Assembly: GCA_902539295.1 (NCBI GenBank)
Contig: CACBIM010000005.1
Span: 54,695 to 118,694, forward strand
DNA length: 64,000 bases
Reading direction: 5' to 3'
Source of the DNA: an uncultured SAR116 cluster alpha proteobacterium
Lineage (GTDB): Bacteria; Pseudomonadota; Alphaproteobacteria; Puniceispirillales; GCA-002684695
Position 1 is the stretch's first letter. Each line of letters begins with the position of its first letter. Made by a program: the position numbers and the translations under genes. The notes below the pieces were generated by a model. It did not search any database and was not told the origin of the DNA. It was given only the letters and a program-made list of their open reading frames with translations. Of this stretch, positions 1 through 64,000 are shown in pieces.

Positions 1-439
1 AATTTGAAATAACTTCTTTATTAGAAAGGCCAATTTTTTTTACATAAATATTGTTACTTAATTTCGAATTTATCTCAAGTAACTTAAATGTTTTTGGGTT
101 GGGTTCAAAACTATAAACCTTTTTAAAGAATTTTGAGAAAAAGACGCTATGGTTTCCTATATTTGCGCCAACATCAATTGCAACACCATTGAAAATATCA
201 TTATGTATTTCTTCTAGCCAGTTAGTTAATGTTAATAAATAATCTTTTTCGTAAATGCCATCTAAATTAATATCATGACTTATATGATCAGAAGAAAAAA
301 CTGCCATTTGTTGAAATGAAGATAAATTTTTAATGCTTAAGTAATTTAAAAAATGTCTTATTGGAAATTTAAATATCTGAAACAAAGACTCAATTCTGGA
401 TATTTCAAATCTAAAATTTTTTGAAAATTCATTTTTCAT
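1..439 (-). CDS. FkbM-family methyltransferase, partial (C-terminus beyond left edge)
   Basis: This ORF is absent from the ORF track because it runs off the left edge. Reading the minus strand from the ATG at 437-439 gives about 146 residues without a stop. Around residues 88-112 it shows a SAM-binding motif I (IDVGANIGNHSVFF) followed 24 residues later by the acidic motif YSFEPNP, which is the FkbM signature. FkbM enzymes O-methylate sugars or polyketides, and in a glycosyltransferase locus a sugar substrate is likely. The gene is divergent from the GT2 gene at 542, with about 100 bp of AT-rich DNA between them. The C-terminal half is not visible, so completeness cannot be judged. Confidence 0.8.
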   Translation of the reverse strand, partial: MKNEFSKNFRFEISRIESLFQIFKFPIRHFLNYLSIKNLSSFQQMAVFSSDHISHDINLDGIYEKDYLLTLTNWLEEIHNDIFNGVAIDVGANIGNHSVFFSKFFKKVYSFEPNPKTFKLLEINSKLSNNIYVKKIGLSNKEVISN

Positions 440-541
440 AAATAGATGTTTATAATAAAATTGAATAAAAGTAAAAAAACAAGTTTAATAGGATAGATAG
501 TATTTAAACTTAATATATTATTTTCCAAGGAATAATAAATT

Positions 542-1495
542 TTGCTCACCAGACCTATAGTAGCATTGATAACGCCTACATTTAACAATGGTCATTTATT
601 AAATAGGCTATACAAGTCAATTAAAAGTCAAACATACAAAAAATTTTGTTGGGTAGTCATAGATGATGGATCTACAGATAGTACAAAAAGTATTGTTAAA
701 GAATTTAAGGGTTTAGAAATTATATATTTTAGACAAAAAAATTCAGGTCCAAACTCGGCTCGAAATAGAGCTGTGAAGTTAATGCCAACAACATGTAAAT
801 ATATAATTGATATTGATAGTGATGATACATTTTACCATGCCAAAACATTAGAATTTATGGTTAAAGACGTAGAGAGTTCAAAAAAAAATATTGGCATGAT
901 TGGATACTCATCTGTAGATGGGATTTCAGGCAAAAGAAGCTCTTTTACACAAAAACCAGAAATTGTTATTGACTTTAAAGAAAGTTTAAAAGGTAAAAAA
1001 ATTAAAGGTGAATTTATATTTATTCAAAAAAGAGAAGTTCTTAAGATATCTAAATGGCCAGAAAAAATTTGGGGTTATGAAGGAATAAGACACTGGGAGA
1101 TAAATAAATATTATGATTTTTTATATAAGGAGAAACTTGGTAGGGTTTACTACAGAGATAGAAAAGAAAACTTAACTTCACCAGAAGGTACTATACTAAG
1201 ATCAAATAATATGGTTGATGGAATAGATTACTTACTCAAAAAACATGGTGATAATTTGAAAATTTTTGCTAGAGATCAATATATATATTTTAATTTCACC
1301 AAAAGTATTTATTTACTTCTGTCTAATAAAAAATTTGAGTTTTTAAAAAATACAATATTTTTATTTAAATTGAGAAAAAGTTTCAAAATGCATATTCTTT
1401 GCCTTTTTTTATTTTTATGTATTATACCTCCTAACTTGTTTATTAAGAAAATGTATATTTTAATTAAAAGGATTAATTATAATTATAAGAAATAA
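542..1495 (+). CDS. GT2-family glycosyltransferase
   Basis: The N-terminus has the GT-A fold pattern of family 2: a nucleotide-binding strand (VALITPTFNNGHLLNRL), VVIDDGSTDST near residue 40, and a metal-binding DxD-like IDSDD near residue 92. The C-terminus ends in a hydrophobic stretch (about residues 280-305) and a basic tail, so it is probably membrane-associated. The start is TTG; an AAGGA sequence about 10 bases upstream supports it and no nearby ATG exists. It would transfer a sugar from an NDP donor onto a lipid-linked surface glycan. Donor and acceptor cannot be read from the sequence. Confidence 0.85.
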   Translation: MLTRPIVALITPTFNNGHLLNRLYKSIKSQTYKKFCWVVIDDGSTDSTKSIVKEFKGLEIIYFRQKNSGPNSARNRAVKLMPTTCKYIIDIDSDDTFYHAKTLEFMVKDVESSKKNIGMIGYSSVDGISGKRSSFTQKPEIVIDFKESLKGKKIKGEFIFIQKREVLKISKWPEKIWGYEGIRHWEINKYYDFLYKEKLGRVYYRDRKENLTSPEGTILRSNNMVDGIDYLLKKHGDNLKIFARDQYIYFNFTKSIYLLLSNKKFEFLKNTIFLFKLRKSFKMHILCLFLFLCIIPPNLFIKKMYILIKRINYNYKK

Positions 1496-1625
1496 TTAGA
1501 TAAATAAAAAATATAAGTTTTTAAAAATTAAAATTCACAAAAATGATAGTCAATTAATTATACAAAATTAAAACATTATTTAATGACAACTAAATTATTT
1601 TATAATTTGAGAGTAGGAAAGTATA

Positions 1626-2378
1626 GTGACCAAACTAGTTTACATTGATGTTGGAACACATTTTGGGCAAGAATTTAATTCAATGTTTGGAAGTCAGTGG
1701 TACTTTTTTTGGAAAATAATTCGCCGTATTATTGGGTTTTATTTGCTAAATAAAGGAGAAAAAATATCTATAAAAAACTTTGCAGATATGGTTCAGCAAC
1801 GTCGAATGATTAAAAAAAACAAAGAAAATTTTTTGATATATTTTATAGAGGCTAATCCAAAGATCATTAATTACAGTCATGTTTATAAAAAAGCACAAGG
1901 GGTTTTTAATTGCTCTCTCACTGGAGAAGACAATTTGAATATAATTAATCTTTTCTTAGCAAACTTCGATAGTGAAGGCTCAATTAGCCAAGGGAGTTCT
2001 ATTTTTTCTGATAAGGTTAATGTGAGCAAAGAAAATTATGTACCCACAATCGGCATTCCATCGAGAACTTTTTTTGAATTACTCAAAATCTATCTTGATG
2101 GTACTTTAGACAAATATGCAGTAATTTTAAGATTAAATTGCGAAGGTGTCGAAGATGATGTTATTTATGCAGCACACCAATCTTTTCGAAATAAACTAGT
2201 ACTTACCATGGGTTCAATTGAGGATGTAAAAGAATGTAAAGGTAATGTAGCATATCTAAATTTAGAAAAGTATCTAGATGAAAACTCACTTTCATTTGTT
2301 AGATTTTCATCATCGGTAAATACATGGATTGAAGCTCACTCATCTATTAATGTTGTCTATAAAAACATTTTTAGTTGA
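1626..2378 (+). CDS. Divergent FkbM-like SAM-dependent methyltransferase
   Basis: A 250-residue protein with methyltransferase-like motifs: IDVGTHFGQEF at the extreme N-terminus, FIEANP near residue 75 and LRLNCEGVEDDV in the C-terminal half, corresponding to motif I, the acidic ribose-binding residue and the FkbM 'DVEG' strand. Motif I and the acidic residue are about 67 residues apart, against 24 in the partial FkbM gene at the left edge; the extra segment is rich in aromatic and basic residues. The GTG start is supported by AGGA seven bases upstream. It stands alone, with 130 bp before and 251 bp after. Methyltransferase activity is likely but not certain, because the insertion is unusual. 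Confidence 0.6.
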   Translation: MTKLVYIDVGTHFGQEFNSMFGSQWYFFWKIIRRIIGFYLLNKGEKISIKNFADMVQQRRMIKKNKENFLIYFIEANPKIINYSHVYKKAQGVFNCSLTGEDNLNIINLFLANFDSEGSISQGSSIFSDKVNVSKENYVPTIGIPSRTFFELLKIYLDGTLDKYAVILRLNCEGVEDDVIYAAHQSFRNKLVLTMGSIEDVKECKGNVAYLNLEKYLDENSLSFVRFSSSVNTWIEAHSSINVVYKNIFS

Positions 2379-2629
2379 TATTATTTCAAAATTTAAATGA
2401 CATAACCACTTAACTACTTTTGTAAAAAAACATGTACTTAAATAAGTGAAATTTTATATTATTTTTAATAAAATAGTTATATTTTATAAAATAGGGTCAA
2501 AATATTATGCTATAGACTTTCTAAAGCAATTATTATTAAAATATATATTTTACTAAATTCTTTTTCAAATATAAATAATATAAGACTTTTGTATTTATTT
2601 TAATATCAATATTAAAAAATTAATTCCAT

Positions 2630-3718
2630 ATGCCTAAATTTAGAACATTAATTTTGTTTTCATCAAGTGAAATAGGTGGAGCTGAAAAAAGCCTATCAAG
2701 ACTAGCAAATAAAGGTGAAAAAAATGAGTTTATTTTAGGTTCTTTATCAGGAGATGGCATTCTTTTACAATCTAAAATGAATACTAATCTTGAAGTTAAT
2801 AAATTTGGTTTTAAAAAAATATCTTTTTTCAATCTAGCTTTAAGTTGTATCAAAGCATTAATTTTTTCAAAAAAAAATAATATAGATTTTTTATATATTT
2901 GTGGTTTTAAAGCATGCACTATCATTAGAATTATTTCAATCTTTATAAAAACACCAAAGATTATTCATGCAATCAGATGGAACCCAAAGAGCACAAATAA
3001 AGATGACACAATATTTAGAAAGTTAGAAAAAATCTTTATATTTAAAACTTCTGGTTGGATATGTAACTCAAGGTCAGCAAAAGATACACTAGTTTCATAC
3101 TGTGGAATACCACAAGAAAAGATTATAACTATCTATAATGGCATAGATATCAGTGAAAAAATAATTAATAATAATATTAATGTCAAAAAAGTCGTTCTTA
3201 CCTTATCAAATTTTGCCCCAAGAAAGGGGATTATAGAATACTTAAGCATCATAGAAAAAGTTATTACTTTAAACAAAAAAGTAACTTTTATTCTAGCTGG
3301 TCGAGACGATATGAACGGAATTGTTCATAAAAAAATTAAAGAAAAAAAATTAGATAAATTTATTAAGACACCTGGTTTTGTTTATGATGCCAATGAAGTG
3401 TTAAAAAAAGCTGATTTAGTTGTTTTGCCATCATTACTACCTGAGGGTTGCCCAACAAGCATATTAGAAGCAATGTCGTTTGGCAAACCAGTTATTGGAT
3501 ACGATATTAATGGATTAAATGAACTTGTAATTAATAATAAAACAGGCTTCCTAATTCCTTTAAATGACCAAGCATCCATGACCTCATGTATAATAGAATT
3601 ATTGTCTAGTTCAGAATTAATAGAAAAATTTGGAATTAATGGCTATAATACAGTTAAAAATAACTTTTCTTTGAATGAAATGTTAAGAAAACATAGAAAT
3701 TATTTAGCAAATCTTTAA
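2630..3718 (+). CDS. GT4-family glycosyltransferase
   Basis: The length (362 aa) and layout fit a GT-B retaining glycosyltransferase. An N-terminal acceptor domain begins with LFSSSEIGGAEKSL, and the C-terminal donor domain has LSNFAPRKGIIEYL near residue 192 and the family signature around LPEGCPTSILEAMSFGKPVIGYD near residue 270, containing the E-x7-E catalytic/donor motif. It should extend a polysaccharide repeat unit at the cytoplasmic membrane face. There is no clear Shine-Dalgarno; the ATG is preceded by a 251-bp, extremely AT-rich gap in which I see no other gene. asnB-like 3746 follows after 27 bp. Confidence 0.88.
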   Translation: MPKFRTLILFSSSEIGGAEKSLSRLANKGEKNEFILGSLSGDGILLQSKMNTNLEVNKFGFKKISFFNLALSCIKALIFSKKNNIDFLYICGFKACTIIRIISIFIKTPKIIHAIRWNPKSTNKDDTIFRKLEKIFIFKTSGWICNSRSAKDTLVSYCGIPQEKIITIYNGIDISEKIINNNINVKKVVLTLSNFAPRKGIIEYLSIIEKVITLNKKVTFILAGRDDMNGIVHKKIKEKKLDKFIKTPGFVYDANEVLKKADLVVLPSLLPEGCPTSILEAMSFGKPVIGYDINGLNELVINNKTGFLIPLNDQASMTSCIIELLSSSELIEKFGINGYNTVKNNFSLNEMLRKHRNYLANL

Positions 3719-3745
3719 TATTTTCAAAATTAGAATAGGAAAATT

Positions 3746-5674
3746 ATGTGTGGAATTGCTGGTTTGATTGGATGGACAGGTACAGAAAATCAAATATCAG
3801 ACATAATAAAAAAATTTCAATCATCCCTTCATCACCGAGGGCCTGATAATAAAGGGTATTGGGTCTCAAAAAAAGAAATGATAAGCTTAGTTCACACTAG
3901 ATTATCTATTTTGGATCTTTCAAAAAGTGGTAATCAGCCTATGCATTCATCTTGTGATAGATATACTATTTCATTCAATGGAGAAATTTATAATCATTTA
4001 GAAATAAGAACTATTTTGAATAGTTATAAAAAAAACATTTTCTGGAAAAGCACCTCAGACACTGAAACACTTTTAGAATCTTTTTCAATTCTTGGTATAG
4101 ATGAAACGCTCAAAATTATAAGGGGAATGTTTGCAATAGCAGTATATGATAAAAAAAATAAAGAAATTAATTTAATTCGTGATCGATATGGTGAAAAACC
4201 TCTTTATTTACTTAAGCTAAAAAATCAAATATTTGCATTTTCTTCAGATATAATTGCATTCTCTGATATTAAAGAATTTTCATTATCTTTAGATTTACAA
4301 GGATTAGCATGTTTTTTTCAACGCGGCTATATAGCTGCTCCATTAAGTATTTGGAAAAATGTAAAAAAAATAATGCCTGGAACAAAAACAACGATTTCTT
4401 TAGGCAAAGATAGAAAATACTATTTATCAAAGGAAGAAAAATATTGGTCAATAAAGGATAATGCTATATATGGACAAAAAAATTTATATCAGGGAACTTA
4501 TGAAGAAGGTAAAAAAGATTTAGAAAATTTATTTTTTGAAATTTTAAAAGGTCAGAGTTTATCAGATGTTCCCTTAGGGATTTTTTTGTCTGGTGGAATT
4601 GACTCATCATTGATTGCCGCCCTATTAAAAAAAATTTCACCTTCAAACATTAGAACTTTCTCAATTGGTTTTGAAAATGAAATGTATGATGAAAGCAAAT
4701 ATGCTGAGGCAGTGGCTAATCATTTAAAAACCGAACATATTACACTTCATGCAAAATCAGCAGACGCTCTAAGGCTTGTAGAAGAAATGCCAAAAGTTTA
4801 CAGTGAACCGTTTGCTGACTCTTCACAAATACCAACTACACTATTATCAATTCTAGCAAAAAAATATGTTACTGTTGCTTTATGTGGTGATGGGGGAGAT
4901 GAATTATTTTCTGGTTACACTAGATATATTTTTGCGAATAACTCATTCAAATATTTTACTATGGGACCTAATTTAGTCAGACATACTTTATCAAGAATAA
5001 TTAAAATGTTTCCTCCAGAAGTACTAAATAGTTTTGGGAAATATTTAAAGGTAAATAGATTAGGTGATAAATCTTATAAAGCTTCAGAAATAATTGTATC
5101 TCAAAACCTAGAAGATTATTATGATAAACTTATATCTTATTGGCCCAATGAAACAATAGTTTCCACAAAAAATACAATTAAATATGAGTTTTCTAAAGAA
5201 TTAGGAAATATTGAAAATATGATGCTGGCTGATCAATTAAGCTACTTACCTAATGATATTTTGGTTAAAGGCGATAGAGCAGCAATGTCCCAAAGTTTAG
5301 AAACCAGATCACCATTTTTAGACCATCATTTATCTGATTTTGCTTGGTCAACTCCTTTAGAATGGAGAATTAAGAATAACAAAGGCAAACAAATTCTTCG
5401 AGATATATTATATAAACACGTTCCAAAAAAATTAATTGACAGGCCAAAACAAGGATTTGGTTTACCTGTTAATGAATGGATCAGAGGCCCGCTGAAGGAT
5501 TGGGCTATTAACCTTGTTGATAAAAAAAATTTACCAAAAGATGGATTTATTAATGGAGAATTAGCTAGGAAAATACTTAATGAACATTTAAGTCATAAAA
5601 GAAATTGGGATTATAGATTGTGGCCAATATTAATGTGGCAACAATGGAATATTGAGAGAGGAAATATAAAATGA
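3746..5674 (+). CDS. asnB: AsnB-family glutamine-dependent amidotransferase (asparagine synthase-like)
   Basis: The protein starts MCGIAG, so Cys2 is the N-terminal glutaminase nucleophile after Met removal. The class II glutaminase domain fills roughly residues 2-215 and the ATP-pyrophosphatase domain carries SGGIDSS near residue 281. The length (642 aa) suits the bacterial AsnB family. An AGGA Shine-Dalgarno lies seven bases before ATG. Its stop overlaps the start of the UDP-HexNAc dehydrogenase gene (ATGA). In polysaccharide loci AsnB-like proteins (such as WbpS of Pseudomonas O antigen) amidate uronic acids, so the target here may be a HexNAcA carboxyl group rather than aspartate. The family call is secure; the substrate is inference. 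Confidence 0.9.
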   Translation: MCGIAGLIGWTGTENQISDIIKKFQSSLHHRGPDNKGYWVSKKEMISLVHTRLSILDLSKSGNQPMHSSCDRYTISFNGEIYNHLEIRTILNSYKKNIFWKSTSDTETLLESFSILGIDETLKIIRGMFAIAVYDKKNKEINLIRDRYGEKPLYLLKLKNQIFAFSSDIIAFSDIKEFSLSLDLQGLACFFQRGYIAAPLSIWKNVKKIMPGTKTTISLGKDRKYYLSKEEKYWSIKDNAIYGQKNLYQGTYEEGKKDLENLFFEILKGQSLSDVPLGIFLSGGIDSSLIAALLKKISPSNIRTFSIGFENEMYDESKYAEAVANHLKTEHITLHAKSADALRLVEEMPKVYSEPFADSSQIPTTLLSILAKKYVTVALCGDGGDELFSGYTRYIFANNSFKYFTMGPNLVRHTLSRIIKMFPPEVLNSFGKYLKVNRLGDKSYKASEIIVSQNLEDYYDKLISYWPNETIVSTKNTIKYEFSKELGNIENMMLADQLSYLPNDILVKGDRAAMSQSLETRSPFLDHHLSDFAWSTPLEWRIKNNKGKQILRDILYKHVPKKLIDRPKQGFGLPVNEWIRGPLKDWAINLVDKKNLPKDGFINGELARKILNEHLSHKRNWDYRLWPILMWQQWNIERGNIK

Positions 5675-6939
5675 ATAAGATTATTATTTCGATTTCAGGT
5701 CTAGGCTATGTAGGACTTCCTGTTGCTGTAGCATTTAGTAAAAATAATTATAAAACTATTGGATATGACATTAATAAAAAAAGAGTTAATGAACTCTTGA
5801 AAAATGAAGATATTACAGGTGAAGTTTCGAAAAAAGATCTTGAAAAGTCAGATATCACTTTTACATCAAATTATGAAGATTTAAGTAAAGCAAACTTCCA
5901 TATTATCACAGTCCCTACTCCAATAGATAAATTTAATAAGCCTGATCTTTCATTGATTGAATGCGCTTGCGCTCAGATTGGAAAAATATTAAAGAAAAAT
6001 GATATAGTTATAATTGAAAGCACTGTTTATCCAGGAGTTACAGAAGAAATTGCTGTACCAATGATTGAACAAAATAGTAATCTTAAGTTTAATATTGATT
6101 TTTTTATGGGTTATAGTCCTGAAAGAATAAATCCTGCTGATAAAAATTATAAATTTGAGAATATCAAAAAAGTTGTATCTGCCAGCAATAACAAAACTTT
6201 ACAAATATTAGAGGAAGTTTATGGGTCTGTTGTGAAAGCTGGTATTTATAAAGCTTCAAGCATTAAAGTAGCTGAAGCAGCAAAGGTAATTGAAAATACA
6301 CAAAGAGACTTAAATATAGCTTTTATGAATGAGCTTGTTAAAATATTTGATGCCCTCAATATTAGCACAAATGAAGTTCTTGAAGCAGCCTCTACCAAGT
6401 GGAATTTTCTTCCATTTAAGCCGGGATTTGTTGGAGGCCACTGTATTGGTGTAGATCCTTATTATCTAATACACAAATCTCAACAAGCAGGAATAATACC
6501 CGATTTATTAATGTCAGTAAGAAAAATTAACGATGGAATGAGTATTTATTTTTCTCAAAGGATACTTAAATTGCTAAATGAGAAAAATATTAATTTCAAT
6601 CATTCAAAAATTCTACTGTTAGGATTATCATTTAAAGAAAATTGTCCTGATATTAGAAACTCAAAAATCATTGATCTTATAAATGAACTAAAAAGTTTTA
6701 ATGTTTTATTAGATGTTTTTGATCCAATAGTAAATTCTGGCGAAGTAAAAAAAGAATTTGGTTTGAATGTTTTAACACAACCCAAGAGAGGCAAGTATGA
6801 TTTGGTAATAATAGCAGTCTCGCATCAATTCTTTAAAGAATTGGGGATAGAAAAAATTAGATCATGGTGTAAAAAAGATGGATCCATTATGGATTTAAAA
6901 AGCACATTCCATCAAAATTTAGTAGATTATACAGTTTAA
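5671..6939 (+). CDS. UDP-N-acetylhexosamine 6-dehydrogenase (WbpO/TviB type)
   Basis: A 422-residue nucleotide-sugar dehydrogenase. The Rossmann motif SGLGYVGLPVA is at the N-terminus, VPTPID near residue 90 is typical of this group, and the catalytic cysteine lies in GGHCIGVDPYYL near residue 257. GHCIGVDP is the pattern of enzymes oxidising UDP-GlcNAc or UDP-GalNAc to the uronic acid, in contrast to the GGSCFPKD of UDP-glucose dehydrogenase (gene at 20730). It overlaps the upstream asnB-like gene by four bases (ATGA), implying coupled translation. It supplies an acidic amino sugar for the polymer. Whether the substrate is UDP-GlcNAc or UDP-GalNAc cannot be decided. Confidence 0.88.
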   Translation: MNKIIISISGLGYVGLPVAVAFSKNNYKTIGYDINKKRVNELLKNEDITGEVSKKDLEKSDITFTSNYEDLSKANFHIITVPTPIDKFNKPDLSLIECACAQIGKILKKNDIVIIESTVYPGVTEEIAVPMIEQNSNLKFNIDFFMGYSPERINPADKNYKFENIKKVVSASNNKTLQILEEVYGSVVKAGIYKASSIKVAEAAKVIENTQRDLNIAFMNELVKIFDALNISTNEVLEAASTKWNFLPFKPGFVGGHCIGVDPYYLIHKSQQAGIIPDLLMSVRKINDGMSIYFSQRILKLLNEKNINFNHSKILLLGLSFKENCPDIRNSKIIDLINELKSFNVLLDVFDPIVNSGEVKKEFGLNVLTQPKRGKYDLVIIAVSHQFFKELGIEKIRSWCKKDGSIMDLKSTFHQNLVDYTV

Positions 6940-6954
6940 AGTATTTGGTAAAAT

Positions 6955-8094
6955 ATGTCTAATTTGAGAGTAGCATACGTAATTAATGATGCAGCTTTTT
7001 TTGTTAGCCACAGATTACCTTTAGCCCTTTCTACAATTCAAAAAGGTGGAAAAGTTATTGTCATTACAGGGCAAAATATAAATAAAATTCTAGAAGATGA
7101 GGCTATTGATACCCTAAGAAAGAATAAAATCGAATATAAATGTTGTATGTTTAGTCAAGGATTTATTAATCCAATTTTTGAAATAGTAGGTCTTTTTCAA
7201 TTAATCTATTTTTTATGGGTTTTTAGACCAACAACAGTTCATTCGGTTACATCAAAAGGTAATTTTATGGCAGCTATAGCTCTAAATTTTATAAAAAAAA
7301 CTAAAATCATAATTTCAATTTCTGGTTTGGGAACAATATTTACTGGTCATACCACTTTAAAAAAATCAATTTTTTTATTTATATATAAATCAATATTAAA
7401 AATTTTATACTTCAGACTGAATTATACTATAATTTTTCAAAATCAAGATGATTTTAAAAAACTTGAAACAATACTAAACCTTAATTCAAACAATGTAGTA
7501 TTTGTTCCTGGCTCTGGTGTAAATACGACATATATGTCACCACTGAAAAATAAAACTGAAGAAATGAATATTTTACTTCCTGCAAGAATACTATTTGAAA
7601 AAGGAATTTATGAATTTTTTGAAGCTGCAAAGATTGTTAAAAACAAGAACTTAAAAGCTAATTTTTACATTGTTGGAGACAATAATAGTCTAAACCCATC
7701 ATGTATAAAAAAAGAAGAAATAAACTCTTGGGTTAAACAGGGTTTCATTCATTACCTTGATTATCAAAAAGACATAAAAAGTTTATATGATAAAACTAGA
7801 ATTGTATGTTTGCCCTCTTGGAGGGAGGGTTTTCCTAAAGTTTTAATGGAAGCTGCATCTTGTGGAATTCCCACAGTAACAACTGATGTCCCAGGGTGTA
7901 GAGATGCGATAATTGATAAAAAAACAGGTTTCCTGGTTCCATTAAAAAACCCAAAGGCCATTGCTGATAAAATTGAAATTTTAATCAAAAACAAAGAACT
8001 CCAAAAACGAATGGGTAAGGCTGGTAGATTACTAGCGATAAGAAAATTTGACTTGAAAACTATTATTCCTCAAATAGTAAATCTTTATGTATAG
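6955..8094 (+). CDS. GT4-family glycosyltransferase (PglA/CapM-like)
   Basis: A 379-residue GT-B glycosyltransferase. The N-terminal domain has SHRLPLALSTIQKGG and the characteristic ISISGLGTIFTG near residue 120, a pattern I associate with PglA/CapM-type enzymes that add the second HexNAc-type sugar to a lipid carrier. The donor domain contains LLPARILFEKGIYEF near residue 204 and WREGFPKVLMEAASCGIPTVTTDVPG near residue 285. It follows the UDP-HexNAc dehydrogenase by 15 bp, so it probably belongs to the same transcript and may use that enzyme's product or its precursor. The exact linkage is unknown. Confidence 0.87.
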   Translation: MSNLRVAYVINDAAFFVSHRLPLALSTIQKGGKVIVITGQNINKILEDEAIDTLRKNKIEYKCCMFSQGFINPIFEIVGLFQLIYFLWVFRPTTVHSVTSKGNFMAAIALNFIKKTKIIISISGLGTIFTGHTTLKKSIFLFIYKSILKILYFRLNYTIIFQNQDDFKKLETILNLNSNNVVFVPGSGVNTTYMSPLKNKTEEMNILLPARILFEKGIYEFFEAAKIVKNKNLKANFYIVGDNNSLNPSCIKKEEINSWVKQGFIHYLDYQKDIKSLYDKTRIVCLPSWREGFPKVLMEAASCGIPTVTTDVPGCRDAIIDKKTGFLVPLKNPKAIADKIEILIKNKELQKRMGKAGRLLAIRKFDLKTIIPQIVNLYV

Positions 8095-8124
8095 TAATAA
8101 TTTAATTCAGTTTATTAATTAAGA

Positions 8125-9372
8125 TTGGTATTTGAATTGATTTATTTATTTTGCAAAAATACGATTAAAGAATTCTTTTTATTTTTAAATACCAAATCAT
8201 ATTTCCAAAGAATTTTAATTTTAATTTGGACGTTATTGCCTTTTTTTATGATGATAAGTAAATCTTTAACTGACTTATTTATCGTTTTAATAGCAATATC
8301 ATTTATTTTTTCTTCTATTTTTAAATTTTCCTGGAATTGGTTAAACACAAGCTGGATAAGATTAGCAATTCTTTTTTTGCTCTTCTCATGCATATCTGCC
8401 AGTATTTCATCACTTTTTGTTGTGTCTTTTAGCAATGGCTTTGCTTGGATAAGGTTCCCATTATTTGCTGGAGCAATTTCATTTTGGTTAATTAAAGATA
8501 GAGAGGTTCTATACTTTGCTCTATTAATAAATTTTATATCAATTATATTTATTTTTCTTTTAATGGGTGTTGAAACTGTTTTCACAGATCATATTGCTTT
8601 TGAATGGCCATTTAGAAATCCTTTAAATGGACCATTTATTCATAAAATAGGAATTTTATTTTTTTGTGTTTCTTTTTTGATAGTTTTTTTAGAGTTAAAA
8701 TATAAAACACTAGCTTTATTTTTTATTTTTGTAAGTGTTATATTCTCTTTGTTATCAGGTCATCGTTCTGGTAGCTTTTCATTTATCATTATAATTTTTT
8801 TACTTTCATTTTGGCCAAGTTTTAAAATTAAAAGATCGCTATTTATAGTGTGTTTTTTCTTTATTGTTTTGCTCTTATATTTTTCATTTAATATTGAAAA
8901 ATTAGATAGATATCTTTTTGATATTTTCAATTTTTCTAATACTTCTCTATTGCAATATTTGGGTCAATGGAAAACAGGCTTAATAGTTTTCTTTGATAAC
9001 CCAATCATTGGTGTAGGTCCAACAAATGTTCAAAACTATTTGTCTGAAAACCTTATAGTGAATTATGATCCATTTAAAAATAATGAGCATCCTCATAATC
9101 ACTATATTCAAGCTTTTGCTGAAACTGGTTTGATAGGTGGAATTTTATATATTGCTATGTTTTTAAACATAACATTTACAAGTTTTAATAATACTAAAAA
9201 TGAAAAAAATATAATAGAAAATCTAATTAATAAAGCTGTTTTTATAACTTGTATTTGTATATTTTGGCCATTTGCAAATAATTACGATTTATATGGTCAG
9301 CAACAAAATGCATATTTATGGTATGTTATAAGTATAATTCTAGTATCGCATCAATTAAATAAAAAATCCTAA
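8125..9372 (+). CDS. O-antigen ligase/polymerase-like membrane protein (Wzy_C family)
   Basis: A strongly hydrophobic 415-residue protein with roughly ten or more membrane segments. The Wzy_C signature is clear: LLSGHRSGSF near residue 210 and a long periplasmic loop with NPIIGVGPTN and HPHNHYIQAFAETGLIGG near residues 320-340. These proteins ligate O antigen to lipid A core or polymerise repeat units in the periplasm; sequence alone does not separate the two. The TTG start is uncertain because no Shine-Dalgarno or nearby ATG is visible. It is the last plus-strand gene of the locus, converging on the minus-strand block with 18 bp between stops. Confidence 0.85.
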   Translation: MVFELIYLFCKNTIKEFFLFLNTKSYFQRILILIWTLLPFFMMISKSLTDLFIVLIAISFIFSSIFKFSWNWLNTSWIRLAILFLLFSCISASISSLFVVSFSNGFAWIRFPLFAGAISFWLIKDREVLYFALLINFISIIFIFLLMGVETVFTDHIAFEWPFRNPLNGPFIHKIGILFFCVSFLIVFLELKYKTLALFFIFVSVIFSLLSGHRSGSFSFIIIIFLLSFWPSFKIKRSLFIVCFFFIVLLLYFSFNIEKLDRYLFDIFNFSNTSLLQYLGQWKTGLIVFFDNPIIGVGPTNVQNYLSENLIVNYDPFKNNEHPHNHYIQAFAETGLIGGILYIAMFLNITFTSFNNTKNEKNIIENLINKAVFITCICIFWPFANNYDLYGQQQNAYLWYVISIILVSHQLNKKS

Positions 9373-9390
9373 GTTAAATATAAAATAAAC

Positions 9391-10203
9391 TCATATATAT
9401 AAACCTGCTTTATAAATTCTCTTTTTGCAATTTTCAGGAATTTTGTTATTAGGAATAAGTTTTCTTCTTAGTGAATAATTCATTACTAAAGCTAACTGAA
9501 ATAAGAACTTTTTTAATCTCAATAAAATACCTGGACGTTGAGAAAAAATTTTTGCATTTGTAGTAAATTTTGATCCTATAATTCTAATGTCTTTACATGC
9601 CCTTTTTTGTTCCAAATAATCAAAACAATCTTCAAGCTTATTAGGATAAATAGAATCAGGTAAAGCTAAATTAATTTGATTTACTAGTATTAAATTTGCA
9701 CCTCTTACATCTAGTAATTTATAACCATTTTTAGTTGCAAAATTTACAACAGCTAAAGCAGAGTGTCTAAATACAACACAATCTTTTGGGTCTTCATAAT
9801 CAACCCATACTGGAAACTGGTTATTAAACTCAATTACAACTATGTGTGTTGAAGAATGATCAATTTTTTTAAAAATTTCAAGGTCATTTGAGTCTATGTC
9901 AATTGATAAAATTCCTATTTTTTTTGGAAAATTATATTTTTTTATAATTTTATTTAATGAATTTTTTACTGAAACAAAATCATTTATGACAGTGCAATTT
10001 TGATTAGAATTTTTTTCCAATTGTTCATAAAGATTTGGATTAGGTTCAATTAATAATGATCTAAATCCTTTTTTGTTCCAAAAATAATAGGTATTTGAAT
10101 TTGTAATTCCATCATAAGCACCAAATTCAATACATGTTTTTGGTAAGCCATAATCCTCATATATTTTCTTTAAAATTCTAACTTCATCAAACTGTCCATA
10201 CAT
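9391..10203 (-). CDS. FkbM-like methyltransferase-fold protein
   Basis: A 270-residue protein with CIEFGAYDGITNSNT near residue 24 (SAM motif I), LIEPNPNLYEQL near residue 51 and LSIDIDSNDLEIF near residue 105, which corresponds to the FkbM 'DVEG' strand with the glycine replaced. The C-terminal 60 residues are basic and poorly conserved, with a tail typical of polysaccharide-locus proteins. It lies 18 bp downstream of the FkbM gene at 10222-10941 and is probably co-transcribed with it. Methylation of a sugar hydroxyl is the likely role. The departures in the third motif mean a non-classical substrate is possible. Confidence 0.7.
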   Translation of the reverse strand: MYGQFDEVRILKKIYEDYGLPKTCIEFGAYDGITNSNTYYFWNKKGFRSLLIEPNPNLYEQLEKNSNQNCTVINDFVSVKNSLNKIIKKYNFPKKIGILSIDIDSNDLEIFKKIDHSSTHIVVIEFNNQFPVWVDYEDPKDCVVFRHSALAVVNFATKNGYKLLDVRGANLILVNQINLALPDSIYPNKLEDCFDYLEQKRACKDIRIIGSKFTTNAKIFSQRPGILLRLKKFLFQLALVMNYSLRRKLIPNNKIPENCKKRIYKAGLYI

Positions 10204-10221
10204 GAAATGCCTATCTATGAT

Positions 10222-10941
10222 TTAATATTTTATATAATTTGAAAAATAATAATCTTTTAATTTTTTTATAAAAGAATAACCTAAATTTTCCATCAAACTA
10301 TTAAATTCTTGAAATTTTTTATTGTTTGTAATTTCAACTTGTATAAAACAATTATTCTTTTTTAGAACGTTTTGTGAGCCAAAAATCACCTCTTTTTCAT
10401 GACCTTCCACGTCTATTTTCATAAAACAATTTTTTCCATTTTCAGTAAAAATTTTATCTAAAGTTTTAACTGGAATATTATAATCACCATTTTTGTTTAT
10501 TCTTTTAGCTCCTCTATTAGCTTCATTTAGAATACCAAATGGGACTTTTGCACTTTTACTTGACAAGCCAAAATCATAAACTTTTATTTTTTTTTCAAAT
10601 TTATTTAAAAAAAGATTACCATATAATTGGAATCTATTTTCATCATCAGGTTCAAAAGCAAAAATCTTTAAATAAGAAAAATTTTTTTTTAAAATTATAG
10701 AATATAATCCACCATGAGCTCCTATATCAAAAAAATATTCTGGTTTATGTACATTAATATTATTTATAAAGTAATTTATCTGTTCATCTTCAAAAAGCTT
10801 GTAAGCCATTTTTTTATCTACTGTGTTTGACCAATCTATTAACCATTTGCAGTCATAAACTTTTTCAACAGAAAAGCCATTACCTAATAAAATATTCTTT
10901 CTTTTTGCAAAACTAGATAATAATTTTTTAACTACTTTCAC
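10222..10941 (-). CDS. FkbM-family methyltransferase
   Basis: A 239-residue FkbM protein with all the usual landmarks: FFDIGAHGGLYSIIL near residue 70, IFAFEPDDENRFQL near residue 93 and FMKIDVEGHEKEVIFG near residue 178. The start is GTG. It sits between a GT4 gene (13 bp upstream in its own direction) and a second FkbM-like gene (18 bp downstream), forming a minus-strand run with the GT2 gene at 12021. It probably O-methylates a sugar in the polymer or at the chain end. No signal peptide or membrane segment is visible, so it is cytoplasmic. Confidence 0.85.
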   Translation of the reverse strand: MKVVKKLLSSFAKRKNILLGNGFSVEKVYDCKWLIDWSNTVDKKMAYKLFEDEQINYFINNINVHKPEYFFDIGAHGGLYSIILKKNFSYLKIFAFEPDDENRFQLYGNLFLNKFEKKIKVYDFGLSSKSAKVPFGILNEANRGAKRINKNGDYNIPVKTLDKIFTENGKNCFMKIDVEGHEKEVIFGSQNVLKKNNCFIQVEITNNKKFQEFNSLMENLGYSFIKKLKDYYFSNYIKY

Positions 10942-10954
10942 ATTTGCACCCTAA

Positions 10955-12019
10955 TTACTTTATAATGAAATCAATCAGTTGATTAGTAACAATATTACTG
11001 TTTAACTCTTCTTGAAATCTTTTAAAAGCGCTACTTCCATAATCTTTTCTCTTATTTGAATTATTTATAGACTCAATAATTGTATTAATAAGATTTTCTT
11101 TATTACAAGCGTCAACACACCAACCAGTTTTATTATTTATAACTGCTTCAGAAGCCCCCCCAGTATTACCTGCGATAGATGGCACACCATATTTAGCTGC
11201 TTCAATGTAAGAAAGTCCAAATCCTTCAATTGAATTATTATCTTGAAATGTAGGCATTAGAAAAATGTCAGATTTCTTTAAACTTTTTTCTATATCTGTA
11301 TATTTATCCATCCTTCCATGAAATCTGATATTCTTTTCAAGATTTAACTTCGAAGTCTCATTTATAAGAGTTTTTAGATAAGGACCATCCCCAATAATAT
11401 CCCATTTAAAATCATAACCTTCATTCAAAACAACTTTTAAAGATTTTAAGCTCTGAAACAAACCTTTTCTTTTTTCAATTCTGCAAACAGAAATGAAATT
11501 TATTCTTTCATTATTTTTTTTAGGCTTATATATATTTTTTATTTTTTTTATATGATAGGTAGGATATATAACTTTAGCATTCAGATTTGAAATATCCCAT
11601 GATTTTTTGATTAAATTTAGAGTGTAATTTGAAGACGCAATTAAAAATTTTGATTTTGCAAGACTTTTAGATATTCGATATTTATTTTTTTTATCATTTA
11701 AGTACTCTTGTCCATGTGCAAAAACTACAATATTTTTATATTTTTTGGGAACAGCTTTTACAGATTTCCATGTATCACAAAAAACTAAATGATTTTTATC
11801 ATTTAAAAATGTTAAATACATTTTTTTAGCGATTGGGCGCAACAATTTTGGAAAATACAAGTTAGTTATTTTAAACTTGTTATTTCCTGGGTAATAGTGA
11901 TCTGGAATAACATGGACATCATGACCTAAATCAGAAAAATTATTTGCCAATGAGTACATAACATTTTGTATGCCACCTATCCTAGGTGGAAAATTTTGTG
12001 TAATAATTTTTATTTTCAA
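10955..12019 (-). CDS. GT4-family glycosyltransferase
   Basis: A 354-residue GT-B enzyme. It opens with IKIITQNFPPRIGGIQNVMYSLA, the glycine-rich acceptor loop of family 4. The donor domain carries ISVCRIEKRKGLFQSL near residue 178, GDGPYL near residue 212 and IEGFGLSYIEAAKYGVPSIAGNTGGASEAV near residue 264. The start is TTG, and the upstream GT2 gene ends one base before it (TAAATTG), so the two are translationally adjacent. It resembles mannosyl- or glucosyltransferases of lipopolysaccharide and capsule loci; the donor sugar is unknown. Confidence 0.88.
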   Translation of the reverse strand: MKIKIITQNFPPRIGGIQNVMYSLANNFSDLGHDVHVIPDHYYPGNNKFKITNLYFPKLLRPIAKKMYLTFLNDKNHLVFCDTWKSVKAVPKKYKNIVVFAHGQEYLNDKKNKYRISKSLAKSKFLIASSNYTLNLIKKSWDISNLNAKVIYPTYHIKKIKNIYKPKKNNERINFISVCRIEKRKGLFQSLKSLKVVLNEGYDFKWDIIGDGPYLKTLINETSKLNLEKNIRFHGRMDKYTDIEKSLKKSDIFLMPTFQDNNSIEGFGLSYIEAAKYGVPSIAGNTGGASEAVINNKTGWCVDACNKENLINTIIESINNSNKRKDYGSSAFKRFQEELNSNIVTNQLIDFIIK

Positions 12020-12020
12020 T

Positions 12021-12800
12021 TTATTTATTTTGTTTATTTTTCATTATATGTTCAAATTGTTTAATGTCTTTGAGCCATCTTCCAAAAGCTGAAGATAATG
12101 ACAATGCAAAACCATAAGTGCCTGCACGAAACATTCCCCGCAAAATAAACTTATGAAAAAAATAAACTGGAAAACCAAACCAAATTCTAATGAAAATTTC
12201 AGCAAAAGATTTTTTAATGGGCTGATTTGCAAGCATTGTACTGTATTTATTAAGTTTATCTAAATGCATATGTATGCCAGTAAAAGATGGGTGCAACAAA
12301 CCATTTTTGAGTTTTTTTACTACAAGTTTTTCATACTTAAACTGATCCCAAGCTTTGTGTGCCGGTATTCTAATTCTCTTCTTATTGTAAAGTTTTACAC
12401 GATGAGCTTTTGCAAAATTGTACCAAGGTTTTCCAAATGGAGGTACTGTAATTATTGGAGTTAAAAATCCGTCTAGCTTGGGTGCACCATTTCTAAAATA
12501 TGTTTTAATTTCATTTGCCATTTCATCAGAAACTAATTCATCTGCATCAATGTCTAAAACCCAATCATTTTTAGATTTATCTTCACCTACCCTTTTTTGA
12601 AAGCCATTACCAAGCCATGGTTGCTCATGTACTATAGCCCCTAGCGATAATGAAATACTTTTAGTTCTATCAATAGATAGACTATCTATGATTACAACTT
12701 CACTACATATTTTTTTTGCTGAAGAAATGACTTCACCAATCAAACGTTCTTCATTTAAAGTTCTTATATAACAAGAAATAGGTAATTCAGAAAAAGTCAT
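12021..12800 (-). CDS. GT2-family glycosyltransferase (LPS-core WaaE/KdtX-like)
   Basis: A 259-residue family 2 glycosyltransferase with the arrangement of WaaE/KdtX-type core enzymes: ISCYIRTLNEERLIGEVISSA at the N-terminus, VVIIDSLSIDRT near residue 35 and the metal-binding WVLDIDADE near residue 81. A conserved histidine-rich patch (HAKAW-like KAHRVKLYN and LLHPSFTGIHMHLD) follows, and the C-terminus is basic and hydrophobic for peripheral membrane attachment. It starts the minus-strand glycan block; the MFS gene at 12819 lies upstream with an 18-bp gap. WaaE-type enzymes often add glucose to a heptose in the core, but that is not provable here. Confidence 0.84.
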   Translation of the reverse strand: MTFSELPISCYIRTLNEERLIGEVISSAKKICSEVVIIDSLSIDRTKSISLSLGAIVHEQPWLGNGFQKRVGEDKSKNDWVLDIDADELVSDEMANEIKTYFRNGAPKLDGFLTPIITVPPFGKPWYNFAKAHRVKLYNKKRIRIPAHKAWDQFKYEKLVVKKLKNGLLHPSFTGIHMHLDKLNKYSTMLANQPIKKSFAEIFIRIWFGFPVYFFHKFILRGMFRAGTYGFALSLSSAFGRWLKDIKQFEHIMKNKQNK

Positions 12801-12818
12801 AATTATAAATAATTAACT

Positions 12819-14084
12819 TTAATTTTCATTAAATTTTTGTGGGCCTTTTGAGCCCAATACTATAATACCGGCAATAAAGAATACTAGAACAATTAACATT
12901 CCTGCCCGTTCTACGCCAGTAAACATTACAAGCCAACCATAGATTGCTGGTCCTATAAAAGATGTAGATTTTCCGGCAAACATATAAAAGCCAAAAATTT
13001 GTGCTCTATGTTCTGTAGGAGCATATCTTGCAACTAAAGATCTGCTTGAAGATTGAACTGGTCCAATAAATATACCAACTAGTAAAGCAAAAACCCAAAA
13101 CCAAATTTCAGTTGGGGCAAGTAAGATACCTGATCCAAGCAACAATAAACAAAAAAGAGATAATCTTACAGTTTTAAATGCACCTATTCTGTCTTCTATA
13201 ATGCCACCAGCAATGGCTCCAATTCCACAAAAAATATTTACAGCTATCGCAAACATAATTACTTTATCTTGAGGAAAATCAAATACTTTGGCAGCATAAA
13301 TCCCTGCAAAAGCAAAAACAACAGTTAAACCGTCAGTATATAACATTCTTGCAATCATAAACCTCAACAAACCAGGGATACTTAATATAATATTAAAACC
13401 ATTAATTAATCTTTTAACTGGGCTTATTTTTTGAATATTGGTTTTCTTTTCAGATATAAAAATAAATGCAGGGATACTAAAAACAAAAAGCCAGACGGCT
13501 GCTAATATCATTGTTGCTCTTACTGGACCCGCATTATCCCAAGTTAGTCCAAAAGGAGGCTCTTTAGCTTGAATAAAAATAAAAAGTGCCAACAAAAGAC
13601 ATGCAATAGCGCCAAAATATCCAAATCCCCAAGAAATTCCAGAGACAAAACCCATTTGATTTGGTTTAGCTACAGAGGATAAAAGAGAATTATAAAATAC
13701 AAATGTTATTTCCATTGCAAAAATTGAGATGAATGAAATTATTAAGGCTTGCATCATAAATGAATTTTCTGGAAAAATATTCCATAAAAAACATGTGCTC
13801 ACACCACCAATTAAAGTAAAAATAAAAAGCATCAATTTTCTAACTGATCTAGCATCAGCAAAGCCACCGAGAAAAGGAGCAATAAATGCCACTGATAATG
13901 AAGCTAGAGCAGTCATATAGCCCCAGTAAGATGTTCCATTTTCAGGAGCTATTTGAGTTGTAAAATAAACTGCAAAGATAAAAGTAGCATGAAGTGTCGG
14001 CACTGGAGAGCTTGCCCAGTCATAAAAAGCGTAACCCAAAACACCCTTCCAATTATACTTGCCTTTAGAATTATTATCTGTCAT
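12819..14084 (-). CDS. MFS transporter, UMF1 (Atg22-like) family
   Basis: A 421-residue polytopic protein with about 12 predicted membrane helices. The N-terminus GYAFYDWASSPVPTLHATFIFAVYFT is the hallmark of the UMF1/Atg22-like branch of the major facilitator superfamily, and SSRSLVARYAPTEHRAQIFGFY near residue 345 is the second family signature. Bacterial UMF1 proteins are poorly characterised; the eukaryotic relative Atg22 exports amino acids from the vacuole. The gene lies between the glycan block and malate synthase, 61 bp from the latter, with no obvious functional link to either. The direction of transport is unknown. Confidence 0.85.
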   Translation of the reverse strand: MTDNNSKGKYNWKGVLGYAFYDWASSPVPTLHATFIFAVYFTTQIAPENGTSYWGYMTALASLSVAFIAPFLGGFADARSVRKLMLFIFTLIGGVSTCFLWNIFPENSFMMQALIISFISIFAMEITFVFYNSLLSSVAKPNQMGFVSGISWGFGYFGAIACLLLALFIFIQAKEPPFGLTWDNAGPVRATMILAAVWLFVFSIPAFIFISEKKTNIQKISPVKRLINGFNIILSIPGLLRFMIARMLYTDGLTVVFAFAGIYAAKVFDFPQDKVIMFAIAVNIFCGIGAIAGGIIEDRIGAFKTVRLSLFCLLLLGSGILLAPTEIWFWVFALLVGIFIGPVQSSSRSLVARYAPTEHRAQIFGFYMFAGKSTSFIGPAIYGWLVMFTGVERAGMLIVLVFFIAGIIVLGSKGPQKFNEN

Positions 14085-14145
14085 TTAAATTTACAATATT
14101 TAAATTTTTGATTTAACTTTAATACAATTTTTATAAAAAGCTAAT

Positions 14146-16311
14146 TTATTTCACACAGTTCTTAAACTCCAAGCGACCTTTATGAAGAATAGGTTCAGTA
14201 TATCCAGATGGTTGTTCTTTTCCTAGTAAAACTAAATTAACAGCTGTCTGAAATGCAATTGATTCATCTAAATCTTTAGACATAGGAATATAATCTGGAT
14301 CATCCGCATTTTGTTTGTCAACAACGGCAGACATTTTTTTGAAAGTATTAAGGACTTGAGACTTATTACATATGCCGTGGTGCAACCAATTTGCAATATG
14401 CTGTGAAGAAATTCTTAAGGTTGCTCTATCCTCCATAAGTCCTATATTATTGATATCTAATACTTTCGAACAACCAATACCATTATTAACCCATTTTACT
14501 ACGTACCCAAGAATACCTTGAATGTTATTTTCAAGTTCATTGTTAATTTCATCTTCTGTCCAGTTTGGATTATCAATAATTGGTATATCTATTAAATCAT
14601 CAACTGAAACATTTTTTTTACCAGTATTCTGTTTTTGTAGGCTCATAATATCAACTTTATGGTAATGTAAAGCATGTAGAGTGGCCGCTGTAGGCGAAGG
14701 AACCCAAGCAGTATTTGCACCAGATTGACAATGGGAAATTTTCTCTTCCATCATTTTTGACATCATATCAGGCATCGCCCACATGCCTTTTCCAATTTGA
14801 GCCAATCCTGAAAATCCACATTTTAAACCAATTTCAACATTCCACCTTTCATATGCTTGTATCCAATTTACATTTTTCATTTCAGTTTTTTTTATCATTG
14901 TACCTGCATCCATAGAGGTATGAATTTCATCTCCAGTTCTATCAAGAAAGCCTGTATTGATAAAGAAAACTCTATTTTTTGCGGCTCTAATACATTCTTT
15001 TAAGTTAAGTGTTGTTCTTCTTTCCTCATCCATTATTCCGATTTTAATTGTATTTTCTGGAAGTTTTAGAAGTTTTTCAATTATTGAAAACGTATCAACA
15101 GAAAACTTTACTTCCTCAGGGCCGTGCATTTTTGGTTTTACAATGTAAAGCGATTTAAATTTAGAGTTTTCAGAATTATCAATAGTTTTTAAAAAACATA
15201 ATGCAGTAAGTAAAGTATCAATTATTCCCTCGCCAATTTCATTTTTATTTTGATCTATTATTGAAGAAGAAGTCATCAGATGGCCAACATTTCTAATTAA
15301 AAGAAGTGATAAACCTTTCATATTATCAGCTTCCCCATTAGGCTTCTTGTAACTTATATCTTTAGACAGTTTCCTTATAAAAGAAACATTATTCTTTTTA
15401 ACCTCAGCTTGAATAGTGCCATTTAATAGCCTTATCCAATTTCTAAAAGTTGCAATTTTATCATTGGTGTCTACAGAGACAATAGAATCTTCACAGTCCA
15501 TAATTACTGATAGCGCCGCCTCTATAACTATATCTTTAAGATGAAAGCTATCAATTTTTCCTATTGGATGCTTTTTATCTAGTTGAAGACGAACACGAAG
15601 ACTATTTTTTTCAAGAATAATTTCGTCAGGGTTTAACTCAAATCCAATATAACCACAAAACTGACTAGGATTTAGCAATTTCTTTAAATTAGAGTTTTTG
15701 TCACTGAAAATTAATTCATTATTAATAATTTGAATTTTTGTTACTTCTTCATAAGAACAACTATCTATTGGAAAGAAAGTATTTAGGTGAGCTTTCGCAA
15801 GCTTTATTACTTCTCTTCCTCGGCTTTCATTATAATTTTTAGTAATTTTAAATTTGTTTTTATTTGGAATTATATCAGTTCCATATATTGCATCATATAA
15901 ACTACCCCACCTACTGTTTGCAGCATTAATTGCGTATCTTGTATTAGATAGTGGAACTACTAATTGTGGGCTAGGGATGGATGAGATTTCTGGATCAATA
16001 TTATTAGTATTAATTTTAAAATCTTTTTTTTCTTCAACTATGTAGCCTATCTCAAATAGAAATTTTTTATAATCATTTTTATTAAAAAACTTACCTTTGT
16101 TCTTTTTATGCCAATTTGTGATTTTGTTTTGCAAGAATGCTCTTTTTTCAATTAAATTTATTCTCCTATTTTCTAATTCTGAAATTATGTCGCTTAACTT
16201 TTTCCAAAAGATTTCATCTAATTTAATTTTTTCACTTTTAAGTTCTTTACAAATAAAATCATGTAAAGATTTATCTATATTGTGATTATGAAACTTTATA
16301 TATTCTTGCAT
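14146..16311 (-). CDS. glcB: Malate synthase G
   Basis: A 721-residue protein, close to the 723 residues of E. coli malate synthase G. It condenses glyoxylate with acetyl-CoA to malate in the glyoxylate shunt. Recognisable blocks include NAANSRWGSLYDAIYGTD near residue 130, IMDCEDSI near residue 260, MHGPEEV near residue 395, the glyoxylate/Mg site region (GIMDEERRTT and FINTGFLDRTGDEIHTSMDAG) and the catalytic aspartate block MEDRATLRISSQ near residue 625. Its partner isocitrate lyase is about 27 kb away at 42735, so the shunt genes are not in one operon. I saw no motif-level regulatory site in its short upstream region. Confidence 0.96.
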   Translation of the reverse strand: MQEYIKFHNHNIDKSLHDFICKELKSEKIKLDEIFWKKLSDIISELENRRINLIEKRAFLQNKITNWHKKNKGKFFNKNDYKKFLFEIGYIVEEKKDFKINTNNIDPEISSIPSPQLVVPLSNTRYAINAANSRWGSLYDAIYGTDIIPNKNKFKITKNYNESRGREVIKLAKAHLNTFFPIDSCSYEEVTKIQIINNELIFSDKNSNLKKLLNPSQFCGYIGFELNPDEIILEKNSLRVRLQLDKKHPIGKIDSFHLKDIVIEAALSVIMDCEDSIVSVDTNDKIATFRNWIRLLNGTIQAEVKKNNVSFIRKLSKDISYKKPNGEADNMKGLSLLLIRNVGHLMTSSSIIDQNKNEIGEGIIDTLLTALCFLKTIDNSENSKFKSLYIVKPKMHGPEEVKFSVDTFSIIEKLLKLPENTIKIGIMDEERRTTLNLKECIRAAKNRVFFINTGFLDRTGDEIHTSMDAGTMIKKTEMKNVNWIQAYERWNVEIGLKCGFSGLAQIGKGMWAMPDMMSKMMEEKISHCQSGANTAWVPSPTAATLHALHYHKVDIMSLQKQNTGKKNVSVDDLIDIPIIDNPNWTEDEINNELENNIQGILGYVVKWVNNGIGCSKVLDINNIGLMEDRATLRISSQHIANWLHHGICNKSQVLNTFKKMSAVVDKQNADDPDYIPMSKDLDESIAFQTAVNLVLLGKEQPSGYTEPILHKGRLEFKNCVK

Positions 16312-16384
16312 TTAGATTAACTTTTTGATGAAATTTAAAATATATTATTTATTATATTAATTTTGTCTATTTAATTGAGGTTTT

Positions 16385-17302
16385 ATGAATGAAAAAAATA
16401 TTCTTGTAGTTGGTATCTTTGTTGTAGATTTATCTTTTAAAGCAAAAAAATTACCTTCACCTGGTGAAACAATAATTGGTGAAAACTATATAATTGGTCC
16501 TGGAGGCAAGGGATCTAACCAAGCAGTAGCAATTTCTAGAGCTGGTGGAAAAGTATCATTAATTGCAAGGATAGGAGATGATCATTTTGCTGATATTGGA
16601 TTAAATCTTTACCAAAAAGAAAATGTTAATACTGAAGGTTTAATAATAGCAAAAGGCGAAAACACGGGTTCAGCGGCAATCTCAGTAGATAAAAATGGTA
16701 TGAACTCAATTATAGTTGTTCCAGGTGCTGCGTCAGGTATTGATAAATCAGTGATTGAAGAAAAAATAGACATGTTTAATGATTCATCATTATTATTAAC
16801 CGGGTATGAAATACCGTTAGAAGTCACAAACCATTCCCTTAATTTAGCAAAGAAAAAAGGACTTAGGACTATCTTAAATCCTGCACCATATTTTGAAAAT
16901 GATAAAGAAGTATTCAAACTAGTGGATTACTTAACACCAAATGAACATGAAGCATCTTCTCTTACAAAAGTTTCTGTAAAAAATATAGATGACGCTAGAC
17001 TAGCTGGTCAAAAAATATGTGAGCTAGGTGTTGGAACATCAGTTATTACCTTGGGAGAAAAAGGAGTTTTATGTACCAGAGGTGTTGATGATCAAGACGG
17101 TCTTTATTTCCCGTCATTTAAAATAAAGGATGAAGTTATTGATACAGTTGGAGCAGGGGATGTATTTAATGGTGCTTTCGCAACAGGAATTTCAGAAGGT
17201 ATGAGCTTGGAGTATGCTTTGGAGTTTGCAAATAAAGCTGCTTCATTATCAGTTAGAAAAGCTGGAGCAGCATTATCTGCACCTTATAGAAATCAATTTT
17301 AA
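16385..17302 (+). CDS. rbsK: PfkB-family sugar kinase, ribokinase-like
   Basis: A 305-residue PfkB-fold kinase. The substrate-binding GPGGKGSNQAVAISRAGG near residue 38 and the C-terminal DTVGAGDVFNGAF near residue 255, whose aspartate is the catalytic base, match ribokinase closely. It phosphorylates a sugar, probably ribose, at the expense of ATP in the cytoplasm. It is a single gene divergent from malate synthase, with a GAGG Shine-Dalgarno six bases before ATG. No ribose transporter or RbsD lies nearby, so the substrate could be another furanose such as deoxyribose. Confidence 0.88.
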   Translation: MNEKNILVVGIFVVDLSFKAKKLPSPGETIIGENYIIGPGGKGSNQAVAISRAGGKVSLIARIGDDHFADIGLNLYQKENVNTEGLIIAKGENTGSAAISVDKNGMNSIIVVPGAASGIDKSVIEEKIDMFNDSSLLLTGYEIPLEVTNHSLNLAKKKGLRTILNPAPYFENDKEVFKLVDYLTPNEHEASSLTKVSVKNIDDARLAGQKICELGVGTSVITLGEKGVLCTRGVDDQDGLYFPSFKIKDEVIDTVGAGDVFNGAFATGISEGMSLEYALEFANKAASLSVRKAGAALSAPYRNQF

Positions 17303-17317
17303 AAATAAATAATTTTT

Positions 17318-18706
17318 CTAAAAATAATCATGAATGTTTTTATCAAAACCAGCTTTGTTTAGGAAAAAATTAATTTCATTGATAAGAGTTTCTAAATTTT
17401 GACTAGATGTACTTTCTGCGCGAATGATGAGTGCAGCTTGTGTATTTGAAGCCCTTAGAAGCCACCAACCCTGTTCGTTTGTGACCCTTAAACCATCTAT
17501 TAATAATAATTTAGATGAATCATAACATGAAGAAGCAATTTTTTTTACTGTTTCTACAATTTTAAATTTATTTTTTTCTTCACATTCAATTCTGATTTCA
17601 GGGCTAGAAAAAGATATTGGAAGCGTTTTCAAAAAAGATGACAAACCTCCTTTATTTGATTTGATTTCTTGTAAACATCTTAGAGCTGAATAAATAGCAT
17701 CATCAAACCCAAACCAATTATCATTGAAAAAAATATGTCCACTCATTTCACCTGCTAATGGTGCATTTATTTCTTTAATTTTTGCTTTAATTAAGCTATG
17801 ACCAGTTTTCCATATTACTGCCTTACCATTTTGATCTTTTATTGAATTAACTGCTAAGTTACTTGATTTAACATCCAGTACAATAGGTTGATTTGGATTT
17901 TTTTTTAAAATACTACCAGATAAAAAAGCTGTAATTAAATCACCTGGGACTAAAAATTTATCTTTTGATAAAATGCCAATTCTATCGCCATCTCCATCAA
18001 ATGAAATTCCTAAGTCTGCTTTTTCAATCATCATTTTTTCTTTAAGCGCAGTAAGATTTTTTTCTACTGAAGGATCAGGGTGATGATTTGGGAAATTACC
18101 ATCTATTTCTTCAAATAAAACTTTATGAATACCTGGAAGATTTTTAACAATATTACTTATAATTTCACCTGTTGCTCCATTTCCACAGTCCCAAATTACT
18201 TTTATATCTGGAAAAGGACCTGATCTTTCTAGCAGGCATTTTTCATATTTTTTTTTTACATTCTTTTTTGTTAAAATTCCTTTACCTTCAATGAAATTAT
18301 TATTGAGTATGTACTTGTAAAGTTTTTGGATGTTTTCTCCATAATAACTATTATTATTTAAAGTCATTTTAAATCCATTGTGATTTTTAGGGTTATGGCT
18401 TCCTGTTACCATTATCCCAGCATCACAATTAAGCAAAAAAGAAGCAAAATATAACATGGGTGTTGGGCCGCATCCAATATCAATAACATTGACCCCAGAT
18501 TTTTTAATCCCTTCAATCAAAGAATTAACTATGCTTAAGCTAGAAAGTCTTCCATCTCTGCAAACAACAATATTACTTAAATTTTTATTAAGAGAGCAAA
18601 ATCCCCTTCCAATTAAATAGGCAGTATCTTCAAAAAGGGATTCATTTATAATTCCCCTAATATCGTATTCTCTGAATATACTTTTTGATATTTTATTCTT
18701 AATCAT
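17318..18706 (-). CDS. Phosphomannomutase/phosphoglucomutase (AlgC/ManB type)
   Basis: A 462-residue alpha-D-phosphohexomutase. All four domains show their motifs: catalytic phosphoserine in VTGSHNPKNHNGFKM near residue 101, the metal loop DGDGDRIG near residue 238, the sugar-binding GEMSGHIFF near residue 318 and the phosphate-binding RASNTQAALIIRAES near residue 424. It interconverts hexose 6- and 1-phosphates, giving Glc-1-P for GalU and possibly Man-1-P. It is 3 bp downstream of galU and part of the run epimerase-galU-phosphomutase, which makes the UDP-glucose route the likely main role. Confidence 0.92.
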   Translation of the reverse strand: MIKNKISKSIFREYDIRGIINESLFEDTAYLIGRGFCSLNKNLSNIVVCRDGRLSSLSIVNSLIEGIKKSGVNVIDIGCGPTPMLYFASFLLNCDAGIMVTGSHNPKNHNGFKMTLNNNSYYGENIQKLYKYILNNNFIEGKGILTKKNVKKKYEKCLLERSGPFPDIKVIWDCGNGATGEIISNIVKNLPGIHKVLFEEIDGNFPNHHPDPSVEKNLTALKEKMMIEKADLGISFDGDGDRIGILSKDKFLVPGDLITAFLSGSILKKNPNQPIVLDVKSSNLAVNSIKDQNGKAVIWKTGHSLIKAKIKEINAPLAGEMSGHIFFNDNWFGFDDAIYSALRCLQEIKSNKGGLSSFLKTLPISFSSPEIRIECEEKNKFKIVETVKKIASSCYDSSKLLLIDGLRVTNEQGWWLLRASNTQAALIIRAESTSSQNLETLINEINFFLNKAGFDKNIHDYF

Positions 18707-18709
18707 GAA

Positions 18710-19588
18710 TTAGTTTTTTAGTAAAGATGATAACCAATCATTATACTCTTTTCCAATTTCGTCATCTTTTAGGGCAAAATTAGTATTTGCTTTAGTAAAA
18801 CCAATCTTAGTTCCACAATCATATCGTGTTCCTATAAAATTATAAGCGTAGAAAGGATATTTACCAATTTGTGATGACAAACTGTCAGTAAGCTGTATTT
18901 CGTCATTTGTTCCTTTTTTTTGAAGGGCCAAATCCTCGAACACTGAAGGTTGGATAATGTATCTCCCTACCACAGCTATATTTGAGGGAGCGTTTTTTGG
19001 TTTGGGCTTTTCAACAATGCCACGGACTTCAATTTTATCTCTAATAATTTTCCCAGGAGTTATTATACCGTATGAGGAGGTGTCTTTATCTTCAACATTC
19101 ATTGTGGCAACCATATTACCACCATCCCAGTTTTCTATCATTTGTTTCATGCATCCTGGATTAGCTTCTATCAAATCATCTGCTAAAATAACCGCTACTG
19201 GTTCGTCAGAAATAAAATTTCTTGCACACCAGACAGCATGGCCTAGTCCTAGGGGTCTTTGCTGTCTTATAAAAGAAACCGAACCAGGTTTTAAAACTGT
19301 CTTTTGAATAAGGTTTAAATTTTCTAGATTTTCTTTATCTTTCAGGTTACTTTCAAGTTCAATTGAATGGTCAAAATAATTTTCAATGGCACTTTTTCCT
19401 CTGCCAGTAACAAATATAAATTCTTCTATGCCCGCTTCTATAGCTTCATCAACAGCGTATTGAACAAGAGGTTTATCAAGAACTGGAAGCATTTCTTTAG
19501 GTATTGACTTAGTTGCAGGTAAAAATCGAGTACCGAGACCACCTACTGGAAAAATTGCTTTACGTATTTTTTTTGAAAATTTTGTCAT
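18710..19588 (-). CDS. galU: UTP-glucose-1-phosphate uridylyltransferase
   Basis: A 292-residue nucleotidyltransferase with the GalU N-terminus: FPVGGLGTRFLPATKSIPKEMLP (nucleotide-binding loop and catalytic Arg/Lys) and VQYAVDEAIEAGI. ILADDLI near residue 140 supplies the metal-binding aspartate, and GIVEKPKPKNAPSN the sugar-binding region. It makes UDP-glucose from Glc-1-P and UTP. It lies 18 bp downstream of the epimerase and 3 bp upstream of the phosphomutase, and with ugd at 20730 it completes a route from glucose 6-phosphate to UDP-uronic acids. Confidence 0.95.
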   Translation of the reverse strand: MTKFSKKIRKAIFPVGGLGTRFLPATKSIPKEMLPVLDKPLVQYAVDEAIEAGIEEFIFVTGRGKSAIENYFDHSIELESNLKDKENLENLNLIQKTVLKPGSVSFIRQQRPLGLGHAVWCARNFISDEPVAVILADDLIEANPGCMKQMIENWDGGNMVATMNVEDKDTSSYGIITPGKIIRDKIEVRGIVEKPKPKNAPSNIAVVGRYIIQPSVFEDLALQKKGTNDEIQLTDSLSSQIGKYPFYAYNFIGTRYDCGTKIGFTKANTNFALKDDEIGKEYNDWLSSLLKN

Positions 19589-19606
19589 TTAATTAGTTTT
19601 GCACAT

Positions 19607-20632
19607 CTAATTATGAAAAGTTCTATACCAAGAGATAAATTTTGGTATTCCGTCCTCAATTGAGGTTGAAGGAACAAAACTAGTTATTTGATTTAATTTG
19701 CTTATATCAGCAGCAGTTTCTTCAACATCACCTGGTTGCATTTCGAGATAATTCTTGATTGCCTTTTTATTTAAATTTTTTTCAATCAAAGAAATAAAGT
19801 ATTCCAATTCAGTTGGTTTGTTATTTCCAATATTAAAAACTTCCCAAGGAGCACTACTGTTTGAAGGATTAGGATTTTTACCAGACCAATTTGAATCCCC
19901 AGATGGTTTTTTATCCAATAGACTGAAAACACCTTCAACAATATCATCTATGTATGTAAAATCTCGTCTCATTTTTCCAAATCCAAAAACATCAATTGGC
20001 TCACCCGCTAGTATTTTTTTCGTGAAAATATACAACGCCATATCAGGTCGACCCCATGGACCATATACAGTAAAAAATCTTAAGCCTGTACAAGGTAATT
20101 TAAATATATGCGAGTATGAATGAGCCATAGCTTCATTTGACTTTTTTGACGCCGCATAAAGACTCACCGGATGATCAACATTATTTGTTTCTGAAAAAGG
20201 AAAAACTTTGTTTAATCCATAAACTGATGAAGAACTTGCATATATCAAGTGCTCTGTTGAAAAATTTCTGCAATTTTCTAAAACATTTAAAAATCCTATT
20301 ATGTTACTGTTAATATATGCATGAGGATTTTCTAGAGAGTATCTTACACCTGCCTGAGCCGCTAAATTTATTACAATAGTTGGTTTGTATGAATCAAAAA
20401 GTATTTTAATTCTATCTGCATCAGCAAGATCAATTTTTGAGAATGGCATCCCTTTTTTTGAAAGAATTTCTAGTCTAGCTTTTTTTAACCTTGGATCATA
20501 ATATTCATTCAAATTATCCAAGCCATGAACATTTATTCCATTTTCTAAAAGTTTGTTGCAAATAGAAAAACCAATAAACCCAGCTGCTCCAGTTACTAAT
20601 ACTTTTTTCATAACTTTACTAAAATTGCTCAT
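19607..20632 (-). CDS. UDP-glucuronate 4-epimerase-like SDR (CapI/LpsL type)
   Basis: A 341-residue extended SDR. VLVTGAAGFIGFSICNKLLENG binds NAD, and YAASKKSNE near residue 160 carries the Tyr-x3-Lys catalytic pair. LDNLNEYYDPRLKKARL, AGVRYSLENPHAYINSN and TVYGPWGRPDMA are the block motifs of the CapI/LpsL branch, which converts UDP-GlcA to UDP-GalA. The ORF-track start gives seven residues before the usual MKKVLVTG; the internal ATG at 20609-20611 is an equally plausible start, since neither has a clear Shine-Dalgarno. It is divergent from ugd, whose product would be its substrate. Confidence 0.9.
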   Translation of the reverse strand: MSNFSKVMKKVLVTGAAGFIGFSICNKLLENGINVHGLDNLNEYYDPRLKKARLEILSKKGMPFSKIDLADADRIKILFDSYKPTIVINLAAQAGVRYSLENPHAYINSNIIGFLNVLENCRNFSTEHLIYASSSSVYGLNKVFPFSETNNVDHPVSLYAASKKSNEAMAHSYSHIFKLPCTGLRFFTVYGPWGRPDMALYIFTKKILAGEPIDVFGFGKMRRDFTYIDDIVEGVFSLLDKKPSGDSNWSGKNPNPSNSSAPWEVFNIGNNKPTELEYFISLIEKNLNKKAIKNYLEMQPGDVEETAADISKLNQITSFVPSTSIEDGIPKFISWYRTFHN

Positions 20633-20729
20633 TTGAATGGTTGATTGTATATAACTTATTAAGATATATAAATACAGTTATTATTAGAATTAATATTCAA
20701 AATCAAATTTTTTTATAAAGGTAAAATAA

Positions 20730-22034
20730 TTGAATATTACAATCATTGGAACAGGTTATGTAGGTCTTGTATCAGGAATATGTTTTGCTGAGTTTGGTTT
20801 TAATATTACTTGTGTAGATAAAGAGATAAAAAAAATTCAAAAACTGCAAGATGGGAAAATTCCTATTTATGAACCAGGATTAGAAGTAATACTTAAAAGA
20901 AATATTGAAGCTAATCGGATAACATTTACATCAGAATTAGAAAGTGCTGTTCAAAATGCAGATATAGTTTTTATTGCAGTTGGGACTCCATCAAGGAGAG
21001 GTGATGGGCATGCCGATTTAAGCTTTGTCTTTAGTGTAGCCAAAGAAATAGCAAAAGCAATTAATGGCTATACTTTGGTAGTTACAAAGTCAACTGTCCC
21101 TGTTGGGACTGGCAATCAAGTAAAGCAAATTATTGAAAAAGAAAATGATAAAGCAGAATTTGATATAGCTTCAAATCCTGAATTTCTAAGAGAAGGATCT
21201 GCTGTAGAAGACTTTATGAGGCCTGATAGAGTTGTCGTTGGAGTTGAAACTGAAAGGGCAAAAAAGATGATGGCAGCTCTTTATAGGCCATTGTTCTTAT
21301 TGGAAACTCCAATTGTTTACACCTCATTAGAAAGCGCAGAATTAATAAAATATGCTTCAAATGCCTTTCTTGCGGTTAAAATTTCTTACATAAATCAAAT
21401 GGCGGATTTGTGTGAGAAAGTGGGCGCAAACATTGATGATATCGCCAAAGGGATGGGATTGGACAAAAGAATTGGTAATAAGTTTCTGCATACTGGTCCA
21501 GGTTATGGAGGTAGCTGTTTTCCAAAAGATACACTTGCATTAGTGAAAACTGCTAATGAATATAAATCAGAAGTTTCAATAGTAGAGCAAACTATAAAAT
21601 ACAATGATTTAAGAAAAAAACAGATGGTCAAAAAAATTCAATCTAGTGTAGATAGCTTATCTAATAAAAATATTGCAATTTTAGGATTGTCTTTTAAACC
21701 TGAAACAGATGATATGAGAGATAGTCCTTCAATAGATATAATTAATGGTCTTTTAAATCTAAATGCTAAAATTTTTGCTTATGATCCAGAAGCTATGAAC
21801 GAGGCAAAAAAAATTTTTTCAGACAAAATTAACTATTTACAAAATACTCAGGAATGTATTTCTGGCAAAGATATACTAGTAGTTCTGACTGAGTGGAACG
21901 AGTTTAGAGCACTAAGTCCACTAGAAATATCAAAATTAATGAAAGGAAACATTGTAATTGATTTAAGAAATATTTTTGATTCTAAATCTATGTTTGATGC
22001 TAAACTAGAATATATACCTTTAGGTAAAAAATAG
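20730..22034 (+). CDS. ugd: UDP-glucose 6-dehydrogenase
   Basis: A 434-residue nucleotide-sugar dehydrogenase. It begins NITIIGTGYVGLVSGICFAEFG (NAD-binding). VGTPSRRGDGHADLS near residue 90 and the catalytic cysteine in GPGYGGSCFPKDTLAL near residue 262 are the UDP-glucose dehydrogenase versions of these motifs, distinguishing it from the WbpO/TviB-like paralogue at 5671. It oxidises UDP-glucose twice to UDP-glucuronate. The start is TTG with an AAAGGT Shine-Dalgarno about six bases upstream. It is divergent from the UDP-glucuronate epimerase across 97 bp that should hold both promoters. Confidence 0.95.
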   Translation: MNITIIGTGYVGLVSGICFAEFGFNITCVDKEIKKIQKLQDGKIPIYEPGLEVILKRNIEANRITFTSELESAVQNADIVFIAVGTPSRRGDGHADLSFVFSVAKEIAKAINGYTLVVTKSTVPVGTGNQVKQIIEKENDKAEFDIASNPEFLREGSAVEDFMRPDRVVVGVETERAKKMMAALYRPLFLLETPIVYTSLESAELIKYASNAFLAVKISYINQMADLCEKVGANIDDIAKGMGLDKRIGNKFLHTGPGYGGSCFPKDTLALVKTANEYKSEVSIVEQTIKYNDLRKKQMVKKIQSSVDSLSNKNIAILGLSFKPETDDMRDSPSIDIINGLLNLNAKIFAYDPEAMNEAKKIFSDKINYLQNTQECISGKDILVVLTEWNEFRALSPLEISKLMKGNIVIDLRNIFDSKSMFDAKLEYIPLGKK

Positions 22035-22045
22035 AACTAATTCAT

Positions 22046-23083
22046 TTAAAAAGGAATTGGATATTTCCTGTGTATTTTTGTAATCTCAGTAAGATGCTGT
22101 TTTTCTAATTTTAAGTTTGTTGACTTAATGTTATTTAACAGTTGAATTTCATTTGTAGCCCCAAAAATAACTGATGTCATAAAAGGCCTGCTTAGACAAA
22201 AAGATAGAGCCATTTGGCAAGGATCTAAAGAATATTTTTTAGCTAACCCAAAGTATTCTTCTGCTGCTAAATTAGTTAACTTTGAATTCCTGTTTCCAAG
22301 ACTGTTATTAATACTTTTCCTTGTGCCATTTGGTATTTTATTGTTTGAATATTTTCCAGATAGAATACCACAAGCTAAAGGTGAAAAGGAAAGTAAACCT
22401 ATATTTTCATGGTGACAAACTTCAGCAAGGTCCAGATCAAAGTGTCTACACATTAAACTGTATTCATTTTGGATTGTTACAATTTCTGGAAAACTATTTT
22501 CTTTTGCAATATTAGAAAATTGTATTGTGCCCCATGCTGTTTCATTTGATAAACCAATGGTTCTAATTATACCTTCCTTAACAAATTTATCTAATTCATT
22601 TAGAATATTGTACATGTCATCTAATTCTTTTTCTTGAACTGATGGATCATAATCCCAATTCTGCCTAAAATGGTATGAACCTCTATTAGCCCAATGAAGT
22701 TGATAAAGGTCAATATATTCAGTTTTTAATCTTTTTAGACTTCCTTCTAGAGCTGGTCTTAAATTTGAAACTGAAATTGGTTCTCCATTTCTAATTGCTT
22801 TAAAACCTTTTCCTGTGATTTTAGTAGCTAAAATTATTTTGGACCTTCTTTTTGTTTCTTGCAGCCAGTTTCCTATAATTCTTTCAGTATCACCTTGCGT
22901 TTTGGATGATATTGGCGTTGTTGGATACATCTCAGCAGTATCTAAAAAGTTTATCCCATGATCTATTGATATTTCAATTTGTCTATTTGCATCTGATTGT
23001 GAATTTTGAGAACCCCATGTCATAGTTCCTAAACAGAGTTCACTTACTTTGATTCCACTTTGACCTAAATCATTATATTTCAT
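22046..23083 (-). CDS. Aldo/keto reductase (Tas-like)
   Basis: A 345-residue TIM-barrel NADPH-dependent oxidoreductase. The catalytic tetrad is visible: Asp in NFLDTAEMYP (with the Tyr of the same motif), Lys in ILATKI near residue 83 and His in IDLYQLHWANRG near residue 128. LSPLACGILSGKY near residue 235 and the long loop before it fit the Tas/YghZ branch of 340-350 residues. The substrate is unknown; these enzymes reduce diverse aldehydes and ketones. It is convergent with ugd (11 bp between stops) and divergent from the BKACE gene. Confidence 0.9.
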   Translation of the reverse strand: MKYNDLGQSGIKVSELCLGTMTWGSQNSQSDANRQIEISIDHGINFLDTAEMYPTTPISSKTQGDTERIIGNWLQETKRRSKIILATKITGKGFKAIRNGEPISVSNLRPALEGSLKRLKTEYIDLYQLHWANRGSYHFRQNWDYDPSVQEKELDDMYNILNELDKFVKEGIIRTIGLSNETAWGTIQFSNIAKENSFPEIVTIQNEYSLMCRHFDLDLAEVCHHENIGLLSFSPLACGILSGKYSNNKIPNGTRKSINNSLGNRNSKLTNLAAEEYFGLAKKYSLDPCQMALSFCLSRPFMTSVIFGATNEIQLLNNIKSTNLKLEKQHLTEITKIHRKYPIPF

Positions 23084-23132
23084 TATAATATTTTACCTTG
23101 CATAAGTTTTCATTTTATACATTTAATTTAAT

Positions 23133-23912
23133 ATGAACAGGTTTTCAATTCTCCCAAAGATTATGGTTGCTCCAAATGGAGCAAGAAAAACTAAAGAAGA
23201 TCATCCAAATTTACCTATTACCATCTCAGAAATAGTTAGAGAAGCAGCTAATTGTTTTAATAAAGGTGCAAATGCAATTCATGCGCATGTTAGAGACAAA
23301 AAAGGTGATCATTGTTTAGATGTCGGTTTATATAGAGAGTTGTTAAGTGAACTAGATATAAAAATCCCTGAATTGCCTGTTCAAATCACAACAGAAGCTG
23401 TAGGCAAATTTTCACCTGAAGAGCAATTTGAAGTTGTGAAATTAGTACAACCGGAAGCGGCATCAGTTGCCTTAAAAGAGATGATGCCCAATATTAAATA
23501 TCCCAGGCTAGCACAAAATTTTTATAATTTTGCAATTGAAAATAATATTCAAATTCAGCACATTTTATATTCAGTAGAAGATTTAAAGTTGTTTAAAAAA
23601 GCTATTGAATTAAACGTTATACCAAAAAAAAACTTACAAGTTCTTTATGTCCTGGGAAGATATGATAAAAACTTTCAAAGTAAAAAAGAGGATCTGGATT
23701 TATTTCTAGAAGAGCATAAAAATATAATCTCTGAAATTGACTGGGGAATTTGCGCTTTTGGAAGAGCTGAAACAGATTGTTTAATTAAATCTAATCTTCA
23801 TGGTGGAAAAGTTAGAGTCGGATTTGAAAATAATTTCTACAATCAAGATGGAACTTTAGCCTCTTCAAATGCTGAAAGGGTTGCGGAAGTATCAAAACTA
23901 ATTAATGCCTAA
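23133..23912 (+). CDS. BKACE-family beta-keto acid cleavage enzyme (DUF849), short divergent form
   Basis: A 259-residue protein of the DUF849/BKACE family, which uses acetyl-CoA to cleave beta-keto acids into acetoacetate and a CoA ester. The zinc ligands are in AIHAHVRD (His50 and His52) and probably the glutamate of RVGFENN near residue 231. It is shorter than the paralogue at 29320 (303 aa) and shares little beyond those motifs, so its substrate should differ. It converges on the sugar-type ABC operon with a 4-bp overlap of the two 3' ends. No dehydrogenase or thioesterase partner sits beside it, so no pathway can be named. Confidence 0.85.
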   Translation: MNRFSILPKIMVAPNGARKTKEDHPNLPITISEIVREAANCFNKGANAIHAHVRDKKGDHCLDVGLYRELLSELDIKIPELPVQITTEAVGKFSPEEQFEVVKLVQPEAASVALKEMMPNIKYPRLAQNFYNFAIENNIQIQHILYSVEDLKLFKKAIELNVIPKKNLQVLYVLGRYDKNFQSKKEDLDLFLEEHKNIISEIDWGICAFGRAETDCLIKSNLHGGKVRVGFENNFYNQDGTLASSNAERVAEVSKLINA

Positions 23913-24766
23913 CCTTTAGTTGCCCCCATTGTAAGGCCACTTATGAATTGCTTTTGTAGCAAGAAAAATAAGACAACAGGTGGAAGCGCGACTAAAATAG
24001 AACCTACAGCCATAACATTATACTCATTATAGAACCTACCTTTTATAATTGTTGCCAGACCTGCTGGGGCAAGCATTCCTGATGGTGAAATTGGTGAAAG
24101 AATTAGAGACCAGAAAAAGTCATTCCAAACAAAAGAAAAAATAAGAACAGCTAATGCAGCCATAGCTGGTCTGACAAGTGGCAATACAATTTTATAAAAG
24201 ATTTCAAACTCTGTAGCTCCATCAACACGAGCGGATTCTAATAATTCATTTGGTATTTGTGAAATAAAGTTTCTCATGAAGAAAACACAGAAACCAGCTT
24301 GAAAGGCGCCATGGAATAAGATGATAGCATATTTTGTATTCCAAATACCAATATCTTGGGTCAACCTTAAAACTGGTATCATTAATACTTGATATGGTAT
24401 AAAATTTCCCCCTACAAAAATTGCAAAAATAATCATCATTCCTCTAAAACGAAATTTAGACAAAGCATATCCTGCCATGGTTGCGAGTGATATTGATATG
24501 ATGGTTACAGGAATTACAACCATAAATGAATTTAAAATTGAGGCCATGAAAGGCTCATTCGTTAACGTTCGTTTAAATGCAGTTAAAGTAAAAGGATCTG
24601 GAAGAACAAATCCCCTACCACCGGCATTAAGTTGATCTGCTGTTTTGAAGGCAGCAAGTGTTATTATCATCAGTGGAATTAACCAAAGAAGCAAAACTAG
24701 TGCAACTGAAGAGTAATATATAATCCTATTTGTTTTAGTAGTTTTTTCAATTGGGACTGGGAACAT
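23909..24766 (-). CDS. Sugar-type ABC transporter permease (MalG/UgpE class)
   Basis: A 285-residue inner-membrane permease with about six helices. The EAA coupling-helix motif is clear: LLESARVDGATEFEIFYKIVLPLVRP near residue 185, which contacts the ATPase. A long periplasmic loop after helix 1 (ADQLNAGGRGFVLPDPFTLTAFKRTL) is typical of the MalG class. It pairs with the permease at 24770 (3 bp gap) and the binding protein at 25909. No ATPase gene is in this operon; the nearest matching one is at 61750. The substrate class is likely a sugar, glycoside or polyol. Confidence 0.92.
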   Translation of the reverse strand: MFPVPIEKTTKTNRIIYYSSVALVLLLWLIPLMIITLAAFKTADQLNAGGRGFVLPDPFTLTAFKRTLTNEPFMASILNSFMVVIPVTIISISLATMAGYALSKFRFRGMMIIFAIFVGGNFIPYQVLMIPVLRLTQDIGIWNTKYAIILFHGAFQAGFCVFFMRNFISQIPNELLESARVDGATEFEIFYKIVLPLVRPAMAALAVLIFSFVWNDFFWSLILSPISPSGMLAPAGLATIIKGRFYNEYNVMAVGSILVALPPVVLFFLLQKQFISGLTMGATKG

Positions 24767-24769
24767 AAA

Positions 24770-25858
24770 CTACCTTAAATTTTCATCTTGATAATACATT
24801 CGAATAATAAATGCGATTATAAAAATCAGCATAAACATAAACAATAAAACTGAAATACTTGATCCGTATCCATAGTCTTGATCAAATAATGTTTTTTGGA
24901 ACATGAACCTAGACATTACATCTGAAGCCCCTCGTCCAGGCCCACCTTCAGTCATTATCTGGGTCATATCAAATGAATCAGTGCGCAAAGCTCCAATTAT
25001 AGTAACAACAAGCGCAACAAATGTTGAAGGCCACAATTGTGGCAAAACTATATATCTGAAAAGTTTCCAACCTGAAGCACCATCCATTCTAGCAGCTTCA
25101 ATTTGTTCAGAATTAACTGAGGTTAAGCCAGCTAAGTAAATGATAAGACAATATCCAATTTGTCTGTACCATGCTGCAGCTATAATGCCGTAAGTAGCTT
25201 TATCTTTATCACCTATGATTCCATCTTTCCAACCGAGATATTCATATATTGGTGAGAGCAAACCCCCGTTTGGATCATAGAAAAATTGAAATACAAAACC
25301 AATTACAGCTGCCGAAATAACGAATGGAAAAAATATTAGTGATTTACTTAGTTTAACAAACCATCCTATCTGGTTCAAAAACAGTGCTAATCCCAAACCT
25401 ATTGGAATTGCTAAGGGAAAAAATATTAACCACTTAAGGGTATTTAAGATTATTTTTGTTTCAATTGAAAGTCTTGGCCATTTTGTTTTTTTACCGTCAG
25501 TCAAAGTGCTTATTAAGCCTATTCCTTGATCTAATACTGGTACTCCAATTTTATTATCTCCAGGGTCAAAAACCTTTTGCCAATATTTTTTGATTTTATT
25601 AAAATCTTTGGGTGTTTTTTTAAAAAATCTCTGATAGTTTTCGAAACCAACATATTTCATATCAGGAATTTTTCTACAAAATTCATTTTCTTGAAGAGAC
25701 TTTATATCCCTGCCATCTGAACACTTAAATTGTGTTCCATTCCAGTCATGAAAGCTTATGTGAACACTTCCAATAATTGGATAAATCACCATTATTGTAA
25801 AATATACTAAAGCTGGAGCAAGAAATAACCAGGGAGTAAGATTTAACTTTATTTTCAT
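24770..25858 (-). CDS. Sugar-type ABC transporter permease (MalF/UgpA class) with enlarged periplasmic loop
   Basis: A 362-residue permease, longer than the usual 290-310. Helix 1 (LFLAPALVYFTIMVIYPIIGSV) is followed by roughly 110 mostly hydrophilic residues before the second helix (LKWLIFFPLAIPIGLGLALF). This loop includes two cysteines (FKCSDGR and EFCRKIP), which could form a disulfide in the periplasm. The EAA motif is QIEAARMDGASGWKLFRYIVLPQLWP near residue 258. A perfect hairpin lies between this gene and the upstream binding-protein gene, ending about ten bases before ATG, and no Shine-Dalgarno is visible outside it. It forms the transmembrane channel with the 23909 permease. Confidence 0.92.
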   Translation of the reverse strand: MKIKLNLTPWLFLAPALVYFTIMVIYPIIGSVHISFHDWNGTQFKCSDGRDIKSLQENEFCRKIPDMKYVGFENYQRFFKKTPKDFNKIKKYWQKVFDPGDNKIGVPVLDQGIGLISTLTDGKKTKWPRLSIETKIILNTLKWLIFFPLAIPIGLGLALFLNQIGWFVKLSKSLIFFPFVISAAVIGFVFQFFYDPNGGLLSPIYEYLGWKDGIIGDKDKATYGIIAAAWYRQIGYCLIIYLAGLTSVNSEQIEAARMDGASGWKLFRYIVLPQLWPSTFVALVVTIIGALRTDSFDMTQIMTEGGPGRGASDVMSRFMFQKTLFDQDYGYGSSISVLLFMFMLIFIIAFIIRMYYQDENLR

Positions 25859-25867
25859 TAGATTAAA

Positions 25868-25896
25868 AAAAGGAGCTTTTAAAAAAAGCTCCTTTT
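25868..25896 (-). terminator. Intra-operon hairpin after the binding-protein gene (attenuator-like)
   Basis: The arms AAAAGGAGCTTTT (25868-25880) and AAAAGCTCCTTTT (25884-25896) are perfect 13-bp complements around a 3-base loop. Read on the minus strand, the hairpin follows the binding-protein stop (25909) by 12 bases, is followed by a short T run, and precedes the permease ATG (25858) by only about ten bases. It could terminate most transcripts after the binding protein or protect its 3' end. The AAGGAG inside the 5' arm is about 30 bases from ATG, too far for a normal ribosome site. Confidence 0.75.
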
Positions 25897-25908
25897 ATTT
25901 TTAATTAT

Positions 25909-27141
25909 TTATCCGCCAAAAATTCTTGAACGTTCTTCTTCTATTTCCTCAAGAATTTCCATCATGTTTTCAGGCTCTAGCATAAAATCAACCATTAACT
26001 GCATTGCCGCTTTTGCCATTTCAGGAGTGGTGTCTCTGTCAAAAAACTGAGCTGTTTTTGATTTTGAAAGCATCTCGGCGCCAGCCCTTTGAAAACGATC
26101 TGAAGGAGCTGCTGAACCAGAATGAGTTGACAGTTGACCAAGGACATTATTCATTACTGTTAAATTTTCAGGTTGTGCAAAAAAAGCCATGAACTTTTTA
26201 CCATTTTCGACATTTTGTGCATTAGCCGGCATAAAAATAATCTCCGTTGGTGCATCCTCACCTAATTCCAAGCTTGGATCAATTGGTGGGAATTGATAGA
26301 AATCAAGCTGTGCCTGAGTTTCTTCTGGTAAATTGTTAACAATAAAATTCCCAATAAGATAAGATGCAGCCTCACCATTTATTAAAGGAGGTTGAGCTTC
26401 CTGCCAGCTATAGTTTTGATGGTCATCCATAAAACATCCGGCATCAATTGCTCTTGCCCAATTCTTAAATGTATTTACAACGCCTTGATCAGTATATTTG
26501 GTTTTACCAAGCATTAGATTAATATGGTAATCAAGACCATTAGTTCTCATATTTATATAGTCAAACCAGCCAGCTGCAGTCCAAAGATATTTAGTACCTA
26601 TTGCAACTGAAGCAATTCCTTTTGCTTTAAGTTTTTTACAATTATCTAAAAACTCATCATAAGTTTTTGGAATAGATATACCGTTTGCTTCATAAATATC
26701 TTTTCTATAGTAAATACCCCACTGGTAGTATGAATATGGTACAGCATATTGTTTCCCATTAAACGAAACTGAAGGCATTGTTGATGCCATAGAACTATCC
26801 CATCCTTCACTAGCCCAAACATCAGAGATGTCAGCAAAAAGACCATCAGCAACAAACCCAGCCATTCTATTTCCTGCAAACCATGTAGCAACATCAGGTC
26901 CTTTGTCTGCAGCTAAAATAGTTCTAATTGCAGTTTTGAAAGCTTCATGTTCTGTTGTATTTAAAACAACTTCTATATCTGGATTAGCAGCTTGGAATTT
27001 TGCTACAATATCTTCAAAAGCTTTTTTTGGTGCAGCATCTGAAGCATTAGATGCAATAACTAACTTGCCACCAGCAAAAGCTGAATTAATTATCATTCCT
27101 AAAGCAAAAAATGATAATATTAGTAATTTTACAAATTTCAT
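25909..27141 (-). CDS. Family 1 extracellular solute-binding protein, sugar-type ABC importer
   Basis: A 410-residue periplasmic binding protein. The signal peptide is LLILSFFALGMIINSAFA, with cleavage expected at AFA-GGKLVIAS. The mature protein has the family 1 layout: FEDIVAKFQAANPDIEVVLN near residue 42, GPDVATWFAG near residue 80 and a hinge region with YAVPYSYYQWGIYYRKDIYEANGI. The ATG is preceded by AGGAGGAAAT, one of the strongest Shine-Dalgarno sequences in the window, so high expression is likely. It should bind a sugar or glycoside and deliver it to the two permeases downstream. The C-terminal acidic helix (ILEEIEEERSRIFGG) is exposed and of unknown use. Confidence 0.93.
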   Translation of the reverse strand: MKFVKLLILSFFALGMIINSAFAGGKLVIASNASDAAPKKAFEDIVAKFQAANPDIEVVLNTTEHEAFKTAIRTILAADKGPDVATWFAGNRMAGFVADGLFADISDVWASEGWDSSMASTMPSVSFNGKQYAVPYSYYQWGIYYRKDIYEANGISIPKTYDEFLDNCKKLKAKGIASVAIGTKYLWTAAGWFDYINMRTNGLDYHINLMLGKTKYTDQGVVNTFKNWARAIDAGCFMDDHQNYSWQEAQPPLINGEAASYLIGNFIVNNLPEETQAQLDFYQFPPIDPSLELGEDAPTEIIFMPANAQNVENGKKFMAFFAQPENLTVMNNVLGQLSTHSGSAAPSDRFQRAGAEMLSKSKTAQFFDRDTTPEMAKAAMQLMVDFMLEPENMMEILEEIEEERSRIFGG

Positions 27142-27142
27142 A

Positions 27143-27151
27143 TTTCCTCCT
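27143..27151 (-). promoter_or_regulatory. Strong Shine-Dalgarno of the binding-protein gene
   Basis: The minus strand reads AGGAGGAAA immediately upstream of the ATG at 27141. This near-perfect match to the anti-Shine-Dalgarno sequence is rare in the window, where most genes have weak or no visible site. It fits a highly translated periplasmic protein. Confidence 0.8.
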
Positions 27152-27278
27152 AATTTAAAAATTTCTTAAATAACAAAACAAAGAACTTAAAAAGTTTCAA
27201 GTTGTTTATTCGATATTTTAAGTTAAACATTTAAATACAAAACAAACTATTGGCAATTTGATAAAATGAATAATAATT

Positions 27279-28046
27279 ATGTTTAGCTTAAAAGACAAAG
27301 TAGCTATAGTCACAGGCGCATCTAGAGGAATTGGCAAGGCAATAGCAATTCAATTATCAAATTCTGGGGCAAAAGTGGTCGTTTCTTCAAGAAAGCTCGA
27401 GGAATGCGAAAAAGTTGCTGATGAAATAAAAAATATGGGCGGAAAAGCAGTGGTGATTCCCTGCCATGTTGGCAAAAAAGATGAAATTTGTAACTTAGTA
27501 AAAGAAACCATTAATAAGTATAATAGTATCGATATTTTGGTAAGTAATGCCGGCACAAATCCAGCCTTTGGGCCTTTGGAAAAGCTGAATGATGATGCTT
27601 TTGATAAAGTTTTGGATGTAAACCTCAAGTCGTCTATCTGGTTAGTAAATGAAGCTAGTCCTCATTTAAAAAAAAATAAAACCAGTTCTATAATTATAAT
27701 GTCCAGTATTTCTGCTCTCATTGGAACAAAGGATATTGGCGCTTACGGAATTTCGAAAGCTGCAGAAGTTTCTTTAGTAAAAAATTTAGCAGTAGAATTA
27801 GGGCCTTATGGAATAAGGGTAAATGCTATCGCTCCTGGATTAATAAAAACAGAATTCTCTCGTGCTTTATGGTCTGATAAAGACAAATTAAAAAAACAAA
27901 ATGAAAATACACCACTTCAAAGAATTGGTTACCCCGAGGATATATCTGGGATTGTACATTTTTTAGCTAGTGACGCATCATCTTTTATTACTGGGCAGCT
28001 AATTGTCGCTGATGGTGGAGAAACAATTACATCAACTATAACTTGA
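27279..28046 (+). CDS. Short-chain dehydrogenase/reductase
   Basis: A 255-residue classical SDR. VTGASRGIGKAIAIQL is the glycine-rich NAD(P) loop, ILVSNAGTNPAFGPL carries the NAG motif, and the active site is SSIIIMSSISALIG with YGISKAAEV (Ser, Tyr-x3-Lys). PGLIKTEFSRALW and the C-terminal GQLIVADGGETIT are also typical. It is divergent from the sugar ABC operon and convergent, stop to stop with no gap, with the MaoC-like gene. FabG-like or secondary-alcohol dehydrogenase activity is possible; the substrate cannot be inferred. Confidence 0.92.
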   Translation: MFSLKDKVAIVTGASRGIGKAIAIQLSNSGAKVVVSSRKLEECEKVADEIKNMGGKAVVIPCHVGKKDEICNLVKETINKYNSIDILVSNAGTNPAFGPLEKLNDDAFDKVLDVNLKSSIWLVNEASPHLKKNKTSSIIIMSSISALIGTKDIGAYGISKAAEVSLVKNLAVELGPYGIRVNAIAPGLIKTEFSRALWSDKDKLKKQNENTPLQRIGYPEDISGIVHFLASDASSFITGQLIVADGGETITSTIT

Positions 28047-28511
28047 TTAAAAAATTGATAAATTTAGCCATTCACAAACAATTGCTGGTTTTTTAACATT
28101 TTTTATTTCAATTGTTAAATCATGCTTAAATAAAATTTCATTTGGTTTTCGTCTTGTTACTTCTTTCAGTTTGAAAACGCCTCTAATCATATCATTTGAT
28201 TTCACTGGATTTACAAATCTTAATTTATCAAATCCATAATTTATGCCCATTTTCTCTCCTTCAATTTCACCCACTACATCTACAAAAAATTTTGTAGAAA
28301 GTGATAAAATCAAAAAACCGTGAGCGATTGTTGAACCAAATGGTGTTTCTTTCAGGGCTCTTTCTTGGTCAATGTGAATAAATTGATTGTCCATTGTTAA
28401 ATTGGCAAAGTCGTTGATTAAATTTTGATTAATGTTTATCCATTCAGATTGCCCGATAGTAGTGCCAATTTTGCTCTTAAAATTATCAAATAAATTATCA
28501 ATACTTTCCAT
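28047..28511 (-). CDS. MaoC-family dehydratase, (R)-specific enoyl-CoA hydratase-like
   Basis: A 154-residue hot-dog protein of the NodN/MaoC type. The hydratase motif is intact: Asp and His in FIHIDQERALKETPFGSTIAHGFL near residues 45-68, the pattern Asp-x4-His-Gly region that forms the catalytic dyad in (R)-hydratases. LGKMGINYGFDKLRFVNPVK-type sequence follows, as in NodN-like proteins. It probably adds water across the double bond of an enoyl-CoA in the cytoplasm. It shares its 3' boundary exactly with the SDR gene on the other strand. Confidence 0.88.
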   Translation of the reverse strand: MESIDNLFDNFKSKIGTTIGQSEWININQNLINDFANLTMDNQFIHIDQERALKETPFGSTIAHGFLILSLSTKFFVDVVGEIEGEKMGINYGFDKLRFVNPVKSNDMIRGVFKLKEVTRRKPNEILFKHDLTIEIKNVKKPAIVCEWLNLSIF

Positions 28512-28586
28512 AATATAATTGACCCTTATTCTATCATATGTATCATATGTTATTCATTTCAATTCAATAAATTTATAAGTAATTTA

Positions 28587-29255
28587 ATGACTAGTATATA
28601 TCTTGTAAGGCATGGGCAAGCTTCTTTTGGAAAAAAAGATTATGATAACTTATCAGAAATTGGTGAGAAGCAAAGTTTTCTTCTTGGTGAATATTTTAAG
28701 AAACTAAAGTTAAACTTTGATAAAATTTACGTTGGAACTCTCAAAAGACAAATACAAACTTCCGAGCAAATTTTAAAACATTATGAAAATAAAATTAATA
28801 TTGAGAGAACACAGTTACTAAATGAATACGATGTTAAGTCAGTTTTAACAGGATTTGTTAATGGAAGAGATCTTTCATATGACGAGCTTCACAATAAGAA
28901 AACACATTTTAGTCTTCTTAGAAATTCAGTTATGGCTTGGTCAGAAAATAAAATAAATTATTCTGTTAATGAAACATGGGATCAATTTGAGAAAAGAGCA
29001 GAAACTTTTTTAAATTTATTTAAAGAAACCAAAAAAAATAATATCTTGGTTATTTCATCAGGTGGAACAATCTCTATGATACTCAGGTTATTACTAAATT
29101 TACCATCTGATCAATTTGCTAATTTTCATTTTCAAATTTACAATTCTAGTTACTCAAAAATAAAAATTAATGAAAATGGAATGGCGCTTTCGCTTTTTAA
29201 CTGTATTAGTCACCTAGAGATGGAGCGTAACTCAGATATTATAACTTATGTCTAA
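28587..29255 (+). CDS. Histidine phosphatase superfamily protein with altered second catalytic motif
   Basis: A 222-residue protein of the phosphoglycerate mutase-like superfamily. The phospho-acceptor motif is YLVRHGQASF with His9. The second motif, normally containing a catalytic histidine (SHGG-like), reads VISSGGTISMIL near residue 155, so serine occupies the histidine position. Other features (KRQIQTSEQIL near residue 53, WDQFEKRAETFL) are conserved. Activity on a small phosphoester is plausible, but this subgroup is poorly characterised. It is a single gene with 64 bp before the carnitine-type operon. Confidence 0.82.
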   Translation: MTSIYLVRHGQASFGKKDYDNLSEIGEKQSFLLGEYFKKLKLNFDKIYVGTLKRQIQTSEQILKHYENKINIERTQLLNEYDVKSVLTGFVNGRDLSYDELHNKKTHFSLLRNSVMAWSENKINYSVNETWDQFEKRAETFLNLFKETKKNNILVISSGGTISMILRLLLNLPSDQFANFHFQIYNSSYSKIKINENGMALSLFNCISHLEMERNSDIITYV

Positions 29256-29319
29256 TTTTTCTTTCAATTAATTTTGAATAGTTTATTTCTAACTTAATTG
29301 AACAAAAAGGGAGTATAGA

Positions 29320-30231
29320 ATGCCACTAAATATGAATAGTGAAGTTTTTATAACTTGCGCAGTAACAGGATCTGGAAGCACTCAAGATAGAAGCGAGCAT
29401 GTTCCAAGAAGCCCAGAACAAATTGCAAATTCAGCGATTGAGGCTGCAAAGGCTGGGGCAGCTGTAGTGCATTGTCATGTAAGAGATCCTGAAACAGGGG
29501 TTCCATCTAGAAAGGTTGAATACTACAGAGAGGTTACTGAACGCATTAGAGAAGCTGACACAGATGTGGTGTTAAACCTTACGGCAGGAATGGGTGGAGA
29601 CATGGTCTTTGGTTCTACTGAATCACCATTACCATATTCTCAAAATGGTACTGATATGGCTGGTGCTTCTGAAAGAGTAAAGCACCTAGAGGAATGTCTA
29701 CCTGAGATTTGTACCCTAGATTGTGGAACGATGAATTTTGCTGAAGCAGATTACGTAATGACTAATACTCCTGGTATGTTGAGAGCAATGGCAAAAAAAA
29801 TGACTGATTTGGGAGTAAGGCCTGAGATAGAAGCTTTTGATACAGGACACCTCTGGTTTGCAAAGCAACTTGTTAAAGAAGGATTAATTGAAGATCCAGT
29901 TATGGTCCAACTCTGTATGAATGTTCCCTGGGGTGCTCCTGATGATTTGAATACCCTTTTAGCAATGGTAAATAATGTTCCAAGCAACTGGACATTTTCA
30001 GCGTTTTCTCTTGGGCGTCATCAAATGCCTTATGTTGCGGCAGCTATTCTGTCTGGGGGTAATGTTCGCGTAGGATTGGAAGATAATATTTTTCTAGAAA
30101 AAGGAGTTCTGGCTACCAATGCTCAGCTCGTTGAGAGAGCATGTAAAATAATTACTAATCTTGGAGCAAAAATCATTGGACCCAGTGAGGTTAGAGAAAA
30201 ACTTAAGTTAACAAAAAGAGTGCCAAAATGA
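29320..30231 (+). CDS. BKACE, probable dehydrocarnitine cleavage enzyme
   Basis: A 303-residue DUF849/BKACE protein. The zinc ligands are His51 and His53 in VVHCHVRD and the glutamate of NVRVGLEDN near residue 253. Its stop overlaps the start of a carnitine dehydrogenase-thioesterase gene (ATGA). In characterised bacteria this pair turns carnitine into 3-dehydrocarnitine, then with acetyl-CoA into betainyl-CoA and acetoacetate. The ATG is preceded by GGGAG, so it leads the operon. The substrate assignment rests on the neighbour and is not readable from this protein alone. Confidence 0.9.
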   Translation: MPLNMNSEVFITCAVTGSGSTQDRSEHVPRSPEQIANSAIEAAKAGAAVVHCHVRDPETGVPSRKVEYYREVTERIREADTDVVLNLTAGMGGDMVFGSTESPLPYSQNGTDMAGASERVKHLEECLPEICTLDCGTMNFAEADYVMTNTPGMLRAMAKKMTDLGVRPEIEAFDTGHLWFAKQLVKEGLIEDPVMVQLCMNVPWGAPDDLNTLLAMVNNVPSNWTFSAFSLGRHQMPYVAAAILSGGNVRVGLEDNIFLEKGVLATNAQLVERACKIITNLGAKIIGPSEVREKLKLTKRVPK

Positions 30232-31676
30232 AGGCAGCAATTATAGGTGGTGGTGTTATTGGAGGCGGATGGGCTTCTAGATTTTTACTCAATGGTTATG
30301 ATGTAAAGGTCTATGATCCAGATAAGGAAGCCAAGAGAAAACTGAATGCTATGTTGAAAAATGCAAAACGAAGCCTCCCATCTTTATATGACTTCGCATT
30401 GCCTGAAGAAGGTAAATTAACTTTTTGTAGCACAATAGAAGAAACTGTTCAGGGAGTTAAATGGATACAAGAAAGTGTTCCTGAGAGATTAGACATTAAA
30501 CAGAATGTTTACAAACAAATTCAAAAATTTTGTGACAGTGATGCAATTATAGCGTCTTCAACTTCGGGATTTAAGCCATCAGAATTAAACGAGGGATCAA
30601 ATAACCCAAAGCAAATACTTGTTTGCCATCCTTTTAACCCTGTTTACCTTCTCCCTTTAGTTGAAGTTGTTCCATCATTATTAACAGATAAAAACATCAT
30701 AAGTGAATGTTGTAAATTTTTAAAAAACATAGGAATGAAACCACTTCTTGTTAGAAAAGAAATTGACGCTCATATAGCTGACAGGTTAATTGAGGCTATT
30801 TGGAGGGAGGCACTTTGGCTCGTCCATGATGATATAGCCACAACTGAGGAAGTAGATGACGCTATGAAATACGCCATGGGTCTAAGATATGCATTAATGG
30901 GCGTATTTGAGCATATGAGATTAGCTGGAGGTGAACAGGGAATGCATCATTTTTTAAAGCAGTTTGGCCCTTGTTTAAAATGGCCATGGACTAAGTTGAT
31001 GGATGTTCCTGATCTCACGGATGAGTTTGTTACGAAAATTGCAACACAATCTGATAATCAAGCAAAGGGCAGATCAATTCAGGAACTTGAAATAAGCCGA
31101 GATGATACTCTCGTTGGAATACTACGAGCATTAAGGGCAACTGAGAGAGCTGCTGGAAAAACAATTAATGAACACAATAATGATTTAAACATTGATCTTG
31201 GTCATGATGTAGAGTTGTATTTGACTGTAAAACGTCAAATACCTCAGACATGGACAGATGTTAATGGCCACATGAATGAGACAAATTATTTAGAAGTTTG
31301 CAGTCAGGCTACTGATAAGTTTATGGAAATGATGGGAATGGATGTTGATTATATCAAAACAAAACAAGAGAGTTATTTCACAGTTGAGACGCATATACGC
31401 CATCTAAATGAAGCCAAAGAGGGGATGTTAATAATAGCAAAAACGCAAGTTTTGGAAGCATCTGGAAAAAAACTTCGACTTTTTCATAAACTTGAAACTG
31501 ATAATGGGACGTTAATTGCGACAGGAGAGCATATGCTCTTACATGTAAGCCTTAAAACAAGAGCTTCATGTTTGCCAAGTAAAAAAATAGCTGAAAATTT
31601 AGATCACCTTTTTAAAAAACATTCAAAATTATCATTACCTGAAGGAGCTGGGCGTTCAGTAGGGTACAAAGGTTAA
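30228..31676 (+). CDS. L-carnitine dehydrogenase fused to hot-dog (betainyl-CoA) thioesterase
   Basis: A 482-residue two-domain protein. Residues 1-320 are a 3-hydroxyacyl-CoA dehydrogenase-like carnitine dehydrogenase: AIIGGGVIGGGWASRFLLNGYDV binds NAD, SSTSGFKPSEL and ILVCHPFNPVYLLPLVEVVP hold the catalytic region. Residues 330-470 are a hot-dog thioesterase with WTDVNGHMNETNYLEV near residue 343. This fusion is known from alphaproteobacterial carnitine degradation, where the thioesterase releases glycine betaine from betainyl-CoA. It overlaps the BKACE gene by four bases and is followed by an SDR start directly after its stop. Confidence 0.92.
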   Translation: MKAAIIGGGVIGGGWASRFLLNGYDVKVYDPDKEAKRKLNAMLKNAKRSLPSLYDFALPEEGKLTFCSTIEETVQGVKWIQESVPERLDIKQNVYKQIQKFCDSDAIIASSTSGFKPSELNEGSNNPKQILVCHPFNPVYLLPLVEVVPSLLTDKNIISECCKFLKNIGMKPLLVRKEIDAHIADRLIEAIWREALWLVHDDIATTEEVDDAMKYAMGLRYALMGVFEHMRLAGGEQGMHHFLKQFGPCLKWPWTKLMDVPDLTDEFVTKIATQSDNQAKGRSIQELEISRDDTLVGILRALRATERAAGKTINEHNNDLNIDLGHDVELYLTVKRQIPQTWTDVNGHMNETNYLEVCSQATDKFMEMMGMDVDYIKTKQESYFTVETHIRHLNEAKEGMLIIAKTQVLEASGKKLRLFHKLETDNGTLIATGEHMLLHVSLKTRASCLPSKKIAENLDHLFKKHSKLSLPEGAGRSVGYKG

Positions 31677-32438
31677 ATGCCTCGAAATGTTTTAATTACT
31701 GCAGGAGCATCTGGCATAGGTAAGGCTATGGCTATGACTTTTGAAGTTAATGGAGATAATGTTTGGATAGCTGACAGTAATAAAGAACAACTTGATAATT
31801 GTCCCAAAGAATGGAAAAAATCACATACTGATGTACGCGATGAAAGAGCGGTAAAAAAACTTTTTGAAAATATAAAAAATGACTGGGAAACAATTGACAT
31901 ACTTTGTGCAAACGCCGGTATAAAAGGCCCTACTGCTTTAATTGAGGACATTAGTTTAACTGAATGGAAAGAATGTATCGAAGTTAATATTGATGGTATT
32001 TTTTTGTTTTGTAAACTGACTGTTCCTTTAATGAAAAAACAGAAATCAGGCTCCATAATAATTACTTCGTCTACAGCAGGAATTTTTGGATTTAGTCATC
32101 GCTCACCATACGTTACTTCAAAATGGGGTGCCATTGGCCTAATGAAATCTTTAGCTATCGAGTTAGGGCCCTACAATGTTAAGGTCAATGCAATTTGCCC
32201 TGGATCGGTTGAGGGTGAGAGATTGGAAAAAGTAATTGAAGCTGAAGTCAAGTCAAAAGGCATGACAAGGGATAAAATTTATCAAGCTTATACAGAAGGC
32301 ACTTCAATGAAAAAGTTAATTCATCCAAACGATATTGCTGATATGGCATTTTTTTTATCGAGTTCAAAGTCAAGGCTTGTAAGTGGCCAGGTCATTGCTG
32401 TTGATGGTAATACAGAGGTACCAGATCCAAAATTCTAA
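31677..32438 (+). CDS. Short-chain dehydrogenase/reductase of the carnitine-type operon
   Basis: A 253-residue classical SDR. LITAGASGIGKAMAM is the cofactor loop, ILCANAGIKGPTAL the NAG motif, and IIITSSTAGIFG with YVTSKWGAIGL gives the Ser and Tyr-x3-Lys. AIELGPYNVKVNAICPGSVEG and GQVIAVDGNTEV complete the fold. Its ATG follows the TAA of the preceding gene directly (TAAATG), so it is surely co-translated. It might be a 3-hydroxybutyrate dehydrogenase handling acetoacetate, or a dehydrogenase for the other carnitine enantiomer; the sequence does not decide. Confidence 0.9.
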   Translation: MPRNVLITAGASGIGKAMAMTFEVNGDNVWIADSNKEQLDNCPKEWKKSHTDVRDERAVKKLFENIKNDWETIDILCANAGIKGPTALIEDISLTEWKECIEVNIDGIFLFCKLTVPLMKKQKSGSIIITSSTAGIFGFSHRSPYVTSKWGAIGLMKSLAIELGPYNVKVNAICPGSVEGERLEKVIEAEVKSKGMTRDKIYQAYTEGTSMKKLIHPNDIADMAFFLSSSKSRLVSGQVIAVDGNTEVPDPKF

Positions 32439-32514
32439 CTTCGAACATATATATTTACTTTTCTTCTGATTTTGATAAGTTATTTTCTTAAATAAAATAT
32501 ATACCCAAAAATTT

Positions 32515-33510
32515 ATGCATCCAATTTTAAGTACATTAATAAAGAGAATAGGTTTAGGTGTTGTTTCTTTATTTTTTGTTAGTTTAATCATCTTCAGCTC
32601 TATTCAATTGTTGCCAGGTGACTTTGTTGAAGCGCAATTAGGACAGGCCCGAACAGAAGAAACTGTAGCAGCATTTAGAAAAGAACTTGGATTAGATAAG
32701 CCATTTTATATTCGTTACGTTAACTGGGTAGGTGCGGCAGTTCAGGGAGACCTTGGGAGTACTTTTTCAGGGCGAAACGCGTCATATGCAAATCAGCCAC
32801 AGCAAAGTACTGCTAGAACTGTAACAAGTTTATTAAAACCTAGATTATATAATACTTTTTTCTTGGCTGCTATGACTGCAATTATTGCTGTCCCTTTATC
32901 TCTGTTGTTAGGTATTACGGCTGCCCTTTATAGAAACACCTTTTATGATCGCGCTGTAAATGCGTCTGCATTGACTACAATCTCTATGCCTGAATTTTTT
33001 GTTGCGTACATACTAATAATCTTTCTGGCCTCCATTTACCAGTTTTTCCCATCACTATCTAATGTAACATCTTCAACACCTTTTTTAGAACGCGTCTACC
33101 TTTCTATCCTCCCAGCTTTGACGCTTACTTTAGTTACAGTTGCACATATGATGAGAATGACGCGAGCTGCTATAATAAACTTATTATCGTCACCATATAT
33201 TGAAATGGCTGAGCTTAAGGGCCTATCAAGATCTAAGGTAATTATGAAGCATGCATTACCAAATGCATGGGCCCCTATATCAAATATAATAGCATTTAAT
33301 TTAGCTTATTTAATTGTGGGCGTTGTTGTTGTTGAAGTTGTTTTTGTTTATCCAGGTGTTGGCCAGTTAATGGTAGATTCAGTTATCAAACGAGATATAC
33401 CAGTTGTGCAAGGATGCGCACTTGTTTTCGCTCTAACTTATATTCTTCTCAATTTATTAGCTGATGTAATATCTATAATTACTAACCCGAGGTTGCTGTA
33501 TCCAAAATGA
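32515..33510 (+). CDS. Dpp/Opp-type ABC transporter permease (DppB class)
   Basis: A 331-residue permease with six helices. The N-terminal helix region (LIKRIGLGVVSLFFVSLIIFSSIQLLPGDFVEAQLGQ) and ELGLDKPFYIRYVNWVGAAVQGDLGSTFSG are diagnostic of DppB-class proteins. The EAA loop is EMAELKGLSRSKVIMKHALPNAWAP near residue 235. It overlaps the DppC-class gene by four bases (ATGA) and follows the SDR by 76 bp, so it may share the carnitine-type transcript. Such transporters carry peptides, opines, nickel or other amphipathic small molecules. Confidence 0.93.
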   Translation: MHPILSTLIKRIGLGVVSLFFVSLIIFSSIQLLPGDFVEAQLGQARTEETVAAFRKELGLDKPFYIRYVNWVGAAVQGDLGSTFSGRNASYANQPQQSTARTVTSLLKPRLYNTFFLAAMTAIIAVPLSLLLGITAALYRNTFYDRAVNASALTTISMPEFFVAYILIIFLASIYQFFPSLSNVTSSTPFLERVYLSILPALTLTLVTVAHMMRMTRAAIINLLSSPYIEMAELKGLSRSKVIMKHALPNAWAPISNIIAFNLAYLIVGVVVVEVVFVYPGVGQLMVDSVIKRDIPVVQGCALVFALTYILLNLLADVISIITNPRLLYPK

Positions 33511-34430
33511 GCAAAGTTATTAATCAATATTCGGCCAAGGATGAAGTCGCTTCAGTATTTGTAAAAAGAACCTTCTTACAGAGGATTTTTATAACTCTCA
33601 AAAAAGCTCCATTCACGGCTTGGTTGGGAATGACTATAATTGTATTTTATCTTTTTGTAGCTTTGTTTGCTCCCTTAATTGCCCCATACGGAGAAGCGGA
33701 AATATTTAAAACACCTTATGCACCATGGGATGAGGTTCATATTTTTGGAACTGATCGCTTAGGAAGAGATATTTTAAGCCGATTAATTTATGGTGCTAGA
33801 AATACTATGGGAATAGCTATTCTCACTACATTGCTAGCATTTTTAATAGGTGGTGGTCTTGGGTTATTATCTGCTATTTTAAGAGGTTGGGTAGATCAAT
33901 TTCTAGCCCGTTTTGTTGATGTTTTAATGGCAATTCCTAGTCTTATTTTTGCTTTGATGCTTTTATCAATTTTTGGTTCAACTGCTCTAAATTTGATTAT
34001 TATAATCGCTGTATTAGACTCAACTAGAGTATTTAGATTATCTAGAGCTGTTGGCATGAACGTAGCAGTTATGGAATACGTTGAAGCTGCAAAACTTAGA
34101 GGAGAAAAAATTGGTTGGATAATGGGAAGAGAAATCTTACCAAATATTTTACCCCCTCTTGTAGCTGAATTTGGTTTGAGATTTTGCTATGTATTCTTGA
34201 TGATTGCATCACTTTCTTTTTTGGGTGTTGGCATTCAACCTCCAACAGCTGATTGGGGGTCTATGGTTAGAGAAACAGGGGAGCTTATTCAATACGCTCA
34301 GTATGATATAACAGCTGCTTTAACTCCTATTCTTCCAGCGGCTGCAATTGGGATCTTAACTATTGGAGTAAATTTTGTAGTTGACTGGTTTCTATATTTA
34401 ACAAGTGGTTTAAAAGATGAGCAAAAATAG
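33507..34430 (+). CDS. Dpp/Opp-type ABC transporter permease (DppC class)
   Basis: A 307-residue permease with an extended cytoplasmic N-terminus. IFGTDRLGRDILSRLIYGARNTMGIAI near residue 90 is the DppC signature, and EYVEAAKLRGEKIGWIMGREILPNILPP near residue 195 is the EAA motif contacting the ATPase. SFLGVGIQPPTADWGSMVRE near residue 240 is also characteristic. It overlaps both neighbours (4 bp with 32515, 14 bp with the ATPase gene), implying a tightly coupled permease-permease-ATPase unit. Confidence 0.93.
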   Translation: MSKVINQYSAKDEVASVFVKRTFLQRIFITLKKAPFTAWLGMTIIVFYLFVALFAPLIAPYGEAEIFKTPYAPWDEVHIFGTDRLGRDILSRLIYGARNTMGIAILTTLLAFLIGGGLGLLSAILRGWVDQFLARFVDVLMAIPSLIFALMLLSIFGSTALNLIIIIAVLDSTRVFRLSRAVGMNVAVMEYVEAAKLRGEKIGWIMGREILPNILPPLVAEFGLRFCYVFLMIASLSFLGVGIQPPTADWGSMVRETGELIQYAQYDITAALTPILPAAAIGILTIGVNFVVDWFLYLTSGLKDEQK

Positions 34431-36030
34431 AGACAATTCAATTTTGCTTGAAATGAAAAATATTTCAATTGAGGGTTACAGTGATGAGGCATGGCATCCT
34501 ATTATTAAAGGGGTAGATCTTCAAATTCATCGTGGGGAAGTATTAGGACTGATTGGAGAATCTGGTGCTGGAAAGTCTACTCTAGGTTTGGCTGCAATGG
34601 GGTTTGTTAGGGCTGGTTGTCGATTTACAGGTGGGTCTGTTCTTTTTGGTGACCAGGATTTAACAAAAATGAATGAAAATGAAAAAAGAGAATTATGGGG
34701 TACAAAATTTTCTTACGTTGCGCAGTCAGCAGCAGCAGCATTTAACCCTGCTCACAGACTTATAAATCAAACAATTGAGGCTTCAGTAAGCCATGGAATT
34801 TCTAAGACTGAAACCCTTGAAAAAGAAGCAATAAAACTATACGAGGAAATGCAGCTTCCTAACCCAACAGAAATTGGCGGCCGATATCCACATCAAGTTT
34901 CTGGGGGACAGCTTCAAAGAACAATGACAGCAATGGCGATGTCTTCAAAGCCTGATTTAATCATTTTTGATGAACCAACAACCGCCTTGGATGTTACAAC
35001 CCAAGTAAATGTTTTAGTAACTATTAGAAACATTGTTAAAGAACACAATACAGCTGCTATATATATAACGCACGATTTGGCCGTAGTTGCTCAAATGGCT
35101 GATCGTATTCAAGTGCTTCGTTACGGAGACACTATTGAAGAGTCTGAGACCAACAAAATGCTTAAGTCTCCCAAGGAAGATTATACAAAATCTTTATGGG
35201 CTGTTCGATCTATAAAAAAGAAAGAAAATAAAAATAAAGAAAAAATATTAAGTATTAAAAATATTGATGCTTCTTATGGTTCTGGTCCAAAGGTACTGCA
35301 AAATGTATCCATTGAGGTTCCAAAAGGTGGTACTGTTGCCATTGTTGGTGAATCAGGATCTGGAAAGTCAACAACAGCTCGAGTTGTAACAGGCCTTTTA
35401 CCTCCAGACAAAGGAGAGATAATTTTTCAGGGACAAAAATTAACACCTAATCTTTCAGATAGATCAAAAGAAGACTTAAGAAAAATACAAATGGTTTACC
35501 AATCGCCTGATACCTCAATGAACCCTCGGCATACTGTGAGGGACATAATCGGCAGGCCTTTGGAATTTTATCATAATATAAAAGGAAAAGCTTACACAAA
35601 TAGAGTTATAGATCTTCTGAAAATGATTGAACTAGATGAAACATTCATTGACAGATTACCAAGTGAATTATCTGGCGGTCAAAAACAAAGGATTTGTATT
35701 GCAAGAGCTTTAGCAGCTGAACCTGATTTGATCATTTGTGATGAAGTAACATCTGCTCTCGATCAGATTGTTCAGGAGGGGATTCTTAAACTTTTACTCA
35801 GACTGCAAAAAGAATTGAGTATCACATATATTTTTATAACGCATGACATAGCTACAGTAAAAGCTATATCAGATGAAGTTGTTGTTATGCATAATGGATT
35901 AGTCGTAGAGCAAGGAATGAAGAGTGAGATATTTTCTCCACCACATCCTGATTATACCAAACTTCTTCTTTCTTCAGTTCCCGAAATGGATCCTAATTGG
36001 CTTACAAAAATACTATCATCTAAAAATTAA
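34417..36030 (+). CDS. Fused double ATPase of the Dpp/Opp-type ABC transporter
   Basis: A 537-residue protein joining DppD-like and DppF-like ATPases. The first half has Walker A GESGAGKST near residue 47, signature SGGQLQRT and Walker B LIIFDEPTTALD. The second has GESGSGKST near residue 310, SGGQKQRI and LIICDEVTSALD. Each half also shows its H-loop (YITHDLAVV and FITHDIATV). The Walker B glutamate is followed by Pro-Thr in the first half and Val-Thr in the second, as usual for DppF-like domains. The binding protein for this system is separated, at 38709, beyond two minus-strand genes. Confidence 0.94.
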   Translation: MSKNRDNSILLEMKNISIEGYSDEAWHPIIKGVDLQIHRGEVLGLIGESGAGKSTLGLAAMGFVRAGCRFTGGSVLFGDQDLTKMNENEKRELWGTKFSYVAQSAAAAFNPAHRLINQTIEASVSHGISKTETLEKEAIKLYEEMQLPNPTEIGGRYPHQVSGGQLQRTMTAMAMSSKPDLIIFDEPTTALDVTTQVNVLVTIRNIVKEHNTAAIYITHDLAVVAQMADRIQVLRYGDTIEESETNKMLKSPKEDYTKSLWAVRSIKKKENKNKEKILSIKNIDASYGSGPKVLQNVSIEVPKGGTVAIVGESGSGKSTTARVVTGLLPPDKGEIIFQGQKLTPNLSDRSKEDLRKIQMVYQSPDTSMNPRHTVRDIIGRPLEFYHNIKGKAYTNRVIDLLKMIELDETFIDRLPSELSGGQKQRICIARALAAEPDLIICDEVTSALDQIVQEGILKLLLRLQKELSITYIFITHDIATVKAISDEVVVMHNGLVVEQGMKSEIFSPPHPDYTKLLLSSVPEMDPNWLTKILSSKN

Positions 36031-36051
36031 TCTTTTTGAAAATTTAATAAT

Positions 36052-37230
36052 CTAAATTAGAATAGTTTGTATTAATCCTTTCCCTTTTATTTCGATGGTT
36101 TTTTTCTGGTGTCTGATATTTTGGTTAATTAATTTGAATGTATTTTCTGACACATGAATTCTGCTAGGTACACCATAACTTTCTAATCTGGCAGCAGTAT
36201 TAATTGTATCTCCCCAAATATCAAATGAAAACTTAGACTTGCCTATGACACCTGATACAGCAGGTCCTGAATGAATTCCTATTCTTAAGGTTATAGGGTC
36301 ACCTTTATGGTCTCTATAATTTGAAGCAATTTTTAGAAGTTCTTGTCCAAATTCGAATAAAATAGAGGCATGATTTTTATTCTCGGAAGTAAGGCCTGAG
36401 ACAACCATATAGGCATCTCCTATTGTTTTAATTTTTTCGACTTCATATTTTTCTGTTAAGATGTCAAATTTAGAGAACATATCATCTAGAAATCCAACAA
36501 TTTTTTCTGCAGAAAGTTTTTCTGACAAAATAGTAAAATTTACTATATCAGCAAATAATACAGATATTTCTGGATTATCTATAGAAATAGTCTCTTTCGT
36601 TTTCTTTAGCCTATCTGCAATTGCTTTGGGCATTATGTTGTGTAGAAGTTGCTCAGATCTATCTCTTTCTTTCTCTAAATAAAGTGAATACATTCCCATT
36701 GGCATGCCCAAAACCAATAAACTTCCAAATATATTACTTAATCCTAAAATATTTTCTGTAATTGAGGGTATCTCATAAATTGGTTTATTTTCAGAAAACA
36801 ATAGATATAATAAACAATAAACACTTATAAATGATAATGCTAAACTCAATTTGAACCAGGTTTTGAGAGGCACAGCGATTATTAAAATTGCCAAGTTAAT
36901 GTACCAAAGATGGAAGAAAGTCGACCATCCAATTAAAAAATTAAATGCCGTGGCTGATCCTATTCCTGCTACACAAGATAAGATTATACCCCATTGGGCA
37001 AAACCTAAAGTATGAAGAAGAAAGCCTAAAGCGATGAAAATACCAAAAAATAGCTCTGAAAAAATTATAATATTCCATGCATCAACTGTAGTAATAATTA
37101 ATAAATCTCTTCCTAATAATCCAAAACCACCAGCAATAAATCCTAATTGCATAGCAGCATAAGCAGGCTTCCAGTTCTCAGGATAGCGTGAAGAGGGTGA
37201 AAAAATTAATGAATTTATTATCTTTATCAA
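36052..37230 (-). CDS. Membrane-anchored class III adenylate/guanylate cyclase
   Basis: A 392-residue protein. The first 190 residues form about six membrane helices. The cyclase domain follows: VLFADIVNFTILSEKL near residue 219 and KTIGDAYMVVSG near residue 271 supply the two metal-binding aspartates. The lysine of EKIKTIG and the aspartate of FDIWGDTINTAARLE are the adenine-specifying residues, and Asn and Arg of the latter are the transition-state pair. All key residues for a cAMP-forming homodimer are present. The start is TTG without a clear Shine-Dalgarno. It lies on the opposite strand between the transporter and its binding protein; a role in regulating uptake is conceivable only. Confidence 0.9.
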   Translation of the reverse strand: MIKIINSLIFSPSSRYPENWKPAYAAMQLGFIAGGFGLLGRDLLIITTVDAWNIIIFSELFFGIFIALGFLLHTLGFAQWGIILSCVAGIGSATAFNFLIGWSTFFHLWYINLAILIIAVPLKTWFKLSLALSFISVYCLLYLLFSENKPIYEIPSITENILGLSNIFGSLLVLGMPMGMYSLYLEKERDRSEQLLHNIMPKAIADRLKKTKETISIDNPEISVLFADIVNFTILSEKLSAEKIVGFLDDMFSKFDILTEKYEVEKIKTIGDAYMVVSGLTSENKNHASILFEFGQELLKIASNYRDHKGDPITLRIGIHSGPAVSGVIGKSKFSFDIWGDTINTAARLESYGVPSRIHVSENTFKLINQNIRHQKKTIEIKGKGLIQTILI

Positions 37231-37334
37231 TTTTAATTTAAAATCTAATAATCAATAAACATAAAATTAGCATTTTTTATTTTTAGGTATTATGCAAAAA
37301 AATTATGTTTTAAATTCATAAAAGGCAATTTAAT

Positions 37335-38507
37335 TTAAAGAATCTTGCAAATCTCTAAACACATCAATGAGAAGTTTTTCTCAAAGCTTGGACTAAGTGG
37401 CTGTTTTCTTGATGAGAACATAATGATAGAAATTTCATTAAGAGGATCAATCCAAATTTTTTGGCCATGAATTCCGCTAGCATATATTTCTTTATTCTTA
37501 AGTCCAGTTTGATACCATTTTGAACGATATGAACCATTAGGAAATAGATTTCCTTTTTCAATGCTGGGCCAATTATAATCATTATTATAATCAATAAGTT
37601 CCAGTATAGTTCTTTCTTTAATTATTTGTTTGTTTTCATAAGACCCTTTACATCTCACCATTTCAGCTAATTTTGCTAAATCATCTATAACCATGCAAAT
37701 GCCACCTGCTGTTCTTGGTGATTTTTCATGGTCTAAAGTGATGAATGCATCATATTGGGGGTCACATTTTTGGAATATTTCTTTTGAAAAGTAATTTCCA
37801 AAACTAGTTCCTGTAACTTTTTCAATGATCCATCCTAGAAGGTCTGTATTAGGAGAGCAATAATGATAATGACTACCATGTTTCTCTTTGGATTTAGGCA
37901 TAAGTTTTAAGAAATCTTTCAATCCTATATTATTATCGGATGTTTTCGGATTAAACCCTGTAGCTTCCCTGTATAAGTTAAATATTCCAGTTTTATCAAG
38001 ATACTCTTCTTTAAAATTTGTAGAAATAGTCATGTCTAACAAATTACGAATAGTAGCATTTTCAAAGGCACTATTTTTGACTTCAGGAATATAAAAAGTA
38101 ATCTCTTGATTAGTATCTATTAATTTATTTTCTACAAGCAATCCGATCGCAAGAGAAGTAAGTGACTTAGAAACAGAAAATAAAATATGTCTATTACTCT
38201 TAAGGTTATAATTGTCAAACCATTCAAAAATTTTATTTCCTTTTTTAAATAGCTGAAAACTATCAGTTAAATTCTTTTCAAAAAAATTAATTATTGTTTG
38301 TTTTTCGTTGTATTTATCAGAAAACTCTAATGAAGAAATATCTTCGATTTTAGAATCAAACTTTATTTCTTTTGTTCCTTTATGAATAACTTCATAAGGA
38401 AGAATATTATCTACTTTGGAAAATGCTATCCGGTTATATGGGTGAGTTCTCCAATTTTCTAAAGATATTTTATCACCTTGTACATTTTTATGTAAATTAT
38501 TAGTCAA
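37335..38507 (-). CDS. Serine hydrolase of the class C beta-lactamase superfamily
   Basis: A 390-residue protein. The nucleophile motif SxxK is Ser111-Val-Ser-Lys114 in ILFSVSKSLTSLAIG, the tyrosine motif region is HYCSPNTDLLGWIIE near residue 220, and the third motif is represented by HGQKIW near residue 345. No signal peptide is visible, so it is probably a cytoplasmic esterase, amidase or transesterase rather than a beta-lactamase. The start is TTG, and no other start codon is close. It lies between the ABC transporter genes and their binding protein, so hydrolysis of an imported ester (for example an acylated substrate) is an attractive but unproven role. Confidence 0.85.
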   Translation of the reverse strand: MTNNLHKNVQGDKISLENWRTHPYNRIAFSKVDNILPYEVIHKGTKEIKFDSKIEDISSLEFSDKYNEKQTIINFFEKNLTDSFQLFKKGNKIFEWFDNYNLKSNRHILFSVSKSLTSLAIGLLVENKLIDTNQEITFYIPEVKNSAFENATIRNLLDMTISTNFKEEYLDKTGIFNLYREATGFNPKTSDNNIGLKDFLKLMPKSKEKHGSHYHYCSPNTDLLGWIIEKVTGTSFGNYFSKEIFQKCDPQYDAFITLDHEKSPRTAGGICMVIDDLAKLAEMVRCKGSYENKQIIKERTILELIDYNNDYNWPSIEKGNLFPNGSYRSKWYQTGLKNKEIYASGIHGQKIWIDPLNEISIIMFSSRKQPLSPSFEKNFSLMCLEICKIL

Positions 38508-38692
38508 TTATCAATTTTCCATCAAAATTTGGTTTCTACTTTATTATATGTCTGAAATTAAACAAAATTAAGGTTTTATTAGCTTTATACCTTGAAAATA
38601 GGCCAATAGTATGTATTGATATTCTACATAAGATATTTAGCTGTTAAGTTTTATATTTTGATAAGTTAATTTGCTTATATATTGTCAAATAC

Positions 38693-38700
38693 TAAAGGGA
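38693..38700 (+). promoter_or_regulatory. Shine-Dalgarno deciding a GTG start
   Basis: TAAAGGGAG lies about eight bases before the GTG at 38709 and makes this GTG the best start. The ORF begins here with the expected Tat signal sequence, and there is no competing ATG upstream. Confidence 0.7.
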
Positions 38701-38708
38701 GAAAATAA

Positions 38709-40316
38709 GTGTATACAATAGAAAAGTTGAAAGGTCTATTTGCTTCAGGCAAAATTGGTAGACGTGACTTTATCCAGGGCGCTGTAGCGCTCGGAGCCAC
38801 AATATCAGCTGCGACATCAATGTCATCTTCTGTTATGGCTTCACCTAAAAAGGGTGGAACGTTAAGACTTGCCATGAGTTCTGGAACAACAACTGACATT
38901 CTAGACATGTCTGTGTCTACAGGTGCTACATCTGAATTAGTTCACGGATATGCTATATATAATAATATCGTTGAAGTTGCTGCTGATGGTTCAGTTGTTC
39001 CTGAGTTAGCTGAAACAATGGAAACAGACGACGCGAAAACTTGGAGATTTAAAGTCCGAAAGGGTGTTGAATGGCATAATGGTAAATCATTAGATGTTAA
39101 CGACATGATGGCATCAGTTAACTATCATAGAGGAGATGATAGTAAGTCTTCAATCAAAGGTCAGTTAGCCGAAATCTCAGACGTTAGAGCTGATGGTGAT
39201 TATTTAGTAATTGAACTAGAAGGTCCAAACTCAGACTTCCCTGTTATGCTGAGTGATTATCACGCACCAGTTCAAATTGGAGACTCTAATGGTAAGCTAA
39301 AAGATCCACTTGCAGGAATTGGAACTGCTGGTTACGTTCTTAAAGAATTTAATCCTGGAGTAAGTGCCTCCTTTACAAGAAACCCAAATTATTGGAAAGC
39401 TGGTCACGCACATTTTGATGCTGTTGAAACAACAATTGTTGGTGATGCAACTGCTAGACAGCAAGCTCTAATGACTGACCAAGTTGATTGTATTGATGAT
39501 GTTTCTGCTCCAACAGCTAACTTGTTAAAAAGAAATGCAAACCTTGAATTGCTTGCTGTAACTGGAACAATGCACAGAGTATTTGCAATGCGTCTAGATA
39601 CACCTCCATTTGACAATAATGATGTCAGATTAGCAATTAAATATGCTGCTCGAAGACAGGAAATGGTTGATAAAGTATTATTAGGTTATGGACAGATCGG
39701 AAACGATCATTCAATTTCACCTACTCAAAAATACTTTAATACTGAACTAGCTCAGAGAGAATTTGATGCTGAAAGAGCAAGGTACCATTGGAAGAAAACA
39801 GGAATTGGTGATAAGCCAGTTGTTGTCCATGCTTCAGGTGCATCTCTTGATGGATCTGTTGATGTGGCATTACTGCTTCAGGCTTCAGCTAAAGAGTGTG
39901 GCATTAACCTTGAGGTGAAGAAAGAACCTAATGATGGTTATTGGTCAAATATTTGGAATAAGCCAGGTGTAGGAATGTGTACTTCTTATTGGAGTGGAAG
40001 ACCAACACCAGACTGGATGTTCTCAACATGCTGTATTGCAGCTTCAGAGTGGAATGACATGGCATGGAGAGATACTCCAGCTGCGGATGCATTTAACGCT
40101 CTTGTTACAGCTGCTAAAGGTGAGTTAGATGATAAGAAGAGACACGAAATGTATTTTGAGTGTCAAAGACTTATGAATGAGGATGGTGGATATCTTACTT
40201 GGTCTTATGGTCAAAATCTATCTGCCCATAATAAGAGAATTGCACATCCTGCGACTGTTGGTGGCAACTGGCATCTTGACGGTTGTAAGATCACTGAACG
40301 TTGGTGGTTTGCTTAA
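38709..40316 (+). CDS. Family 5 extracellular solute-binding protein, Tat-exported (Dpp/Opp type)
   Basis: A 535-residue periplasmic binding protein of the SBP_bac_5 group. The N-terminus has a twin-arginine signal, GRRDFIQGAVALGATISAA, followed by an Ala-Ser-rich region and a likely cleavage site near SVMA-SPKKGG. The mature part shows GGTLRLAMSSG, LAETMETDDAKTWRFKVRKGVEWHNG and ILSP-type hinge sequence. Tat export implies folding in the cytoplasm. It is the natural partner of the permeases and ATPase at 32515-36030, although two minus-strand genes separate them. Its codon use looks more GC-rich and more regular than that of its neighbours, consistent with high expression. The ligand is unknown. 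Confidence 0.93.
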   Translation: MYTIEKLKGLFASGKIGRRDFIQGAVALGATISAATSMSSSVMASPKKGGTLRLAMSSGTTTDILDMSVSTGATSELVHGYAIYNNIVEVAADGSVVPELAETMETDDAKTWRFKVRKGVEWHNGKSLDVNDMMASVNYHRGDDSKSSIKGQLAEISDVRADGDYLVIELEGPNSDFPVMLSDYHAPVQIGDSNGKLKDPLAGIGTAGYVLKEFNPGVSASFTRNPNYWKAGHAHFDAVETTIVGDATARQQALMTDQVDCIDDVSAPTANLLKRNANLELLAVTGTMHRVFAMRLDTPPFDNNDVRLAIKYAARRQEMVDKVLLGYGQIGNDHSISPTQKYFNTELAQREFDAERARYHWKKTGIGDKPVVVHASGASLDGSVDVALLLQASAKECGINLEVKKEPNDGYWSNIWNKPGVGMCTSYWSGRPTPDWMFSTCCIAASEWNDMAWRDTPAADAFNALVTAAKGELDDKKRHEMYFECQRLMNEDGGYLTWSYGQNLSAHNKRIAHPATVGGNWHLDGCKITERWWFA

Positions 40317-40337
40317 ACCAGCAAATATAATATTAAT

Positions 40338-40368
40338 AAGAGCGGTATTATATACCGCTCTTTTTTTT
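40338..40368 (+). terminator. Rho-independent terminator after the family 5 binding-protein gene
   Basis: AAGAGCGGTA (40338-40347) pairs perfectly with TACCGCTCTT (40353-40362) around a five-base loop, and eight or more Ts follow. This is the best classical terminator in the window. It begins 22 bases after the binding-protein stop and ends just before the Shine-Dalgarno of the next gene (TTG at 40379), so that gene would depend on read-through or its own promoter. Confidence 0.85.
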
Positions 40369-40378
40369 AGGTGAAAAT

Positions 40379-41491
40379 TTGAAAATAAAAAAAATTGAAA
40401 CATTTTCAAATCAGTACCTATCTTTTGTAAAAATAACAACAGATAGAGGTGACGTAGGTTGGGGTCAAATGTCAACCTATCACGCAGATATTACTACTCA
40501 AGTTTTTCATAGGCAGGTAGCGCCTTATTCAATAGGACTTAAATTACAAGAACAACCAAATTTTGCAGATCACTTGCAACTAATTATAGAAAAAGAACAC
40601 AAATTTCCAGGATCATATTTATTGAGAGCTATTGCTGGATTAGATACAGCTTTGTGGGATCTTTATGGAAGGTTGCTTGAGAAGCCTGTTGCAAGTTTAA
40701 TTGGTGGAAAACCAGGAAAAGTAAGAATTTACGGTTCCTCAATGAGAAGAGATATTTCGCCGCAAGATGAGTCTTTAAGGCTACGTAAATTGAGAGATGA
40801 ATTAGGCATTTCAGCATTTAAGTTCAGGGTTGGTGCTGAGTGTGGAAGAGATAAAGATGAATGGGAGGGTCGTTCAGAGGACATTGTGAAAGTTCTTGCC
40901 AAAGATTTAGGTGCAGATGTTCAAAGATTAGTTGATGGCAACAGCTGCTTCAGTCCTGAAAAGGCTATTGCTTTGGGTAAGTATATGCAAGACTATGGTG
41001 TTTCTCATTTTGAGGAACCCTGCCCATACTGGGAGCATAATCAAACTAAACTTGTCAAAGATGCATTAGATATAGATGTTGCAGGAGGAGAGCAGGATTG
41101 TGATATGTCAACTTGGAAGTCTACCTTGGAAAAGAAAGTGGTTGATATTGTTCAGCCAGATGTAATGTATATGGGAGGGCTTTACAGAACATTGGAAGTG
41201 GCAAGTATGGCTAATGAAATAGGTCTTCCTTGTACACCACATGCTGCAAATTTATCTTTAGTGACAATTTGTACTAAACATTTGTTGACTGCTATACCTA
41301 ATGCAGGAAATTATTTAGAATTTAGTATAGAAGATGAGACATATTATCCTTGGCAAAAAGATATTTTTAATGGAAACCCATTTGAAGTAATAGATGGTTT
41401 CGTTGAAGTTACAACAGATCCAGGTTGGGGAGTAGAAATTAATTTAGAATGGCTTGAAAATTCAGATTATCGGGTAACTGAAATAAACTAA
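40379..41491 (+). CDS. Enolase-superfamily enzyme, mandelate racemase/muconate lactonizing group
   Basis: A 370-residue enolase-superfamily protein. Metal ligands are Asp in LVDGNSCFS near residue 186, Glu in HFEEPCPYWE near residue 212 and Glu in AGGEQDCD near residue 238. A lysine in AFKFRVGAE (Lys-x-Arg) and a histidine in CTPHAANLS near residue 288 are the probable bases, so it abstracts a proton next to a carboxylate. Acid-sugar dehydratase or racemase activity is typical. The TTG start has AGGTG about eight bases upstream. It follows the terminator of the binding-protein gene, so coupling to that transporter is suggested only by position. Confidence 0.9.
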   Translation: MKIKKIETFSNQYLSFVKITTDRGDVGWGQMSTYHADITTQVFHRQVAPYSIGLKLQEQPNFADHLQLIIEKEHKFPGSYLLRAIAGLDTALWDLYGRLLEKPVASLIGGKPGKVRIYGSSMRRDISPQDESLRLRKLRDELGISAFKFRVGAECGRDKDEWEGRSEDIVKVLAKDLGADVQRLVDGNSCFSPEKAIALGKYMQDYGVSHFEEPCPYWEHNQTKLVKDALDIDVAGGEQDCDMSTWKSTLEKKVVDIVQPDVMYMGGLYRTLEVASMANEIGLPCTPHAANLSLVTICTKHLLTAIPNAGNYLEFSIEDETYYPWQKDIFNGNPFEVIDGFVEVTTDPGWGVEINLEWLENSDYRVTEIN

Positions 41492-41492
41492 T

Positions 41493-42434
41493 TTATTTTT
41501 TTCTGGGGAATGTTTTTCCATTATGAAAAGTTTTGAATATAGGATCAATAGGCGCATAAATATTTCCATAGTTAAGTTCGAAATGTTTATGATGTAAATG
41601 GTGAAAATGATCTGCAAGCTCTAAAGTTTTTGTCTTAAATAGAACTAATTTATTAAAGCCTGCATGACTTTGCGCAGGCCCAATACCAAACCAAATGCCA
41701 GTTAATACTACAATAAATGGATCAGCGGGAATAAATGCCCACAAAGCAATCATGCTGAAATATAAAATATGTTCTATTGGATGCATTGATATCCCAGACC
41801 AAGGTCCAGTATTAATATTCCTATGGTGTAACTGATGTGCAATCTTATAAATGATTGGAATATGAAGAAACCTATGAATGATATAAAAATGAACACCTCC
41901 AATAAAAGGCATCAAAATCATACATAAAAATAAATAGATAGGTTGTTCACTCCAAAAATAAACTGTTACTCCCCCAGTTGCCTGCTTACACAATACATAG
42001 GCTTCAAAAATTGTCCAGATAGTGCAGCCACTAACAATGCTCCAAAACATATTATCTTTAACTTGGTTTTTAAAAAGAAATTTAGAATTATTCTCTGTTG
42101 GCCATTTAGCATAGTATTTATAGTCAAGTGTTTGTTTTTTTCTGATATAGAGCCACCAATGAATTCCACCAGCAAATAAAAATAGAAAGAAAAAGTTTTT
42201 TAGCCAGATGAGTGCAATTAACTTAAAATCAAAATTTAGCATTATTTGTGGATTTATTTGAATAAATAAATAGCCAAGGTAAGCCATAGCAAAATATAAA
42301 ATCCACCATGGAAAGAAAAAGTTATACAGCCAATTTATTGACTGTATAACTGGAGGAGGTATTCTGTATATTGGTGGTATTTTTATTTCATTTTCGGGCG
42401 TATACCCTTTATCTTTTATTTTATTATTTTCCAA
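41493..42434 (-). CDS. Sterol desaturase/fatty acid hydroxylase family membrane protein
   Basis: A 313-residue membrane di-iron hydroxylase-like protein. The histidine clusters are present: HFYIIHRFLH near residue 190, HQLHHRNINTGPWSGISMHPIEH near residue 210 and HFHHLHHKHFELNYG near residue 275, interspersed with several membrane helices. Members hydroxylate or desaturate lipids, sterols or carotenoids using O2. The start is TTG. It is convergent with the enolase-superfamily gene (stops one base apart) and 67 bp downstream of the small gene at 42502. No carotenoid or sterol genes lie nearby, so the substrate is unknown. Confidence 0.9.
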   Translation of the reverse strand: MENNKIKDKGYTPENEIKIPPIYRIPPPVIQSINWLYNFFFPWWILYFAMAYLGYLFIQINPQIMLNFDFKLIALIWLKNFFFLFLFAGGIHWWLYIRKKQTLDYKYYAKWPTENNSKFLFKNQVKDNMFWSIVSGCTIWTIFEAYVLCKQATGGVTVYFWSEQPIYLFLCMILMPFIGGVHFYIIHRFLHIPIIYKIAHQLHHRNINTGPWSGISMHPIEHILYFSMIALWAFIPADPFIVVLTGIWFGIGPAQSHAGFNKLVLFKTKTLELADHFHHLHHKHFELNYGNIYAPIDPIFKTFHNGKTFPRKK

Positions 42435-42501
42435 AAATATTAATCCTTAAATTTAATATAAGAATATTTGATAATATCTTTTTTAAGAAATCAATAAAAT
42501 A

Positions 42502-42705
42502 TTAACTGTCTTTTATAAAACAAACTGAATACATTGGTTTACCATCAAAAAGGTCCTTTCTTTCAGGTCCATCCATATATTCAAACTTTTGTGAAGTTAT
42601 TTTACCATCCATTCTGTAGCCTTTTGATGATAGTTTGCTTCTGTGAAATTCTAATGCAGCTGCCTCAAAACTTTCTGCAATAATTGTTATTTTGTTCTCT
42701 GACAT
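42502..42705 (-). CDS. Small conserved-looking protein downstream of isocitrate lyase, unknown function
   Basis: A 67-residue soluble protein I do not recognise. It has an even, structured-looking composition: EAAALEFHRSKLSSKGYRMD is a plausible helix and RKDLFDGKPMYSVCFI a plausible strand, with one cysteine near the end. There is no signal peptide. It starts 29 bp after the aceA stop in the same direction, with GGTTAATTATAATG before the ATG. Co-transcription with aceA suggests a role connected with the glyoxylate shunt, perhaps regulatory, but nothing in the sequence proves it. Its reality is supported by clean boundaries and typical coding composition. Confidence 0.65.
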   Translation of the reverse strand: MSENKITIIAESFEAAALEFHRSKLSSKGYRMDGKITSQKFEYMDGPERKDLFDGKPMYSVCFIKDS

Positions 42706-42734
42706 TATAATTAACCTTCTTTGATTGAAATTAG

Positions 42735-44036
42735 CTATTCAGCAACATCTGCAATAGTTCCTTCATGGAATTGATCTTCCTCAGTTGAACCTGATAAAGC
42801 AGTCGTAGAACAAGCGCCCCCTTTAACAGCTACAGATATAGCATCAAACCATCCAGCGCCAACTTCTCTTTGATGCCTATGAGCAGTATAACCAATATTT
42901 TCAGCTAAGAACTCTGCATCCTGAAGCTCGCTATACGCTGTCATCCCTTTCTTTTTATAGCCATGGGCTAATTCAAACATGCTGTAGTTTAGTGTATGAA
43001 ACCCAGCGAGAGTAATAAATTGAAATTTGTATCCCATAGCTCCGAGTTCCTTTTGAAAACGAGCTATGTCATCCTTACTTAAGTTTGCTGTCCAGTTAAA
43101 ACTTGGACTGCAATTATAAGCTAGTAACTGTTCTGGATATTCTTTTCGTATAGCTTCAGAAAATTTCTTTGCTTGATCTAAGTTTGGTGTAGAAGTTTCC
43201 ATCCAAATCAAATCTGCATATTCTGCATAAGCTCTTCCTCTAGTCACGCATCGTTCAAAAGAACTTTCAGGAGTTAGAGTATAAAAACCTTCAGCAGTTC
43301 TTTCTCCTGTTAAATAGGGTTTGTCTCTCTCATCTACATCTGAAGTAATTAATTTTGCTGATTCTGCGTCTGTTCTTGCAATTATCAAAGTTGGTGTTCC
43401 AGAAATATCAGCTGCAAGTCTTGCAGCATTTAAATTTGATATATGTTGTTTGACTGGTATCAGTACTTTCCCACCCATATGACCACATTTTTTTTCAGCG
43501 GCTAATTGATCTTCAAAATGCACTCCTGATGCTCCAGCTTCAATATAATTTCTTGTAATTTCGAATGCGTTTAAAACGCCTCCAAATCCTGCTTCAGCAT
43601 CAGCTATAATTGGAGCAAACCAGTCTCTCTGTGGTGAGCCATTTTCCATAACTTCAATTTCATCAGCTCTAGAAAGCGTTCGATTAATTTTTTTTACAAG
43701 TTCAGGACCAGAATTCGCAGGGTAGATAGATTGATCAGGATACATTCCACCAGCCAAATTATTATCTGCAGCAATTTGCCATCCAGAAAGATAAATTGCT
43801 TTAAGTCCTGCACGCACTTGTTGCATCGCCTGGTTACCAGTTAAAGCTCCTAATGTATTTACGTAATCTTCATTATGAAGTAGTGACCATAATTTTTGCG
43901 CACCTCTGTGTGCGAGAGTATGTTCAATTTTGACAGACCCTGAGAGCTTTTTAACATCTGCAACAGTGTAATCTCTTTTTTTATTTTTGAATCTACCTGG
44001 TTTAGCATTATTAAGCTTTTCAAAATCTTCATTCAT
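42735..44036 (-). CDS. aceA: Isocitrate lyase
   Basis: A 433-residue protein, about the size of the E. coli enzyme. It cleaves isocitrate to glyoxylate and succinate. The catalytic KKCGHMGGK lies near residue 184; [15 protein letters not shown] and YNCSPSFNW blocks are conserved as in ICL. A strong Shine-Dalgarno, AAGGAG, precedes the ATG. It is divergent from an ScfR/RamB-type regulator across 145 bp containing five TTTACAAA-like sites. With glcB at 14146 it forms a complete glyoxylate shunt, needed when acetyl-CoA or acetoacetate (as from carnitine or fatty acids) is the carbon source. Confidence 0.97.
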
Positions 44037-44104
44037 TTTTAACTCCTTATAAAATATAATAAGCTTATATATTCTGAAAAAATAAAAATCATTGAAATAA
44101 ATGC

Positions 44105-44175
44105 AAATTTGTAATAGTGTAAAATTTACAAAATGTTATTTTGTAAATATTTACAAAATATAATTTTTACAAATT
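44105..44175. promoter_or_regulatory. Cluster of TTTACAAA-type operator sites between aceA and the ScfR-like gene
   Basis: Five copies of one motif occur in 71 bp: AAATTTGTAA (44105), ATTTACAAAAT (44124-44134), ATTTTGTAAAT (44138-44148), ATTTACAAAAT (44149-44159) and TTTTACAAATT (44165-44175). The central two are back to back in opposite orientation, making an exact inverted repeat. RamB/ScfR-family regulators are known to bind short TTTGCAAA-like half sites near glyoxylate-shunt genes; these differ from that by one base. The cluster ends 7 bases before the regulator start, which suggests autoregulation as well as aceA control. Confidence 0.65.
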
Positions 44176-44181
44176 CACAAT

Positions 44182-45594
44182 ATGCAATCTAAATCTGAAA
44201 AAATAATATTAGGTCACAAAATTAAGAGACTAAGGCAAGACTTAAATATAAGTCAGCTTGAGATGGCACAAGAGCTTAATATTTCAGCGAGCTACTTAAA
44301 CTTAATAGAAAATAATCAGAGGCCTATAACAGTTAACTTACTTTTCAAGCTAGGACAATTATATAACATTGATTTTAAGGAGTTTACAGAGGATGAAACT
44401 GGAAAGCTGAGTGTTGAGCTGAATGAAATTTTTTTAGATCCAGTATTTAAATCGAGTGATATTACTAAAAGAGATATTAAAAATCTAGCACAAACCTCTC
44501 CAGTAATTGGAAATGCTATAATTAAGCTTTTTGAAACTTATCTTAAATTAAAAGAGGAAACAAATGATAATGCTGACCTGCAAAGTTTAAAGCTTGCACC
44601 ATTTGAGAGCATAAGAAGTTTTTTAGATAATTCAAAAAATTATTTTCCAACACTAGAGCAAGCATCAAAATCAATTAGGGCAAAATCAAATATAAATGAC
44701 GCAGCAAATATTTATTTTAAATTATGTAAGTATGTTGAGGATAAATTAAAAACTCAAATTAAAGTTCTACCTAAGTCAATTATGGAAAACTTATTTAGTA
44801 GATATGATCCTCATAGAGGTCGCATACTTATTTCAGAGGCGCTTGACATAGAAAACAAAAGTTTTCAAATTGCATCACAAATTGCTCTTATTGAGTTTGA
44901 TGATTTAATAAATGAAATTATTATTAAGTCTAATTTCAAATCACCTGACGAAAAATATCTCCTAAAAATGTCTCTTGCAAACTATTTTGGACTTTCCCTA
45001 ATTATGCCTTACGATGAATTTAAATCATCAGCAGTTGAGCTTAGATATGATTTAGAAATTCTATCTGCTCGTTTTTCTACAAATATAGAACACGTTTGCC
45101 AACGATTAACTACACTTAATAAAAGAACAAATTTAGGTGTGCCTTTTTTTTATTTTAAATTTGATGAGGCTGGAAACATTCATAGTAGGCTATTTTCAAA
45201 AGACATGAATTTTCCAAAAAATCCAGGGGCTAATCCTGATTGGTCTGTTCATCAAATTTTTAAAAATCCAGGAAGCACATTAGTACAAGTTTCTGAACTA
45301 GAAGGAGGCAAAAAATTTATTAATATTTCAAAAACTATTAAAAGATCCCTAGTTAATATAAATGAAACCAGCCCACTATTTTCGATAATTTTGGGTTGTG
45401 AAATAAGATATATGGAAAATCTTGTTTATGCAGATACTCTGCTTCAAAATAAAGTTCAAAAAGTATCAAAGATACATATTGGCTGTCGCTTATGCGGAAT
45501 GAATGTGTGTGAACACAAGAAAAATGAAACAGATTTAGCCACTCTTCTCGATCCTAATATAAGATATAACGGTCTATTTGAATTTAATAATTGA
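44182..45594 (+). CDS. XRE-family regulator of the ScfR/RamB (short-chain fatty acid/acetate) type
   Basis: A 470-residue regulator. Residues 10-63 are an XRE helix-turn-helix (IKRLRQDLNISQLEMAQELNISASYLNLIE). The central region (about 160-300) corresponds to the IrrE-like M78 domain, but the HExxH metallopeptidase motif is absent (FQIASQIALIEFDDL), as is usual for transcription-factor members. The C-terminal domain ends in a cysteine cluster, GCRLCGMNVCEHKK near residue 434, which may bind metal or sense redox state. Homologues control glyoxylate-shunt and propionate genes in response to acyl-CoA. Its divergent position beside aceA and the shared operator cluster make aceA its likely target. 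Confidence 0.88.
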   Translation: MQSKSEKIILGHKIKRLRQDLNISQLEMAQELNISASYLNLIENNQRPITVNLLFKLGQLYNIDFKEFTEDETGKLSVELNEIFLDPVFKSSDITKRDIKNLAQTSPVIGNAIIKLFETYLKLKEETNDNADLQSLKLAPFESIRSFLDNSKNYFPTLEQASKSIRAKSNINDAANIYFKLCKYVEDKLKTQIKVLPKSIMENLFSRYDPHRGRILISEALDIENKSFQIASQIALIEFDDLINEIIIKSNFKSPDEKYLLKMSLANYFGLSLIMPYDEFKSSAVELRYDLEILSARFSTNIEHVCQRLTTLNKRTNLGVPFFYFKFDEAGNIHSRLFSKDMNFPKNPGANPDWSVHQIFKNPGSTLVQVSELEGGKKFINISKTIKRSLVNINETSPLFSIILGCEIRYMENLVYADTLLQNKVQKVSKIHIGCRLCGMNVCEHKKNETDLATLLDPNIRYNGLFEFNN

Positions 45595-45605
45595 AACAGA
45601 CCGTT
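45568..45605 (+). terminator. Possible terminator overlapping the end of the regulator gene
   Basis: AACGGTCT (45568-45575) pairs with AGACCGTT (45598-45605) across a 22-base loop that includes the stop codon. The stem is perfect but short, and the T run after it is weak. It lies between convergent genes, where a bidirectional terminator would be expected. Confidence 0.35.
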
Positions 45606-45618
45606 ACTTTAAAATTTA

Positions 45619-46680
45619 CTAAGGTAATTTAAATTTTACTCTCAAGCCTGTAGTTGTTGCGTCATTATTTGTAAAATTTCCAGTACCATATGCTGTTGTA
45701 ACCGCTTTATCACCAAAAGAAGACATTGCATAACCAAAAGCTACATCAACACTTTCAGTAACGTAATTTACACCAATACTATAAGTGTCAGTTCCATTTG
45801 TGGGTGATAAAAGACTTGTGCCAGTAGCAGAGCTTCCTTCTTCAGTAGTATATGAAAAACTTCCACTTAATTTTTCACTAAATTTTCTTCCAACGCCAAT
45901 ATTATACTTTTCTCCATCTGTAAATGAGCTAATTGCTCCTATGCCATTTAATTTAACTTGGGCACTTGCATGCTCACCTTGGTGAATAGAGCCAAACATC
46001 AGTGTGTTATTAGCAATTCCAGTTTCAAATTCTAAAGTTGTAAAAGAGGGTTGAGAAACTGTTCCTGAACCTACTACAGTTGTGGGCACAACAATATCTA
46101 TACCTGGAGCCTGAGTTAATAAAACTTTAAGAGCAATCTCTGGCATCTCATAACTAACACCTGCCACATAACCAATGCCACTATCCGGTGTTGTAACTAA
46201 GTCACCTTGAGCAGGATTGATGTTCAGTGTTGATCTTTTAATAGTCAATTGTCTTACCCCGGCAACTAAACCAAAACCTGAATTTGATAAGTTATATTTG
46301 CCAGTTAAACTCAAAGCTTGTGATCTTAATAAAGCTTTTTGGCCTGCGGGCACTCCACCAACTGTAGCTGGATATTGAAGGGTTGAAGCCATAGGTTCGT
46401 ACATTTCAAAAGCATAAGAAATATTTTCATTATAATCAGATTTAAATGCTGCAGACATTAGGTTAAGTTTTTTTATTATTGATTGGTTGTCTAGCGAGGT
46501 ATAAAGATTATCAGTTACAGTTGAAGAAGTTTGCCTAGTTGAAAAATTGACAGTTTTGCCTTCTGAAAACAAAATCATATTATTTTGGCGACTAACTTCT
46601 AATCCACCGGCAAAAGAATTGGAAGACACCAAAATAATTAAAGTGCCTATTTTTAAAAATAGTGAAATAAATTTACCCAT
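45619..46680 (-). CDS. FadL/OmpP1-like outer membrane porin
   Basis: A 353-residue exported beta-barrel candidate. The signal peptide is FISLFLKIGTLIILVSSNSFA, with cleavage before GGLEVSRQ. The mature N-terminus GGLEVSRQNNMILFSEG resembles the hatch region of FadL-type proteins, and the rest alternates hydrophobic and polar residues in strand-length units, ending in a final strand GLRVKFKLP. FadL proteins import long-chain fatty acids and other hydrophobic compounds. A GGGAGG Shine-Dalgarno precedes ATG. It converges on the ScfR-like regulator, which would link hydrophobic substrate uptake with glyoxylate-shunt genes. The barrel call is firm; the exact substrate is not. Confidence 0.78.
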   Translation of the reverse strand: MGKFISLFLKIGTLIILVSSNSFAGGLEVSRQNNMILFSEGKTVNFSTRQTSSTVTDNLYTSLDNQSIIKKLNLMSAAFKSDYNENISYAFEMYEPMASTLQYPATVGGVPAGQKALLRSQALSLTGKYNLSNSGFGLVAGVRQLTIKRSTLNINPAQGDLVTTPDSGIGYVAGVSYEMPEIALKVLLTQAPGIDIVVPTTVVGSGTVSQPSFTTLEFETGIANNTLMFGSIHQGEHASAQVKLNGIGAISSFTDGEKYNIGVGRKFSEKLSGSFSYTTEEGSSATGTSLLSPTNGTDTYSIGVNYVTESVDVAFGYAMSSFGDKAVTTAYGTGNFTNNDATTTGLRVKFKLP

Positions 46681-46735
46681 ACTAACCTCCCATTTTAGTT
46701 GACTGCATATTTAATTTAATTGACTGTATAATAAT

Positions 46736-47179
46736 TTAATCCTTATTGTCCAACCAAATTGTTATTGGTCCATCATTTACTAATGAAACTTTCATATCAC
46801 CTCCAAAAACACCAGTTTTGCAATTTATATTTTGATTTTGGAGTTGCTGTGTAAAGTATTCATAGAGCTTTTCACCTTGCTCTGGATGAGCCGCATATGA
46901 AAATCCAGGCCTGTTGCCTCTAGAAGTGTCCGCAGCTAACGTGAATTGACTAACAACCAAAGCCTCTCCATTAATATCTATTATTGATTTATTCAACTTT
47001 CCTGCTTCATCATTAAAAATTCTTATTTTTGAGATTTTTGAAGCCATTTTTTCAGCATCTTCCTCATTATCATCATTCATAGCGCAAACTAAAATCAGGA
47101 GCCCCTGCTTTATTTCGGAAATTGTACTATTATCTATTGAAACACTCGCTTGAGTTACTCTTTGAATTAAAGCACGCAT
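46736..47179 (-). CDS. dtd: D-aminoacyl-tRNA deacylase
   Basis: A 147-residue protein of the DTD fold. It begins [16 protein letters not shown], has the catalytic [24 protein letters not shown] near residue 78 and the substrate-gating [14 protein letters not shown] near the C-terminus (Gly-cisPro-type NDGP). It removes D-amino acids (and glycine) mischarged on tRNA. AAGGAG lies about seven bases before ATG. It is a stand-alone gene between the porin and a decarboxylase. Confidence 0.95.
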
Positions 47180-47280
47180 TTACTTCTCCTTATATACTAT
47201 TATAATTTGACAAAACTAGTTTAGCAGATAGCGTCAAGTAATTGAGAAAAAAATAAAATTATCATAAGAAAGGTACGTAA

Positions 47281-48690
47281 ATGGATTGGGATGAGTATAT
47301 TAAATGGGGTGAAGAAGTAGTCCATTGGGGCTCTAATTATAGGAAAAATATTCGAAATTTCCCTGTAAGGTCCCAAAATAATCCTGGAGATACTTATAAT
47401 TTAATACCATCTTCACCACCTGAAAAACCTGAACCAATTCAAAATATTTTTGATGATTTTAACAATCTTATAATGCCTGGCATAACTCATTGGCAACATC
47501 CAAGGTTTTTTGCATATTTTCCAAGTAATGCTGCCCCTGCTTCAGTTTTAGCAGAAATGCTAGCAAATACTATTGGTTCCCAATGTATGTTATGGCAGAC
47601 ATCACCAGCAGCAACTGAACTAGAAGAAAAAATTATTGACTGGTTGAGAGTAAGTATGGGCTTACCTGATGTTTTTAAGGGTATAATTCAGGATACAGCT
47701 TCATCAGCCACTCTTACAGCTGTATTGACAATGCGAGAGAAATCATTGAATTGGACAGGCAATAAAACTGGTTTATCAGGAAGGTCGAGGTTGCGAATAT
47801 ATGCATCTGAGGAAGTTCATAGTTCAATCGATAGAGCAATTTGGTTTTCTGGAATAGGAGAGGAAAATCTTGTCAGAATTCCAGTTTATGGTGAGTTGAG
47901 GTCAATGGATCCAGGCAAGTTAAAAAATGCTATTGACCAAGATAAAAAAAATGGCTTCCTACCCGCTGGAATTATAGCAGCAACAGGAGGCACCTCTTCA
48001 GGATCATGTGATAATATAAGCCTCATTGGTGATATAGCTTCAAAAGAAAAATTATACTTGCATGTTGATGCAGCTTGGGCTGGTTCAGCAATGATTTGTT
48101 CTGAGTTTCGAAAACTATGGGCAGGAATTGAAAAGGCAGATTCAATTGTTTTTAATCCACATAAATGGCTTGGTGCTCAATTTGACTGCTCAGTTCAATT
48201 TTTGAAAGATCCAGTTATACAAAAAAACACACTTTCAATTTCACCAGAATATTTGAAAACAAAAGGAATAGAAGGAATTACAAACCTATCAGATTACACT
48301 ATTCAACTAGGCAGACGCTTTCGTTCTTTGAAATTATGGTTTTTAATGCGTGCAGAGGGAATGTCAGGATTAAGAAAAGTAATAAGAAATCACGTAAAGT
48401 GGACTGAAAAATTATATGCGAAAATCAAGGATTTAGAAAATATTGAAATTACCACAACTCCAATTCTAAGCCTATTTACTTTTAGATTTGTGAAAAGTGG
48501 AATTTCAGACAATGACAATTTAAATGAAAGGATTTTACGTGAAATAAATGACGAAGGAAAAATATACCTTACACCAACAAAGGTTAATAATAATTACGTG
48601 ATAAGATTCACAGCAGGAACTTTTGAAATGGATGAGAAAGATTTACACGTTGCTTACGATTGTATCAAAGAGAAATCTGAAAGAATATAG
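47281..48690 (+). CDS. PLP-dependent decarboxylase, aromatic-L-amino-acid decarboxylase family
   Basis: A 469-residue group II decarboxylase. The PLP lysine is in VFNPHKWLGAQFDCS near residue 298, the aspartate in LHVDAAWAGSAM near residue 262 binds the pyridine nitrogen, and the N-terminal HPRFFAYFPSNAAPASVLAEM is typical of tryptophan/DOPA decarboxylase relatives. It releases CO2 from an aromatic or related amino acid to give an amine. The sequence does not fix the substrate; indole-, phenyl- and tyrosine-type substrates are all possible. It stands alone on the plus strand, converging on the SCO1 gene (7-bp gap). Confidence 0.92.
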   Translation: MDWDEYIKWGEEVVHWGSNYRKNIRNFPVRSQNNPGDTYNLIPSSPPEKPEPIQNIFDDFNNLIMPGITHWQHPRFFAYFPSNAAPASVLAEMLANTIGSQCMLWQTSPAATELEEKIIDWLRVSMGLPDVFKGIIQDTASSATLTAVLTMREKSLNWTGNKTGLSGRSRLRIYASEEVHSSIDRAIWFSGIGEENLVRIPVYGELRSMDPGKLKNAIDQDKKNGFLPAGIIAATGGTSSGSCDNISLIGDIASKEKLYLHVDAAWAGSAMICSEFRKLWAGIEKADSIVFNPHKWLGAQFDCSVQFLKDPVIQKNTLSISPEYLKTKGIEGITNLSDYTIQLGRRFRSLKLWFLMRAEGMSGLRKVIRNHVKWTEKLYAKIKDLENIEITTTPILSLFTFRFVKSGISDNDNLNERILREINDEGKIYLTPTKVNNNYVIRFTAGTFEMDEKDLHVAYDCIKEKSERI

Positions 48691-48697
48691 TTATAAG

Positions 48698-49288
48698 CTA
48701 TTGGTTTTCCTGAATAAGGTTTTTGATTTTGGCTATGGCTACATCTGAATGTTCTCTATATGCTATGGTACCTTTTAAAGAAAAGTTTTGATTAATTAGG
48801 AAAATTGTAGATGTGTGGTCAATAGTGTAATCATCGTCTGTAGACACAATTTTCCTATATATGCCCCAAGAATTTGCTAATTTAACTATTTCATTTTCAT
48901 CACCTGTGAGGCCTTTAAAGGTTTCATCAAAGTTTGATAAGTACTCCTCCAATTTTTGGACTGTGTCCCTTTTAGGATCAAGTGAAATAAACAACACTTG
49001 AATTTGTTCTTTTGATAGTTTTATTTCATTAATCCAAGAAGAAATTTCATATAAGGTTGTTGGACAAACCTCGGGACAATGCGTAAAACCAAAAAATACA
49101 ATAGTCGGCCTGGAAGAAAGTATCTTTTCAGAAATTTTTTCACCTTCATGTGACGTGAGATTAAATGGAGTGTCAAACTTCAAATCATTTTTTTTTGAAA
49201 CTTCATCAATTTTAAAATATGCTATTAAGGCTATGATTAATAAAATAGAAGCAGATAAAATTGATACTTTTAAAAATAAATTATTCAT
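48698..49288 (-). CDS. SCO1/SenC-family copper chaperone
   Basis: A 196-residue membrane-anchored thioredoxin-fold protein. An N-terminal helix (VSILSASILLIIALIAYF) anchors it facing the periplasm. The copper-binding CxxxC is Cys71-Pro-Glu-Val-Cys75 in FFGFTHCPEVCPTT, and the conserved histidine is in DYTIDHTSTIFLIN near residue 163. It assembles the Cu-A centre of cytochrome c oxidase or acts in redox homeostasis. No oxidase genes are adjacent in this window. Confidence 0.95.
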   Translation of the reverse strand: MNNLFLKVSILSASILLIIALIAYFKIDEVSKKNDLKFDTPFNLTSHEGEKISEKILSSRPTIVFFGFTHCPEVCPTTLYEISSWINEIKLSKEQIQVLFISLDPKRDTVQKLEEYLSNFDETFKGLTGDENEIVKLANSWGIYRKIVSTDDDYTIDHTSTIFLINQNFSLKGTIAYREHSDVAIAKIKNLIQENQ

Positions 49289-49368
49289 TTTTTTTTTAGA
49301 AATTTACATTAAATAATATAATATAGTACTAATTATAAAGATTAAAATAATTCATTGATGGTAACAAT

Positions 49369-50352
49369 ATGCAGGAAAATTTTTCACGGCGAGAATTAAT
49401 TGAACCAAGCGAACTTAGAAGACTAAATGAAAAATCTAACTTTATGGGTTTTTTTCAATTGTTTAGTCATCTTATTGCTATCCTCTTAATAAGTGTTTTA
49501 CATTACAAATTAATATATTCTTGGTGGTCGCTTGCTTCTGGTTTTGCTTTAGGTGTGTTGATAAATTTTCTTTATGCTGGTCAACATGAATTAAGTCATG
49601 GGACTGTATTTAAAACATTTAAGTTGAATGAATTTTTTGGAAGAATAATTGGATTTTTTATGCTCTTTCCAAGAGACTTTGATCAAATTATGCATTTTGC
49701 TCATCACAAATGGACACAAGACTGGGAAAAAGATGGTGAATTAGTTAGAGAACCATTTACCATTACAACATATCTTTTATGGTTTTGGGGGGTAACATAT
49801 TGGCGTAATAGAATTGTTGGCATATTGAGGAGGGCAAGAGGTGTTGTAATTGAGCCTTACATCAATTCTTCTGAATATAAAAAGGTAATTTTAGAATCTA
49901 GATTACATGTTTTAGGTTACCTCATAATTTTTATTTTATCTTTATACTTTAACAGTTGGGCTGCGTTAACGTTTTGGATACTCCCAATGCTAATTACAAA
50001 GCCAATTCATCAAATGCAAAATACTATTGAGCATCTTGGTTTAACTCACAAAAAAGACATTCTTCAAAACACTCGTTCAAGTAGAACAAACTTTTTGATG
50101 AAATGGCTATGTTGGCAAATGCCTTACCACACTGCACACCATACTTTTCCATCAGTGCCTTTTTGGAAGTTAAAAGAGCTTAATTCAAAAATAGAAAAAA
50201 AATCAGGAAATGTTTACAGTATGGGCTACCTTGAATTTCAAATTGAAGTCATAAAAAGGCTTTGGCAAAAAGACGAAAGTCAGTGGCCCATGAACGAAGT
50301 ATGGGTTATATCAAGAAAGGACGGCACTGAAGTTAGAGTGCCAGCTGAATAA
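49369..50352 (+). CDS. Fatty acid desaturase family membrane protein
   Basis: A 327-residue membrane di-iron enzyme with the three histidine boxes: GQHELSHGT near residue 72, MHFAHHKW near residue 104 and YHTAHHTFPS near residue 260, between membrane helices. It introduces a double bond or hydroxyl into an acyl or related chain with O2. Its stop is 2 bp before a TIM-barrel isomerase gene, which in turn overlaps a cysteine-rich small gene, so the three probably form one transcript. The unusual partners suggest a substrate other than bulk membrane lipid. Confidence 0.93.
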   Translation: MQENFSRRELIEPSELRRLNEKSNFMGFFQLFSHLIAILLISVLHYKLIYSWWSLASGFALGVLINFLYAGQHELSHGTVFKTFKLNEFFGRIIGFFMLFPRDFDQIMHFAHHKWTQDWEKDGELVREPFTITTYLLWFWGVTYWRNRIVGILRRARGVVIEPYINSSEYKKVILESRLHVLGYLIIFILSLYFNSWAALTFWILPMLITKPIHQMQNTIEHLGLTHKKDILQNTRSSRTNFLMKWLCWQMPYHTAHHTFPSVPFWKLKELNSKIEKKSGNVYSMGYLEFQIEVIKRLWQKDESQWPMNEVWVISRKDGTEVRVPAE

Positions 50353-50354
50353 AC

Positions 50355-51221
50355 TTGCAACAAAAATTAGAGGTTTTCACTTCTTATTGGGCAATGTCGC
50401 CTCACGATGATACAGGTGAAAAACTACCTGATGAAAAAATATGTGAGCTAGTTTTTGAAGCTGGTTATAATGGTATGGCTATAGACTTAGGTGCTTCAGA
50501 TGTTAAAAAAGCATTTGAATTACAACCGCTAATGGAAAAAATTGGCCTTACACCGTTAATTGTGGCTTTCCCAAAAACTATTAATTCTCTAAGTGACACT
50601 ATGAAAATGGCTAAAGATTTTGGCTCGCCTTTTATTAATGTGATTGGTCAAGTTATGCCAATATCAGTGGATGGTATGATTCCAGTAATTAGAAAGTGGA
50701 TTGATATGGCTGATAAAATTGGTATTCCTATTCAATTTGAAACACACCGCAATTGCATTACAAATGATCTTTATTCAACACTTCAATTGCTTGATGCAAT
50801 TCCTGAAATGAGAATGTGTTCAGATCTTTCTCATTATGTTGTAGATAGAGAGTTCTGGTATCCACTTTCAGAAAGAGACTTGGGAATGATTTCAAGAATT
50901 TTAGATAGGTCAGATAGTTTTCAAGGGCGTGTAGCAAGTAGGCAGCAAATTCAACTACAAATTGACTTTCCACAGCATCAGAAATGGGTTAATCTTTTTA
51001 AAGATTGGTGGTATGAAGGTATTGAAAAATGGCGTCTAAGAAATTCAGAAGGAACTTGTTATTTTTTATGTGAATTAGGACCTCCAGAGTATGCGATGAC
51101 GGATAAAAATGGAAAAGAATTATCCAATCGATGGGAGGAAGCATTAAATATTAAATTGTGGATTGAAGATATCTGGAAAAAATCTGAGGTTAATTTAGAA
51201 AAAAGTGACAAAAGTTTATAA
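50355..51221 (+). CDS. Sugar phosphate isomerase/epimerase-like TIM-barrel protein
   Basis: A 288-residue AP-endonuclease-2-like barrel. Putative metal ligands are Glu in IQFETHRNC near residue 131, Asp and His in MCSDLSHYVVD near residue 154 and Glu in LCELGPPEYA near residue 237. Relatives include xylose isomerase-like inositol catabolic enzymes and hydroxypyruvate isomerases. The start is TTG, and no earlier in-frame ATG exists. It sits 2 bp after the desaturase gene and overlaps the next gene by 17 bp. The substrate is unknown. Confidence 0.88.
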   Translation: MQQKLEVFTSYWAMSPHDDTGEKLPDEKICELVFEAGYNGMAIDLGASDVKKAFELQPLMEKIGLTPLIVAFPKTINSLSDTMKMAKDFGSPFINVIGQVMPISVDGMIPVIRKWIDMADKIGIPIQFETHRNCITNDLYSTLQLLDAIPEMRMCSDLSHYVVDREFWYPLSERDLGMISRILDRSDSFQGRVASRQQIQLQIDFPQHQKWVNLFKDWWYEGIEKWRLRNSEGTCYFLCELGPPEYAMTDKNGKELSNRWEEALNIKLWIEDIWKKSEVNLEKSDKSL

Positions 51222-51465
51222 CAATAACAATGAAGTCAGAAACAAAGACCTGAAATGTATAAAATGTGGTGCTGAATTTGTTTGTACTTCAGGTCCACCT
51301 GGAAGTTGTTGGTGCCATCACTCACCAAATTTACTTGAGAGTTGGGATTTAGCTGGTGAATGTGTTTGCCCTGATTGTCTTGCTTTAGGAAAACGAGAAG
51401 AAATGCTCGCAAAAAGAAAAGAAAATTTTGCTTTAAGAAGAGCTTTAAATCCTCGCAAAAATTAA
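51205..51465 (+). CDS. Small cysteine-rich (CWC family) protein
   Basis: An 86-residue protein with a compact cysteine pattern: KCIKCGAEFVCTSGPPGSCWCH, then GECVCPDCLALGKREEML. The CxxC, CWC and CxC-xx-C pairs match the cysteine-rich CWC family and could bind zinc or an iron-sulfur cluster. The start is GTG, and the first 17 bases overlap the upstream barrel gene in another frame, so translation is coupled. A basic C-terminus (LAKRKENFALRRALNPRKN) follows the cysteine region. The function is unknown. Confidence 0.8.
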   Translation: MTKVYNNNNEVRNKDLKCIKCGAEFVCTSGPPGSCWCHHSPNLLESWDLAGECVCPDCLALGKREEMLAKRKENFALRRALNPRKN

Positions 51466-51517
51466 AAAAAATTATCGTAAAGCTGGATTTATTTTAAATT
51501 AACACTATTTCTCTAAA

Positions 51518-52072
51518 ATGAATTTATTTTTAAAGCTTATCTTTGGAGCAATTATTATGTTTGCTGCCCTACAAACTAATGCAAAAATTACCGTAGAAGA
51601 ATTTTATAATATTAAATTTAATTCTATAGACGGCAATAAAATTTCTTTGGAAGATTATAGAGATAAAACATTCCTTGTTGTAAACACTGCATCATTTTGT
51701 GGTTTTACAAGACAATTTACTGGATTACAAAATATTTGGAACAAATACAGAAAAGATGGACTTGTAGTTATTGGAGTGCCGTCTAATGACTTTAATCAAG
51801 AGGCTAAAACAAATACTGAAGTTAAAAACTTTTGTGAAGTTAATTTTAATGTAGATTTCATAATGACAGAAACAAGTAATGTTAGAGGAGAAAATGCTCA
51901 TCCTCTGTTTAAATATATAGAAAAGAATTTGGGATCACGTAGTTCTCCCAAGTGGAATTTTTATAAATATATTATTGATAAGAATGGTATTCCTGTAAAT
52001 GTTTTTTCATCGATGACAAAACCTGAAAGTTCCAAGCTTATTAATGCTCTGGAGCTAGAGTTATTTGGATAA
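51518..52072 (+). CDS. Glutathione peroxidase family protein, probably periplasmic
   Basis: A 184-residue thiol peroxidase. A signal peptide (FLKLIFGAIIMFAALQTNA) precedes the catalytic domain, placing it in the periplasm. The active-site peptide VNTASFCGFTRQF contains Cys61 in place of selenocysteine, with the Gln/Trp partners in FTGLQNIWNKY and SPKWNFYKYIID. It reduces hydroperoxides using thioredoxin- or glutathione-like donors. Convergent with the small exported-protein gene (1-bp gap). A periplasmic location is uncommon for this family. Confidence 0.93.
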   Translation: MNLFLKLIFGAIIMFAALQTNAKITVEEFYNIKFNSIDGNKISLEDYRDKTFLVVNTASFCGFTRQFTGLQNIWNKYRKDGLVVIGVPSNDFNQEAKTNTEVKNFCEVNFNVDFIMTETSNVRGENAHPLFKYIEKNLGSRSSPKWNFYKYIIDKNGIPVNVFSSMTKPESSKLINALELELFG

Positions 52073-52073
52073 A

Positions 52074-52370
52074 CTAATTACTAGTTGATGTTGAAGTAGA
52101 ATTATTACTTCCTCCGCTGTCTCCATCCCAGACAGAAACTACAGTCAAACCTAATGCCAGTGAAATCCAACTTAAGTTTATAGTTGAAGCTAAACCCAGG
52201 CCGTAAGAATTTATTACTTGTAGAGTATTTGCTCCGCTTTGAGCACTTGCAGCCACAGTTTTTTCTGGTGATGAGATAATTGTTACATTTGATGAGAGTG
52301 ACTGTGCTAACGACGTGTTAGCTTTAAATAAAAAAAGTACTAAAAAAATGTATTTATATTTATGGCACAT
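52074..52370 (-). CDS. Small exported protein of unknown function with Ser/Thr/Asn-rich tail
   Basis: A 98-residue protein I do not recognise. The signal peptide YKYIFLVLFLFKANTSLA ends near residue 22. A central region contains a hydrophobic helix-like stretch (TINLSWISLALGLTVVSVW), and the C-terminus is DGDSGGSNNSTSTSTSN, a low-complexity tail. It could be an exported lipid- or surface-associated peptide. The clean signal sequence argues that it is a real gene. It lies between the peroxidase and a 136-bp AT-rich gap. Confidence 0.55.
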   Translation of the reverse strand: MCHKYKYIFLVLFLFKANTSLAQSLSSNVTIISSPEKTVAASAQSGANTLQVINSYGLGLASTINLSWISLALGLTVVSVWDGDSGGSNNSTSTSTSN

Positions 52371-52506
52371 AACGCAAATTTTGAAATTTATTTATCTATA
52401 TATAACGGGTAAATATTCAAAGAGTAAAATTTTTATTTTTGTTATTTAATGGCATTGATCTTGCTCATAGCGTTCAAGAATAATAAGATTAAAGGATCCC
52501 CACAAT

Positions 52507-52713
52507 ATGTATTCATCTCCAAATCATGCTCAGGCAATATTAGACGTTTTTTCAATAGCTATATCAGACTTAGTTTCAATGGGTTTGACTGAGCAAGAAG
52601 CAATTAGTGGGTTACTAGGGCAGGCATCTGTAAGAGTGGATCATCCAGCTATGGAACTAGCTCTTGAATTACACAGGTTATACCATAAAGACTTTTCAAA
52701 GGCTAAAATTTAA
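52507..52713 (+). CDS. Small helical protein of unknown function
   Basis: A 68-residue soluble, mostly helical protein I do not recognise. AILDVFSIAISDLVSMGLTEQEAISGLLGQASVRVDHPAMELALELHRLYHK reads as three amphipathic helices, a possible protein-interaction module. The ATG has no clear Shine-Dalgarno. The 3' end overlaps that of apt on the other strand by four bases. The even amino-acid composition suggests a real gene. Confidence 0.55.
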   Translation: MYSSPNHAQAILDVFSIAISDLVSMGLTEQEAISGLLGQASVRVDHPAMELALELHRLYHKDFSKAKI

Positions 52714-53225
52714 AATTCCATAAGTGAGTGGATTTTTATATCCATTTTATTCAAGATTTCTTCACCTTTTAATTCAGGTAAATTTATTATAAACCCTGCT
52801 CCAACAATATTTTTGTTTTCAAACATATTAATAAGCTTAACAGCTGCTACAGCAGTTCCACCAGTCGCAAGTAAATCATCAATTATTAAAATATTTTGAT
52901 GATTGTCCAGGGCGTCCTTATGAAGGTGCATTTCAGTTGAACCATATTCTAAATCAAATTTTACTTTAAATGTGTCAGCAGGTAATTTATCAGGCTTACG
53001 CATTGGAATAAATGCAGTATTTAATTTATACGCTATTGCGCCTGCCATTATAAAACCTCTTGCCTCAATGCTTACAATTGCATCAATATTTTTATTTTCC
53101 CAAGGTTTTGTCATTTCATCAATTAAGTCATGAAATAAGTCTGCTCGTTGCAATAATGTGGTTATGTCTCTAAACTGAATACCTTTTATTGGGTAGTCTT
53201 TAATTGTTCTAACAAATTCTTTCAA
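52710..53225 (-). CDS. apt: Adenine phosphoribosyltransferase
   Basis: A 171-residue type I phosphoribosyltransferase. The PRPP loop ILIIDDLLATGGTAVAAV lies near residue 112, and VSIEARGFIMAGAIAYKL near residue 50 with RKPDKLP is the APT-specific pyrophosphate and hood region. It salvages adenine to AMP. The start is TTG. Its length matches E. coli Apt (183) closely. Confidence 0.95.
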   Translation of the reverse strand: MKEFVRTIKDYPIKGIQFRDITTLLQRADLFHDLIDEMTKPWENKNIDAIVSIEARGFIMAGAIAYKLNTAFIPMRKPDKLPADTFKVKFDLEYGSTEMHLHKDALDNHQNILIIDDLLATGGTAVAAVKLINMFENKNIVGAGFIINLPELKGEEILNKMDIKIHSLMEF

Positions 53226-53289
53226 AATAATACTCTTATAAGTAGTTGAATTAATTTATAAAATTTATGTTAACTAAAAATAGTTAATT

Positions 53290-53730
53290 TTACCAATTGC
53301 CAATATTTTTCATCGATGACCAAGGTTCTCTTATTTCTAATGGATCACCATTTTGCAATAATTCAATTGAAATGCCGTCAGGAGATTTAATAAATGCCAT
53401 GTTGCCATCTCTCGGTGGTCTATTTATTTCTACTCCATAATCCATTAATTTTTGACAAAAGTCATAAATATTGTCTACTCTGTAAGCAAGGTGACCAAAA
53501 TTTCTACCTCCCGTATAGTCCTCTGGGTCCCAATTATAAGTTAATTCTAAAGCTGGTGCCTTTTTGGAATGATAATTATCTTTATCCTCAGGAGCATGTA
53601 GAAAAAAGTTAGTATATCTTCCATTTTCACTTTCAACTTTTCTAGCTAGTTCCATCCCCAGGATATCACAATAAAATTTTAGTGACTCTTCTACATTTGT
53701 AATTCGTACCATAGTGTGCAGGTAAAACAT
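53290..53730 (-). CDS. gloA: Lactoylglutathione lyase (glyoxalase I)
   Basis: A VOC-fold enzyme of 146 residues from the ATG at 53728-53730. Metal ligands are His in FYLHTMVRITN, Glu in APALELTYNWD, His in NFGHLAYRV and Glu in ISIELLQNG; ESLKFYCDILGM and GRYTNFFL are glyoxalase I landmarks. It isomerises the methylglyoxal-glutathione hemithioacetal. The ORF-track start at 53748 (TTG) adds six residues; the internal ATG has GGAG six bases upstream and gives the family's usual N-terminus, so I prefer it. It is a single gene between apt and the EamA transporter. Confidence 0.93.
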   Translation of the reverse strand: MFYLHTMVRITNVEESLKFYCDILGMELARKVESENGRYTNFFLHAPEDKDNYHSKKAPALELTYNWDPEDYTGGRNFGHLAYRVDNIYDFCQKLMDYGVEINRPPRDGNMAFIKSPDGISIELLQNGDPLEIREPWSSMKNIGNW

Positions 53731-53762
53731 TAAATCTCCAATGATCAATTATTATTTTTTTA

Positions 53763-54620
53763 TTATCTATTCTTTTCCCAAATCAGTAAACCAATTAAAG
53801 ATAAAATAATTATTAATGCCCCTATAAGTGTTTGAATACTCGGCACTTCAAGAAAAATTATGTAGCCTATAATCAAAACTGGAATTATATGGAAGTATTG
53901 AATTGGTGCGAGGAAAGAGGCTTGAGAAAGCTTAAAAGCTCGAATATAAAAATATTGAGCACTTGTTGCTAATAATCCTGTTGAAATCATGAACAACGTT
54001 TCTTTAAAAAAAACGTCTACCCAAAAATAAAGGCAAAAAGGAAGCGATAGAAAAGAAATCCCAAGTGAATACCATACCATCAGTTGTATTTCAGAAAAGC
54101 TTTTTGATAGATACTTTTGGACAATTGTCGATAAAGCACCACAACATGTTCCCAATAATGCTATTAAAGCAACTAGTTGAATTGATTGATTTTCTGGTGA
54201 AAAAACTAATAAAATTGATAAAAAACCAATTATTAAAACAAGCCATCTACCTTTTGACTGTTTTTCACTTAAAATAAAGTACGCAAAGATACTCATGATA
54301 CTTGGTCTTAAGTAACCAATTGTGCTTACTTGTGCTAATTGAATATTTGATATTGTAAAAAATTGAATAGATATAGCTAAAAAAGATAACACTACCCTTG
54401 ATAGATTTACTCCTAGATTAGAAAAAATATTTTTTTGTCTCCCTGTAAAGAATAGTATTGGAATTAGAATAACAGAGCTTGAAATAGAGCGCATAAAAAC
54501 AATCTGAAATATCGGTAAATCTGCTACGAGTGTCTTTATTAAAATAATATGAACAATTAAAAAAAGTTCATTAAATATCAGCCAGTAGAGGCCGTTAAAA
54601 TTATTATCTTTTATTGTCAA
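53763..54620 (-). CDS. EamA/DMT-superfamily transporter
   Basis: A 285-residue protein of about ten helices in two five-helix EamA repeats. The first repeat has FMRSISSSVILIPILFF and IQLAQVSTIGYLRPSIMSIFAYFILSEKQ, the second YFYIRAFKLSQASFLAPIQYFHIIPVLIIGYIIFLEVP. Proline- and glycine-rich helix ends are as expected. The start is TTG. It probably exports or imports a metabolite; the substrate is unknown. It lies 18 bp downstream of the PIG-L gene in the same direction, so the two may share a transcript. Confidence 0.9.
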   Translation of the reverse strand: MTIKDNNFNGLYWLIFNELFLIVHIILIKTLVADLPIFQIVFMRSISSSVILIPILFFTGRQKNIFSNLGVNLSRVVLSFLAISIQFFTISNIQLAQVSTIGYLRPSIMSIFAYFILSEKQSKGRWLVLIIGFLSILLVFSPENQSIQLVALIALLGTCCGALSTIVQKYLSKSFSEIQLMVWYSLGISFLSLPFCLYFWVDVFFKETLFMISTGLLATSAQYFYIRAFKLSQASFLAPIQYFHIIPVLIIGYIIFLEVPSIQTLIGALIIILSLIGLLIWEKNR

Positions 54621-54638
54621 AATAAAGTTACTAAATAT

Positions 54639-57089
54639 TTATTTTTTCAGAATGTTCACAAAAATTCTAAAAGCACCTGGCACCAAATTATCCATTTGAT
54701 AAAAAAGATTTAGAGCACAATGTATATGCCTACCAGAACCGTAATCTGCAGCTAATAAACCTCCTAATAAAGGCTGCTCATTATCATCAGACATCATAAA
54801 TAACGGCTTATATTTTTCATCCCAACTAGAGGCAAAATATAATCCCCTTTCCTTAACCCAATTATTGAAATCATCTTCCTTAATTTTATTAGGAAATTTT
54901 AACAGTGGATGATCTTTGTCTACGAAACCAACTTTTGCTAAAGGGTTTGTTACACGCCATCTTATTGAAGGACTACCTATTTTTAAAAAATAGGGGCCAC
55001 TCATGTTCTCGTCCCAGTTATCTTGCGGTCTATGATATTCAGTTACATAGTTTCCACCATCTTCTATCCATTTATTTATTTTATTAAATACTTTATGAAT
55101 TGGCCTAGAAGCGCCAGCAAAAACACCTGAAACTATTGTATTAAAATCAGAAAAATCTTGATTAATAATTTGTTCATCAGAGAGTAACTGGACATCTGCA
55201 CCAAGCATTCTTGCCCATTTCCAGGCTTTGTCTGCGTAGCCGTCTATCCAGCCGATTTTGATGCCTTTTAAATCTTGGCTTATCAAATTAAGTATGGATA
55301 GATCACATCTATCTTCAAGAGTTATTCTTCCAGTATGGGTATAACCAAATTCTGAAGATTTTGATATTTTTGTATCTTCATATGTTAAGAAAACTTTTGT
55401 CAATCCTTCATTAATTTGAGCTGGTATTTCTATTTCAGAATTAAACGGAGTTGTCTCAGAATTATGATTTTCTTCCAATTCAAAAGACGTATTACTACAA
55501 ACCCATCTGTCTGGGATACTGAGCATTAATTCAGCAGGGCCAGGAGAATGTTTTTTAATGAGAAACTTAATTGATAATTTTGTTAAATCATTACTTTGTA
55601 CACCTTCCTGTGTTAAATTAATGATTTTATCATTTTCTAAAGACCCAATAATATCTGGGATAATGGCAAAATTATTTCTAGGCATTACATTTGTTGAGAA
55701 GGAAGTTCCATTAACATTAAAATTTAGCTTTGCGTGGACACAATTAGGTTCAAGAGCAATTCCATGCCATTCTTGATAAAGATCCTGATAACTCTCTTGC
55801 TGATTTATTAATCCTTTATAAACATAGTTAATTCTGTTAGATGCAAATTTACTTTCATTAGAAAATTTTAAGTCAGTTTTGAAAGGAGCAATAATATCAT
55901 GTTTAATATCAGTTAATTCAAAACTTTCATTTTTATGTATTGATAAACTTGCTTCAATACTTCCTCCTGCATAATGAATATCCTGATTAAAATTGAGATT
56001 TGGCAATAGAGATATACAATCAACCATTGCTGATGAGCATTGTTTCTGTTTCAAAGTTATTCTATGAGAATGATTATCAGGAACTAAAGTTTCTTTTGTA
56101 TCTAGTAGGTTCTTTAGTTTGCACAATGAAGTTACTAAATGCTCAGGTTTGTTAAAGTTTTCAATGGCATCATTAGCAAGTTTGTGGCATTCTATAAGTA
56201 TTTTTTTCCCATTCGCATTAACTGCAAAATTAGAAAGTTCAAGAAAATTCTTTGGTATTAAACCTCCAGTTATATCTCCATCAACATATTTACCTTTAAG
56301 CAAGTGAAGAGGGACATCCATTTTATCTTCATAAGCTAACTTTCCAATATTTTGAGTTGCATGATATGAGCGAGACCACTCACCAATTTGATTAAATGTT
56401 CCACCAAATATATGATTAAAATTACCAACGTGAATGAAATGAGTTGCTTCTGGGGGATCTTCTTCATCGTCATAGGACCCTCCACCTCCACTCCAAGCAG
56501 GGAGAAACATCTGAGATATTTTCCATGGTCCAAAATTGTCATCTGGAAATATATTTGGATCATTGGACTTATCAAATGCTTTAATGGTTGCCCTTGTGAC
56601 AGCTCTATGGTGCCCATGCTGACCATCAATATCTAAAAAGGTAGGTATAATAATGTCAGGTTTATAAGCTCTGACCATTCTGATCATTCTTTGAATTGTA
56701 TAATTTTTATCCCAAAATTCAAAAGTTTCTTCTGCTGATTTAGAAAGACCAAAGTCAACGATACTATTATTTCTACTATCAGCAAGCCAACCAATATCAA
56801 CTCTTAAAACTGACATAGCTTTAAGTAATTCATAAGTTCGTAACGCACCTAAGTTATCGTCTCTTTCAGGACCAATACTGTTCTGGCCACCCTGGCCCCT
56901 TACTGCGTTTACATAAGACACGTAATAACCTTCATCTAGAGACAATTTAGCAAGAAGACGGCTAGTTTCATCATCAGGATGAGCTCCTGTCTGCATGAAA
57001 GAAACAGTAGACTTTAGTGATTGTAAATTAGCCCACAAAGACCTGTTAAGGTAACGATGCTCTTGATTTTCAATTTCTTCTTTTCTCAT
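54639..57089 (-). CDS. Large PIG-L/LmbE-type deacetylase with C-terminal accessory region
   Basis: An 816-residue protein. Residues 30-290 are a PIG-L deacetylase domain: zinc motif GAHPDDE (His37, Asp40), GQGGQNSIG and DIIIPTFLDIDGQHGHHRAVT near residue 150 with the third ligand. The middle (about 370-600) is beta-rich, and the C-terminus (about 610-816) resembles a GATase-like/DUF4350-type domain, including LYFASSWDEKYKPLFMM. Similar long architectures occur in Bacteroidetes. No signal peptide is visible, so it may act in the cytoplasm on an imported N-acylated compound. It is divergent from a sugar ABC operon (99 bp), which suggests a common pathway. Confidence 0.86.
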   Translation of the reverse strand: MRKEEIENQEHRYLNRSLWANLQSLKSTVSFMQTGAHPDDETSRLLAKLSLDEGYYVSYVNAVRGQGGQNSIGPERDDNLGALRTYELLKAMSVLRVDIGWLADSRNNSIVDFGLSKSAEETFEFWDKNYTIQRMIRMVRAYKPDIIIPTFLDIDGQHGHHRAVTRATIKAFDKSNDPNIFPDDNFGPWKISQMFLPAWSGGGGSYDDEEDPPEATHFIHVGNFNHIFGGTFNQIGEWSRSYHATQNIGKLAYEDKMDVPLHLLKGKYVDGDITGGLIPKNFLELSNFAVNANGKKILIECHKLANDAIENFNKPEHLVTSLCKLKNLLDTKETLVPDNHSHRITLKQKQCSSAMVDCISLLPNLNFNQDIHYAGGSIEASLSIHKNESFELTDIKHDIIAPFKTDLKFSNESKFASNRINYVYKGLINQQESYQDLYQEWHGIALEPNCVHAKLNFNVNGTSFSTNVMPRNNFAIIPDIIGSLENDKIINLTQEGVQSNDLTKLSIKFLIKKHSPGPAELMLSIPDRWVCSNTSFELEENHNSETTPFNSEIEIPAQINEGLTKVFLTYEDTKISKSSEFGYTHTGRITLEDRCDLSILNLISQDLKGIKIGWIDGYADKAWKWARMLGADVQLLSDEQIINQDFSDFNTIVSGVFAGASRPIHKVFNKINKWIEDGGNYVTEYHRPQDNWDENMSGPYFLKIGSPSIRWRVTNPLAKVGFVDKDHPLLKFPNKIKEDDFNNWVKERGLYFASSWDEKYKPLFMMSDDNEQPLLGGLLAADYGSGRHIHCALNLFYQMDNLVPGAFRIFVNILKK

Positions 57090-57122
57090 AATACCACTTG
57101 TAAAAATCCCATATATAATATT

Positions 57123-57138
57123 AGTGTTATAGTGTTAT
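57123..57138. repeat. Short tandem repeat in the divergent promoter region
   Basis: The unit AGTGTTAT occurs twice in tandem in the gap between the PIG-L gene and the ABC operon (AGTGTTATAGTGTTAT). It lies upstream of a candidate extended -10 promoter, so it could be a regulator site. Two copies are few, and chance is possible in such AT-rich DNA. Confidence 0.35.
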
Positions 57139-57168
57139 AAAAATCAATAATTTATGTTAAGATAAATT

Positions 57169-57177
57169 TGTTATAAT
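57169..57177 (+). promoter_or_regulatory. Candidate extended -10 promoter of the PIG-L-linked ABC operon
   Basis: TGTTATAAT at 57169-57177 is a perfect extended -10 (TG-N-TATAAT). A weak -35-like TTTATG lies about 15 bases upstream. The expected transcript start is about 7 bases later, leaving a short leader that contains the GGAGGG ribosome site of the binding-protein gene. Confidence 0.5.
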
Positions 57178-57200
57178 AAACTTAAGAGATGGAGGGTACA

Positions 57201-58451
57201 TTGAAAAATATAAAATTATTTTTATTTTCTATATTTGGTTCAATATTTATTTTCAGTAGTCTAGTTGCAAATGCAGTTGAAATTGAATATTGGCAATACA
57301 CATACAAGGCAAGGGTTGAAGCAATTGACAAATTAATTGCAAATTTTGAAAAAGCTAACCCAGGCATAACTGTAAAGCACACTAATTTTCCTTATGCTGA
57401 CTATCGAAAAAAAGTTGCAATTGCAATTTCATCCGGAGATGGACCTGATTTAGTTCAGCTATACTATGGGTGGTTAAATGACTACAGAGACAGCGGTCTA
57501 ATTCAGCCTCTACCAAAAGATGCTTTTTCTCATAGTGATATAGAAAGTAATTTTTTTGCTATGGTATCTTCTATGAAAGTAGATGGAGATTATTGGGGTT
57601 TGCCTACAGCAGTTAGATCATTAGCGCTATTTTACAATAATGATTTATTTAAAGAAGCAGGCCTATCAGGCCCGCCTGAGACATTAGACGATTTTGTCGC
57701 TTATGCAAAAAAATTAACAAAAAGGGACGGAAGTGGAAATATCATACAAGAGGGCCTCGCCTTAGATGGTGGTATTGGTCAAACTCACCATTTCTGGAGA
57801 GAAGTATTAGTAAGACATTTTGGTGGCCAGCCATACTCTGATGACGGGAAGAAAATTGCTTATAATAATGAGGCAGGAGTCAAAGCTCTAACTTATCTCA
57901 CCGATTTTGAAAAAACACATAAGACTACAAGTAATGGTTTTATGAATAGAGGTCAGGATGCTTTCGCAGCAGGTAAAGTAGGATTGTATATTGATGGATC
58001 ATTTAGGATATCAAAGTTTGTGAAAGCAGAGGGACTGAATTTCTCTATTTCTGAACTACCTGGGCATAATGGAAAAAGATACAACTTTTCTTCTTTCTGG
58101 GCCAACGCTTTAAGTAGTAAAGCAAAAGGCGAGAAAAAAGAAGCTGCTGCAAAATTTCTTGCTTATTTGACTTCAGATGAGGCAATGCAGATATGGTTGG
58201 ATACTGTCGGTGAACTTCCAGCGAAACCTTCTGTAGCACTTGTAGATGCCAATAAACAGCATAAGTTATATGGTCCATTTATAAGAGGACTAGATTATGC
58301 CACTGCAACCACGTTTATTTCAGAAAAGCCACAACGCCAAGCGGTTGTTGATGCATACGATATGGTGGTATTAAAAGGCATGTCTCCAAAGGATGCGCTT
58401 GCTAAAGTTGCTAAAGATGAACAAGAAGTTTTAGACGAATTCTTTGAGTAA
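57201..58451 (+). CDS. Family 1 extracellular solute-binding protein of the PIG-L-linked ABC importer
   Basis: A 416-residue periplasmic binding protein. I place the start at the TTG at 57201, giving LKNIKLFLFSIFGSIFIFSSLVANA, a normal signal peptide cleaved near ANA-VEIEYW. The ORF-track ATG at 57189 overlaps the GGAGGG Shine-Dalgarno (57191-57196), which sits five bases before TTG. Mature features include FEKANPGITVKHTNFPYADY, SGDGPDLVQLYYGW and LPGHNGKRYNFSSFWANAL, as in sugar-binding family 1 proteins. A hairpin separates it from the permease gene. The ligand may be a glycoside or amino-sugar compound, given the deacetylase next door. Confidence 0.9.
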   Translation: MKNIKLFLFSIFGSIFIFSSLVANAVEIEYWQYTYKARVEAIDKLIANFEKANPGITVKHTNFPYADYRKKVAIAISSGDGPDLVQLYYGWLNDYRDSGLIQPLPKDAFSHSDIESNFFAMVSSMKVDGDYWGLPTAVRSLALFYNNDLFKEAGLSGPPETLDDFVAYAKKLTKRDGSGNIIQEGLALDGGIGQTHHFWREVLVRHFGGQPYSDDGKKIAYNNEAGVKALTYLTDFEKTHKTTSNGFMNRGQDAFAAGKVGLYIDGSFRISKFVKAEGLNFSISELPGHNGKRYNFSSFWANALSSKAKGEKKEAAAKFLAYLTSDEAMQIWLDTVGELPAKPSVALVDANKQHKLYGPFIRGLDYATATTFISEKPQRQAVVDAYDMVVLKGMSPKDALAKVAKDEQEVLDEFFE

Positions 58452-58462
58452 TTGACAATATT

Positions 58463-58488
58463 TAGAGAAGGCTATTTAGCCTTCTCTA
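58463..58488 (+). terminator. Intra-operon hairpin after the binding-protein gene (no T run)
   Basis: TAGAGAAGGCTA (58463-58474) and TAGCCTTCTCTA (58477-58488) are perfect 12-bp complements with a two-base loop (four bases if the inner pair opens). It starts 12 bases after the binding-protein stop and ends 11 bases before the permease ATG. No T run follows, so it more probably protects the 3' end of the binding-protein message than terminates transcription outright. Confidence 0.7.
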
Positions 58489-58498
58489 ACCTAAATGT

Positions 58499-59401
58499 AT
58501 GTTTAATAAATTTTGGTCAGATTTATCAATAAACCAAAAATTAGCTATTACAGCATGGATTTTTTTGGCTGTCCCTATTATTTTTTACGTGACAATAAGG
58601 TTCTATCCGACATACGAAGCCTTTTACGTATCATTTATGAAGTGGAATTTATTAGGTGCTAAAAAATATATTGGCTTTAAGAATTATTTTAAAATCTTTG
58701 GTGACGATGATTTTTGGATTGTTCTTTGGAATACTATTAAATACGCTGTTATTGGAGTTCCTATAAGTCTTCTAATTTCTTTTACGGTTGCATATTATTT
58801 AAATGAAATTAAATTTGGCCACCAAACTATTCGTGCCTTTTATTTTATACCTTTTTTAACAACAGCTATTGCTATGGCTTGGGTATGGAGATGGTTTTAC
58901 CAACCAATGCCTATTGGATATTTTAATATAATTCTTTCTTGGGTTGGTATCCCTCAACAGCCTTTTTTGCAATCTGTGGAACAGGGACTTTATGCAATAA
59001 TGGCACCAGCAGTATGGGCAGGGTTAGGTTTTCAAATTGTAATTTTCATTGCGGGTATTCGAGCCATTCCTAAAAGTCACTTTGAAGCTGCGGAAATTGA
59101 TGGAGCTGGAAGAGTACAGATTCTGAGAGAGATTATTCTGCCTGCACTTAAACCAACTACAATTTTTTTAGTTGTTATTTCAACAATTGGATTTTTAAGA
59201 ATTTTTGATCAAGTTTATAGCATGAGTGAGGATAGTGCTGGTGGTCCACTAAATTCTACAAAACCACTTGTTTTAATGATTTATGATTTTGCTTTTGATG
59301 AATATAAATTAGGAAGAGCTTCGGCATTAACTGTGATTTTATTTTTACTTCTTTTGACTGTAAGTCTTCTCCAATTATGGTTCATGAGGAAGCAAAGATG
59401 A
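58499..59401 (+). CDS. Sugar-type ABC transporter permease (MalF/UgpA class)
   Basis: A 300-residue permease with six helices. The N-terminal helix is AITAWIFLAVPIIFYVTIRFYPTYEAFYVSF, a class feature is AWVWRWFYQPMPIGYFNIIL near residue 130, and the EAA loop is HFEAAEIDGAGRVQILREIILPALKP near residue 195. Its stop overlaps the start of the next permease (ATGA). It belongs to the operon binding protein-permease-permease-lyase-ATPase. Confidence 0.93.
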   Translation: MFNKFWSDLSINQKLAITAWIFLAVPIIFYVTIRFYPTYEAFYVSFMKWNLLGAKKYIGFKNYFKIFGDDDFWIVLWNTIKYAVIGVPISLLISFTVAYYLNEIKFGHQTIRAFYFIPFLTTAIAMAWVWRWFYQPMPIGYFNIILSWVGIPQQPFLQSVEQGLYAIMAPAVWAGLGFQIVIFIAGIRAIPKSHFEAAEIDGAGRVQILREIILPALKPTTIFLVVISTIGFLRIFDQVYSMSEDSAGGPLNSTKPLVLMIYDFAFDEYKLGRASALTVILFLLLLTVSLLQLWFMRKQR

Positions 59402-60246
59402 GTAGTAATGTTCATATGATTGAAAGACTAGAGAAAATCAATCCAAAGAAAGTTATAATTTGGACGCTTTTATTTATTGGAAGTATTATAATGGTTACTC
59501 CAATAATATTTATGGTCAGTATGTCATTTAAAACTGGCCAAGAAGTTTATATCTTTTCTTTATTCCCTGAGAAAGCCACTTTTGATAATTATCTATTTGT
59601 TCTTAAGGAATCAAAATTTTTATACTGGGGTTTAAACTCCCTTTGGGTGGCAACTTTCAGTACACTTTCAGTTTTGTTTTTTGATAGTTTAGTTGGTTAC
59701 ACACTCGCAAAGTATAATTTTCGAGGTCGTGAAATAGTTTTTATCGCTATATTGAGTACGCTGATGATACCTACTGAAATGCTTATTATCCCATGGTATA
59801 TGATGTCACGAGAATTCGGTTGGATTGATACTTATTGGGGCATTGCCTTCCCTGGACTAATGACTGGTTTTGGAACCTTTTTAATGAGGCAATTTTTCAT
59901 GAGCCTGCCAGATGAACTTATTGAAGCTGCTAGAATTGATGGGTGGTCAGAGTTTGCTATTTGGTGGAAAATTGCTATGCCTCTTGTTATTCCAGCTTTA
60001 TCTGCATTGGCAATTTTTCATTTTTTAGGTAATTGGACGGCTTTTCTTTGGCCCTTAATTATTACTAATGATCCGGATATGTATACTATTCCTGTAGGCT
60101 TAGCATCATTTAATGGCGAAAATGAAACTAATTGGGAAATTGTCATGACAGCCTCTTGCTTGGCTACCATTCCAACATTGTTTGTTTTTATTATTCTTCA
60201 GAAATATATTATTAAAGGCATAATGCTAGCAGGATTGAAGGGTTAA
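59398..60246 (+). CDS. Sugar-type ABC transporter permease (MalG/UgpE class)
   Basis: A 282-residue permease. I place the start at ATG 59398, which overlaps the upstream stop as ATGA and has GAGGA seven bases before it. The ORF track's ATG at 59377 would add seven residues and has no ribosome site. The EAA motif is LIEAARIDGWSEFAIWWKIAMPLVIP near residue 180, and the long loop after helix 1 holds FKTGQEVYIFSLFPEKATFDNYLF. It pairs with the 58499 permease. The ArgH-like gene starts five bases after its stop. Confidence 0.93.
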   Translation: MSSNVHMIERLEKINPKKVIIWTLLFIGSIIMVTPIIFMVSMSFKTGQEVYIFSLFPEKATFDNYLFVLKESKFLYWGLNSLWVATFSTLSVLFFDSLVGYTLAKYNFRGREIVFIAILSTLMIPTEMLIIPWYMMSREFGWIDTYWGIAFPGLMTGFGTFLMRQFFMSLPDELIEAARIDGWSEFAIWWKIAMPLVIPALSALAIFHFLGNWTAFLWPLIITNDPDMYTIPVGLASFNGENETNWEIVMTASCLATIPTLFVFIILQKYIIKGIMLAGLKG

Positions 60247-60250
60247 ATAA

Positions 60251-61735
60251 ATGAATAAATATGACAAATTTCCTGCAAAAATTTATATAGACAGTTTTTT
60301 AAAGCCAGACCTTTTTATTTACAAAAACATATTTAGAGATGCTCTTTTTCAAATTAATTATGCTCAGTGTATTATGTTGAATGAGCAAAGCATAATTAAT
60401 GATGAAGAGGCCAAACTAATTTTCAAAAATCTTTATAAAATTAATCATGAATTTGATTTTGATAATTTAGAATATGACGCAAAGTTTGAAGATCTATTTT
60501 TTTTAGTTGAGAAAACTTTAATTGAAAAAATAGGAGTTGATATAGCAGGTAAACTTCATACAGGACGCTCACGCAATGACATGGAACATACCATGTTTAG
60601 AATCGAATTAAGAAAGAAATTAATTTCTTTATTAAAAGAGATGATCGCTCTTATAGAACATCTTGTTGCCAGAAGTGAAAAAGGGCTTTCAGAAATTATT
60701 TTACTGTATACACACGGACAACCAGCTCAAGCTTCAACACTTGCCCATTTTCTCTGCGCAGTGATTGAGTTTTCATTGAGAGACATTGATCGATTAATCA
60801 ATTCTCTAAATTTAGTAAATATGTCACCAATGGGTGCTGCCGCAATTACCACCACTGGATTTCCATTAAACAGAGAGCGAATGGCACATCTGTTAGGGTT
60901 TGAAACAATTGTCCAAAACTCTTATGGCGCAATTGCAAGTTGTGATTATATTACTTCGACCTATTCTTCTTTAAAGATTGCTTCAATAAACCTTGGTAGA
61001 TTTGTTCAAGAATTAGTTACATGGACAGGTTTCGAGGTTAGCCAGATCTATGTACCAGATGGATTTGTGCAAATATCATCAATTATGCCACAAAAAAGAA
61101 ATCCTGTTCCATTGGAGCATTTAAGATTAAAATTATCATTATGTAATGGAGAATGTGATAAAATTATTAATACTATGCATAATACTCCTTTTGCAGATAT
61201 GAATGACTCCGAGAGGGAAGTTCAATCTGAGGGTCATAAGGCATTTGGTTTTATGTTTAGAATAATTCCTCTTTTAGCAGGGTTTGTGGAATCCATTCAA
61301 ATAAATAAGAATTCAGTTGATAATAGAATAAAGTTGTCAATGGCGACAATTACCGAATTAGCAGATTCATTAGTAAGAGATGAAAATATAAGTTTCCGTC
61401 AAGCGCATGAAGTATCCCAACAATTATCAAAGGAACTAATTTCTAAAAATATATCTTTAGATGATGTTGACTTTACTTTCTTCTCAAAATTATTTGAAAA
61501 ATTAGTAGGAACTCCGCTAAAGATGAATGAAAAACGTTTTAAAGAGGTTTGTTCACCTGAACATTTTATCAAGATAAGAAATTTACCCGGTGGTCCCTCA
61601 AAGCACTCAATTACTAATAGTTTAGAAATTTATAAAAAAGACTTATCAGGATATAAAAATATTATAGTTAAGTGTGAAAATTCGATTGATGAAAGCAAAA
61701 ATAAATTGATTAATTTTTACAAAAATCATTCTTAA
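60251..61735 (+). CDS. ArgH-like lyase of the fumarase/aspartase superfamily inside an ABC operon
   Basis: A 494-residue protein related to argininosuccinate lyase. GKLHTGRSRNDMEHTMFR near residue 100 and the catalytic loop SSIMPQKRNPVPLEHLRL near residue 275 identify the superfamily. Several canonical ArgH features differ: the N-terminal WGGRF is absent, RSRNDQVAT reads RSRNDMEHT, and MPQKKNPD reads MPQKRNPV. It lies between a permease and the ATPase gene of a sugar-type importer, with no other arginine gene nearby. Family members break C-N bonds and release fumarate, so it may cleave an N-succinyl or aminocarboxylate ligand taken up by this transporter. True argininosuccinate lyase activity is less likely. 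Confidence 0.85.
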   Translation: MNKYDKFPAKIYIDSFLKPDLFIYKNIFRDALFQINYAQCIMLNEQSIINDEEAKLIFKNLYKINHEFDFDNLEYDAKFEDLFFLVEKTLIEKIGVDIAGKLHTGRSRNDMEHTMFRIELRKKLISLLKEMIALIEHLVARSEKGLSEIILLYTHGQPAQASTLAHFLCAVIEFSLRDIDRLINSLNLVNMSPMGAAAITTTGFPLNRERMAHLLGFETIVQNSYGAIASCDYITSTYSSLKIASINLGRFVQELVTWTGFEVSQIYVPDGFVQISSIMPQKRNPVPLEHLRLKLSLCNGECDKIINTMHNTPFADMNDSEREVQSEGHKAFGFMFRIIPLLAGFVESIQINKNSVDNRIKLSMATITELADSLVRDENISFRQAHEVSQQLSKELISKNISLDDVDFTFFSKLFEKLVGTPLKMNEKRFKEVCSPEHFIKIRNLPGGPSKHSITNSLEIYKKDLSGYKNIIVKCENSIDESKNKLINFYKNHS

Positions 61736-61749
61736 AGTTAGAGGCAAAT

Positions 61750-62847
61750 ATGGCTAATGTTCAATTTGAAAATCTGTTTAAAAATTATGGCGATGTAAAA
61801 GCTGTAGAAGACTTCAATCTAAAAATTGCAGATGGAGAATTTATTGTATTAGTAGGCCCTTCTGGATGTGGAAAATCTACTACACTTAGAATGATAGCAG
61901 GATTAGAAGATATAACTGCTGGTAATATTTACATTGATGATAGCCTAATCAATAAAGTTCATCCTAAAGACCGCGATATAGCAATGGTTTTTCAAAACTA
62001 TGCATTATATCCACATTTATCAGTTAAAGATAATATTTCATTTGGACTTAGGGCACAAAAGTTACCCAAAATGGAGGTAGAAAATAGAGTTTTAGAGGCT
62101 TCGGAAACATTAGGTTTGCAAGGGCTTTTGTCAAGAAGACCAGGAGAATTATCAGGAGGCCAAAAGCAACGTGTAGCTATGGGAAGAGCCATAGTTAGAA
62201 ATCCTAAGGTTTTTTTATTCGATGAGCCATTGTCAAATTTAGATGCTAAACTGAGGCATAAAATGAGAGCTGAAATGAAAAAGCTTCATAAGCAGGTTGG
62301 TACAACTACAATTTATGTCACACATGATCAAATTGAGGCAATGACTTTAGCAGACAGGATTGTTATAATGAAAGATGGAGTAATTGAGCAAGTAGGCACG
62401 CCAAACGAAGTATATAAAAAACCAAATAACATTTTTGTTGCAAGTTTTATAGGAACACCTGCTATGAACTTTTTTGAAGGAAAAGTAAAGAGTTGTTCAA
62501 AATCATTAACTACAATTACTTTAAAAGATCAAAAAGAAATAAAACTTACCAGTAATATATTTGAAAAAGATCAAGATATTATATTTGGGATAAGACCAGA
62601 GGACATAAGTGTAAATCTTGATAAAAAAGGTAAAATGAAAGATTCAATTGAAATAGATGCTGTAATTTCAGTTATTGAGCCAATGGGTCACGAAACTATT
62701 GTAATATGTGATAGTAATTATGGAGAACTTACAGGCAAAGTAGAAAGTAGCCATACTCTAAAAGAAAACATGAACGTCAAACTTATTATAAAAGAGGAAA
62801 AGATATATCAATTTGATAAAATGTCAGAAAAAAATTTATTATTATAA
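61750..62847 (+). CDS. Sugar-type ABC transporter ATPase (MalK/UgpC class)
   Basis: A 365-residue ATPase. Walker A is GPSGCGKST near residue 38, the signature LSGGQKQRVAMGRA near residue 135, Walker B FLFDEPLSNLDAKLR near residue 157 and the H-loop YVTHDQ. Residues from about 235 form the C-terminal OB/TOBE domain, which contacts regulators and defines the MalK/UgpC class. A GAGG lies about six bases before ATG. It powers the PIG-L-linked importer and may also serve the ATPase-less importer at 23909-27141. Confidence 0.94.
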   Translation: MANVQFENLFKNYGDVKAVEDFNLKIADGEFIVLVGPSGCGKSTTLRMIAGLEDITAGNIYIDDSLINKVHPKDRDIAMVFQNYALYPHLSVKDNISFGLRAQKLPKMEVENRVLEASETLGLQGLLSRRPGELSGGQKQRVAMGRAIVRNPKVFLFDEPLSNLDAKLRHKMRAEMKKLHKQVGTTTIYVTHDQIEAMTLADRIVIMKDGVIEQVGTPNEVYKKPNNIFVASFIGTPAMNFFEGKVKSCSKSLTTITLKDQKEIKLTSNIFEKDQDIIFGIRPEDISVNLDKKGKMKDSIEIDAVISVIEPMGHETIVICDSNYGELTGKVESSHTLKENMNVKLIIKEEKIYQFDKMSEKNLLL

Positions 62848-62849
62848 GC

Positions 62850-63791
62850 TCATTCTTGATAGGCTGCACAACCTTTTAAAGATACTAAATCATCATTAAT
62901 AATATGAAGGGGTATATTATTCACATATTCTTGCATTCTGCCATTAATTAAAAAGTTTTTTAAAAGTAAGTCATTTGGTAAAATTGGGAAAAGTCTCTCC
63001 AAAAGACCCCCACTTAAAAATACTCCACCTCTAGCTCCATATACTAAAGCAATAGAAGCAGAAAATTTACCAAGTAATTCGAATAATATTTTACAAGCAT
63101 CATATTCAAATCCTTTTTTATTTTTTACAGCATTCAGTACAATTTCTTCTGATGAAAGATTTAATTTGTAATCTTTTAACAAACAAAGTGCTTTAAAAAT
63201 TAAAGACAATCCTGGGCCACTAATAAGTCTTTCAGATGAAATTCTTGGATAGTCGTCCTGAATAATATTAATTACATCTCGCGAAATTGTATCATTTGCT
63301 GTATAAGGAATATGACAATATCCACCTTCCCCTGAAAAAACTACTGACTTATTTTTTAATTTTTGCACACCCGAAACACCTAAACCAGTGCCTAATGCAA
63401 TATATGCAAAGTTATTATTCAAAGACTTTCCATAGTTAACAGTTTTGTAAGATTCTTTTTTAATCACAGGTAAATAATTACATGCGGCTTCAGCGTCATT
63501 AAAAATTACAACATCATCAATTTTACTGAATTCAGAAATTTCTTTTTTGGAAATTATAAGGTTACTATTGGTTATCTCTATTTTCTCATTTTCAATTGGT
63601 CCAGCAGCACAAATTCTAATTTGATCAATGTCTTTAAAATCGTTTATATAGTTTGAAATTAATTTTATGGATGAAGCTTCGTTATTATACCTAATTTTAG
63701 ATATATTATTTATTTCTAATCCGTTTGATATGCCAATGCGTAAGTGAGTGCCCCCAAAGTCTGCTACTAATTTTTTTAATTGATTATTCAT
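62850..63791 (-). CDS. glk: Glucokinase (Glk family)
   Basis: A 313-residue ATP-dependent hexokinase of the Glk family. DFGGTHLRIGISNG near residue 11 is the phosphate loop, ALGTGLGVSGVQ near residue 133 and GEGGYCHIPY near residue 152 are the Glk-specific glucose and zinc-free motifs, and ARGGVFLSGGLLERLFPIL near residue 250 closes the adenosine site. It phosphorylates glucose to glucose 6-phosphate. It converges on the ABC operon with a 2-bp gap, so it may phosphorylate the sugar released from the imported compound. Confidence 0.9.
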   Translation of the reverse strand: MNNQLKKLVADFGGTHLRIGISNGLEINNISKIRYNNEASSIKLISNYINDFKDIDQIRICAAGPIENEKIEITNSNLIISKKEISEFSKIDDVVIFNDAEAACNYLPVIKKESYKTVNYGKSLNNNFAYIALGTGLGVSGVQKLKNKSVVFSGEGGYCHIPYTANDTISRDVINIIQDDYPRISSERLISGPGLSLIFKALCLLKDYKLNLSSEEIVLNAVKNKKGFEYDACKILFELLGKFSASIALVYGARGGVFLSGGLLERLFPILPNDLLLKNFLINGRMQEYVNNIPLHIINDDLVSLKGCAAYQE

Positions 63792-63834
63792 AAGTATTTA
63801 TACTTTAAAAATATAAATACTTCATAATAAGTTC

Positions 63835-64000
63835 TCAATTAATATCAATTAAAAAGTTTGATACAATTAACGCTGAAAATGATAAAAATAGTGAAATACT
63901 AAATGCAAAACCTAAGATTAATGAGAGGTTTAATACAATAATTAATATACTTAAGCTTTGAGAAAGTTTTAAAATAAACATTACTACCAAAAATTTGTTC
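63835..64000 (-). CDS. C-terminal end of a hydrophobic membrane protein, partial
   Basis: On the minus strand a frame stays open from the right edge to a TGA at 63835-63837, giving 54 residues. They are strongly hydrophobic (FILKLSQSLSILIIVLNLSLILGFAFS, then LFLSFSALIVSNFL), consistent with the last two helices of a membrane protein. The ORF track omits it because it is cut by the edge and short. It lies 43 bp upstream of glk in the same direction. The family cannot be identified. Confidence 0.4.
   Translation of the reverse strand, partial: NKFLVVMFILKLSQSLSILIIVLNLSLILGFAFSISLFLSFSALIVSNFLIDIN

Follow-up and report, generated by a model that had tools for sequence, protein, structure and literature searches.

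A conserved half-site array between divergent aceA and scfR genes is a predicted ScfR operator in the SAR116 order of marine alphaproteobacteria

The closest known system to the locus described here is that of RamB from Paracoccus denitrificans, a class 2 member of the ScfR (short-chain fatty-acyl-CoA regulator) family, which binds upstream of the glyoxylate operon, binds CoA esters, and mediates activation on acetate and repression on succinate (Kremer et al. 2023, PMC10370305). In Mycobacterium tuberculosis, RamB represses icl1 and itself, and PrpR binds the site TTTGCAAA-N-TTTGCgAA (PMC3420887). The latter protein (MtPrpR) carries a [4Fe4S] cluster with the ligands Cys447, Cys450, Cys455 and Cys363; induction is abolished in the C363A mutant, and the cluster has been proposed to make the protein an iron sensor (PMC6765138). 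A literature search recovered no earlier description of such an operator or regulon for the SAR116 clade. Here we examine a 64,000-nucleotide stretch of DNA from an uncultured SAR116 alphaproteobacterium (the window), in which an array of short repeated sites separates an isocitrate lyase gene from a divergent gene for an ScfR-family regulator. We find that this element is real, unique in its genome and selectively maintained, that it accompanies a clade of ScfR proteins, and that it marks distant aceA promoters.

The first of the flanking genes, aceA (42735..44036, minus strand), codes for a protein of 433 aa with the KKCGH active-site motif, and a profile search matched it to NF011645 with 729 bits (cut-off 562); its sequence thus identifies it as a true isocitrate lyase. 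The second (44182..45594, plus strand) codes for a regulator of 470 aa, combining an HTH domain (residues 14-68), an IrrE/M78-like domain (188-310) and a ScfRs domain (311-446), with Pfam scores of 117 bits for PF09856 (cut-off 24), 55.7 for PF06114 (22) and 44.3 for PF01381 (23). The C-X2-C-X4-C motif of the ScfR C-terminus is present as CRLCGMNVC at 435-443, and the protein is the only one with a PF09856 (ScfR) domain in the assembly. Its closest solved structure is M. tuberculosis PrpR (6CZ6, E 2e-46), while its score against the NCBIfam equivalog of actinobacterial RamB, NF038139, is 305 bits, below the cut-off of 700. In a protein tree it belongs to a clade of the class whose members are mostly encoded next to aceA, and it shares with class 2 RamB the feature of being encoded beside glyoxylate-cycle genes, being divergent from aceA here and likewise in the aceA-adjacent relatives. 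Membership of the ScfR family leads us to predict that it binds short-chain acyl-CoA.

The intergenic region between these genes (44037-44181) is very AT-rich, with few G or C. As the original prediction had it, five near-identical motifs occur within 44108-44173, namely four exact TTTACAAA/TTTGTAAA words, at 44125..44132 (plus strand), 44140..44147 (minus), 44150..44157 (plus) and 44166..44173 (plus), and a fifth with one mismatch at 44108..44115 (minus strand; TTTGTAAT on the plus strand). The back-to-back inverted repeat that had also been noted is a perfect 22-bp palindrome, ATTTTGTAAATATTTACAAAAT, at 44138..44159, which contains the core TGTAAATATTTACA and consists of ATTTTGTAAAT abutting ATTTACAAAAT; this last 11-mer is present three times (44124+, 44138- and 44149+). 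A further palindrome, TGTAAAATTTACA, with a 1-bp spacer (44118..44130), matches the pattern TGTAAAN{1,3}TTTACA. Two extra half-sites, TGCAA at 44102 and TGTAA at 44118, lengthen the array, so that it comprises seven TGTAA/TTACA/TGCAA half-sites (44102..44173) on a roughly 8-bp grid, with starts at 44102, 44110, 44118, 44126, 44142, 44151 and 44167 and spacings of 8, 8, 8, 16, 9 and 16. It lies ~65-135 bp upstream of aceA. On the other side the cluster had been taken to touch the start of the regulator gene; it comes close without touching, its last word ending 8 bp before the ATG at 44182. A scan of the locus for -35/-10 (sigma-70) promoters returned only a chance-level candidate, and none was placed with confidence.

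To what extent such a cluster might be expected in DNA of this composition depends on the measure chosen. Dinucleotide shuffles of the region gave four copies of the TTTACAAA-type word in 0/20,000 cases, but since the region is so AT-rich, some 8-mer is present four times in 8% of its shuffles, which makes shuffling alone a weak argument. Likewise, TTTACAAA with one mismatch allowed occurs in the window about as often as chance predicts, with no enrichment, and across the genome the 11-mer ATTTACAAAAT, when one mismatch is tolerated, is no more frequent than its controls. Single-word enrichment in the window or in the AT-rich genome was accordingly dropped as evidence, and the argument rests on the cluster and its conservation. 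Elsewhere between the genes of the window, as crudely delimited from ORFs, there is 1 copy in 3,120 bp, which gives 0.05 expected at the array. A scan of the whole 2.16-Mb assembly, which is 88% complete, showed the array region to be the sole place with two exact TTTACAAA/TTTGTAAA words within 46 bases. Elsewhere in this genome, pairs that involve TTTGCAAA or TTTATAAA fall in coding sequence, except at L067, and TGTAAAN{1,3}TTTACA has four matches, two in the array and two inside coding sequences.

The array is retained in two congeners. In the more distant of these, AG-343-K16, whose regulator is 61% identical, the spacing from the second half-site onward is the same (8, 8, 16, 9, 16), and identity to the window reaches 43/46 positions inside the sites (93%) as against 56/99 outside (57%). 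Beyond the genus, the top over-represented 7-mer upstream of orthologous regulators, obtained with no prior input, was TTTACAA/TTGTAAA, which occurs in all 24 upstream regions (expected 2.9), drawn from ten other genera with a locus G+C of about 0.37-0.62. Spacing differs by group, with 13/10 bp in most SAR116, 8/9/16 bp in the genus of the window and 9-bp direct repeats elsewhere. Given this variation of spacing and orientation between genera, what carries over is the half-site TGTAA/TTACA and not the 8-mer. The proposal that the 8-base word may define the binding site of the family in marine alphaproteobacteria is supported by conservation across the SAR116 order, with the half-site in place of the word as the common unit.

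The same half-site can be traced in the sites of characterized regulators. When the wild-type oligonucleotides of the Paracoccus RamB study are aligned with the mutated ones, two boxes emerge, TGACAAACCTTACA and TGACAATACTGACT, the first of which reads TGTAAGGTTTGTCA on the other strand, that is, two TGTMA half-sites 9 bp apart. A 9-bp distance is also seen in TGTAAAnnnTGTAAA, found upstream of many other alphaproteobacterial ScfR genes, and the PrpR site has a 9-bp period as well. In nearby orders, two loci (L119 and L120) display TTTGCAAA and TTTGTAAA together in one promoter. It had been pointed out that the window's motif is one base away from the RamB core; the difference of one base is there, and this co-occurrence, along with the half-site layouts, suggests that it is to be reread as a variant of one half-site.

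We then considered how the genes and the element are distributed by searching 61 genomes of the order for ScfR and aceA. Both are missing from the 22 genomes of family f4. Among the remaining genomes aceA was recovered in 21, just two of which have no full ScfR, both with aceA at a contig edge. In five genomes aceA is detached from the regulator gene, and the element is found at four of these aceA promoters (G005, G008, G020 and G035), the fifth being cut off by a contig end; in G005 it takes the form TGTAAATATTTACA, the same core as in the window's palindrome, and in G008 TGTAAATCTTTACA. As the detached promoters carry the element, a regulator-driven element can be separated from a mere neighbor effect, and aceA is indicated as a target.

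The 12-base palindrome pattern TGTAAAN{1,3}TTTACA was run on 16 genomes. In seven ScfR-bearing ones (G005, G008, G009, G012, G015, G023 and G036) it gave 13 matches, all intergenic and every one preceding the regulator gene, aceA, tctC or a ketopantoate-reductase-like (KPR-like) gene; reversed-pattern controls on the same seven genomes gave five. The matches at the regulator and aceA are partly circular, as those promoters inspired the pattern, while the tctC and KPR-like promoters played no part in deriving it, and both recur across genera. The tctC gene, heading the tctCBA genes for a tripartite tricarboxylate transporter, is preceded by the pattern in three genera (G005, G008 and G012; L199:2835, L200:2509 and L202:2774). 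The KPR-like gene is preceded by it in G005, G015 and G023 (sites at L200:12805, L201:2363 and L207:1983) and, in G008 and G012, has a promoter region in common with the regulator gene. Three f4 genomes were at control level, the respective counts being 2, 3 and 1 for the pattern and 5, 3 and 2 for the controls. The pattern is unspecific in the low-G+C genomes G001, G004 and G043, as shown by extra matches, several inside coding sequence; it is not matched exactly anywhere in the ScfR-bearing G018, G021 and G059. A KPR-like homolog was not found in the window's own genus, in a search run without a positive control. Taken together, the predicted regulon comprises scfR and aceA, and in relatives also tctCBA and the KPR-like gene.

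Malate synthase, present in 55 of the 61 genomes, including those without aceA, was considered as a co-target and rejected: two half-sites early in its coding sequence in the window are not retained in the two congeners, and the promoters examined in relatives hold no paired sites. Family f4 keeps malate synthase in those of its 22 sampled genomes where that enzyme was found. The KPR-like gene neighbors succinate/malate-CoA-ligase-like genes. Two further sites, possibly due to chance, lie upstream of genes for basic-membrane-protein-like binding proteins, named by eye, at L001:1501 in the window's own genome and L208:1877 in G001. We also observed a second SAR116 clade of ScfR proteins (L113, L114, L115, L116 and L117), about 30% identical, divergent from a BhcA-like aspartate-glyoxylate aminotransferase gene (565.6 bits, below the cut-off of 650) and with a different-looking, TTAATTTGTTAA-like upstream element; the counterpart regulator at the BhcA gene of Paracoccus is the IclR-type BhcR.

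These observations make it very probable that the divergent genes aceA and scfR share this cluster as an operator to which ScfR binds. The original prediction that the regulator binds the cluster and controls both genes is largely supported by the order-wide conservation, the detached aceA promoters, the congener spacing and the control-level counts in f4. That the cluster arose by chance in intergenic DNA very rich in A and T, as the scarcity of G and C and the 8% of shuffles with a fourfold 8-mer might suggest, is already refuted by its conservation, which extends to relatives at 45-62% G+C, and with its uniqueness in the genome and the contrast between 93% and 57% identity inside and outside the sites we give this explanation practically no weight. 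The element might instead serve autoregulation of scfR only, with aceA controlled elsewhere and merely sharing the intergenic region; it does persist upstream of scfR in genomes without aceA (e.g. G012, G015, G026, G027 and G049), but its occurrence at the detached aceA promoters of four genomes and at the tctC and KPR-like promoters renders this improbable. Slightly less probable still is binding by a transcription factor other than ScfR: any such genome has several HTH proteins, yet the element tracks the ScfR gene, being found at its own promoter in all 24 upstream regions examined and at control level in the three genomes of family f4, which lacks ScfR, and characterized ScfR proteins bind related half-sites, TTTGCAAA in the case of PrpR and, in that of Paracoccus RamB, TGTAAGGTTTGTCA, the tested box as read on its other strand.

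If the cluster is indeed a shared ScfR operator, the regulator, which is a tetramer in a solved relative, would bind several of the TGTAA/TTACA half-sites at once. It may repress its own gene, as suggested by sites that end no more than 9 bp from its start codon and by the self-repression of M. tuberculosis RamB. By analogy with RamB in Paracoccus, bound ScfR could keep aceA repressed in the absence of ligand and switch to activation once an acyl-CoA signals the use of acetate or fatty acids; both signs are possible for this gene. In relatives the regulon would also take in tctCBA and the KPR-like gene.

The regulator of this genus has a further peculiarity. It retains three of the cluster cysteines, and at the position aligned with Cys363 of MtPrpR it has Asn351 (codon AAT, 45232..45234, plus strand). 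This asparagine is shared by all four genus members seen (the window, L033, L034 and L063), as against a cysteine in 60/60 sampled homologs from outside the genus. Glyoxylate-shunt expression has been tied to iron limitation in marine bacteria (PMC11069385). One speculative reading, which we hold to be rather unlikely, is that the genus, having lost the fourth Fe-S ligand while keeping an expanded, 8-bp-phased operator, has an acyl-CoA switch on aceA that is uncoupled from iron or coupled to it differently. This natural variant, with its fourth cysteine lost, could be used to ask whether it is the cluster that makes iron sensors of ScfR proteins.

The predicted operator and regulon bear on how the glyoxylate shunt is controlled in a marine clade that is abundant and little cultured. 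The half-site further points to a possible relationship among TTTGCAAA, TTTACAAA and the box of Paracoccus, and makes regulon prediction possible in other ScfR-bearing alphaproteobacteria. With the M. tuberculosis proteins PrpR and RamB the window's regulator shares its domain order; its word has A in place of G at one position, as a result of which it is no longer self-complementary, and Asn replaces the fourth cluster cysteine, Cys363 of MtPrpR. PccR of Rhodobacter sphaeroides, reportedly described by Carter and Alber in 2015, is said to be an alphaproteobacterial ScfR that regulates propionyl-CoA carboxylase through the site TTTGCAAA-N4-TTTGCAAA; it resembles the window's system in its paired 8-mer sites and differs in its target. 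The aceA-ScfR pair of Azospirillum sp. B510 (L145) has the same divergent gene order with TGTAAA repeats in between, although its regulator is 35% identical, its layout is one of direct repeats and its G+C is high. In Paracoccus, as in the window, an ScfR gene is divergent from glyoxylate-cycle genes with repeated short boxes in between, binding being predicted for the window. The Paracoccus homolog adjoining aceB-aceA (L146) is only 29% identical to the window's regulator, and the tree places it apart from the aceA-adjacent clade, with a long branch that was flagged as unreliable. The target of Paracoccus RamB is aceB-aceA, as against aceA alone in the window, and its two boxes with an 18-bp spacer have their counterpart here in seven half-sites on an 8-bp grid (8/9/16 bp), a different layout; the distances are comparable, with the motif 82 bp upstream of the target in Paracoccus and the window's first palindrome ~81 bp upstream of aceA.
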